A stretch of 37,507 nucleotides of DNA. It comes from an uncultured Bacilli bacterium (GTDB taxonomy: Bacteria > Bacillota_I > Bacilli_A > RF39 > UBA660). The DNA lies in the NCBI GenBank assembly GCA_944331805.1, contig CALVIS010000008.1, positions 1 through 37,507 on the forward strand, written 5' to 3'. The first letter of the stretch is position 1. Each line of letters starts with the position of its first letter. Shown piece after piece: positions 1 through 37,507 of the stretch. A model generated the notes under the pieces. The model was not told where the DNA came from. It did no database searches and saw nothing but the letters and a program-made list of their open reading frames with translations. Position numbers and translations under genes: made by a program.

Positions 1-354
1 GGGTTAGAAAAATGGAGTCTTGTTATAACTCCATATGCTAACTAAAATTGTAAGATTTATTTTTGAAAATTCCCTTATACTAATATAAAAAGTTATTTTA
101 TAAGTGAAGATAATCATTATTTAGTGGAAGTTGTTTCAAATAAAGCTAGCAAGTCTTTTATGATAGAAAAAATATTAGAGAAAGAAAAAATATTAAAGAA
201 AAATGTCTTTACTATAGGTGATGGTATTAATGATATAGATATGATAAAAAAATATAATGGGTATAGAGTTGAAAATTCTTGTGAAGAGTTAAATTCTATT
301 ACTAATAGAGTTATTGATAATGTTAGTGATTTGATTAGTAGGATATCTAAATGA
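1..354 (+). pseudogene. HAD-superfamily (Cof-like) phosphatase remnant
   Basis: The frame running from base 1 to the TGA at 352-354 carries the C-terminal part of a Cof-type HAD hydrolase. It contains the motif IV signature GDGINDIDM (Mg2+-binding aspartates) and a preceding VSNKASKSFMIE stretch like the conserved K-containing motif III region. The same frame has a TAA at 43-45 and a TGA at 64-66, and the first possible start (GTG at 124) has no ribosome binding site. The nucleophile motif I would lie upstream of the window or is lost. I read it as a degraded gene end; a short free-standing ORF from 124 (76 aa) could not be a working phosphatase because it lacks the nucleophile domain. Confidence 0.6.
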
Positions 355-419
355 TTGAGAAATATATATAATTTTGCAACATGTGGTAAAAATTACCAAC
401 AAAAAATATCAATGTTTAA

Positions 420-448
420 TTTATATTAAATTACTCACATGATACTAT
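420..448 (+). promoter_or_regulatory. Putative promoter of structured RNA
   Basis: TTTATA (420-425), a 17-base spacer and TACTAT (443-448), with TGA directly upstream of the -10, giving an extended -10. Transcription would begin near 454, just before the AAGGA ribosome binding site of the leader ORF. The distance to that site is very short, so the exact start is uncertain. Confidence 0.4.
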
Positions 449-468
449 ATATACAAGGAACATTTGAT

Positions 469-510
469 ATGAGTGTCGTACCTCCAGAAAGAGGAGGTAG
501 AAGAAAATGA
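469..510 (+). CDS. Putative 13-aa leader peptide MSVVPPERGGRRK
   Basis: ATG at 469 follows AAGGA (455-459) at 9 bases and opens a 13-codon ORF ending in TGA at 508-510. The peptide has a diproline (VPPE) and a basic end (GGRRK); both are features seen in ribosome-stalling leaders, the latter resembling the +X+ type of macrolide-dependent arrest motif. Its codons lie in both strands of the 479-499 hairpin and in the 5' arm of the switch helix, so ribosome position would decide which structure forms. The stop overlaps a second ATG at 507 that reads only 8 codons. Function is inferred from layout alone. Confidence 0.35.
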   Translation: MSVVPPERGGRRK

Positions 511-678
511 AGTTAAAAACATTTAATATATAAATAGCGACACTCTAATCAACATTTGAGAAGAGTGTCAAGTTCAAAACTTATGGAGGAGACATTCGCT
601 CGCAAATCAAATGTTTCTCTCTTGCTGTACGCATTAGGCGTCCAACTTGTAATTAGTATATCTTAAGTTCGTACTTTT

Positions 679-702
679 AACACTACTTTTGGTGTTTTTT
701 CT
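679..702 (+). terminator. Intrinsic terminator of structured RNA
   Basis: AACAC (679-683) and GTGTT (692-696) form a short stem followed by a run of six T, then CTTTT. Confidence 0.55.
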
Positions 703-749
703 TTTATGTAGAATTCTATATAATTTTATTTTAAATATATACTTACTAT

Positions 750-1526
750 TTACTTAAATTCTATAAGTGTAGTATAAGGTGCTATTTGATAAAAAGTACA
801 ATGATTAATATTATTAGCATTTATAGTATCTATTGCTTCATAAGACCAAGTTTCTCCTGCTAAAAGATTTTCTGTATATGCTTTAGCAGTATCTATACTA
901 TTTCCGTCTTTATCATAGCATTTAAATTCTATTTGTAATCCATCTATGTCTTTATCAGTATTGTTAACTACAGTACCACTAATTTTATAAAAACCATTTT
1001 CATCAATACCTTGATTATTTATTGTATATGAATATTCCTCTGAGGTTAAATTATTTTGTCCACTCAATGTTTTAGTTCCATCTATTGACAAATTAATTCC
1101 ACCAATAATTAAGAAAATACCAATAATTGAACAAATTATCTTTACTAACAATGGCTCTTTCTTCTTTTTGCTTGTATCAATATTATTGTTATTTGAATTA
1201 AAATTTTCATTTAATATTGATAATTTTTCACTTTCTAATGATTCAAGTTCTTTTGTATCAATATAGGAAATTTCAATATTTGGTCTTATAAACCCCTCTG
1301 AAATATCGACTTTAACATTTTTGTTGCTTAAATCTAACTTTTTTATATATGAAGCTGACGTACAGGCTTTTGACGTACAATAAAATTCATATATTCCATT
1401 ATCAAGATTAAAAATTTTAGTTTGTTTATTTCTTAACTTATATATTTGTTGATTATTTAAATAACATTCTATTAAAGTTCCATCTAACATTTTTTTTTCA
1501 TTTCTTGATAAAATTAATTTTCCCAT
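750..1526 (-). CDS. Membrane-anchored protein with FxLYD-like domain
   Basis: 258 aa. Residues 1-110 form a cytoplasmic, mixed-charge domain. Residues ~112-125 are Asn/Lys-rich (run of four Asn, then KKKK), followed by one transmembrane helix (VKIICSIIGIFLIIGGINL, ~129-147). The extracytoplasmic end has the pattern SGTVVNNTDKDIDGLQIEFKCYDKDG, typical of the FxLYD family of small beta-sandwich domains found on Firmicute surface proteins. The start ATG (1526) follows GGAGG, though with short spacing (about 4 bases). The gene stands alone, convergent with the structured RNA, with its own promoter at 1587-1616 and a palindrome in the leader. Exact role unknown. Confidence 0.7.
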   Translation of the reverse strand: MGKLILSRNEKKMLDGTLIECYLNNQQIYKLRNKQTKIFNLDNGIYEFYCTSKACTSASYIKKLDLSNKNVKVDISEGFIRPNIEISYIDTKELESLESEKLSILNENFNSNNNNIDTSKKKKEPLLVKIICSIIGIFLIIGGINLSIDGTKTLSGQNNLTSEEYSYTINNQGIDENGFYKISGTVVNNTDKDIDGLQIEFKCYDKDGNSIDTAKAYTENLLAGETWSYEAIDTINANNINHCTFYQIAPYTTLIEFK

Positions 1527-1540
1527 AATACCTCCATAAC

Positions 1541-1567
1541 ATTTTAATATATAATATATATTAAAAT
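1541..1567. repeat. Perfect 12-bp inverted repeat in leader
   Basis: ATTTTAATATAT (1541-1552) and its exact complement ATATATTAAAAT (1556-1567) are separated by AAT. The palindrome sits between the predicted - strand transcription start (~1580) and the ribosome binding site of the 750-1526 gene. It could be an operator for a dimeric repressor or a hairpin in the mRNA leader. Confidence 0.6.
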
Positions 1568-1586
1568 GAAAATATACTTTAATAGA

Positions 1587-1616
1587 ATTATATCATATTT
1601 TTTTTAGTATTGTTAA
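1587..1616 (-). promoter_or_regulatory. Promoter for the 750-1526 gene
   Basis: On the - strand: TTAACA (1616-1611), an 18-base spacer, and TATAAT (1592-1587) preceded by TGA (extended -10). Confidence 0.6.
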
Positions 1617-1708
1617 TTAAATGGTAAGTTAATAAAAAGTCTTATTTGATTAAGATATTTATTTCTTAATTAAAATATGCTAAAATATATAGCGAAGGGG
1701 CGATGTCT

Positions 1709-2857
1709 ATGGAAGAACACGTTATAGATATGAATGAGAAAAATACTCTAGCGATGAAACTTCTTCATTATTTTATTACAGAAAAAGGTTATACTCCTAT
1801 AATATTACAAGGAGCTGAAGATGAGATTTGGCTTGAAAATTTAGATGAAGATTATAAAGTCGTTAGATTAGTAATGAGATATATTCATAATGATGAACAA
1901 TATAAATTTGATATTTTTAAGACTAATAGAATCTTAAGAAAAATAAAGAAAAAGACTTTATCATTTAAATTAAATACACTTAGTATCTTTTTAGATTTAG
2001 GTGGAGCGGTTAATTTAGATGAATTTAAAACTGATAATATAACAGCAGTTGAAGTTCATGAAGATGCTGATGTTAAGAAAAATAAATTATTAAAGTCTAT
2101 CTTCCCTGATCTTTCTCGTAAACTTAAATTTAGTGAAGAGGGAATAGAGTTATTTATTAAAGTAACTAATGATATAAATAAACACAATCAAAAGGACCAA
2201 GAAAGAGTTGCCGATGTCTTTTCACCTAAGAAACCTATTATTACTTATGCTTTAATTATTATAAATGTCCTAGTATTCTTTATTCCTTTACTTTTAGGTA
2301 ATTCTGATATAGCGACAGCATATTTAGGTAGTTATGGGCCATTTGTTAAGATGGGAGAGTATTATAGATTAATAACCGCTGCTTTCGTTCATGCTAATAT
2401 TGCCCATTTACTATTCAATATGTATGCTTTATGGATTATAGGAATGCAGTTAGAAAGCTTTATTGGTAAATGGAGATTCTTAGTAGTTTATCTATTTAGT
2501 GTTATCTGTGGTTCTTTATTATCAGTAGTAGTAACACCAGATGCTTTAAGTGTAGGAGCAAGTGGTGCGATATTTGGTTTACTTGGAGCATTGTTATATT
2601 TTGGATATCATTATCGTATTTACTTAGGTACTGTTATTAAGAGCCAGATAATACCATTAATCGTTATCAACTTATTACTTGGATTTATGGTACCAAGTAT
2701 CGATAATGCCGCTCATATTGGAGGCTTAATAGGTGGATTTTCTATGATGATTGGTGTAGGTGTTAAATATAAGAGTAGTAACTTTGAGAAGATTAATGGA
2801 CTTATTGTTAGTTTAATATTCTTCGTTTTCTTAGTATATATGGCTTTATTTGCATAA
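1709..2857 (+). CDS. Rhomboid intramembrane serine protease, GluP/YqgP-like
   Basis: About 382 aa. The first ~180 residues are a soluble cytoplasmic domain like that in front of Bacillus GluP (YqgP). Seven hydrophobic segments follow. Catalytic signatures are visible: HANIAHLLFN in the second helix, the serine in GASGAIFG, and the histidine in NAAHIGGLIGG, so the Ser-His dyad is intact. The C-terminal TPR region of B. subtilis GluP is absent. The ATG at 1709 is preferred over 1703 because the AAGGGG site (1695-1700) is 8 bases from 1709 and only 2 from 1703. Rhomboids cleave membrane proteins within or next to a transmembrane helix; the substrate is unknown. Confidence 0.9.
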   Translation: MEEHVIDMNEKNTLAMKLLHYFITEKGYTPIILQGAEDEIWLENLDEDYKVVRLVMRYIHNDEQYKFDIFKTNRILRKIKKKTLSFKLNTLSIFLDLGGAVNLDEFKTDNITAVEVHEDADVKKNKLLKSIFPDLSRKLKFSEEGIELFIKVTNDINKHNQKDQERVADVFSPKKPIITYALIIINVLVFFIPLLLGNSDIATAYLGSYGPFVKMGEYYRLITAAFVHANIAHLLFNMYALWIIGMQLESFIGKWRFLVVYLFSVICGSLLSVVVTPDALSVGASGAIFGLLGALLYFGYHYRIYLGTVIKSQIIPLIVINLLLGFMVPSIDNAAHIGGLIGGFSMMIGVGVKYKSSNFEKINGLIVSLIFFVFLVYMALFA

Positions 2858-2914
2858 GCCTTTTTCTTTAATTAATTTTACGAACAAAGTTTTAACAGGA
2901 GAGGAAGTGATAAC

Positions 2915-5071
2915 TTGGTAGTAGGTGTTTTAGTTGAGATAACTAGTAAAAGTGTAGATAGAATCTTTGACTATAGTGTTCCTAATTCTTTAGAATCTTT
3001 AATAGAAGTAGGTAAAAGAGTAAAGGTTCCTTTTGGTAATAGAACTCTAGTGGGGTTTATTTTAGAGATTAAAAATACTAGTGATGTAGATAACTTAAAA
3101 GAAATAGAAGAAGTTTTAGATGAAGAAGTAATACTTACTGAAGAGTTATTAGAACTTGGTAAATATTTAAAAGAGACAACTCTTGCATCTTTAATTAGTT
3201 GTTATCAAGTAATGCTTCCTAAAGGATTTAAAGCTAGTATTAAAGGTAATGTTAATAAAAAATATAGAAAAGTATATTATTTAAATGATTATGATAAGAA
3301 GTTAACAGATAAACAACAAGAGGTTGTAGAGTTATTTACTGGTAAAGAGAAGTTAAGTCGTGAGGAGTTAAAAGATGTCTCTACATCTGTTCTTAATACC
3401 TTAGTTAAAAATAATGTCTTAAGAGTAGAAGAGGAAGAAGTCTATAGATTAGACTATGAAGAAAGTGAAAGAAAAGTAAGAAAGTTAACTTCTTTACAAG
3501 AGGAAGCAGTTAATAATATTTTAAATACTGAAAATACTGTATCTTTGTTATATGGTGTTACTGGTAGTGGTAAGACGGAAGTATATATGGAGTTAATTGA
3601 TAAGTATTTAAAGAAAGGTTTAAAAAGTATTGTTTTAGTACCAGAGATATCACTAACACCACAGTTAATTAAAAGATTTGAAGAAAGATTTGGAAGTAAT
3701 ATAGCATTACTTCATAGTGCCTTATCAGATGGAGAGAAATATGATGAGTATAGAAGAATTGTAAAAGGTGAAGTAGATATTGTAATAGGTGCTAGAAGTG
3801 CTGTCTTTGCACCTTTAAAAAATCTTGGCCTTATTATTATAGATGAGTGTCATAGTGACTCTTATAAACAAGATAATAATCCTAGGTATAATGCTAAAGA
3901 TGTGGCGATTAAAAGAGCGAAAGATTTAGGGGCAAAAGTAGTTTTAGGGAGTGCCACACCTATGTTAGAAGAGTATGCTAGAGGACTAAAAAATGTCTTT
4001 AATCTAGTAACATTAGAAAAAAGAGTTAATGGTAAAGAGTTGCCTAAAGTAGAGATTATTGATATGAATAAAGAAGTAGGTAAGGCTAAGGGACATTTCT
4101 CACTACCTTTAATAGATGAAATTAATAAGACTATCGAAAAAGGGGAACAAGTAATACTTTTATTAAATAGAAGAGGATATTCTTCATTTGTTACTTGTTC
4201 TAATTGTGGTGAGTCTGTTAAATGTCCTAACTGTGATATAACTTTAACATATCATAAGAGTAGTAATATATTAAGATGCCATTACTGTGGTTATGCTACT
4301 AAGTATGAAGTTACTTGTCCTAAGTGTCATGAGAAGTCACTAAAAGATTTAGGTGTTGGAACAGAAAAGGTAGAAGAAGAGATAAAAAGTATTTTTCCTA
4401 CTGCAAGAGTCCTTAGAATGGATGTTGATACTACTAGTAGGAAAGGGGCTCATAAAAAGATAGTTGATGCTTTTGCAAGAGGGGAAGCAGATATCTTACT
4501 AGGTACTCAGATGGTTGCTAAAGGCCTTGACTTTCCTAATGTTACTTTAGTAGGAGTAATAAATGCTGATACCTCACTTATGCTTCCTGACTTTAGAAGT
4601 AGTGAGAAAACATTTGATTTACTTAGTCAAGTAGCAGGAAGAGCTGGTAGAAGTGATAAATCTGGTAAAGTTATATTCCAGACATTTAATGAAGATAATT
4701 ATGCTATTAAGTGTGCTAAAGAAAATGATTATAAGTCATTTTATAAAGAAGAGATGAAAGTAAGAAAATTAATGAAATATCCTCCTTACTACTATCTCGT
4801 CTCTTTAAATATCTCTAGTAAAGATAGTAAACAAGCCTTAATAGAAGCGAAAAAGTGTGAGAAAGTATGTCATAAATATCTAGATAAGACTATAATATTA
4901 GGACCTAGTCCTGCCTCTATCTTTAAAAAGCAGAACATTTATTACTATCAATTAATATTAAAATATCAGTATCAAGATAATATTCACGAAGTCTTAGAAA
5001 AACTAGTAGATTATTATGCTACGATAAATAAAGTTAACTTAGATGTTGACTTTAATCCAATACATTTGTAA
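2915..5071 (+). CDS. priA: Primosomal replication-restart helicase PriA
   Basis: 718 aa, TTG start behind AGGAGAGGAA. In order: N-terminal DNA 3'-end binding domain (DYSVPNSLESLIEVGKRVKVPFG), winged-helix region, helicase lobe 1 with Walker A GVTGSGKT (~214-221) and a DExH box reading DECH (~310), a zinc-binding insertion with four CxxC pairs (~426-472: CSNCG, CPNC, CHYCG, CPKC), lobe 2 with GTQMVAKGLDFPNV and QVAGRAGR, and the C-terminal domain. It reloads the replicative helicase at stalled forks. All key motifs are present; the third box residue is Cys where Glu is common. It is separated from the next gene by only ~29 bases. Confidence 0.97.
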   Translation: MVVGVLVEITSKSVDRIFDYSVPNSLESLIEVGKRVKVPFGNRTLVGFILEIKNTSDVDNLKEIEEVLDEEVILTEELLELGKYLKETTLASLISCYQVMLPKGFKASIKGNVNKKYRKVYYLNDYDKKLTDKQQEVVELFTGKEKLSREELKDVSTSVLNTLVKNNVLRVEEEEVYRLDYEESERKVRKLTSLQEEAVNNILNTENTVSLLYGVTGSGKTEVYMELIDKYLKKGLKSIVLVPEISLTPQLIKRFEERFGSNIALLHSALSDGEKYDEYRRIVKGEVDIVIGARSAVFAPLKNLGLIIIDECHSDSYKQDNNPRYNAKDVAIKRAKDLGAKVVLGSATPMLEEYARGLKNVFNLVTLEKRVNGKELPKVEIIDMNKEVGKAKGHFSLPLIDEINKTIEKGEQVILLLNRRGYSSFVTCSNCGESVKCPNCDITLTYHKSSNILRCHYCGYATKYEVTCPKCHEKSLKDLGVGTEKVEEEIKSIFPTARVLRMDVDTTSRKGAHKKIVDAFARGEADILLGTQMVAKGLDFPNVTLVGVINADTSLMLPDFRSSEKTFDLLSQVAGRAGRSDKSGKVIFQTFNEDNYAIKCAKENDYKSFYKEEMKVRKLMKYPPYYYLVSLNISSKDSKQALIEAKKCEKVCHKYLDKTIILGPSPASIFKKQNIYYYQLILKYQYQDNIHEVLEKLVDYYATINKVNLDVDFNPIHL

Positions 5072-5100
5072 AATAAAAAAATATGAAAGAAGGAATTGTT

Positions 5101-6195
5101 ATGGAGAATTTGCCTAAGAAAATAGTTAGTATTAAAGCTAATGATGTGTTTATTGAAAAAAACATAAGAAAGTTTGGTTATACCTTGAATGAAAGAACTA
5201 ATGAGGAAATTTATGTTCCTATAGCATTACCAAGATGGACTAGACCAGAAAAATCTTTTGATATTATTGATGATAGTAGAGACTTTGTTAATGGTTTTAA
5301 AGTAGTACAAACAGCTAATAAAGAATATGCTTATGTAAGAGAAGAAGATAATGAATTATTACCATATAGATATGATATTGCCGCAGACTTTAATGAATAT
5401 GGTTATGCTATGGTTGGTAAGGATTCCAAAGTTTCTTGGATAGATAGAAATTTTAGATATTTTGACGCTAATAAAGAAAAGTTTTTAGATGAAGAGAAAG
5501 GTGAATATATTAGATTTAATGGTTTCTTAAGTGTTGGTGAATTTAGTAAAGTAGAGTACCCTTTATCTAAAGTGTGTCGCCTTGGGTATGGTAATACAGT
5601 TAGTTATTTGGGTATTGATGGTAAATTTAAGGAATTTTCTAAATACGATGGAGAAAAGATATGTGAAAATAATTCTAATAAAATTTTTTCATATTGGAGT
5701 ACAGATTTTAATGATAAGGGATATGCTAATGCAAATGGGGGTAGTCTAATTCTACTATCTAGTGGTCATTATTTAACTGCTAAAGATTTAATAAGAATTT
5801 GTGAAGAGAAAGGATTTTTAGATACTATAGGTAGCAGAATAGAAAAACAAGAACAAGAATATTATAAATTCTTAAAAAATGTAAAAGAAAAAACTACAAC
5901 TATTGCCGATGATTTATCTAAACGTAATAATTTAATTGCAGAATTTGGTATAGGTAGTATAGAACTTAAGAAAGAAAAATTAATTTCTAGTTATGGTAAA
6001 GATGTTTATTTAAGAGCATTAACTAATAATTCTTTAGTATGCTTAATTGTTAGAGAAGAAATGCCTGCAGAAATAGTAGATTTAGAATTATTTCAAAGTT
6101 CACTTGCTAGAAGAGGAATACCTTCATATATAGATAAAGAAGAAAATGTTTTCTATTATAACGCCAATAAACATGTAAGAGAACTAAAAAAATAA
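5101..6195 (+). CDS. Hypothetical protein with WG-like repeats
   Basis: 364 aa from the ATG at 5101, chosen because GAAGGA (5089-5094) sits 6 bases upstream; an earlier in-frame ATG at 5083 has no site. The middle carries aromatic/Gly repeat units such as YRYDIAADFNEYGYAMVGK followed by WIDRNFRYF, which resemble WG beta-repeats. The C-terminal third is helical and charged. No signal peptide or membrane helix, so probably cytoplasmic. It lies between priA and the 6267 gene on the same strand. Function not recognised. Confidence 0.6.
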   Translation: MENLPKKIVSIKANDVFIEKNIRKFGYTLNERTNEEIYVPIALPRWTRPEKSFDIIDDSRDFVNGFKVVQTANKEYAYVREEDNELLPYRYDIAADFNEYGYAMVGKDSKVSWIDRNFRYFDANKEKFLDEEKGEYIRFNGFLSVGEFSKVEYPLSKVCRLGYGNTVSYLGIDGKFKEFSKYDGEKICENNSNKIFSYWSTDFNDKGYANANGGSLILLSSGHYLTAKDLIRICEEKGFLDTIGSRIEKQEQEYYKFLKNVKEKTTTIADDLSKRNNLIAEFGIGSIELKKEKLISSYGKDVYLRALTNNSLVCLIVREEMPAEIVDLELFQSSLARRGIPSYIDKEENVFYYNANKHVRELKK

Positions 6196-6266
6196 AAATA
6201 TAATCTATAATAATTTTAAATTTATCTTTTTATTATAGTATTCTTTCAAGAAGGGAGTTATTGTTT

Positions 6267-6737
6267 ATGGAAGAAAAAGAAAATGAATTATTACGAAAAA
6301 AGATGGTTCAAAAATTTAGAAATTTGCCACTTGAATTTGATTTTGATTTATCTTTAGAAGATTTAGATCTTGTTATTACTGATACTGTATTAGAATGGGT
6401 ATTGAAATCTTTGATGTCTAATATAGCTGCTTATTGTTCTAGATATCTTGATTGTAAAGCTAAACTTGAAAAACCTATAGATTATGAAAGCACTCGTACG
6501 ACTATAGAGGAATATAAAAAAAGTCTAAGTTGGACAATTAAAACAGAATATAAAATTTATAGTGTCTTTGAAAAACTTAGCTTAAAGAGAAAAAATAATT
6601 TAGAACTAATTAATGATTTTGGAAATAATACCAAAGTAATTTTACTAGAAAATAATTTGTTGCCTCAAGAAAAAATTTCCATAGGTGAGAAAGAAGATGG
6701 GAACATTAAGTTTAGTAAAAAAATGGTCAAAAAATAA
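6267..6737 (+). CDS. Hypothetical small helical protein
   Basis: 156 aa from the ATG at 6267, 9 bases after AAGGGAG (6251-6257); an upstream in-frame TTG (6261) is too near that site. The protein is highly charged and predicted mostly helical, with no membrane segment and two Cys near the middle (AYCSRYLDCKAK). It follows the 5101 gene by ~70 bases and is closed by the terminator at 6801. I do not recognise the family. Confidence 0.6.
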   Translation: MEEKENELLRKKMVQKFRNLPLEFDFDLSLEDLDLVITDTVLEWVLKSLMSNIAAYCSRYLDCKAKLEKPIDYESTRTTIEEYKKSLSWTIKTEYKIYSVFEKLSLKRKNNLELINDFGNNTKVILLENNLLPQEKISIGEKEDGNIKFSKKMVKK

Positions 6738-6800
6738 GACTATAATACAATAGATGTTTTAATCTATGTATAGGAAAATATTTGTAAGTAACAAGATAAT

Positions 6801-6831
6801 AGGAGCTTAGATATTCTAACTCCTTTTTTTT
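6801..6831 (+). terminator. Intrinsic terminator before sigK
   Basis: AGGAG-C-TTAG pairs with CTAA-CTCCT (6801-6823), followed by eight T. Confidence 0.85.
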
Positions 6832-6857
6832 GACATATTATTTATTAGGTGATAAAA

Positions 6858-7568
6858 ATGTTGTTTAATTTATTTGATAGCCTAAGAGGATTCTTTACTT
6901 TTACAGCAAGTTATTCTAATCAAGTCTTTAAAGAACCACTATCAAAAGAAGAGGAAGAAGAGTGTATTAAAAAAATGGGCGAAGGAGATAAGGAAGCTCG
7001 TAATAGTTTAATAGAACATAATCTTAGATTAGTCGCTCATATTGTTAAGAAGTTTGATTATAAAAATATTGACCAAGATGACCTTATTAGTGTTGGTACA
7101 ATTGGACTTATTAAAGGGGTAGATACCTTTGTTCCTAATAAAGGGAATCGTCTTACTACTTATTGTGCTAAATGTATTCAAAATGAGATACTAATGTACT
7201 TTCGTGCTAATAACAAAAATAATAAAAATATCTCTTTAAATGAACCTGTTGGTTTTGATAAAGAAGGTAATGAAATATCAATACTTGATGTTATAAAAGC
7301 CCCTAGACCTGACTTTATAGAAGAGATTAATTTAAAAGATAATGTTAAACTGCTTAACTCTTATTTAAAAGTCTTAAGTAAAAGAGAAAAAGAGATTATT
7401 GTTAAAAGATATGGTTTAGAAGGGAATGATTTATGGACTCAAAAACAAATTGCCGATAAATTAAATATTTCTAGAAGTTATGTATCTCGTATTGAAAAGA
7501 GAGCCTTAACTAAGATACTTAGAGAGTTTATTAAGAATAATAAGTATAATGATGTAGATTTCAGCTAA
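6858..7568 (+). CDS. sigK: Mother-cell sporulation sigma factor K precursor
   Basis: 236 aa. The core is unmistakably sigma-K: RNSLIEHNLRLVAHIVKKF (region 2.1), DLISVGTIGLIKGVDTF and TTYCAKCIQNEILMYFRA (2.2-2.4), and region 4 KREKEIIVKRYGL with the helix-turn-helix ISRSYVSRIEKRALTKI. It directs late mother-cell transcription (coat and cortex genes). The hydrophobic N-terminus (MLFNLFDSLRGFFTFTASY) corresponds to the pro-sequence removed in Bacillus by SpoIVFB, so processing control is probably retained. The gene is continuous, with no skin-type insertion. Start: ATG at 6858 after AGGTGAT; an in-frame GTG at 6849 lies inside that site. Confidence 0.93.
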   Translation: MLFNLFDSLRGFFTFTASYSNQVFKEPLSKEEEEECIKKMGEGDKEARNSLIEHNLRLVAHIVKKFDYKNIDQDDLISVGTIGLIKGVDTFVPNKGNRLTTYCAKCIQNEILMYFRANNKNNKNISLNEPVGFDKEGNEISILDVIKAPRPDFIEEINLKDNVKLLNSYLKVLSKREKEIIVKRYGLEGNDLWTQKQIADKLNISRSYVSRIEKRALTKILREFIKNNKYNDVDFS

Positions 7569-7584
7569 AAATATTAGTAGACTG

Positions 7585-7593
7585 TGCTATACT
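7585..7593 (+). promoter_or_regulatory. Extended -10 promoter for deacetylase
   Basis: TGCTATACT immediately upstream of the 7613 gene. No good -35 lies 16-18 bases away. The 12-mer AGACTGTGCTAT (7579-7590) recurs exactly at 33479-33490 in another promoter. Confidence 0.4.
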
Positions 7594-7612
7594 AATATTA
7601 GGAGCTGGGATT

Positions 7613-9022
7613 ATGAAAAGTAAGAAAATAAAGAAAAGAAGAATATCTAAGAGTCGTTATTTTATAAATACTAGTGTTACTTTAGTACTTGTTCTTTTTA
7701 CTTTTTTCTTTTTATTTGTTCCTAAAGTCTCAATAAACTCTCCTTTAAAAGAAATAGTTAATATTAACTCTTCTTATACTGATAAAGGGATAACTATAAG
7801 TGATATTTTAGGAAATAAAACTATTATAAAGTCTCTTGATGAGATAGATACAAAAGAAGATAGAGAATATAATATAAATTATACTTATAAAGATAATATT
7901 TTTACTTATCATATACCTAAAGAGATAGTTGTTAAAGATATAGAAAAACCTAAAATTAAATTAACTGGTAAAAGTACAGAATATTACTGTCCTAATGGAG
8001 AATATAAAGAACTTGGCTTTAAAGCTTATGACAATGTAGATAAAGATATTACTGATAAAGTTAAAGTAGAAAGGCAAAAAGATAAAATTATTTATAGAGT
8101 AGAAGATAGTAGTGGCAATAAAAGAGAAGTTGTAAGAAAGATAATTGCAAAAGATGTAGATAAACCTATTATTACCTTAAATGGAGATAGTAATATCTTT
8201 TTGAACTTAAATGCTCCTTATGAGGAAGCAGGTACTACTATAACAGATAATTGTGATGGAGATTTATCTAGTAAAGTAGAGATTACTAGTAATATAGATA
8301 CTACTAAAGTAGGAGATTATAGAGTAGTTTATAAAGTAAAAGATAATAGTAATAATAATAGTAAACTTATAAGAAATATAAAAGTAAGAGAACATTTAAA
8401 ACCTAATACTATTTATCTTACTTTTGATGATGGACCAAGAGATGGTACTACTGATGTAATTTTAGATATCTTAAAAGAAAAAGGAATTAAAGCAACATTC
8501 TTTGTTACAATGAATGGAAGTGATTCCTTAATTAAGAGAATTGTAGATGAAGGACACTCTATTGGTATTCATACTGCAAGTCACAGATATGATCTTATTT
8601 ATGCATCAGTTGATAATTATTTTAATGATTTAGAACAAGTTAGAGATAGAATCTATAATATAACAGGAGTAGATACTAAGTTAATTAGATTCCCAGGTGG
8701 TTCTAGTAATAGTATATCTAAAAAATATAAAGAAGGCATAATGACTACTTTAGTTAATGATACCTTAAATAAAGGTTATCAATACTATGATTGGAATGTA
8801 GATAGTGGAGATGCTTCTTTTGCAACTAGTCCTTCTAAACTATATAATAGTGTAATTAATAACTTATCTCATGATAAATATAACGTTATCTTAATGCATG
8901 ATACTAAGACTTATACAAGAGATGCCCTAAGTAAGATAATTGATTATTGTCTAAGTAATGGCTATAGTTTTGAATCACTAAACATTAATACTATGCCTGT
9001 AAGACAGAGACTAAATAACTAG
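7613..9022 (+). CDS. Membrane-anchored polysaccharide deacetylase with Ig-like domains
   Basis: 469 aa. A basic N-terminus and one transmembrane helix (~20-37) anchor it outside the cell. Two or three DUF5011-type Ig-like modules follow (each ending in patterns such as DNVDKDITDKV and GDYRVVYKVKDNSNN). The C-terminal NodB domain (~265-450) has the full motif set: TFDDGP (~269, catalytic and metal Asp), HTASH (metal His), RFPGGS, DWNVDSGD and LMHDT. It should remove N- or O-acetyl groups from peptidoglycan or another glycan. ATG at 7613 is 8 bases after AGGAG. It follows sigK by 44 bases and has its own promoter-like site, so a link to cortex or coat formation is plausible but unproven. Confidence 0.88.
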   Translation: MKSKKIKKRRISKSRYFINTSVTLVLVLFTFFFLFVPKVSINSPLKEIVNINSSYTDKGITISDILGNKTIIKSLDEIDTKEDREYNINYTYKDNIFTYHIPKEIVVKDIEKPKIKLTGKSTEYYCPNGEYKELGFKAYDNVDKDITDKVKVERQKDKIIYRVEDSSGNKREVVRKIIAKDVDKPIITLNGDSNIFLNLNAPYEEAGTTITDNCDGDLSSKVEITSNIDTTKVGDYRVVYKVKDNSNNNSKLIRNIKVREHLKPNTIYLTFDDGPRDGTTDVILDILKEKGIKATFFVTMNGSDSLIKRIVDEGHSIGIHTASHRYDLIYASVDNYFNDLEQVRDRIYNITGVDTKLIRFPGGSSNSISKKYKEGIMTTLVNDTLNKGYQYYDWNVDSGDASFATSPSKLYNSVINNLSHDKYNVILMHDTKTYTRDALSKIIDYCLSNGYSFESLNINTMPVRQRLNN

Positions 9023-9078
9023 CTATACTAGCATTAAATGTAATTTTGGTATATACTAAATATATGAGGAGTAAGACT

Positions 9079-9594
9079 ATGAAATATTTACCAGATATTT
9101 ATAAGAAAAATATCTTTGATATTAATTATGATAAGTTAAAGAAAAAAGATATTAAATGTTTAATCTTTGATTTAGATAATACTCTAGCTTTCATTGACTC
9201 TACTAAAGTAAAAGATAAAGTTAAAGAGTTAATTACTAAATTAAAGAAAGACTTTTTAGTAATTATAGTTTCTAATAGTCCTAAAAAAAGGGTATCTACC
9301 TTTGGTAAAGACTTAGGAGTAGATTACTATCCCTTTGCTTTAAAACCTTCTATTAGAACACTAAAGAAAATTAAATCTAAATATAATTTAGAGTCTAAAT
9401 CTATCGCTATTATAGGGGACCAATTTATGACAGATATGGGTTATGGCTATAAAGGTCATATTACTAAGATATTTGTAGATCCTCTAGCAGTTAAAGATTT
9501 AAAGATTACTAATATTAATAGATTTTTAGAAGAGAAGATTATGAATAAATATAGTAAGAATAATCTTTTCAAGAAAGGAAAGTATTATGAATAG
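9079..9594 (+). CDS. yqeG: YqeG family HAD IIIA-type phosphatase
   Basis: 171 aa. HAD motif I is DLDNTLAF (IFDLDNT), motif II VSNSP, motif III a lysine in FALKPSIRTLKK, and motif IV IGDQFMTD. These match the YqeG/YqeG-like phosphatases that sit beside yqeH in Firmicutes. ATG 9079 is chosen because GAGGA (9066-9070) lies 8 bases upstream; an in-frame ATG at 9046 has no site. Its end overlaps yqeH by 8 bases, indicating translational coupling. Confidence 0.88.
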   Translation: MKYLPDIYKKNIFDINYDKLKKKDIKCLIFDLDNTLAFIDSTKVKDKVKELITKLKKDFLVIIVSNSPKKRVSTFGKDLGVDYYPFALKPSIRTLKKIKSKYNLESKSIAIIGDQFMTDMGYGYKGHITKIFVDPLAVKDLKITNINRFLEEKIMNKYSKNNLFKKGKYYE

Positions 9595-10588
9595 TGAGAA
9601 GTATTGTCTTGGATGTGGAGTTAAACTTCAGGATGAGAATATCTTAGGGGAAGGTTATACTACTAGTTTAGATAAAGATTATTGTCAAAGATGTTTTAGA
9701 ATTAAAAACTATGGAGAGTATCAAATAGTTACTAAAAGTAATGATGAGTATATAGAGATACTTAAAAGTGTAGGAGAGACTAAAGATTTAGTACTTTATA
9801 TAGCAGATTTACTTAATATAGAAGAAGATATCAATAAGATAAGAGAAATTATTCCTAATAAGATGATATTAGTCTTAAATAAAAGAGATGTTCTACCTAA
9901 ATCAGTAAATGATGATAAATTAATAGATTATTTTAAAGATAATGATATCTTTGATAAAGTAGTAGTTATAAGTAGTGAGAAAAACTATAATATAGATTAT
10001 TTGTTAAAACAAATAAAACTATATCAAACTACTAATAATGTCTATGTAGTAGGACATACTAATGCTGGAAAGAGTACTTTAATAAATAAATTATTAAGAA
10101 ACTATTCTACTAGTGATAGAGAACTTACTATATCACCACTTCCTTCTACTACCTTAAATACAGTAGAAATAGAAATAAATGAGTATTTAACACTAATAGA
10201 TACTCCAGGTCTTGTAGATAGTGGTAGTATAGTTAATTATATTAGTGATGAAGAGTTTAAGAAGATAAGTCCTAGAAAAGAGATTAAACCTAAGACTTTT
10301 CAACTTAGAAAAGGACAAAGTGTAATAGTAGATAACTTCTTTAGAATAGATTATGTAGAAGGAGAAAAGAATAGTTTTACTTTCTATGTGTCTAATGATT
10401 TAAAGATTAGAAGAATATCTAGTAAGCATGATGATTTAAAAGACTTACAGAAAAGAACTTATGAAATGGGTTATGATGAAGATATATGTATAAATGGTTT
10501 AGGCTTCATTAAGATGGTTAATAAAGGTACTGTTGATATATATTTAGATTCTAAAGTAAGTACTTATAAAAGAAGTAATTTAATATAA
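9587..10588 (+). CDS. yqeH: Circularly permuted ribosome-assembly GTPase YqeH
   Basis: 333 aa. An N-terminal treble-clef zinc finger (CLGCGVKL ... CQRC) is followed by a circularly permuted G domain: G4 NKRD (~98) and G5 (SSEKN) come before G1 GHTNAGKST (~156) and G3 DTPG (~205). The C-terminal third is the RNA/protein-binding part. YqeH is needed for 30S subunit biogenesis in Bacillus. SD AAGGAAAG is inside the yqeG end. The usual downstream partners (aroE, yhbY, nadD) are absent here. Confidence 0.93.
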   Translation: MNSEKYCLGCGVKLQDENILGEGYTTSLDKDYCQRCFRIKNYGEYQIVTKSNDEYIEILKSVGETKDLVLYIADLLNIEEDINKIREIIPNKMILVLNKRDVLPKSVNDDKLIDYFKDNDIFDKVVVISSEKNYNIDYLLKQIKLYQTTNNVYVVGHTNAGKSTLINKLLRNYSTSDRELTISPLPSTTLNTVEIEINEYLTLIDTPGLVDSGSIVNYISDEEFKKISPRKEIKPKTFQLRKGQSVIVDNFFRIDYVEGEKNSFTFYVSNDLKIRRISSKHDDLKDLQKRTYEMGYDEDICINGLGFIKMVNKGTVDIYLDSKVSTYKRSNLI

Positions 10589-10617
10589 AAATGTGTGTCA
10601 AGTAAGTAAAAACATTA

Positions 10618-10646
10618 TTGATTGTCTTAGTAGATTGTAGTAGTAT
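10618..10646 (+). promoter_or_regulatory. Promoter of leader ORF and surface protein
   Basis: TTGATT (10618-10623), 17 bases, TAGTAT (10641-10646). Confidence 0.5.
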
Positions 10647-10678
10647 TAAATTAACAAAGTAGAAAGGGAGTAATTGTT

Positions 10679-10795
10679 ATGCAAGGTAAGAAAAATGAAA
10701 AAACTATGTTTACAATGTGTTACCTGGGGGGGGGCAGTTTAGTAAATATAAGTAATAATATTACTTTCTTTCATTATGACATAAGAGCAGGATAG
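10679..10795 (+). CDS. 38-aa leader ORF containing a G9 tract
   Basis: ATG at 10679 lies 8 bases after a strong AAAGGGAG site. The 38-codon ORF ends in TAG just inside the terminator at 10783-10813. Nine consecutive G (10726-10734) encode part of YLGGGS; such a run is exceptional in DNA this AT-rich. Loss of one G gives a stop two codons after the tract, and gain of one gives a stop within seven codons, so the tract could phase-vary the peptide. The ORF sits in the leader of the 10846 surface protein and may control it by attenuation; the product itself is not recognised. Confidence 0.5.
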   Translation: MQGKKNEKTMFTMCYLGGGSLVNISNNITFFHYDIRAG

Positions 10796-10813
10796 GTGTA
10801 TTCTGTTCTTTTT
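10783..10813 (+). terminator. Attenuator-like terminator in surface protein leader
   Basis: AAGAGCAG (10783-10790) pairs with CTGTTCTT (10803-10810) with one G-U pair, followed by T residues. It lies 33 bases before the surface protein start, so read-through is needed unless another promoter exists. Confidence 0.55.
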
Positions 10814-10845
10814 AGTGTTAGAAAAAAGTGAAGGAGAGGTAAAAG

Positions 10846-12552
10846 ATGAAAAAACGTGAAAATATTATAATAGTAGTAGTGTTAGTAGTAATGGTGATTG
10901 CAATAGTGGGAGTAAGTTATGCTGCTTTTAACTATAGTAGAACAGGTAATATAAATAGTATAACAACTGGGGCGATAACCATGACTTATGAAGAGACAAG
11001 TAATACTATTTCATTAAATGGAGCCTTACCAACAACAGATAAAACAGGAATGGTAAGACTAAATCCAGGAGAGTACTTTGACTTTAGTGTAAGTAGTGAA
11101 ATAAAAGGTGATGTAAATATTAACTATGAGATAAGTGCTAAAAAAGAAGATGGTAATACAATAGGTGGAGAATATATAAAGTTATATCTAACTAGATTAA
11201 CAGATGATGGAGAAGAAGCTTTAATGGTACCTGAAACATATAATGAAGAGACAAGTGCCAATGATTATACAGGAAGACCAGTAAATGAGATGAGTTTATA
11301 TACAAGTAGTATGAATAGTAGTGAATCTAATAACTATAGATTAAGAATGTATGTAGATGAGAGTTATAATCCACAAGGAGATGGAGGAGGATTAACATTT
11401 AGTGTAAGAATAAATGTGTATGGAAAAGCAGGAGATAAGTATGTACCATTAACTACTCAAGAGATATTAGAAGATAATGAGTTACAAGAAGAAACAACTA
11501 ATATGTTTAATTATGCAAGTAATGGAAGTTATATAGCATCATTTACAGAGGAAGGCCCACAATATGGAAGTGAACCTAGTCAAGTGACTAATGGACTATA
11601 TAGTATGAATGATGAAGATGGGGTAAGTTATTATTATAGGGGAGCGGTAACAAATAATAATGTTCAATTTGGAGAATATGCAAGTGATTATTATGTATAT
11701 GAAAATAATGGGCTTTATTATCAAAGCTTAGAAAGTTGTAGGGAAGCGAATGTTGGATATGAAGATGAGCGTACTCAAGTAAAACTAGCATCACAAGGTG
11801 ATAAAATGTACTGGAAGATAGTGCGAGTAAATGGAGATGGCAGTTTAAGATTAATCTATAATGGAACAAGTGCAAATCCAGATAATAGTGATTTAGTTAA
11901 TTCATTTGCAGTAGGAATAAGTCCATATAATTTAGAGTCTAATGATCCAAAATACACAGGATATACCTATGATAACGGAACAGATTCATTTATAAAAAAA
12001 GAAGTAGATACATGGTATAAAAATACATTGGGAAGTAGTATTTATGATAGTAAAGTAATAGGAGGAAGATTCTGTAGTGATAGTAGTGGATATAAGAATG
12101 CTAGTGAATATGATGTATCAGAAGCAATGTTTGGAGATTTAACGGACGTTTATATGTATTCAAGCATGGGGGATAGACTAGCAAATTTCCAGAAAAATAG
12201 TCCAGGGAACAATGATCCAACATTAAGTTGTCCTGCAACAGAGGAGACATATGGAGGTTCTTATAGATTAAAAGCGGGATTAATAACCGCAGATGAATTA
12301 ACATTAGCAGGAGAAAGTTCGTATGTAGTAGGAAATAGTTATTTAAATCCAGGAGATTCTCAGATGTGGTATTGGAGTATGACGCCGGCCGTTTTCGTTC
12401 TTGGTCGTGCTTTTGTATGGGATGTGAATGAGGATCTGAATTTCAACGATGTGAGTAACGACAGTGCCGTCCGTCCAGTTATCAATGTGACCACTGAAAA
12501 CGGGTTTACGTCTGGAGATGGGACTGCAGAAAATGTTTATGTCATAAGTTAG
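10846..12552 (+). CDS. Large exported surface protein with putative hypervariable C-terminus
   Basis: 568 aa. The N-terminus (MKKRENIIIVV...VGVSYAAF, then NINSITTGAITMTYEE) is a TasA/SipW-type signal anchor and beta-sandwich start, so the protein is exported. The middle carries the module DKMYWKIVRVNGDGSLRLIYNGTSA and later ITADELTLAGES, which I know as a recurrent pattern in surface proteins of uncultivated gut Firmicutes. The end has the C-type-lectin-like pattern WYWSMTP ... F(x4)A(x)V(x2)V(x3)L(x4)V(x4)AVRPVIN. The last ~170 bases differ in composition and codon use from the rest (see the variable-region entry). SD is AAGGAGAGG, 7-8 bases before ATG 10846. Likely role: a surface binder whose ligand specificity can be changed. 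The ligand is unknown. Confidence 0.8.
   Translation: MKKRENIIIVVVLVVMVIAIVGVSYAAFNYSRTGNINSITTGAITMTYEETSNTISLNGALPTTDKTGMVRLNPGEYFDFSVSSEIKGDVNINYEISAKKEDGNTIGGEYIKLYLTRLTDDGEEALMVPETYNEETSANDYTGRPVNEMSLYTSSMNSSESNNYRLRMYVDESYNPQGDGGGLTFSVRINVYGKAGDKYVPLTTQEILEDNELQEETTNMFNYASNGSYIASFTEEGPQYGSEPSQVTNGLYSMNDEDGVSYYYRGAVTNNNVQFGEYASDYYVYENNGLYYQSLESCREANVGYEDERTQVKLASQGDKMYWKIVRVNGDGSLRLIYNGTSANPDNSDLVNSFAVGISPYNLESNDPKYTGYTYDNGTDSFIKKEVDTWYKNTLGSSIYDSKVIGGRFCSDSSGYKNASEYDVSEAMFGDLTDVYMYSSMGDRLANFQKNSPGNNDPTLSCPATEETYGGSYRLKAGLITADELTLAGESSYVVGNSYLNPGDSQMWYWSMTPAVFVLGRAFVWDVNEDLNFNDVSNDSAVRPVINVTTENGFTSGDGTAENVYVIS
12382..12549 (+). other. Candidate DGR variable region (VR)
   Basis: Codons 513-568 of the surface protein. 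GC is about 46% here by my count, against about 33% in the preceding 60 bases. From 12388 to 12465 the residues that fall in the variable slots of the pattern F(x4)A(x)V(x2)V(x3)L(x4)V(x4)AV use 20 codons, of which 18 end in C or T (exceptions TGG and GAG). That is what adenine-specific mutagenesis of AAC/AAT codons in a template repeat produces. The end (12466-12549) is more GC-rich than the gene body and would hold the homing-initiation site. No reverse transcriptase or template repeat is in this window. Confidence 0.55.
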
Positions 12553-12557
12553 TTACT

Positions 12558-12588
12558 AAGTGACTTTCTTTATTGAAGGTCACTTTTC
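12558..12588 (+). terminator. Terminator after surface protein
   Basis: AAGTGACTTTC (12558-12568) and GAAGGTCACTT (12575-12585) pair over 11 bp with one G-U; T-rich tail TTCT. Confidence 0.8.
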
Positions 12589-12620
12589 TATTGTAATTAT
12601 TGCAAATTATCATCAAATTA

Positions 12621-12649
12621 TTGATATTTCCTAAACTTTATAGTAGAAT
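12621..12649 (+). promoter_or_regulatory. Promoter of frr
   Basis: TTGATA (12621-12626), 17 bases, TAGAAT (12644-12649), about 20 bases before ATG 12670. Confidence 0.7.
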
Positions 12650-12669
12650 TTAATTAAGGAGAAGATGTT

Positions 12670-13215
12670 ATGAATAGTGAATTTATTAGTGATGTTGAAA
12701 ATAAAATGAAAGGAACTCTTGCTAACTTAGAGAAACGTTTTACTACAGTTAGAGCAGGACGTGCTAATCCTTCTAGTTTAGATGGTGTTATGGTTGATTA
12801 TTATGGCTCTATGACTCCATTAAAGAGTCTTGCAACTATATCTGTACCAGAAGCAACACAATTACTTATTAAACCTTTTGATAAGAGTTGTTTAGGTAAT
12901 ATTGAAAAAGCTATTATCGCTGCTAATTTAGGTTACAATCCATCTAACGATGGAGAGACTATTAGAATAGTTATACCTGCTTTAACAGAAGAAAGACGTA
13001 AGGAACTTACTAAACAAGTTAAAGCAATGGCTGAGGAAGCTAAAGTATCTATTAGAAATATAAGACATGAAGCTAATGAAAAGATAGAGAAGATGGAACT
13101 TCCAGAAGACGAAGAAAAAGGTATGATGAAAGATGTTCAAGACCTTGTTAATGACTATAATAAAGATATAGATAATATCTATAAAGATAAAGAAAAAGAA
13201 TTAATGACTGTATAA
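12670..13215 (+). CDS. frr: Ribosome recycling factor
   Basis: 181 aa, the usual length. The three-helix-bundle signatures are present: LEKRFTTVRAGRANPSSLDGVMVDYYG at the N-terminus, PFDKSCLGNIEKAI, GYNPSNDGETIRIVIPALTEERRKEL, and IRNIRHEANEKIEKM near the end. RRF acts with EF-G to split post-termination ribosomes. SD is AAGGAGAAG. The usual neighbours pyrH and uppS are not here; frr is transcribed from its own promoter and is followed by a decayed ATPase gene. Confidence 0.97.
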   Translation: MNSEFISDVENKMKGTLANLEKRFTTVRAGRANPSSLDGVMVDYYGSMTPLKSLATISVPEATQLLIKPFDKSCLGNIEKAIIAANLGYNPSNDGETIRIVIPALTEERRKELTKQVKAMAEEAKVSIRNIRHEANEKIEKMELPEDEEKGMMKDVQDLVNDYNKDIDNIYKDKEKELMTV

Positions 13216-13254
13216 GTAGTGTTTGGCACTACTTTTAATTTTCTAGGAGAAGTT

Positions 13255-14143
13255 ATGATTTTAGAAATAGAAGTAGAGAATCTTTTCTCTTTTAAAGATA
13301 AGATTAGTTTTGATATGAATAGTAATATAGTTAATATAAATGGAGACTTTAATAGTGGTAAAACTAGCCTTTTAAAAATACTAAATGCAGTTAGTTTGAT
13401 GCTTAAGACCGGTAATAATTACTTAATTACCTATATCTATAATGATAAACCTAGTAGTTTTAAGATAGTTTTTCTTAAAAGTAATACTAAATATGTCTAT
13501 GACTTTATCCTTAATAAAAAGCAGGTAAGTAGAGAGTATTTATACTATTATGATGAAGAAGAAAATATTATCTTTGAAAGAATAAATAAAACTTGTAACT
13601 TTAATGATAAAAAATTAAAAAAATTTCTAAGATGGTTTTAGATAATAGACTATTTTTAAGTTATGCTAAAGATAATTTAAAAGAAGTATATACCTTCTTA
13701 ACATCAACTATAGGTGTCTGTTTAGATATAAGAACTTTAATTGAACCGGCATTTAAAGAGATATTAATAATAAATTAAAGCCTTATGTTTTAGACTTATA
13801 TAAGAGAATTAATGTTAATATTATAGATTATAATGTTAAAAGCATTATGTTAGAAAAAGGTAATGGTTATAATACTAAATTTAAGCATAATATAGATAGT
13901 AAAAACTATATAATAGATTATGGAGATTAGTCTCTTAGTAATAGATTAGTTTTTGCTTTTATACCCTTTATATTAAAGTTTCTTAAAGAAGAGATAGTCT
14001 TAATAATAGATGATTTAGGGAGTAATTTAGATAATAAAATAATTGAAGAGATTATAAATATCCTAAAGAATAGTAAAGGCCGATTTATATTTAGTAGTCA
14101 TATAAGTAATAACTTTGATGTAAAAACTATTTCTTTACTTTAG
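13255..14143 (+). pseudogene. Decayed AAA15-type ATPase (RloA/Abi-like)
   Basis: A good start remains (AGGAG, ATG 13255). The N-terminus MILEIEVENLFSFKDKISFDM and Walker A GDFNSGKTS are typical of SMC/RecF-like AAA15 ATPases, often linked to phage defence. The frame breaks near 13630 (TGGTTTTAG), continues in another frame (KMVLDNRLFLSYAKDNLKEVY), stops at a TAA near 13778, resumes in a further frame (KPYVLDLYKRINV), and has an in-frame TAG where YGD(E)SLSNRL is expected (signature motif). Walker B IIDDLGSNLDN and the end FSSHISNN are still readable. At least two frameshifts and one nonsense change mean it makes no full protein. It has also lost length compared with relatives of ~370-430 aa. 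Confidence 0.85.
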
Positions 14144-14162
14144 ATTGTGTTTAGTATATAAT
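14134..14162 (+). promoter_or_regulatory. Promoter of the 14188 gene
   Basis: TTTACT (14134-14139), 17 bases, TATAAT (14157-14162). It lies at the very end of the dead ATPase gene. Confidence 0.75.
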
Positions 14163-14187
14163 ATGTTATTAGAAAGAAGGGGGATTT

Positions 14188-14739
14188 ATGATTAATAAAG
14201 AAAAGTTTGATTATCCTTTTGAGATAATGAAAGATAGGAAGAAGTTTATTGATAAAGAGTCAAGTAAAAATGGTAATCTTTCTATTAATAGTTATAACTT
14301 ATTATTAAAACAAATAGGTGTAGATATTTATGATAGTATAAATAATTTAAAAGAATGGAATAGGTTTACTATTAAAGGCTCTTTATATGTAAGGAGTACT
14401 TTAGGTATCTTTATACCTAGAAAAAGAGAACTTAGAAAGATGATATTATTAGGACTAGATAGTGGTAAAGTTGCTTTTGATAATTATAAGAAAGTTTTAG
14501 AAGGATTAGATATTACTAATGATACAAGAAGTCTTAATGATTTAAAGATTTTAATAGAACAGTTATATAATGTCGAAGTATATACTGATAATTATGATGA
14601 TTATATGAATAATTTAATGGCAAGAAATTTGACTAACTATTTAGAGGGAGATTATAACTATAACTATTTAGTAGAAATGGAAACTAGAAGAGATGAAGTT
14701 TTAGAGTTAGAAAAGAAGTATTCACTTAATAAAAAATAG
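14188..14739 (+). CDS. Hypothetical protein, cytoplasmic
   Basis: 183 aa, with AGAAAGAAGGGGG 6 bases before ATG. A soluble, mostly helical protein with high Asn/Asp/Tyr content; no membrane segment, signal or known motif that I can see. It has its own consensus-like promoter and lies between a pseudogene and the pheST T-box, with no evident operon partner. I do not recognise it. Confidence 0.6.
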   Translation: MINKEKFDYPFEIMKDRKKFIDKESSKNGNLSINSYNLLLKQIGVDIYDSINNLKEWNRFTIKGSLYVRSTLGIFIPRKRELRKMILLGLDSGKVAFDNYKKVLEGLDITNDTRSLNDLKILIEQLYNVEVYTDNYDDYMNNLMARNLTNYLEGDYNYNYLVEMETRRDEVLELEKKYSLNKK

Positions 14740-14748
14740 TATTTCCTA

Positions 14749-14778
14749 TTTACAATTAACTTTCAAATATGATATAGT
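14749..14778 (+). promoter_or_regulatory. Promoter of pheST T-box transcript
   Basis: TTTACA (14749-14754), 18 bases, TATAGT (14773-14778) preceded by TGA. Confidence 0.65.
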
Positions 14779-14784
14779 AGTTCA

Positions 14785-15006
14785 TGAAATGACTGTGATT
14801 AAGAAGTAGTAGTAAATGATTTCTTTAAAGAGAGTCTATGGTAGGTGAAAATAGATAAGAATAGTTTATGAATTCGTCTTAGGAGTCCCTATAACAAAAT
14901 TATAGGCGTTTATCGCGTTAAGATTAATGAGAATAGTAATAACTATAAATTAAGGTGGTACAGTGTTAGTTTCTTTGACACCCTTAAGTTATAGTTATTT
15001 TTTTAT
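14785..15006 (+). promoter_or_regulatory. T-box riboswitch, tRNA-Phe specific
   Basis: A leader of ~220 nt upstream of pheS. Stem I has the AGAGA-type element (AAAGAGAG, ~14827) and a specifier loop with UUC (14873-14875, Phe). The T-box sequence AAGGTGGTACAGTG (14952-14965) supplies the bases that pair with the uncharged tRNA acceptor end. The terminator pairs ~14938-14957 (AACTATAA...AAGGTG) with ~14979-14998 (CACCCTTAAGTTATAGTT), followed by seven T; the T-box sequence lies in its upstream arm and loop. Uncharged tRNA-Phe should stabilise the antiterminator and raise pheST expression. The specifier codon agrees with the gene downstream. Confidence 0.93.
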
Positions 15007-15028
15007 TAAAATAAAGGAGATGGGTGTA

Positions 15029-16078
15029 ATGAATATAGAAGATATTAAAAAAGAAATAGAGAAAGATTTAAGTAGTGTTAAAGACTTAAAGAGTCTTAAT
15101 GAATTACATATTAAATATTTAAGTAAGAAAGGTATTATTACAGAACTTAATAGTAAGATTAAAGATGTTCCAAATGATAAGAAAAAAGAGTTTGGTATGG
15201 AAGTTAATTCACTAAGAAATTATTTTAATGAAAAGTATAATGCTATTAAAGAAAGATTAGAAACTGAAGAGTTAAATAAAAAACTAGAGAGTGAATCTAT
15301 TGATATTAGTCTACCTGCTACTAAGGTTAGTGTAGGTTCTCCTAATATTTTAGAAAAATTAATAGAAGAAGTAGAAGATATCTTTATGTCTATGGGTTAT
15401 GATGTAGTTGATGGACCAGAGGTTGAGGAAGATAAATATAATTTTGAAATGTTAAATATACCTAAAGGACATCCAGCAAGAGATGCTCAAGATACATTCT
15501 ATATTGAAGGAGAAGAGATTCTACTTAGAAGTCAAACTTCACCTGTTCAAGTTAGAACGATGTTAAAAGGAAAGGGAGAAAAACCTATTAGAGTAATATG
15601 TCCTGGTAAGACTTATAGGAGAGATGATGATGATGCGACTCATTCTCATCAGTTTATGCAAATAGAAGGATTACTTGTAGATAAAGATATATCACTATCT
15701 GACTTAAAAGGTACTTTTGAAGTTGCCTTTAAGAAATTATTTGGTAATGATGTTGAAGTTAGATTAAGACCAAGTTATTATCAGTTTACAGAGCCTTCTG
15801 TTGAAGCAGATATAAGTTGTTTTAACTGTAAAGGAAAGGGATGTAATATTTGTAAACATACAGGCTGGATTACTATTGTTGGAGCAGGTATAGTTCATCC
15901 TAATGTTTTAAGAATGAGTGGTTATGATCCAGATGTTTGGAGTGGTTTTGCTTTTGGCTTTGGAGCAGAGCGTGTCGCTATGCTTAAATATGGTATTAAT
16001 GACTTAAGAGTTTTCTATAATACTGATTTAAGAGAGGTTAATAATTTTGATAGAGGGGAGTTAGATAACAATGATTAA
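15029..16078 (+). CDS. pheS: Phenylalanine-tRNA ligase alpha subunit
   Basis: 349 aa. N-terminal coiled coil for tRNA binding (~1-90), then the class II catalytic core: GYDVVDGPEVEEDKYNFEMLN, ARDAQDTFYIE, LLRSQTSPVQVRTM, motif 2 ICPGKTYRRDDDDATHSHQFMQIEG, a CxxC insertion (CFNCKGKGCNICKHTGW) and motif 3 GFGAERVAMLKYGI. With PheT it forms the alpha2beta2 enzyme that charges tRNA-Phe. The start at 15029 follows AAGGAG by ~10 bases; in-frame codons further upstream (from 14963) belong to the T-box terminator and are not coding. Overlaps pheT by 8 bases. Confidence 0.97.
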   Translation: MNIEDIKKEIEKDLSSVKDLKSLNELHIKYLSKKGIITELNSKIKDVPNDKKKEFGMEVNSLRNYFNEKYNAIKERLETEELNKKLESESIDISLPATKVSVGSPNILEKLIEEVEDIFMSMGYDVVDGPEVEEDKYNFEMLNIPKGHPARDAQDTFYIEGEEILLRSQTSPVQVRTMLKGKGEKPIRVICPGKTYRRDDDDATHSHQFMQIEGLLVDKDISLSDLKGTFEVAFKKLFGNDVEVRLRPSYYQFTEPSVEADISCFNCKGKGCNICKHTGWITIVGAGIVHPNVLRMSGYDPDVWSGFAFGFGAERVAMLKYGINDLRVFYNTDLREVNNFDRGELDNND

Positions 16079-18437
16079 TTTAGAGTGGGTAAAAGATTAT
16101 ATAGATATATCTGACCAAGACCTACATGAACTTGCAGTTAAAATTACGGAAGCAGGTATCAATATTGAGAAAGTTATTACTAATAAAATAGATAATCTAG
16201 TTATTGGTGAAGTTAAATCTTGTGTGGATCATCCTAATAGCGATCATTTACATTTATGTCAGGTTGATGTAGGTAAAGACGAATTACAACAAATAGTTTG
16301 TGGTGCTCCTAATGTAAGGGAAGGACTTAAAGTAATAGTAGCCTTACCAGGGACTGTGCTTCCAGGAGACTTTGCTATCAAAGCAAGTAAGATTAGAGGA
16401 GTAGAATCTAATGGGATGATTTGTGCCTTATATGAACTTGGTCTTGAAGAGAAAAATGAGGAGACATATGCTAAAGGCATTGAAGAGTTAAAAGACAACG
16501 CTCCTGTAGGAAAAGACCCTCTTGTTTATTTAGGACTTGAAGATACTTTATATGAGTTAGATATTCATAAACATCGTAATAATGACTGTTACTATCATAT
16601 TGGTTTTGCTTATGAAATCTCTGCTATATTAAATAGAAAAGTAAAATTACCTGATTTATCTTATAGCGAAGATAAAGATAATATTAATAATCATTTTAAA
16701 TTAGAAGTTGATACTCCTAAATGTCCTTATTACTTAGCAAAGATGGTTACTAATGTTGAAATTAAAGAGTCACCTGACTTTATTAAGAGAAGATTATTAT
16801 CTGTTGGTATGAGACCAATAAATAACGTTGTAGATATTTCTAATTATGTTATGTTAGAGTTTGGTCAACCACTTCATTTCTTTGATAAAGATACTTTAGG
16901 TGATAAAATACTAGTTAGGGATGCAAAAGATGGAGAAGAGATTACTACTTTAGATAATAAAGAAAGAACTCTTAGAAGTAGTGATATTATTATTACTGAT
17001 GGTAAAAAGCCAGTTTGTATCGCTGGAGTTATGGGAGGACTTAATACTGAAGTAGAACCTACTACTAAAAATATCTTAATAGAAGCCGCTATCTTTGATC
17101 CTGTTAGTATTAGATATACAGCATCTCATTTAGATCTTAGAAGTGAAGCTAGTATAAGATATGGTAAAGGACTTAGTTATGAATATACTAATTATGCTCT
17201 TGATAGAGCCTGTCATTTACTTGAAAAATATGCTAATGCTACTGTTCTATCTGGCACTGTTAAGCACGATAAAATAGATAAAACTCCTAAAGTAGTTGAG
17301 TTCTATCCAATAGATGTAGATAAAATGTTAGGTATTAAAATAGATGAAGATATTATGAAACATGAACTTGAAAGATTAGATTTTCCTTATACTATTAAAG
17401 ATGGTAAGTTTAAGGTGACTATTCCTAGTAGAAGACTAGATATTGAATCTAATGTTAATGATATAGCAGAAGAAATTGGTAGACTTTATGGCTATCAAAA
17501 TATCAAAGGAACACTACCAAAAATAGAACTAAAAAGAGGAGAGTATGTAGGTGATGTTAAATATCGTAAAGCTATATCTAAAAGACTTAGAAGTTTAGGA
17601 CTTAATGAAGTTAAGACTTATACTTTAGTATCACCATCTATGGCTGCTAGCTTTGATTATGAAGAAAAAGAGAAAATTACTTTACCTAATCCTATGAGTA
17701 TCGATAAAAGTGTTATTAGAACAAGTTTAATACCATCACTATTAAATACTTATAACTATAATAAAGCTCGTAAAGTAGAAGACATAAATATCTATGAGAT
17801 TGCTAAAACTTATGATAAATCTTATAATGAAGAATCTAAGATAGCATTTCTTATGAAAGGTAATTATGTTACTAATCCTTGGAAAGGTTCTATTAAAGTA
17901 GACTTCTATTTGATGAAAGGAATAGTTGAAAGTATCCTTGATTACTTAGGATTTAAAAATCGTTATAGTTTTGTTAAGAGTAATGTTTCTGATTTACATC
18001 CAGGAGTATCAGCAGATATCCTTCTTGACCGTAAGAGAATAGGTATTATGGGTAGAGTTCATCCTAAAAAATGTAGCGATGAAGTATATGTATGTGAGTT
18101 ATCTTTAAATGCTTTAATGACTAAAGTTAAACCTTTAAAATATAAAGAAGCTTCAAAATATCCAACCATAGTCAAAGACGTTGCTTTCATTGTACCTAAG
18201 TCTATGTCATCAAGTGAAGTAGAAACAGTTATTAAAAAAGCAGGAGGAAGACTTCTTAGTGAAATAAATGTCTTTGATGTCTATGAAAAACTTGATAATG
18301 ATAAAAAATCAATTGCCTATAACTTAACATTTATGGATAGTAATAGGACTTTAACTGATGAAGAAGTAATGAATGTCTTTGATAATATTATTAAGAAAGT
18401 AACAACCTCTTTAGATGTAGAATTAAGGGATAAGTAA
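16071..18437 (+). CDS. pheT: Phenylalanine-tRNA ligase beta subunit
   Basis: 788 aa, full length. In order: N-terminal B1 segment, EMAP-II-like tRNA-binding fold (~40-150: VIGEVKSCVDHPNSDHLHLCQVDVG, QIVCGAPNVREG), B3/B4 domain (MVTNVEIKESPDFIKRRL, NNVVDISNYVMLEFGQPLHFFD; editing of Tyr-tRNAPhe), B5 DNA-binding-like domain, the catalytically inactive class II-like domain, and the C-terminal ferredoxin-fold anticodon-binding domain (YPTIVKDVAFIVP). ATG overlaps the end of pheS, giving coupled, equal synthesis under the T-box. Confidence 0.97.
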   Translation: MINLEWVKDYIDISDQDLHELAVKITEAGINIEKVITNKIDNLVIGEVKSCVDHPNSDHLHLCQVDVGKDELQQIVCGAPNVREGLKVIVALPGTVLPGDFAIKASKIRGVESNGMICALYELGLEEKNEETYAKGIEELKDNAPVGKDPLVYLGLEDTLYELDIHKHRNNDCYYHIGFAYEISAILNRKVKLPDLSYSEDKDNINNHFKLEVDTPKCPYYLAKMVTNVEIKESPDFIKRRLLSVGMRPINNVVDISNYVMLEFGQPLHFFDKDTLGDKILVRDAKDGEEITTLDNKERTLRSSDIIITDGKKPVCIAGVMGGLNTEVEPTTKNILIEAAIFDPVSIRYTASHLDLRSEASIRYGKGLSYEYTNYALDRACHLLEKYANATVLSGTVKHDKIDKTPKVVEFYPIDVDKMLGIKIDEDIMKHELERLDFPYTIKDGKFKVTIPSRRLDIESNVNDIAEEIGRLYGYQNIKGTLPKIELKRGEYVGDVKYRKAISKRLRSLGLNEVKTYTLVSPSMAASFDYEEKEKITLPNPMSIDKSVIRTSLIPSLLNTYNYNKARKVEDINIYEIAKTYDKSYNEESKIAFLMKGNYVTNPWKGSIKVDFYLMKGIVESILDYLGFKNRYSFVKSNVSDLHPGVSADILLDRKRIGIMGRVHPKKCSDEVYVCELSLNALMTKVKPLKYKEASKYPTIVKDVAFIVPKSMSSSEVETVIKKAGGRLLSEINVFDVYEKLDNDKKSIAYNLTFMDSNRTLTDEEVMNVFDNIIKKVTTSLDVELRDK

Positions 18438-18460
18438 TAAATATTAGAGATAATTAAAGG

Positions 18461-18486
18461 AACTAGAGGAAAGCTCTAGTTTTTTT
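18461..18486 (+). terminator. pheST terminator
   Basis: AACTAGAG (18461-18468) pairs with CTCTAGTT (18474-18481), then a run of T to 18486. Confidence 0.9.
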
Positions 18487-18580
18487 GTTGAATTAAAAGA
18501 GCAAAAATAAAGATATGGTTAATAATTATTATAGACACAAGTATTTTTTTTGTGTAAATATCAATGAAAGGAGGTTATCT

Positions 18581-18988
18581 ATGTGTAGAGTTGGAGACAT
18601 AATTGTTGTTAAAGAGTTTAAAGATAGGAATGGCACTGTTGTCCCTAAACACTCTTTTGTGGTAATCAGTGATGAGGTAGGGATAATAGAAAGTTATTCC
18701 TATGATTTCATTTCTAATATTATGTGTAGTTTTCATAGTGAAAACCATAAGAAAAGAAAGTTAAAAATTAAAAGTAATCTAGAGATAGTACCAAATAAAA
18801 TTAAAGGTAGAAATGTTAACAACAAAACTGGTTATATTAGGGCAGACGATTTATTTTACTTTAAGAAAGATAAAATAGAATATAAAGTAATTGGTCGTTT
18901 AAGTGATGATATGTTAGATAAGTTAATAAAATTAGTTATAAGTTTAAATGTTGAAAATAAAACTAAAGATACTATTACAAATTTATAA
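18581..18988 (+). CDS. PemK/MazF-like protein, possible toxin
   Basis: 135 aa from ATG 18581, placed 6 bases after AAAGGAGG; an earlier in-frame ATG (18515) has no site. MCRVGDIIVV, then VPKHSFVVI, YDFISNIMCSFHSENHKKRK and GYIRADDLFYF resemble a branch of the PemK/MazF fold seen in Lactobacillales and phages, often without an obvious antitoxin next to it. If active it would be a ribosome-independent mRNA endonuclease, but I cannot place catalytic residues with confidence. The 58-aa gene downstream has its own promoter. Recognition is from memory of the family pattern. Confidence 0.5.
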   Translation: MCRVGDIIVVKEFKDRNGTVVPKHSFVVISDEVGIIESYSYDFISNIMCSFHSENHKKRKLKIKSNLEIVPNKIKGRNVNNKTGYIRADDLFYFKKDKIEYKVIGRLSDDMLDKLIKLVISLNVENKTKDTITNL

Positions 18989-19019
18989 TTTATTTTGTTA
19001 ATGGTATTTTAAAATAGTG

Positions 19020-19048
19020 TTGAATATTTGTTGCATTAATGATAATAT
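19020..19048 (+). promoter_or_regulatory. Promoter of 58-aa gene and racemase
   Basis: TTGAAT (19020-19025), 17 bases, TAATAT (19043-19048) preceded by TGA. Confidence 0.65.
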
Positions 19049-19085
19049 ATAATTGTATTAAACTTTATATGGGAGGTAATGTTAT

Positions 19086-19262
19086 ATGGCAAAGAAAAAC
19101 ATAACAAAGTTTCCTGAAGGCTTTTTTCAACAAAAACGTCCAATAATTTCTGCCGGTGAAGCGGTTAAAGGACTTAAACCTTTTGAATGGGAAGGTGTTA
19201 TTGATTTTGATGATGAAAAACCTAAAAAACAAAAAAATAAATTGAAAGGAACTAAAAAATGA
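19086..19262 (+). CDS. 58-aa basic/Pro-rich small protein
   Basis: ATG 19086 follows GGGAGG at a good distance, and the stop TGA (19260-19262) overlaps the racemase ATG as ATGA. The product starts MAKKNITKFPEGFF, contains KRPIISAGEAVKGLKPFEWEG, and ends in a lysine-rich tail (KPKKQKNKLKGTKK). It is soluble with no known motif that I recognise. Strong site, promoter and coupling argue that it is real even though it is short. It might be the antitoxin or partner of the PemK/MazF-like gene upstream, or a small regulator of the racemase; neither is shown by the sequence. Confidence 0.7.
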   Translation: MAKKNITKFPEGFFQQKRPIISAGEAVKGLKPFEWEGVIDFDDEKPKKQKNKLKGTKK

Positions 19263-19975
19263 AAACAATTGGACTTATTGGGGGAATGAGTTATGAGTCA
19301 TCAATTCATTATTATGAAAGAATTAATAATGGAGTTAATGCGATATGTGGTGGCTTAAACTGTGCTAAAATGATTATTTATAATGTTAATTTTGAAGAGA
19401 TTAGAAAACTAATGTTAAACAATGAATGGGATAAAATTGGTGTAGAACTAGCTTCTATTGCTAAAACTTTAGAAAATGCCGGTGCTGATTATATAGTTAT
19501 TGCTACTAATACAATGCATAAATTAGCAGATTATATAGAAAATAAAATAAATATTCCTCTAATTCATATTGCCGACTGTGTTGCTGATAAATGCAAGGAA
19601 AATGAAGTATTAAACGTTGGACTTTTAGGTACTGGCTATACAATGAGAGAAGACTTTTTAAAAAATAGGTTAAGACAAAATGGATTAACGGTTAGTATTC
19701 CAGATAATGAAAATGAGATTAATGAAATAGATAGAATAATATTTGATGAACTATGTAAAGGCAAGATTAATGACAATTCAAGAGATTATTATATCGAAGT
19801 AATAAATAATATGAAAAAACAAAGCAATATTAAAGGTGTAATATTAGGATGTACAGAAATAGAAATGCTAATTAGTCAAAAAGATTTAGATATTCCTGTA
19901 TTTGATACTACTCAGTCCCATATTGACTCTATTGTAGATTATTCTTTAGAAAAGAAATTATTATTAAAAAGATAA
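19259..19975 (+). CDS. Aspartate/glutamate racemase family protein
   Basis: 238 aa. Start MKTIGLIGGMSYESSIHYYERIN is typical of the Asp/Glu racemase superfamily. The first catalytic position, usually Cys in a CNT motif, is Thr83 (IATNTMHK); the second is Cys198 (LGCTEIEM). As I recall, the E. coli L-Asp/Glu-specific racemase YgeA has the same Thr83/Cys197 pair, so this is probably an amino-acid racemase of that atypical type rather than a broken one. It is cytoplasmic and translationally coupled to the 58-aa gene. D-amino acid supply for the wall or amino-acid salvage are possible roles. Confidence 0.85.
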   Translation: MKTIGLIGGMSYESSIHYYERINNGVNAICGGLNCAKMIIYNVNFEEIRKLMLNNEWDKIGVELASIAKTLENAGADYIVIATNTMHKLADYIENKINIPLIHIADCVADKCKENEVLNVGLLGTGYTMREDFLKNRLRQNGLTVSIPDNENEINEIDRIIFDELCKGKINDNSRDYYIEVINNMKKQSNIKGVILGCTEIEMLISQKDLDIPVFDTTQSHIDSIVDYSLEKKLLLKR

Positions 19976-20005
19976 TATAAAGTAAAGAGTAAAGCTAAAA
20001 ATATC

Positions 20006-20035
20006 TTTACATACTAGTACCACTTATGATATAAT
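20006..20035 (+). promoter_or_regulatory. Promoter of obg transcript
   Basis: TTTACA (20006-20011), 18 bases, perfect TATAAT (20030-20035) preceded by TGA. Transcription would start near 20042, leaving a leader of ~200 nt. Confidence 0.75.
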
Positions 20036-20041
20036 CTAATT

Positions 20042-20244
20042 ATGTTAGATGAGAGAAAACTTCATATAATATAGATGTAAGTTGATTTTCTTTTTACGAA
20101 AATTATCTTGCTTGTAGATGGATGCGAGTAATAAATTATTCTATTGGAAAATTATATAAATTGTAAAAAAAGTATCTAATTTTCTATAAATTATTTACTT
20201 TTTTCTTTTGTTTTTCTATACTTGAGTTAGAGGGATGTGTTTAT
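20042..20244 (+). promoter_or_regulatory. Long structured leader of obg, possible attenuator
   Basis: No ORF. Complementary pieces include AACTT/AAGTT near 20060-20085 and AAAAAAGTA (20166-20174) with TACTTTTTT (20196-20204), the latter followed by CTTTTG and more T, which looks like a terminator 41 bases before obg. The segment CTTGTAGATGGATGCGAG (~20111-20128) is unusually GC-rich for this DNA and may be part of a ligand or protein site. No known riboswitch class is recognised. Confidence 0.4.
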
Positions 20245-21516
20245 ATGTTTGTAGATGAAGTAATACTTAAAGTAATCGCTGGAAGTGGTGGAGATGGTTG
20301 TACTGCCTTTAGGAGAGAAAAATATATTCCTATGGGAGGTCCTTATGGTGGTAATGGAGGACATGGCTCTGATATTATCTTTAAAGTAGATGAAGGACTT
20401 CATACCTTACTTGATTTACGTTATCAAAAAGAGATAAAAGGTAAGAAGGGTGAGAATGGTAAAGGTAAAAATCAACATGGTAAAGGGGCTGAACCTTTAG
20501 TTGTTAAAGTACCTCAAGGAACGGTAGTTACAGACTTAGATACTGGTCTAATCTTAGCCGATTTAAAGGGTAAAAATGATGAAACAGTGATTGCAAAAGG
20601 TGGTAGAGGAGGACGTGGTAATACAGCCTTTAAAACGCAGACAAATACCGCTCCAAACTTCTCTGAAAATGGGGAACCAGGAGAAGAGAGAACTATTAAA
20701 GTAGAACTTAAACTCCTTGCAGATGTTGGCCTTGTTGGTCTTCCTAGTGTTGGTAAAAGTACCATTATTTCTAAAGTAAGTAAAGCGAAACCGAAGATAG
20801 CAGAGTATCACTTTACGACATTAAAGCCTAATCTTGGAGTAGTACGGGCATCTAATGGGAAAACTTTTGTTATGGCTGACCTTCCTGGATTAATAGAAGG
20901 TGCTAGTAAAGGAGAAGGACTTGGAGATAGGTTCTTAAGACATATTGAGAGAACTAGAGTTATTTTACATGTTATTGATATGGCTGGTACTGAAGGAAGA
21001 GATCCTTATGAAGATTATGTTCTTATTAATAAAGAACTTGAAGAGTTTAATAAAAAACTACTTACTAAACCTATGGTTATTATTGCAAATAAAATGGATA
21101 TTGAAGGTAGTAAAGATAATTTAGATAAATTTAAAGATAAAGTTAAAGATAAGAAAATCTTTGAGATAAGTGCAATTACAAGTGAAGGCCTTAGAGAAGT
21201 AGTAGATTACTTAAGTGATTTGTTAGATACTATAAAAGAAGAAAACCTTTATGAAGATGATGCCTTTGAATCTCATGTCTTATATAAATTTAAGGAAGAG
21301 AAACCTTTTACAATTGAAAAAGAAGGTGACGACTTTGTAATTAAAGGAGAAAAAGTAGAGAAATTGTTTAAAATGACTAAATTTACTGATGAAGGTATCA
21401 AAAGATTTAGTAATAAACTAAGAAAAATGGGTATTGATGAAGAACTTGAGAAGATGGGAGCAGTTGATGGGGATATGGTTAGAATATTAGATTTTTATTT
21501 TGAGTATCGTAAATAA
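20245..21516 (+). CDS. obg: Obg/CgtA GTPase
   Basis: 423 aa. The Gly-rich Obg fold (~1-158: GGDGCTAFRREKYIPMGGPYGGNGGHG) is followed by the G domain (G1 GLPSVGKST ~165, G3 DLPGLIEGA, G4 NKMD) and a C-terminal OCT domain (~345-423, ending VRILDFYFEYRK). It is an essential GTPase in 50S assembly, linked to stringent response and, in Bacillus, to sporulation initiation. The start follows GAGGGATG with ~8 bases. Stop and next start share one base (TAATG), so the 21516 gene is coupled. The usual rplU/rpmA neighbours are absent. Confidence 0.97.
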   Translation: MFVDEVILKVIAGSGGDGCTAFRREKYIPMGGPYGGNGGHGSDIIFKVDEGLHTLLDLRYQKEIKGKKGENGKGKNQHGKGAEPLVVKVPQGTVVTDLDTGLILADLKGKNDETVIAKGGRGGRGNTAFKTQTNTAPNFSENGEPGEERTIKVELKLLADVGLVGLPSVGKSTIISKVSKAKPKIAEYHFTTLKPNLGVVRASNGKTFVMADLPGLIEGASKGEGLGDRFLRHIERTRVILHVIDMAGTEGRDPYEDYVLINKELEEFNKKLLTKPMVIIANKMDIEGSKDNLDKFKDKVKDKKIFEISAITSEGLREVVDYLSDLLDTIKEENLYEDDAFESHVLYKFKEEKPFTIEKEGDDFVIKGEKVEKLFKMTKFTDEGIKRFSNKLRKMGIDEELEKMGAVDGDMVRILDFYFEYRK

Positions 21517-22745
21517 TGAAAGACTTAGATGGATTATTAAATCCTAATAAGAGATTTTTAGAATATAGAGATTATCTAATAGATTTAATCGCTAGTTCCT
21601 ATCATAAAAGTTTTAAAGACTTAATCGCTACAAGAATTAAAGATGCTTTTTATTTCTTTGATTCAACCCCTGATGTTACTTATGAAACAATAAAAAAGTT
21701 AGATAGTAGTTTAGATAATTTAAAATATTATAAATTATTAATGGATGACTATATGAGTAAAGGAGAAAAGTTACAAGATGAAATAGATGATTATACTCTT
21801 AGATATTTAAAAGAACTGTTAAATATTAGTGATGATGTATTTGATAAAAATAAAGAAGTTATTCTAGGACTTAGATTTGATGCTTTTGATAAAAAATATA
21901 AAAAATATTTAACTTATGATAATGAGGTAAAAGACTTGCTTTTAGAATTACAACAAGATTATATAGGTACTTGTAAAAGAATAGGAATTGCCCCCTTATT
22001 AGATGAAGAAAAACTAGATGATTGTATAGACTTTTTAAAAAGACAAGAGAAAGTATTAGAGAGAAATGTTATAAAAAACTCTATCTTTGGTAAAAATATC
22101 TTAGATAGATTAGGGGATATACCTTTTTATAAGAAAATACTTCTTGCAAGAAAAATAGTTTATTTTGAAGAAGATTTTGATAGTGATGTAACTGCTATTA
22201 CATCACTATCTAAAGAGTATTCTAAGATTTTTATTTCATTTCCACTTTTAAAAAAATATCATGATAGATGTCTTGATATAAATCTTTTACATGAACTTAT
22301 ATATGTAAGTGAAATGAGTGATAAACATTGTAGTTTTATAATAAATAAAGATTATAGTACTTTTAATGAATTTAGAACACAGGAAAAAGCGAGAAGTTTA
22401 TTTAAAAGATTAAGAGAGGATAATATTTATATCTTTGATTTAGATGATAATAATAATAATAATATTTCTTATAAGAGTGCTTATGATTTATATCTATCTT
22501 TAGTTAATCCTTTATTAGATAATTATAGAGAACTATTTGATTATTCTGCAATTAATAATAGCATTTCTTATATTAATGATAATTTAGGAAAAGATAATTT
22601 TATAAATTATTGTATCTTTTTAACATGTTTATATGAAAATTGCTTTAATATGTATGGGCAATCTTTTGATGAAGAGACTATAAGTAAAAATAATGATTTT
22701 ATAAATAAAATGAAAACTTATACTAAACATAGGACTGATAAATAA
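21516..22745 (+). CDS. Hypothetical helical protein coupled to obg
   Basis: 409 aa, starting within the obg stop codon (TAATG), so probably translated by re-initiation. Rich in Asp, Lys, Tyr and Leu, predicted all-helical and cytoplasmic. It contains a run of five Asn (DDNNNNNIS, ~310) encoded by AAT repeats. No catalytic motif is evident and I do not recognise the family. Its position suggests co-expression with Obg, nothing more. Confidence 0.65.
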   Translation: MKDLDGLLNPNKRFLEYRDYLIDLIASSYHKSFKDLIATRIKDAFYFFDSTPDVTYETIKKLDSSLDNLKYYKLLMDDYMSKGEKLQDEIDDYTLRYLKELLNISDDVFDKNKEVILGLRFDAFDKKYKKYLTYDNEVKDLLLELQQDYIGTCKRIGIAPLLDEEKLDDCIDFLKRQEKVLERNVIKNSIFGKNILDRLGDIPFYKKILLARKIVYFEEDFDSDVTAITSLSKEYSKIFISFPLLKKYHDRCLDINLLHELIYVSEMSDKHCSFIINKDYSTFNEFRTQEKARSLFKRLREDNIYIFDLDDNNNNNISYKSAYDLYLSLVNPLLDNYRELFDYSAINNSISYINDNLGKDNFINYCIFLTCLYENCFNMYGQSFDEETISKNNDFINKMKTYTKHRTDK

Positions 22746-22775
22746 AAAAATGTATCTTGTTTTAAAGATACATTT
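22743..22775 (-). terminator. Copy 1 minus-strand terminator
   Basis: Stem 22748-22758/22765-22775 (11 bp); on the - strand it is followed by seven T (22750-22744). It overlaps the stop of the 21516 gene and the -35 of the copy 1 + promoter. Confidence 0.8.
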
Positions 22776-22785
22776 AGACTATCAT
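22757..22785 (+). promoter_or_regulatory. Copy 1 toxin-mRNA promoter
   Basis: TTGTTT (22757-22762), 17 bases, TATCAT (22780-22785); start near 22792, directly before the 5' box GGAATACTTAGT (22793-22804). Confidence 0.55.
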
Positions 22786-22836
22786 TTACTTAGGAATACT
22801 TAGTAACGAATGGTGTAAATTAATTTGTACTTACTT

Positions 22837-22905
22837 TTGAGTAAGAAAGATTTCTTAATAGTTATCTTATTAATAATTATTATTCTTTTAATTATTTATA
22901 GATAG
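22837..22905 (+). CDS. Small hydrophobic toxin-like peptide, copy 1 (decaying)
   Basis: From TTG 22837 the frame reads (M)SKKDFLIVIL, then an Ile/Leu-only helix, ending IIYR with TAG: 22 residues. It is clearly paralogous to the 23182 peptide (same charged start, KKDFLI, same length, same end). There is no ribosome binding site and no ATG; another TTG at 22825 is equally poor. The mRNA-end pairing boxes are still intact (22793-22804 with 22965-22976). It may be silenced or translated poorly. Confidence 0.45.
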   Translation: MSKKDFLIVILLIIIILLIIYR

Positions 22906-23001
22906 TAAAATTCTCTATTAATTAGTATATTCAACCTGTTTTTTGGGGTAACATCCAAACGCAAACTAAGTATTCTTTGTGTAAAGAAAATTTACATATT
23001 C

Positions 23002-23030
23002 ATATTAGCATAAAGATTTGATTGTTTCAA
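23002..23030 (-). promoter_or_regulatory. Copy 1 antisense promoter
   Basis: On the - strand: TTGAAA (23030-23025), 17 bases, TAATAT (23007-23002) preceded by TGC. Confidence 0.65.
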
Positions 23031-23050
23031 TAATTTTAATAGAAAATTCA

Positions 23051-23091
23051 TAAAAAAATGTATCTTGTTCGCTTGTATTGAAGATACATTT
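23051..23091 (-). terminator. Copy 2 minus-strand terminator
   Basis: Stem 23056-23066/23081-23091 (11 bp), with seven T on the - strand (23058-23052). Confidence 0.8.
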
Positions 23092-23101
23092 GTGTTATTA
23101 T
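23073..23101 (+). promoter_or_regulatory. Copy 2 toxin-mRNA promoter
   Basis: TTGTAT (23073-23078), 17 bases, TATTAT (23096-23101) preceded by TGT. The start near 23108 puts the 5' box GGAATACTTAGT (23109-23120) at the very mRNA end, at the same offset as in copy 1. Confidence 0.65.
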
Positions 23102-23107
23102 TTACCT

Positions 23108-23347
23108 AGGAATACTTAGTAATGGGTGTTTTACCTCTTTCAACCATCTTGATTTCGGGGGGTTAGAAAGGGGAAATGTTTATGAATAAGAAGGATTTTC
23201 TAATTGCATCATTAGTACTAATAATTATACTTCTGATTATTTATAAATAGCAAAATACCCTATTACAAATTTGTAATTGGGGTATTTACTCTGAAAAAAC
23301 TTTTTGGAGGTAAGTACCTATTTACAGAACTAGGTATTCCTCTTTTT
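23108..23347 (+). ncRNA. Toxin mRNA with 5'-3' long-distance pairing
   Basis: Predicted ~240-nt transcript. GGAATACTTAGT (23109-23120) pairs over 12 bp (one U-G) with ACTAGGTATTCC (23329-23340). CCTCTTTCAACC (23134-23145) pairs with GGTTAGAAAGGGG (23161-23173) with one bulged A, hiding the ribosome binding site AAAGGGG. Such closure keeps hok- and aapA-type toxin mRNAs untranslated until processed at the 3' end. Structures are drawn by eye. Confidence 0.6.
23182..23250 (+). CDS. Small hydrophobic peptide, putative type I toxin
   Basis: 22 residues: MNKKDFLIAS, then an unbroken Val/Leu/Ile helix, ending LLIIYK. It has a charged, soluble start, one membrane-spanning segment and a basic end, the layout of type I toxins such as Ibs, Fst, TxpA and AapA1. 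The ATG is 8 bases after AAAGGGG (23167-23173), which is sequestered in a hairpin. Expressed freely it would be expected to insert in the inner membrane and depolarise it. Two tandem paralogues, the RNA architecture and an antisense transcript all support a real gene; the family is not one I can name. Confidence 0.7.
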   Translation: MNKKDFLIASLVLIIILLIIYK

Positions 23348-23348
23348 T
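23307..23348 (+). terminator. Toxin mRNA terminator
   Basis: GAGG...TACCTA (23307-23310, 23315-23320) pairs with TAGGTA...CCTC (23331-23336, 23339-23342) around a small internal loop, then six T. The downstream arm overlaps the 3' box, so hairpin and long-distance pairing compete. Confidence 0.65.
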
Positions 23349-23376
23349 ATAATATGTAAATTATCTTTACATATTC

Positions 23377-23405
23377 ATATTATCATAAATAATTTATTTT
23401 ATCAA
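23377..23405 (-). promoter_or_regulatory. Copy 2 antisense promoter
   Basis: On the - strand: TTGATA (23405-23400), 17 bases, TAATAT (23382-23377) preceded by TGA. It is divergent from the metallopeptidase gene at 23419. Confidence 0.7.
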
Positions 23406-23418
23406 GAGGGATGATGCT

Positions 23419-24069
23419 ATGACTTTAAATATAGATAATGAAACTTATAATTTAGAGATTGTTAAGAAAAGTACTACTAAAAATATTTATATTAGAGTTA
23501 AAGATGACTTAACTATCTATGTTACTTGTAATACTTTAACTTCTAATAAAAAGATAATGAGTGTAATAGAAGAAAATTATGACTCTATTAGAAAAATGAT
23601 TAAGAAAGTTAAAGAAAAGATAAAATTTAATAGTGAATTTTACTATTTAGGTAAAAAATATGATATTATATATACAGAGTTTTGTGACTTTAAATTGGGA
23701 GAGAATAAAGTTTTTATTAAAAGAGACTTTGATTTAGATAAATGGAAGAAGAAACAAGCTTTAGGTATTTTTAGTGAACATCTAGAAATGTGTTATAATA
23801 ACTTTACAAGGAGTATTCCTCATCCTAAATTAAGACTTAGGAAGATGACTACTAGATGGGGAGTATGTAATGTTAAGGCTCATGTTATTACATTAAATAC
23901 AGAATTAATTACTAAAGATATAGGATGCCTTGATTATGTTATTTATCATGAGTTAAGTCATTTAATAGAAGCGAATCATTCTAAGAGGTTTTGGGCTATT
24001 GTAGAAGAGAATTGTCCTGATTATAAGAAGTGGAGAAAATTAACTAATAAATATGGAGAAGAGGAGTAG
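23419..24069 (+). CDS. YgjP-like M48-type metallopeptidase
   Basis: 216 aa. The N-terminal beta-rich half (NIYIRVKDDLTIYVTCN) precedes the YgjP/DUF45 metal-binding core: MTTRWGVCN, LDYVIYHELSHLIEANHSKRFW, where HELSH gives the two zinc histidines and the glutamate, and the third ligand is the His of NHSKRFW. Cytoplasmic; the substrate of this family is not established. Start ATG 23419 after AAGAGGGATG. The next gene begins one base past its stop. Confidence 0.88.
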   Translation: MTLNIDNETYNLEIVKKSTTKNIYIRVKDDLTIYVTCNTLTSNKKIMSVIEENYDSIRKMIKKVKEKIKFNSEFYYLGKKYDIIYTEFCDFKLGENKVFIKRDFDLDKWKKKQALGIFSEHLEMCYNNFTRSIPHPKLRLRKMTTRWGVCNVKAHVITLNTELITKDIGCLDYVIYHELSHLIEANHSKRFWAIVEENCPDYKKWRKLTNKYGEEE

Positions 24070-24070
24070 T

Positions 24071-24811
24071 ATGGTTATAACTAGTTTAGATAATGAGAAA
24101 GTTAAGTACTATTATAAATTAGGGAAGAAGAAGTATCGTGATTTAAATAATGAGTTTATGGTAGAAGGAGAACATCTTGTTTTAGAAGCTTATAAAGCGG
24201 GAGTTTTAAAAGAAGTCTTATTAGAAGAAGGAGAGGTTCTACCAATAGATGTAGAACAAATAGAAGTAAGTAAAGAAGTCTTAAAGAAAATAAGTACTTT
24301 ATCTTCTCCTCCTAAGATGATAGGACTATGTAAAAAGATAATAGATACTACTATCGGTAAGAGAATTTTAATATTAGATGAGATAGGGGATCCTGGTAAT
24401 ATGGGTACTATTATTAGAAGTGCAGTAGCCTTTAATATCGATACTATTGTAATAGGAGATGGGTGTGTAGATGTATATTCCCCTAAAGTATTAAGAGCGA
24501 CACAGGGGATGATATTTCATGTTCCAATAGTGTTTTATTCTATAGATAAATTAATTCCTATTTTAAAGAAATTAAAAATACCAGTATATGCTACTTATGT
24601 TAAGTATGGTGAAGAAGTTAAGAATTTATCTCATGATGAAAAAGAAGTCTTTGCCCTTATAATAGGTAATGAAGGAAATGGTGTTAATCCTAAGTATTTA
24701 GAGATGAGTGATAAGTTTATCTATATACCAATGAATAGTGTTGTAGAAAGCCTTAATGTTGGGGTTGCAACTAGTATAATACTTTATGAAATGGATGATG
24801 TTGATGACTAA
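24071..24811 (+). CDS. TrmH/SpoU family RNA 2'-O-methyltransferase
   Basis: 246 aa from ATG 24071 (GAGGAG lies 4 bases upstream; an earlier in-frame ATG at 24053 is inside the previous gene and lacks a site). The N-terminal substrate-binding domain (FMVEGEHLVLEAYKAG) and the C-terminal SPOUT trefoil-knot domain are present with motifs DEIGDPGNMGTIIRSAVAF, FALIIGNEGNGVNP and IPMNSVVESLNVGVATSIILYEM. It methylates rRNA or tRNA ribose with SAM; the target cannot be read from the sequence. It overlaps rimM by 8 bases. Confidence 0.9.
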   Translation: MVITSLDNEKVKYYYKLGKKKYRDLNNEFMVEGEHLVLEAYKAGVLKEVLLEEGEVLPIDVEQIEVSKEVLKKISTLSSPPKMIGLCKKIIDTTIGKRILILDEIGDPGNMGTIIRSAVAFNIDTIVIGDGCVDVYSPKVLRATQGMIFHVPIVFYSIDKLIPILKKLKIPVYATYVKYGEEVKNLSHDEKEVFALIIGNEGNGVNPKYLEMSDKFIYIPMNSVVESLNVGVATSIILYEMDDVDD

Positions 24812-25283
24812 ATTATATATTGGTAAAATAGTTAATACTCATGGTATTAAAGGAGAACTTAGGATTAAAGATAACTTAACTACTAAACAAAGAGATGAGA
24901 TATTTAAAATAGGAAGTAATTTAATTATAGATGATAAAACTTATAAGATAACTAGTTATAGAACTCATAAAGACTATGATATGGTTACTTTTGATGGTTT
25001 TAATAATATAAATGATGTATTATTCTTGAAAGGTAAGAGAGTTTATAAATCTAAAGATGAAATTAATCTTAATAATGAAGATATCTTAGATAGTGAACTT
25101 GTTACCTATAAAGTTAAAACTACTGATAATTTAGAAGGTAGTATTCTTGAGGTAGAAGAGACTGGTAATAATTATAAGATACTTAGATTATTAATAGATA
25201 ATAGGGAAGTATTAATTCCATATCATAAAGATTTTGTTAAGATAGATAGTAATAAAAAAGAAGTTATAGTTAAACTTCTATAG
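24804..25283 (+). CDS. rimM: 16S rRNA processing protein RimM
   Basis: 159 aa. KLYIGKIVNTHGIKGELRIK opens the N-terminal beta-barrel. The C-terminal PRC-barrel ends with LLIDNREVLIPYHKDFVKIDSNKKEVIVKL. RimM binds S19 during 30S head maturation. ATG 24804 lies inside the end of the methyltransferase gene; it is chosen because the protein then begins right at the conserved MxKLYIGKI. Paired with trmD two genes on, as in many Firmicutes. Confidence 0.95.
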   Translation: MTKLYIGKIVNTHGIKGELRIKDNLTTKQRDEIFKIGSNLIIDDKTYKITSYRTHKDYDMVTFDGFNNINDVLFLKGKRVYKSKDEINLNNEDILDSELVTYKVKTTDNLEGSILEVEETGNNYKILRLLIDNREVLIPYHKDFVKIDSNKKEVIVKLL

Positions 25284-25292
25284 GAGGAAGTC

Positions 25293-25775
25293 ATGAAGAA
25301 ATTATTATTAGTAATAGATGCTCAAAACGATTTTGTTAATGATTTAACAAGATCAACTCTAAAAAAAATAGAAGAGTTAGTAGATAGTAAACAATTTTCT
25401 ACAGTTGCATTTACTAAATTTATAAATGGTTATGATAATAGGTTTTATAAAGATATAGATTATAAAGGATGTTTAACTGAAGAAGGAACTTCTATAGCAA
25501 TTGATACTAAAGACTATAAGATTTTTAATAAAAGTGCATATACAGCTTTAACAGATGAATTTAAAGTCTATTTAAAAGATGAAGGTATTGAAGAGATATA
25601 TTTATGTGGTTTTGATACAAATGCTTGTGTTTTAAAGACAGCTTTAGATTTATTTGAGGGCGGTTATGATTTTTATGTCTTAAAAGATTATTGTATGAGT
25701 TCCTTTTCCAAAGAAGTCCATGATGATGCTCTTACTATTTTGAAATTATTAGTAGGTAATAAAAGAATTATCTAG
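25293..25775 (+). CDS. Isochorismatase-like cysteine hydrolase
   Basis: 160 aa. The triad of the superfamily is visible: Asp in VIDAQNDFV, Lys in FNKSAYTAL, and the nucleophile Cys in FDTNACVLKTALD. Family members hydrolyse nicotinamide, isochorismate or similar amides; short members like this are often annotated as nicotinamidase-like, but the specificity is not decided here. SD TAGGAGG; set between rimM and trmD within one operon, an unusual insertion in that gene pair. Confidence 0.85.
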   Translation: MKKLLLVIDAQNDFVNDLTRSTLKKIEELVDSKQFSTVAFTKFINGYDNRFYKDIDYKGCLTEEGTSIAIDTKDYKIFNKSAYTALTDEFKVYLKDEGIEEIYLCGFDTNACVLKTALDLFEGGYDFYVLKDYCMSSFSKEVHDDALTILKLLVGNKRII

Positions 25776-25787
25776 ATGGAGGAAGTT

Positions 25788-26468
25788 ATGAAAATAGATG
25801 TATTAACCTTGTTTCCTGATATGTTTAATAGTGTATTTGATGAATCTATTATTAAAAGAGCTTTAGATAATAAGTTAGTAGAGATTAATATTCATAATAT
25901 TAGAGATTATAGTAAAGACCCTCATAAAAAGGTAGATGATACTCCTTATGGGGGAGGGGCTGGTATGGTTTTAATGTGTCAACCAATATTTGATGCTGTT
26001 AAAGACTTAAGAAGTGATAATTCTAAAGTAATATTATTAACACCTAGTGGCAAATTATATAAACAGTCTATCGCTTTAGACTTATCTCGTGAGGAGCATT
26101 TGATTATTATCTGTGGTCATTACGAAGGCTTTGATGAGAGAATTAAGACTATTTGTGATTTAGAACTATCTATTGGAGACTATATCTTAACAGGAGGAGA
26201 GATACCTGCTATGGTATTGATAGATTCTATTACAAGACTTATAGATGGTGTTATAAGAAAAGAAAGTTATCTTAGTGAATCATTTACTGATAATTTGTTA
26301 GATTATCCAACATATACTAAGCCTAGAGAATATGATGGATTAGTTGTACCTGAGGTCTTAGTTAACGGAGATCATGAAAAGATAAATAAATGGAGAAGAG
26401 AACAACAAATAGAGATGACTAAGAAAAATAGGCCTGACTTATTAAAAGGAGATGATTCAATTGAATAA
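25788..26468 (+). CDS. trmD: tRNA (guanine-N1)-methyltransferase
   Basis: 226 aa. The N-terminal knot domain has MKIDVLTLFPDMF, DDTPYGGGAGMV, LLTPSGKLYKQ, GHYEGFDERI and the SAM loop SIGDYILTGGEIPAMVLID; the C-terminal part has YPTYTKPREYDGLVVPEVL with the Asp/Arg end. It makes m1G37 in tRNAs and prevents +1 frameshifting. ATG 25788 is chosen over 25776 because GGAGG (25778-25782) is the binding site between them. Confidence 0.96.
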   Translation: MKIDVLTLFPDMFNSVFDESIIKRALDNKLVEINIHNIRDYSKDPHKKVDDTPYGGGAGMVLMCQPIFDAVKDLRSDNSKVILLTPSGKLYKQSIALDLSREEHLIIICGHYEGFDERIKTICDLELSIGDYILTGGEIPAMVLIDSITRLIDGVIRKESYLSESFTDNLLDYPTYTKPREYDGLVVPEVLVNGDHEKINKWRREQQIEMTKKNRPDLLKGDDSIE

Positions 26469-26871
26469 CTATTTAATAATAGAAAAGAGTTTTACTTATA
26501 ATGGAGATTTAACTTTAGGAAAAGAATTAACTATTAAGTCTCATGATAATAAAGTATTTATCTATAATTTAGAAATACAAAAAGTCTTTATTAGTAATAA
26601 AGTCTATAAAAAATATTTAAAACTATTAAAGATGGTAAACTTCTATTTAAATAGTGATGATGATACTGGTACTGCTTATCATGAAGCATTAAATGAAATA
26701 GAGAAGTTTAGACAATTAGTTAAAAATAAATATAGAGCATATCTATTAGATAAGACTCTAAAAGAAATGTCTTTAGAACTTCAGAAAAAGATTATGGATG
26801 CGAAAAGAAGATTAATATTTGTAGAAACGAAGAATTATGACTATACTAATGAGAATAGAAGAAGTAAATAG
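26461..26871 (+). CDS. Hypothetical protein downstream of trmD
   Basis: About 136 aa from TTG 26461, 9 bases after AAAGGAG (26445-26451); the ATG at 26452 is in frame but directly abuts the site, so TTG is more likely. The N-terminal beta-rich part is followed by a long basic helix (FRQLVKNKYRAYLLDKTLKEMSLELQKKIMDAKRRL). Its start overlaps the trmD end by 8 bases. Not recognised; the basic helix could bind RNA, but that is a guess. Confidence 0.6.
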   Translation: MNNYLIIEKSFTYNGDLTLGKELTIKSHDNKVFIYNLEIQKVFISNKVYKKYLKLLKMVNFYLNSDDDTGTAYHEALNEIEKFRQLVKNKYRAYLLDKTLKEMSLELQKKIMDAKRRLIFVETKNYDYTNENRRSK

Positions 26872-26874
26872 TTC

Positions 26875-26903
26875 TTTACTTATAAACTTTTTTATGGTAT
26901 CAT
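26875..26903 (+). promoter_or_regulatory. Promoter of the GreA-like gene
   Basis: TTTACT (26875-26880), 17 bases, TATCAT (26898-26903) preceded by TGG. Confidence 0.65.
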
Positions 26904-26931
26904 AATCTAGTCATTAAAGGGGGGAGATTAA

Positions 26932-28209
26932 ATGATATTAATACCAGAACAAGTTAAAGCTTTAAGAGATAAAATTAATGAGTTACAAAATGAAATAGAT
27001 AATAGTACTATTTATTTTGATGAGATAATGACTTTTAATGATAAGAGATATAAAGAAGAACAAATAAAGTATTTACATAATATACTTGAGGAAAGTGAAC
27101 TTGTTAAAAAAGTAAATGATACTGTTATTGATTATGGTACTAAGTTCAAAATTAAATTTGATGAAGAGAATTTAGAAGAAGTGTATACTTTATCAGAGAA
27201 TGAGTTTGGACTAAGTAGTACTTCTTTTAATCATAATAATGGTTATGTTAGTGTTAATTGTTCACTTGGTAATAGTGTAAAAGGTAAAAAAGAGGGAGAA
27301 AACTTTAGATATACAGTTAAAGTGAAGGGTAGAAAAGATACTATAACTATTACAGGTAAAGTATTAAAAATATTTAGAAAAACAAAAAATGATATAGACT
27401 TTATTATTTCTAGACCTATGTCAGAAAGACTTGCAACTAGAAAATTGGTAAAACAAAATGTTAAATGTAAGGAAACTCAAGTTACTTTAAGTCAATATAA
27501 TTTATTAAAAGAAGAAAGATTACGTTTAGTTAAGGCATTGTCAAAATTCGAAACATATGAAAGAAGAATTATGACAGGTTCTTTGATTAAATTAATAGAT
27601 GGGAATAAGAAGATTAAAGAATTTAAAATTGTAGATAAAGATGTTATTGATCCTAAAAAAGAAATAAAAAGTAGTAGTGCAGTGGCTCTTAGATTAACTA
27701 CAAAAGTACTAGGTGATGAAATTAAAGAAGGATTTAATTACACAGAAGATGGTGTTAAGAAGAAAGCAACATATATTGGAAAAATTATAGAAATTGATAA
27801 TAGTAATGTTATTAGAGATGAAAGTGTTTATTCTAATATTTATGCTATTAAAACTAGATTAGCTAAAATAAATGAATTATTAGCAAAAACTAAGATTATA
27901 ACAGAACCTACTGGTGATAAAGTCGGTATTGGAAGTAAGGTTAGTATTATGACTTTTGAAGATGATAATATTCAAAATATAAGAGTTGAAGTAATTAATA
28001 AAGCTTTATCTAGCGAAGATACTCATAGTTATATAGAAGTAACTAGTGCGATAGGGGCTGCTATTATAGGATTAGGAAATAATGAGACTTTTTATTATTA
28101 TGATAATGAAGGTATGTTTCATGATGGTGTAGTATATGATATTAATAATAATATATATGAAGCGATAGCAGCTAATCCTATAACATATCAAAAGAAAAGA
28201 AGAGGTTAG
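26932..28209 (+). CDS. Protein with three GreA/GreB C-terminal-like domains
   Basis: 425 aa. After a short helical, coiled-coil-like start (VKALRDKINELQNEID) there are three segments that each follow the FKBP-like GreA-C pattern of a beta-rich stretch, a serine-glycine turn ahead of a small helix, then beta strands: ~60-150 (VSVNCSLGNSVKGKKEGENF), ~215-292 (SSSAVALRLTTKVLGDEIKEG) and ~320-405 (IEVTSAIGAAIIGLGNNETF). GreA/B relatives bind RNA polymerase near the secondary channel. Without the long N-terminal hairpin with acidic tip, it is unlikely to cleave backtracked RNA, but may bind the polymerase. SD AAGGGGGGAG. The three-domain reading is by eye. Confidence 0.6.
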   Translation: MILIPEQVKALRDKINELQNEIDNSTIYFDEIMTFNDKRYKEEQIKYLHNILEESELVKKVNDTVIDYGTKFKIKFDEENLEEVYTLSENEFGLSSTSFNHNNGYVSVNCSLGNSVKGKKEGENFRYTVKVKGRKDTITITGKVLKIFRKTKNDIDFIISRPMSERLATRKLVKQNVKCKETQVTLSQYNLLKEERLRLVKALSKFETYERRIMTGSLIKLIDGNKKIKEFKIVDKDVIDPKKEIKSSSAVALRLTTKVLGDEIKEGFNYTEDGVKKKATYIGKIIEIDNSNVIRDESVYSNIYAIKTRLAKINELLAKTKIITEPTGDKVGIGSKVSIMTFEDDNIQNIRVEVINKALSSEDTHSYIEVTSAIGAAIIGLGNNETFYYYDNEGMFHDGVVYDINNNIYEAIAANPITYQKKRRG

Positions 28210-29352
<1,143 letters not shown>

Positions 29353-29414
29353 AAATGAGATTTATAATACTGAATAGTAAATAAAAATTATATAGAATGC
29401 TATTGATAATTAAC

Positions 29415-29445
29415 AAAAGCAACCGCAATTTGGTTGCTTTTCCTT
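29415..29445 (+). terminator. tgt terminator
   Basis: AAAAGCAACC (29415-29424) pairs perfectly with GGTTGCTTTT (29432-29441). Confidence 0.85.
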
Positions 29446-29472
29446 GTATTTTCTCATAAAATATGGTATTAT
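29444..29472 (+). promoter_or_regulatory. Promoter of the 29499 operon
   Basis: TTGTAT (29444-29449), 17 bases, TATTAT (29467-29472) preceded by TGG. Confidence 0.7.
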
Positions 29473-29498
29473 AACACCAAATTGAAGGGGTATGTAGT

Positions 29499-30182
29499 AT
29501 GAGTGGTAAAGAGAGTGTGTTTGCAAAAGGATTTTGTGGTAAGAAATTATTTTTAATATTTGTAATAGGTTCTATCTTTGGAGCTTTCTATGAACAAATA
29601 TTAAATTTAGTTAAAGTCTATCTTGCAACAGGTGATATTGTTTGGGAATTAAGAAGAGGAGTAATATATGGCCCTTTTAGTCCTATCTATGGAGCAGGGG
29701 CAGTACTTTTTGTTTATTTATTAGTTAAACCAAACTATTCTAATATTAAAACCTATATCTATGGATGCTTACTTGGAGGAGGCTTTGAATACTTAATAAG
29801 TTTATTACAAGAAATATTTACCCATACGAGGTCTTGGGATTATTCTAGTTATTTTTTAAATATTGATGGAAGAACTACTATTCCTTATATGTTAGTATGG
29901 GGAGTGTTCGCTCTTATCTTTGCCAAGATAATTTATCCCTTTATATCTAAATGGATAGAAAAAATACCTATAAATATAGGTAATATAATCTTTTATTTCT
30001 TGCTAATATTCTTAATAATTGATATGTTTATATCATGGACGGCTTTATTTAGAAGTGCTATGAGAAGAAACAATATTGAGCCTATCACACCAGTTGGCAG
30101 ACTATATGATAGAGTCTATCCTGATAGTGTTTTATCTAAAAGTTTTCCTAATATGGACTTTAAAGTTAGAAAGGGTAAGTAG
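29499..30182 (+). CDS. CmpB-type putative ABC transporter permease
   Basis: 227 aa, about five membrane helices. FLIFVIGSIFGAFYEQIL and WELRRGVIYGPFSPIYGAGAV match the PF06541-type family named ABC_trans_CmpB, followed by TRSWDYSSYFLNIDGRTTIPYMLVWG. Despite the name no ATPase is nearby and transport has not been shown for the family. SD AAGGGG. One base separates its stop from the glycosyltransferase start codon at 30184, so the two are co-expressed. Confidence 0.8.
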   Translation: MSGKESVFAKGFCGKKLFLIFVIGSIFGAFYEQILNLVKVYLATGDIVWELRRGVIYGPFSPIYGAGAVLFVYLLVKPNYSNIKTYIYGCLLGGGFEYLISLLQEIFTHTRSWDYSSYFLNIDGRTTIPYMLVWGVFALIFAKIIYPFISKWIEKIPINIGNIIFYFLLIFLIIDMFISWTALFRSAMRRNNIEPITPVGRLYDRVYPDSVLSKSFPNMDFKVRKGK

Positions 30183-30183
30183 T

Positions 30184-31431
30184 ATGATAACATTAATTTG
30201 TTTAATTCTAATATTTATTGCAACGTACTTATTAATTAAAGAATATATAGTCGCTTTAAAAGGGTCTAGCATTAAATTAAAAAGAACTTATGAAGAGCCT
30301 AAATTTGCCATATTGATACCTGCAAGAGATGAATCTAAAGTAATATCTAATCTCTTAGATAGTATTAAAAAACAAACCTTTAAGATAGATTCTAAAGATA
30401 TTTATATCATCGTTGAAAGTAGGAAAGATAAGACAGTTTCTATTGCCAAGGAAAGAAATATTAACATTATCTATCGTAAGAATTTAACTAATAGAAGAAG
30501 AAAAGGTTATGCACTTGACGATGCAATTAAAGAGATATTAAAAAAGAAAAAACACTATGATGCATACTTTATCTTTGATGCTGATAATGTTCTAGATAGA
30601 AATTATTTTAAAGAAATGGTTAAAACTTATAAAAAAGGGTATGATATAGGTATAGGTTATCGTAACACTAAAAATGGTAATGCTAGTATTTTTTCCGCAT
30701 GTTCTTCTCTAACTTTTTCCATGATAAATACTTTTTCTAATAATTATAAAATGAAACATAATCTAACTCTAACAGTCAGTGGAACAGGATTCTATATTAA
30801 AGGAGAAATCTTAGAAGAATTAGGAGGTTATCCTTTTAATAGTCTAACAGAAGACTATGAATTTACTTTGTATGCTACTTTGAATGATTTAACTTCTTTT
30901 TACAATACTAAAGCAAAGTACTTTGATGAACAACCAACCGATTATGCTACTACGATTAAACAAAGAACTAGATGGGTAAAAGGTTATTTTGATTCAAGAA
31001 GAAAGTATTATCCATTACTAAAGAATAAAGCAAGTAGAAAAGATCATAACTATCCATCAGTTTATATTGCCTTAGTAGGTGTAAAACCTTATGTTCTATT
31101 AGTTATTAGTGTTATTTTATACCTTGCTAATCTACTTTACATAATAATATCTAATTCTATCGTAAAGATAGAAGTTTATAATTTATTACTACAATTTTTC
31201 TTAATAATACTTGCAATCTATGTTGTTCTATTACTGTTTACTGGAATACTTCTAATAAAAGAAAAAGATAATCTAAGACTAAATAGAAAGATGAAGATAA
31301 AGTCCTTGTTTTTTAATCCTTTATTTTTAGCAAGTTATGTAAGGTGTTTGTATCTAGCATTGAAAAATAAAGATTTAACTTGGGAAAAAATAGAACATAC
31401 TGGTAATATAGATAAGGAGGATGAAAAATGA
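30184..31431 (+). CDS. Membrane family 2 glycosyltransferase, processive type
   Basis: 415 aa from ATG 30184 (AAAGGG upstream; an earlier in-frame start at 30076 would lie inside the preceding gene). One N-terminal helix (~1-20), GT-A domain with LIPARDESKVI, FDADN (DxD), TEDYEFTLYA (catalytic Asp) and QRTRW, the QxxRW motif of processive enzymes such as cellulose and hyaluronan synthases, then two or three C-terminal helices. It probably polymerises or extends a surface glycan or glycolipid. The stop TGA overlaps the next start (ATGA). Confidence 0.85.
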   Translation: MITLICLILIFIATYLLIKEYIVALKGSSIKLKRTYEEPKFAILIPARDESKVISNLLDSIKKQTFKIDSKDIYIIVESRKDKTVSIAKERNINIIYRKNLTNRRRKGYALDDAIKEILKKKKHYDAYFIFDADNVLDRNYFKEMVKTYKKGYDIGIGYRNTKNGNASIFSACSSLTFSMINTFSNNYKMKHNLTLTVSGTGFYIKGEILEELGGYPFNSLTEDYEFTLYATLNDLTSFYNTKAKYFDEQPTDYATTIKQRTRWVKGYFDSRRKYYPLLKNKASRKDHNYPSVYIALVGVKPYVLLVISVILYLANLLYIIISNSIVKIEVYNLLLQFFLIILAIYVVLLLFTGILLIKEKDNLRLNRKMKIKSLFFNPLFLASYVRCLYLALKNKDLTWEKIEHTGNIDKEDEK

Positions 31432-32339
31432 TAACTATAGTTAAAGATATAAATGAAGCGGATGGTATTACTCATAATGGAACTATGCATGCTGATGAAG
31501 TCTTTGCAACGGCTTTTCTTTCTCTTTATTTTAATAATTTTAAAGTCATAAGAGTAAGTGAAGTACCTGATAGATTATCACCTAATACTATTATATATGA
31601 TATAGGAAAAGGTAGGTTTGACCATCATCAAAGCGATGCTAGAGTTAGAGATAATGGAATAAAATACTCATCATTTGGTCTTTTATTTGAAGAGTATGGA
31701 TTACAGTACTTAAAAAAATTAAAACTAAAAAATACGAAAGCCATATATAATTATTTTGTAAAAGACTTTATAGAAGGAATAGATGCCATTGATAATGGTA
31801 TTTTTCCTGAGATAAAAGCAAGTTATAAAGTAAAGACTGTAAGTGATATTATTAAAATATTTAATCCAAGTTACTTAAGTAACGATAATGAAGATGAACA
31901 GTTTATTAAAGCTGTAAGTCTTGCAGAGTCTATATTAACTGAAGAGTTAAAGAATGTAGTAGGTAAAGTAGAGGCATCTAGTAAAGTAAAAAAACTTCTA
32001 AATAAGACTAAAGGGCCTCTTTTAATATTAGATGAATACTTACCTTATGAAGAAACAGTTTTAACATCACTTGCTGGTAAGAAAATAAAATTTGTAATCT
32101 ATCCTTCTAATAGAGGAGGGTATGGTATTAAAACAGTTCCTATTAGTACTACTGATAAGACTAGTAGAGTTTATTTTCCAAAGAATTGGGGAGGACTTTC
32201 TAATAGTGATTTAGAAGAAGTAACTGGCATAAAAGGCTCGCTATTTTGTCATACTAATAGATTTTTAATGACAGCTAGTGATTTAGATACTGCTAAAAAA
32301 CTAGCTTTAATCGCTTTAGATGTAAATGAGAAAGAATAA
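31428..32339 (+). CDS. MYG1 family protein (DHH-like putative exonuclease)
   Basis: 303 aa. THNGTMHADEVFATAFL gives the HxGxxHxDE metal motif at the start, FDHHQSD the second His pair, and the C-terminal part WGGLSNSDLEEVTGIKGSLFCHTNRFL is typical. Eukaryotic MYG1 is a 3'-5' RNA exonuclease; the role of bacterial copies is unclear. SD AAGGAGGATG within the glycosyltransferase end; 4-base overlap. Confidence 0.88.
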   Translation: MITIVKDINEADGITHNGTMHADEVFATAFLSLYFNNFKVIRVSEVPDRLSPNTIIYDIGKGRFDHHQSDARVRDNGIKYSSFGLLFEEYGLQYLKKLKLKNTKAIYNYFVKDFIEGIDAIDNGIFPEIKASYKVKTVSDIIKIFNPSYLSNDNEDEQFIKAVSLAESILTEELKNVVGKVEASSKVKKLLNKTKGPLLILDEYLPYEETVLTSLAGKKIKFVIYPSNRGGYGIKTVPISTTDKTSRVYFPKNWGGLSNSDLEEVTGIKGSLFCHTNRFLMTASDLDTAKKLALIALDVNEKE

Positions 32340-32390
32340 TAGTAGTAATTAATAGTAGTTTAGGGTACAATAATTAATGGAGGAAATAAT

Positions 32391-32963
32391 ATGGCTAAAG
32401 ACGGACAAAGATTAAAGAGAATAATGACAATTACAACAGTTATCATCACCATACTTTTAGTAGCATTTATTATCTATGCTGTTAAGATGAATCTTTTAAC
32501 GAGCCCTGAAGTTTTAGTAAATAGAATAAAAAAATATGGTATTATAGGACCTATAATCTTTCTTTTACTTCAAATAGTCCAAGTAGTATTCCCTGTTATT
32601 CCAGGAGGAGCTTCTTGTCTTGTTGGACCTCTTGCCTTTGGTCCAATAGAAGGATTTATCTATAATTATGTAGGTTTAACTTTAGGTAGTATAGTAGCCT
32701 ATATGTTAAGTAGAAACTTTGGACTTCCTTTAATAAAAAAATTATTTAAAGAAGAGACAATTAATAAATATTTAAAATATATTAGAACTAAAAAGTTTGA
32801 AACAATATTCTTTTGGGGAATTTTCTTACCAGGAGCCCCAGATGATTTATTATGTTATATTGCGGGTATTAGTAATTTGACCTTTAGAAAATTTCTTATT
32901 ATAATATTAGTAGGTAAACCATTAACCTTAATATTCTATAGTTTATTTGTAAAATTGTTTTAA
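32391..32963 (+). CDS. TVP38/TMEM64 (VTT domain) membrane protein
   Basis: 190 aa. A basic N-terminus and first helix (ITTVIITILLVAFIIYAV), then the VTT/DedA core: VFPVIPGGASCLVGPLAFG (re-entrant, proline-rich), GLTLGSIVAYMLSRNFG, FFWGIFLPGAPDDLLCYIAGISNL and a final helix. The family acts in lipid scrambling and membrane homeostasis. SD GGAGG. Confidence 0.85.
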   Translation: MAKDGQRLKRIMTITTVIITILLVAFIIYAVKMNLLTSPEVLVNRIKKYGIIGPIIFLLLQIVQVVFPVIPGGASCLVGPLAFGPIEGFIYNYVGLTLGSIVAYMLSRNFGLPLIKKLFKEETINKYLKYIRTKKFETIFFWGIFLPGAPDDLLCYIAGISNLTFRKFLIIILVGKPLTLIFYSLFVKLF

Positions 32964-32975
32964 GGAGTAGTTGTT

Positions 32976-33437
32976 ATGCATGTTAGTTATCTTTCTTTTT
33001 ATGAGAGTCCTATTGGAATAATTAGAATTAATACTAGTCATTATGATGTTTTATCATTAACTTTTATTGAAGAGAAAACAGAAGAAGAAAGAGAGAATCG
33101 TTTAAGTATTAAAGTTAAAAAAGAGTTAGATTTATATTTTAAAGGAGAGTTAAAATCATTTTCATTTTATAATTATTTAATATCTGGTCTTGAAAAAAGA
33201 GTCTTAGAAGTTGTAAGTCACATTCCTTATGGAGAAACCTTAACTTATAAAGATGTCGCTAGATTTCTTGGAAATGAAGAAATGACAAGTCCTGTGATAA
33301 ACGTTTTAAATGAGAATCCTTGCCCTGTTCTTCTACCATGTCATAGAGTAGTTAAAGATGATAAGACAATAGGTACTTATGTTTCTGATATAGAGAAAAA
33401 AGAATATTTATTAAATTTAGAAAAAGAGAACATGTAA
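32976..33437 (+). CDS. ogt: Methylated-DNA-protein-cysteine methyltransferase
   Basis: 153 aa. The DNA-binding helix-turn-helix and active site are clear: VLEVVSHIPYGETLTYKDVARFLG, then NPCPVLLPCHRVVKDD with the acceptor Cys in PCHRV. It repairs O6-alkylguanine by suicidal alkyl transfer. SD AAGGAG. The last codons form the upstream arm of a terminator. It could equally be called AdaB type; the symbol ogt is used in the general sense. Confidence 0.93.
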   Translation: MHVSYLSFYESPIGIIRINTSHYDVLSLTFIEEKTEEERENRLSIKVKKELDLYFKGELKSFSFYNYLISGLEKRVLEVVSHIPYGETLTYKDVARFLGNEEMTSPVINVLNENPCPVLLPCHRVVKDDKTIGTYVSDIEKKEYLLNLEKENM

Positions 33438-33461
33438 ACTAACAAAAAAAGTTCTCTTTTT
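33421..33461. terminator. Terminator overlapping the ogt stop
   Basis: AAAAAGAGAAC (33421-33431) pairs perfectly with GTTCTCTTTTT (33451-33461). A-rich and T-rich flanks could let it work on both strands. Confidence 0.75.
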
Positions 33462-33464
33462 AAG

Positions 33465-33493
33465 TTGAAGTGGGATTAAGACTGTGCTATCAT
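33465..33493 (+). promoter_or_regulatory. Promoter of small membrane-protein pair
   Basis: TTGAAG (33465-33470), 17 bases, TATCAT (33488-33493) preceded by TGC. Contains the 12-mer AGACTGTGCTAT also found at 7579-7590. Confidence 0.65.
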
Positions 33494-33511
33494 TATAATA
33501 GGTGATGGATA

Positions 33512-33913
33512 GTGACACAAACGGTTTATAGTGAAGAAAATATGAGAGTTTTACTTTATTATGTAATAATTCCTTTAATAGTAATTATTATTTTGTTTTT
33601 TATAGGTACAAAGATATATGAACATTACAATAAAAAGAAAGACTTAAATAGAACTAACTTTGTAATTAATTATTGGAGTAATGTCATGGGAATAATTTTT
33701 ACTGCTATACTTTTATCAGTGTCTATTGGCTTTTCTTTAGCTTTTACAGAAAATGTAAGAGCATTAAATGCTGTAGATGAAAATATAGTTTTTTATTATT
33801 TTTTTATGGTATTTCCAATATTTCCAACTATTTTTTTAATATATTATATTTATAAATTTATTATTAATATAAAGAAAAAAGAGAAATTAGATGAAGAAGA
33901 AAGTGAGGAATAG
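33512..33913 (+). CDS. Small membrane protein of unknown function
   Basis: 133 aa from GTG 33512 after AGGTGAT (weak, spacing ~4); an ATG at 33542 would give a slightly shorter protein without a better site. Three hydrophobic helices: VLLYYVIIPLIVIIILFFIG, NVMGIIFTAILLSVSIGFSLA and FYYFFMVFPIFPTIFLIYYIY, with an acidic cytoplasmic tail. Two bases separate it from the next gene, so the two products are made together. Family not recognised. Confidence 0.65.
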   Translation: MTQTVYSEENMRVLLYYVIIPLIVIIILFFIGTKIYEHYNKKKDLNRTNFVINYWSNVMGIIFTAILLSVSIGFSLAFTENVRALNAVDENIVFYYFFMVFPIFPTIFLIYYIYKFIINIKKKEKLDEEESEE

Positions 33914-33915
33914 TA

Positions 33916-34428
33916 ATGAAAGAAAAAAAACAAAGTTCTATTACTAATATATTTGTTTATTTATTAATGTTTATTTTTATTATTTTAATTATTATACCGC
34001 CTTTAACAAGAGTCTTTTTTAAAGAAGAGAATACTAATATAAATAGTTCTAGTAATAATGGAATAAATTCTGCTATAGCACTTACTTGTAGAAAAGAAGT
34101 AACTGTGGGAACAATGATTTATAATGTTACTGTTACTAGTAATTATGGAAATAATATTTTGAATAAAGTTACTTTTGATTATGAACAACCAGAAATTATT
34201 GATCAAACTATTGTTGATAATCCAGTTTTGACTGAGATGAATACAATAAGAAATTCAGGTTTAGTTGATGAAACTACTGATGGTTTGTCTACTACTTTTA
34301 TATTGACTAAAGAAACGAAAGAAGCTAATCCTACTAATACAAGTTTGGATAATTATTTTCAACCATTTGATACTCAAAAGACTAATCTTGAGTCTTTAGG
34401 CTATACTTGTTCAACATTAACTGCTTAA
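33916..34428 (+). CDS. Membrane-anchored extracytoplasmic protein
   Basis: 170 aa. One N-terminal helix (NIFVYLLMFIFIILIIIPPL), a Ser/Asn-rich linker, and an outside domain with NGINSAIALTCRKEVTVGTMIYNVTVTSNYG. It has two Cys (TCRKE, YTCSTL at the end) that could form a disulfide. It resembles small Firmicute proteins that respond to or bind something at the membrane outer face, but no family is certain. Its last 47 bases overlap the 3' end of gerB on the other strand. Confidence 0.6.
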   Translation: MKEKKQSSITNIFVYLLMFIFIILIIIPPLTRVFFKEENTNINSSSNNGINSAIALTCRKEVTVGTMIYNVTVTSNYGNNILNKVTFDYEQPEIIDQTIVDNPVLTEMNTIRNSGLVDETTDGLSTTFILTKETKEANPTNTSLDNYFQPFDTQKTNLESLGYTCSTLTA

Positions 34429-35254
34429 TTACACAAATAATTAAAGATAAAGTAATTATGGGAGAGAATAGTAAATAGAAGCTTATAAGGTAACTAAGTC
34501 TACCTAAGATGAAAGTACTAGAAAGACTATTTATTGTTAACATAAAAGGATAATTATAACTAGTTAAGATGTTAATACTACAAGAAAAATATAATAATAA
34601 GTAATCTATAATTATTATTACAATACCAGAAATTATTGCAAGATATAAATATTTATCTTGCTTTTTTCTATTGTCAATTTCTTTATAAGGAATAAATAAA
34701 AGTAATGATAAAGGAATTATCTCATAGAAAAAAAATAAGATACTACCTTTAACTATATTAATAATACTACTTGTAAAAGGAACTTTTAAATATGTTAAAT
34801 CAATACTAAAAGAACTACCTATAATATTAATTATAAATAAAGGAATAAAGATAAATAAAAGTATTAAAGATAGACTAGTTAGTTCTTTAAACTCTCTTAA
34901 AGATATAACTAGACACATTAATAGAAGAAGAATAAGAATACTATAAAAGTTACCACTGCTTAAATAAGTATCTTTAATAAAGTTAGTAGTTTCTAATAAT
35001 AGATATATGAAGATAATAGATAATATTATAGATATAAATATTTTTAAATACTTATTTTTAGGCTTTACTTTTTTTCTAAGAGATAATATTACTTTAAATA
35101 TAAGTAATGTAAAAATAGAACCTAGGATAATACTAATAAAGGTATCACTTTTACTTATTTTAATAACTTTTTCTATAAATAGCGGAAAAGATGTTATAGA
35201 AAGAAAGAATGTTAGGCTTGCTAGTTGTAATAATCCTATTTTTTTATTAGTCAT
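34382..35254 (-). CDS. GerB/GerKB-type spore germination permease
   Basis: 290 aa and very hydrophobic, eight to ten helices, of the APC-like GerAB/Spore_permease family; somewhat short (usual ~360). KKIGLLQLASLTFFLSITSFPLF opens the first helix. In germinant receptors the B subunit binds the amino acid or sugar germinant. Last gene of gerA-gerC-gerB, starting 8 bases inside gerC. Its 3' end overlaps the 33916 gene by 47 bases, tail to tail. Confidence 0.8.
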   Translation of the reverse strand: MTNKKIGLLQLASLTFFLSITSFPLFIEKVIKISKSDTFISIILGSIFTLLIFKVILSLRKKVKPKNKYLKIFISIILSIIFIYLLLETTNFIKDTYLSSGNFYSILILLLLMCLVISLREFKELTSLSLILLFIFIPLFIINIIGSSFSIDLTYLKVPFTSSIINIVKGSILFFFYEIIPLSLLLFIPYKEIDNRKKQDKYLYLAIISGIVIIIIDYLLLYFSCSINILTSYNYPFMLTINSLSSTFILGRLSYLISFYLLFSPIITLSLIICVIKQLMLNKYSLKTQD

Positions 35255-36209
35255 AATTGTTCTTCTCCTTTTCTAATAGATTAATATCTATTTTAATAGT
35301 AGTATTTTTATAAGTATCATAATCAAGTTTTCTTGTTTGTAAATAAATATGATTAATAGTATTAGAAATGTTATATTTATTAGTTTTTTCACTGTTTAAT
35401 AAATTTTCTATATCATTTTTTAACATCTTAGAAGCTTTCTTTTTTAAGTTAGTTAGCTCATTACTATCAGAAGAATCAATATTACCAGTTATCTTTATCT
35501 TAATAGTATTATCTTTATATTTAGTACTTGCTTTTAAATCATATAAAACTACTTCATAACTCTTATTATTAAGTTCTATCTTTGTATTAAAAGTATCTAT
35601 TTTTCCATTAAGTAAGTAATTTGCTCTTGCTATCCCTTTATCTAAAGTAATATCTTTACTAGGTATATAGACTCCTTCACTTATAAGATTATCTTTATAA
35701 CTAATAAGTGGTAAAAATGAGTCTTTAACATCATCTAAACTACTACTTAAAACTTCTTTGAAAGTTGTATTTATAATAGATGCAGATGTCTCTTTTTCTT
35801 TTCTAATAAAACTTTTATAGTCACTTCTTTTATGATATTTATTAAATAAATCATTTAAATTATCATTAGTTGCAAATACTAAATAATCAATAGAAGTAAA
35901 TTCATCTTTAAAGAAGTTAAGAGTAGTATCATTTAAAGTATTAGTATTAAAGATAACTACTTCTAGATGTTTATAATAAGTCTTTTTATTATCAATATTT
36001 CTTGCTTTTAAAAATACTTCTCCAAGACTATCTCCAGTAACTGTATAGACTTTATTATCATCATTTATAACATTTAAATAAAGATAATATTTATTATCAG
36101 TAAAGTCTAAACCTAATGTATCAACAACTGCTAGACTATTTAATTCGTTATATGGAGTAAATCCAAGAAATATCAATAATACTATTAATAATATAATAAT
36201 CTTTTTCAT
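35247..36209 (-). CDS. GerC-type spore germination protein, no lipobox Cys
   Basis: 320 aa. MKKIIILLIVLLIFLGF is a signal-like helix and NELNSLAVVDTLGLD is the conserved GerC N-terminus. In relatives a lipobox Cys precedes this motif (typically GCWDxREL); here it reads GFTPYNELN, so the Cys for diacylglycerol attachment is missing and the protein may stay anchored by its uncut helix. The C-terminal Ger(x)C domain is present (YKDNTIKIKITGNIDSSD, ending in the long helix region). Starts within the gerA stop (ATGA overlap). Confidence 0.85.
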   Translation of the reverse strand: MKKIIILLIVLLIFLGFTPYNELNSLAVVDTLGLDFTDNKYYLYLNVINDDNKVYTVTGDSLGEVFLKARNIDNKKTYYKHLEVVIFNTNTLNDTTLNFFKDEFTSIDYLVFATNDNLNDLFNKYHKRSDYKSFIRKEKETSASIINTTFKEVLSSSLDDVKDSFLPLISYKDNLISEGVYIPSKDITLDKGIARANYLLNGKIDTFNTKIELNNKSYEVVLYDLKASTKYKDNTIKIKITGNIDSSDSNELTNLKKKASKMLKNDIENLLNSEKTNKYNISNTINHIYLQTRKLDYDTYKNTTIKIDINLLEKEKNNYD

Positions 36210-37507
36210 TCACTTTTCTCCCTTATTTTATTTTTTGTAAGTAGTGGATTTCTGAGTCTTACTTTTTTATGATTTCCTTTAATAATAGTATCTTTAATCT
36301 CTTCTTTAATAAAAGGAGAGAAAGGTGCTAGGTATGGGATAGATAAAGAAGAGGTTGTAACTAAGGATGCTAGAAGAATGATGAAACCAACGAATATTCC
36401 AAATAGACCAAAGAACATAGCAAGAAATAACATAATAAATCTCCACCATCTAAGAGCATAAATCATTTCAACTGATGAGAAGGCAAGACCAGATATCGCT
36501 GATATTGATATAACAATTATCATAATAGGAGAGATAATACCGGCACTAACAGCAGCATCTCCTAAGATTAAACCTCCTAAAATAGAAACAGATGTACCCA
36601 TACTAGCAGGTTTTCTAATGTCACTTTCTCTTAATATTTCAAAAGATATACTCATAAATAGTGCTTCTATTAAAGCCGAGAAGGGAACAGACTCTCTTTG
36701 TTCCATAAAATTTAAGAATAAAGATAGGGGTAATATGTCTTGATTATGAGTAGTTAAGGCGATATATAAAGCAGGAGTAAAAATAGCGATAAAAAGTGCA
36801 AGAAATCTTACTATTCTAATAAAAGAAGTATTAATCGCTTTCTCATAATAATCATCACTAGTATGTAAGTAATCGACAAAGAAAGTAGGAGTAACTAAGA
36901 CAAAAGGAGAGTTATCAGAGACAATGGCAATCTTACCTTCAAGTAGGGCTTGTGCGACTTTATCAGGCCGTTCTGTTGATGTAATTGTAGGAAAGAAAAA
37001 GTTAGTCTTACTATCTAAATAACTCTTTAAATTACCAGAATCAATTATGCCATCAACATTAATTTTATTAAGTTTATTCTTAATATCATCAACATTTTTT
37101 TTAATGGCAATATTATTCATATATAAAATACCTATTTTAGTCTTACTAGACTTACCTACAAACATTCCATCTACATATAAATTACAGTCTCTTATTCTTC
37201 TTCTAATAAGACCAACATTAGTATTAAAATTCTCATTAAAAGCATCTTTACTTCCCGTTATACTAGCTTCATTATTGACAATAGGTATACCTCTATCAAC
37301 AGTAGCCCTTGCTTCAATTGCAATAGCTTTTTCAGATTCATTATCACTAAAAAGAATAAGAGCGAAGCCCATACAGATATAATCAGTCATATCACTTAAT
37401 TTGTTTAATATTTTCCCATTATTAGTAGGGATAAAGTTAAGAAGTTCACTTCCTATATCATCACTTTGAAACTTGATAGTTAAAAGACGTCTTAAAATAA
37501 AATCATT
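36206..37507 (-). CDS. GerA/GerKA-type germinant receptor subunit (5' end missing)
   Basis: The frame is open to the window edge (in frame from 37507), so the start lies beyond it; 433 codons are visible. The soluble N-terminal part has DYICMGFALILFSD, EARATVDRGIPIV and TGSKDAFNENFNTNVGLIRRRI, all typical of GerAA. PFVLVTPTFFVDYLHTSDDYY and QRESVPFSALIEALFMSISFEILRES lead into five or so C-terminal helices. It is the membrane subunit of a germinant receptor in the spore inner membrane. First gene of the visible operon, with order A-C-B as in clostridial gerK. Confidence 0.93.
   Translation of the reverse strand, partial: NDFILRRLLTIKFQSDDIGSELLNFIPTNNGKILNKLSDMTDYICMGFALILFSDNESEKAIAIEARATVDRGIPIVNNEASITGSKDAFNENFNTNVGLIRRRIRDCNLYVDGMFVGKSSKTKIGILYMNNIAIKKNVDDIKNKLNKINVDGIIDSGNLKSYLDSKTNFFFPTITSTERPDKVAQALLEGKIAIVSDNSPFVLVTPTFFVDYLHTSDDYYEKAINTSFIRIVRFLALFIAIFTPALYIALTTHNQDILPLSLFLNFMEQRESVPFSALIEALFMSISFEILRESDIRKPASMGTSVSILGGLILGDAAVSAGIISPIMIIVISISAISGLAFSSVEMIYALRWWRFIMLFLAMFFGLFGIFVGFIILLASLVTTSSLSIPYLAPFSPFIKEEIKDTIIKGNHKKVRLRNPLLTKNKIREKSE

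What the first reader, a model, noticed from the sequence alone, without database searches (positions are those of the whole stretch)
12382..12549. Probable DGR variable region at the end of a surface protein
GC rises from ~33% to ~46% at the end of the gene. In the lectin-like pattern F(x4)A(x)V(x2)V(x3)L(x4)V(x4)AVRPVIN, 18 of 20 variable-slot codons end in C or T, as expected if AAC/AAT template codons were mutated at their adenines. Diversity-generating retroelements (for example BPP-1 Mtd, Treponema TvpA) diversify the ends of C-type-lectin-like proteins this way. From memory, paralogues of this family in gut Firmicutes have Asn-rich residues at exactly these slots. No reverse transcriptase or template repeat is in the window, so it would have to be elsewhere.
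Basis: partly seen in the sequence, partly recalled or inferred. Interest (0 to 1): 0.82.

Follow-up and report, generated by a model that had tools for sequence, protein, structure and literature searches.

The report
Hypermutated tail of a surface protein
A gut bacterium rewrites the tips of a family of its surface proteins by copying a short template elsewhere in its genome with errors at the A positions, and the gene flagged here is one of those targets.

Summary
Window 12383-12478 is the variable repeat (VR) of a diversity-generating retroelement (DGR) acting from another contig. In the same genome, contig C17 carries the cassette: target gene, template repeat (TR, 7080-7175), an Avd-like gene and a reverse transcriptase whose best solved-structure match is an RT I recognise as phage BPP-1's. 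Two other VRs match this TR at 63 of 63 non-A positions, with 17 and 24 of 33 A positions changed. The window VR fits it less well (7/63 non-A mismatches). From the paralogous VRs I predicted a second template, then found it in a sibling species (G027): 1/61 non-A mismatches, 18/35 A positions changed. A paralogue (C31) is identical over codons 351-513, yet 18 of the next 30 codons differ. Similar cassettes occur across the genus (Candidatus Onthousia), and many VRs carry the barcode of another genome's template. This is a new member of a known kind. A side finding may be newer: the gene has a poly-G leader, shared by many such genes, in which only one of three reading frames crosses a hairpin that could block the gene, like a slipped-strand ON/OFF switch. 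Population-level VR diversity and the lectin fold could not be shown.

The parts
12383..12478 (+). Variable repeat (VR), 96 nt, aligned without gaps to the template repeats
   Evidence: 1/61 non-A and 18/35 A mismatches to the G027 template; 7/63 and 19/33 to the own-genome template at C17:7080-7175
12466..12478 (+). GC-rich 3' block GCCGTCCGTCCAG shared by VR and TR, likely start of mutagenic homing (IMH-like)
   Evidence: Identical in the window VR and the own TR; its A is unchanged in 27 of 27 VRs
10846..12552 (+). DGR target gene, 568 aa: N-terminal membrane anchor, exchangeable N-domain, conserved C-domain ending in the VR
10589..12620 (+). Islet inserted between yqeH-like gene and frr (leader plus target gene)
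   Evidence: Empty site in 14 sibling genomes
10679..10795 (+). Leader ORF crossing the poly-G run (38 aa in the present frame)
10726..10734 (+). Run of 9 G, candidate slipped-strand site
   Evidence: 14 of 15 G>=7 runs in the assembly are in this element
10761..10774 (+). Conserved strand TTACTTTCTTTC..., predicted to pair with the target's Shine-Dalgarno region (10830-10839)
   Evidence: RNA fold z -4.29; SD pairing in the predicted fold of 14 of 28 distinct leaders
10783..10810 (+). Terminator-like stem-loop between leader and target gene
   Evidence: 12 pairs followed by T-run
12558..12585 (+). Terminator-like stem-loop after the target gene
   Evidence: 11 pairs

Best explanation
Window 12383-12478 is the variable repeat of a DGR target gene whose template and enzymes act in trans. 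The reverse transcriptase and Avd-like protein encoded on contig C17 copy a TR-containing RNA into cDNA and place random bases opposite template A. The cDNA replaces the VR by homing at the shared GC-rich 3' block, so that Asn codons (AAY) of the template become many other residues at about 15 sites of a membrane-anchored, presumably surface-exposed protein. Six VRs on six contigs of this genome fit a template of this family with at most four non-A mismatches. The non-A positions show that the window VR was last written, over most of its length, by a template allele now seen in sibling species G027 and not by the current C17 template. The likeliest reason is that the template segment of the cassette was replaced by recombination between species. 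Shown here: the A-only mismatch pattern, the cassette, the gene family, the template barcodes. Inferred: the biochemical steps (from BPP-1), recent activity, and the direction of template replacement.
For: TR at C17:7080-7175, Avd-like ORF and RT in one cassette. Own TR matches the C17 and C7 VRs at 63/63 non-A positions with 17 and 24 of 33 A changed. Window VR against G027 TR: 18/35 A against 1/61 non-A changed, Fisher 5e-9. The template was predicted from paralogous VRs (note) before it was seen in G027. 27 VRs pooled: 517/937 A against 23/1655 non-A. RT best solved match 8ub7, 3.8e-24, against 1.9e-10 for a group II intron RT, with IG..TSQ and YMDD motifs. Avd: PHROGs 8e-9. Window and C31 genes identical over codons 351-513 but 18 of 30 VR codons differ. 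Mosaic cassette: RT 97-98% identical to G020/G030 while window housekeeping DNA is 88-92%.
Against: The template in the own assembly does not explain the window VR (7/63 non-A mismatches), and the assembly is only 69% complete, so the true template may be missing rather than replaced. No population data show current diversification. C-type lectin fold not confirmed. No hairpin directly after the VR as in BPP-1. The NCBIfam Avd score is below its cut-off.
Confidence: 0.96

Rival explanations
1. Same DGR, but the genome carries a second template (G027 type) in the unassembled third, and that one wrote the window and C37 VRs.
For: The assembly is 69% complete. Sibling G024 holds two templates.
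Against: Foreign-template barcodes also occur in siblings that are 92-95% complete and show a single template of this type (G029, G034, G012). No second template in the assembly.
Confidence: 0.3
2. The target gene arrived by transfer from a species with the G027-type template, its VR already written there.
For: The gene is an islet absent from 14 siblings at this site. Its body is closest to a G029 gene (about 91%).
Against: Codons 351-513 are identical to the C31 paralogue of the same genome, whose VR has yet another barcode (G029 type), and the G027 target itself is only 78% similar in the aligned part. One non-A base (12465) is of the own-genome type.
Confidence: 0.15
3. Binning or assembly error: the window contig or the cassette contig belongs to another species.
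For: A short-read bin with 108 contigs; repeated target genes are prone to mis-joining.
Against: Flanks of C8 and C17 show similar identity to the same siblings (88-92% and 90-95%), contamination is 1.5%, and A-only VRs of the C17 template lie on two contigs.
Confidence: 0.05
4. No DGR: ordinary divergence of paralogues, with positive selection on binding residues or local recombination.
For: The gene family is mosaic and the tail stays fairly GC-rich after the VR.
Against: Mismatches fall on template A in 517 of 540 cases, and template, RT and Avd are present. Selection or recombination would not spare C, G and T positions.
Confidence: 0.01

Closest known systems
Bordetella phage BPP-1 DGR (mtd, avd, TR, brt)
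   Same: RT with IG..TSQ and YMDD, Avd-like partner, TR beside the RT, A-only VR changes at the 3' end of the target gene, GC-rich 3' block
   Different: Cellular, not phage; one cassette with several remote targets; no hairpin found directly after the VR; the templates are mostly Asn codons
Treponema denticola DGR (TvpA family)
   Same: Bacterial chromosome, remote targets, and a precedent for a VR that matches another strain's template (isolate SP32, PMC4891356)
   Different: Here foreign-template barcodes are frequent across a genus, in at least five genomes; no sequence relation of the targets was shown
Thiohalocapsa PB-PSB1 DGRs
   Same: Several DGR classes in one genome, targets away from the cassette, trans activity inferred (PMC10907252)
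   Different: Targets there are sensors of conflict systems; here single-gene surface-protein islets
Streptococcus gallolyticus pil1 phase-variable attenuator (for the leader only)
   Same: Repeat length in a leader ORF decides how far the ribosome travels and so whether a terminator stem forms (PMC3894217)
   Different: Poly-G in place of GCAGA repeats; additional predicted anti-SD stem; 14 copies in this assembly; not tested by experiment

Membership tests
Diversity-generating retroelement (DGR) | Reverse transcriptase of the DGR kind | tested here: met
   RVT_1 3e-22; best solved match 8ub7 3.8e-24, motifs IG..TSQ and YMDD. No RT tree was built.
Diversity-generating retroelement (DGR) | Template repeat close to the RT | tested here: met
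   C17:7080-7175, 0.9 kb upstream of the RT; same layout in 12 further genomes
Diversity-generating retroelement (DGR) | VR in a target gene differing from a template at A positions | tested here: met
   Window 18/35 A, 1/61 non-A against G027 TR; 27 VRs 517/937 against 23/1655
Diversity-generating retroelement (DGR) | The own-genome template explains the window VR | tested here: not met
   7/63 non-A mismatches. Not required where targets are remote and templates have changed or several exist, but it limits the claim of current activity on this gene.
Diversity-generating retroelement (DGR) | Accessory protein Avd | tested here: met
   PHROGs Avd of DGR 8e-9; NCBIfam 1.5e-5, below cut-off
Diversity-generating retroelement (DGR) | IMH and following hairpin/cruciform | tested here: inconclusive
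   Shared GC-rich 3' block present; DNA fold after the VR z -0.51
Diversity-generating retroelement (DGR) | C-type lectin fold of the variable domain | tested here: inconclusive
   Low-confidence models; best Foldseek match of the C-domain 8q4e Legionella Lcl CTD, E 0.33
Diversity-generating retroelement (DGR) | Diversification seen in a population | not testable with these tools
   No metagenome scans or reads; one genome per species
Phase-variable leader/attenuator (S. gallolyticus pil1 type) | Repeat tract inside a translated leader whose frame decides read-through | tested here: met
   48 of 48 leaders open in one frame only; window G-run simulation. Translation itself not shown.
Phase-variable leader/attenuator (S. 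gallolyticus pil1 type) | Terminator stem between leader and gene | tested here: met
   10783-10810 in the window
Phase-variable leader/attenuator (S. gallolyticus pil1 type) | Tract length varies within a clone and changes expression | not testable with these tools
   Only consensus assemblies; tract length differs between loci (5-12)

The most novel reading that the evidence does not exclude
DGR targets in this genus carry two independent diversity devices. The DGR rewrites what the protein's tip looks like, and a poly-G slipped-strand leader decides whether that protein is made: in one of three frames the leader ribosome crosses the anti-SD strand and enters the terminator stem, freeing the gene (ON), and in the other two it stops before it (OFF). 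The cell would then show a small random subset of a hypervariable repertoire, while the non-A positions of the VRs keep a record of which template alleles have passed through the lineage.
Probability: 0.5. Interest if true: 0.8.

Novelty: new member of a known kind. Interest (0 to 1): 0.62.

Why it matters
It shows that a DGR can be recognised from the variable end alone, without its enzyme in view, and that a prediction made from it (an unseen template) can be verified in a sibling genome. Surveys that look for VRs next to the RT miss such remote targets, as Roux et al. 2021 state (PMC8144416). The template barcodes left in VRs make template turnover traceable across species. If the poly-G leader works as its anatomy suggests, sequence diversification and stochastic expression are coupled in one surface-protein repertoire, a testable arrangement that I did not come across in two searches of the open library.

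Tried and rejected
AlphaFold2 of the full target and of its C-domain: low confidence; the Foldseek hits of the full model look incidental and I do not use them. Profile of the C-domain against solved structures: no match. DNA hairpin directly after the VR, as in BPP-1: not supported. A second template in the own assembly: not found. Rfam for the TR-spacer RNA: no match. RT in viral contigs: only 25-34% identity, so no phage carrier is indicated. Considered and rejected: ordinary positive selection, compositional drift, binning error (see rivals). I suspected the ORF at C17:7402-7740 to be MutS-like, from memory; no family match supports this. A first version of the leader-frame script used a pattern shifted by one base; one search is the corrected one.

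Full report
OBSERVATION. GC is 32.1% in the body of the gene, 45.8% over 12382-12549 and 51.0% in 12383-12478. The pattern is at residues 517-547; strictly it has 18 slots, 16 of them ending in C/T, against 45% in the gene. The gene (10846-12552, 568 aa) has no Pfam family and follows a YqeH-like GTPase gene; frr comes after it (identified from its sequence; conserved in all 35 genomes).

CASSETTE. A search of the window's own assembly (1.37 Mb, 108 contigs, 69% complete) with the gene end found VR-like copies on C7, C17, C22, C31, C32, C37, C46 and C57, and a shorter, Asn-codon-rich copy at C17:7080-7175. A reverse transcriptase gene lies at C17:8067-9170. The order on C17 is: target gene with VR, TR, spacer, a small ORF, an Avd-like ORF, RT. 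Avd is supported by PHROGs (8e-9) and weakly by NCBIfam. The RT's best solved relative is 8ub7 (3.8e-24), with shared IG..TSQ and YMDD motifs; I recognise this 328-residue chain as BPP-1 bRT from memory.

A-ONLY MISMATCHES. TR against the C17 VR: 0 of 63 non-A positions and 17 of 33 A positions differ; against the C7 VR, 0 of 63 and 24 of 33. Over 27 VRs of the genus with at most two non-A mismatches to their best template, 517 of 937 A positions and 23 of 1655 non-A positions differ; A becomes G 253, T 197 and C 67 times. The VRs were selected for few non-A mismatches, so the pooled figure is descriptive; the own-template pairs C17 and C7 need no such selection. The A of the 3' block CCAG is never changed.

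THE WINDOW VR HAS ANOTHER TEMPLATE. Against the C17 template it shows 7 non-A mismatches, in its middle part. From the paralogous VRs I wrote down the expected second template (note). RT homologues occur in 32 of 35 genomes of the genus. The predicted sequence is present in G027, and in G001 with one difference. The window VR differs from the G027 template at 18 of 35 A positions and 1 of 61 non-A positions (Fisher 5e-9). That one position (12465) has the base of the own/G020/G030 allele, so the VR is either the product of an intermediate allele or carries a short 3' patch from the current one. The C31 VR fits the G029 template (0/61) and C37 fits G027 (0/61). VRs with foreign barcodes also occur in siblings of 92-95% completeness (G029 L107, G034 L093 and L117, G012 L105, G011 L101). 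The cassette is a mosaic: the RT gene is 97-98% identical to G030 and G020, the TR region 97.7% to G020 and avd 93% to G027/G001, while window housekeeping DNA is 88-92% identical to G020, G029 and G030. Template exchange by recombination between species is the simplest reading. One precedent is known: T. denticola SP32 (PMC4891356).

RAPID CHANGE CONFINED TO THE VR. Window and C31 target genes are identical over codons 351-513 (no synonymous change), then differ at 18 of 30 VR codons, 15 of them non-synonymous. Caution: short-read assembly of repeated genes can mix copies, and this gene lies at the end of contig C31.

TARGET FAMILY. Close relatives lie in uncultured Bacilli/Tenericutes bins and in Candidatus Onthousia species. 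The C-domain is conserved; the N-terminal part is exchanged between paralogues (C7 and C31 carry a different one). Structure prediction did not settle the fold.

TR-SPACER RNA. The 230 nt after TR have a mean column identity of 77% over 13 genomes and fold into a consensus with six pairs changed on both sides; there is no Rfam family for it.

INSERTION SITE. In 14 siblings yqeH and frr are 53-73 bp apart, 53-55 bp in 12 of them; the window has a clean 2.03-kb insert (10589-12620). G014 holds a whole cassette between the same two genes; G011 and G007 have a target or its N-terminal part there, and G012 and G008 have a target or the RT directly beside frr.

LEADER. Upstream of the target a promoter-like pair (TTGATT-17-TAGTAT, by eye; the consensus scan does not list it) precedes a leader ORF (10679-10795) with a run of 9 G (10726-10734). 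The element recurs: 14 of 15 G>=7 runs in the assembly are in it, most of them in front of genes for membrane-anchored proteins of this or a related kind, some perhaps served by another DGR; one (C11) precedes a different kind of gene. The conserved strand TTACTTTCTTTC can pair with the target's SD region and so enclose a 12-bp terminator-like stem (fold z -4.29). In 48 of 48 leaders (28 of 28 distinct spacers) the stretch from poly-G to this strand is open only in the frame that reads through as TFFH; both other frames have a stop; shuffled spacers give a mean of 4.5 and a maximum of 12 of 28. Simulated run lengths switch the window leader between read-through (6, 9, 12 G) and early stop (7, 8, 10, 11, 13 G). 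14 of 48 leaders are in the read-through state, the window's among them. Limits: paralogous spacers are not independent, the SD pairing appears in the predicted fold for only 14 of 28, the spacers were judged after the pattern had been noticed, and no length variation within a clone was seen. S. gallolyticus pil1 works by the same logic with GCAGA repeats (PMC3894217).

VERDICT. A DGR variable repeat, beyond reasonable doubt. As a kind it is known. The template record and the leader are what a specialist would want to follow.

Noticed in passing
window 10665-10845; own-genome copies on C2, C5, C6 (2), C9, C11, C17, C22 (2), C36, C37, C46, C67: A leader ORF with a poly-G run (9 G here, 5-12 elsewhere) precedes many DGR-target-like genes; in 48 of 48 leaders only one frame reads through a conserved strand that can pair with the target's SD. 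Candidate slipped-strand ON/OFF switch.
   Followed up: partly
L020 (G000:C10) 3992-8618, minus strand: A second, different DGR in the same genome: RT, Avd (bAvd 3.7e-22), target with an SSFRLV-type end, and a TR at 5554-5643 (13 A and 2 non-A mismatches over 90 nt).
   Followed up: partly
window 10589-12620; sibling loci L121, L122, L123, L154, L169: The gap between yqeH-like gene and frr is a recurrent site for DGR targets or whole cassettes; it is empty (53-73 bp) in 14 siblings.
   Followed up: partly
L019 7080-7175: The own TR (and that of G034) has TTT where other templates have AAT, as if an A-mutagenised codon had been fixed in the template itself.
   Followed up: no
L019 7176-7405 and 12 sibling loci: The spacer RNA after the TR is conserved and shows covarying stems; no Rfam family.
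   Followed up: partly
L048-L060 and others: A third group of RTs (about 45% identical) is common in the genus; many of its copies read through one or more in-frame stops, mostly TAA.
   Followed up: no
L024 (G000:C57) 1641-3118: The C57 target looks degenerate: a leader-like start joined to the N-domain and a frame break just before the VR; decay or assembly error.
   Followed up: no
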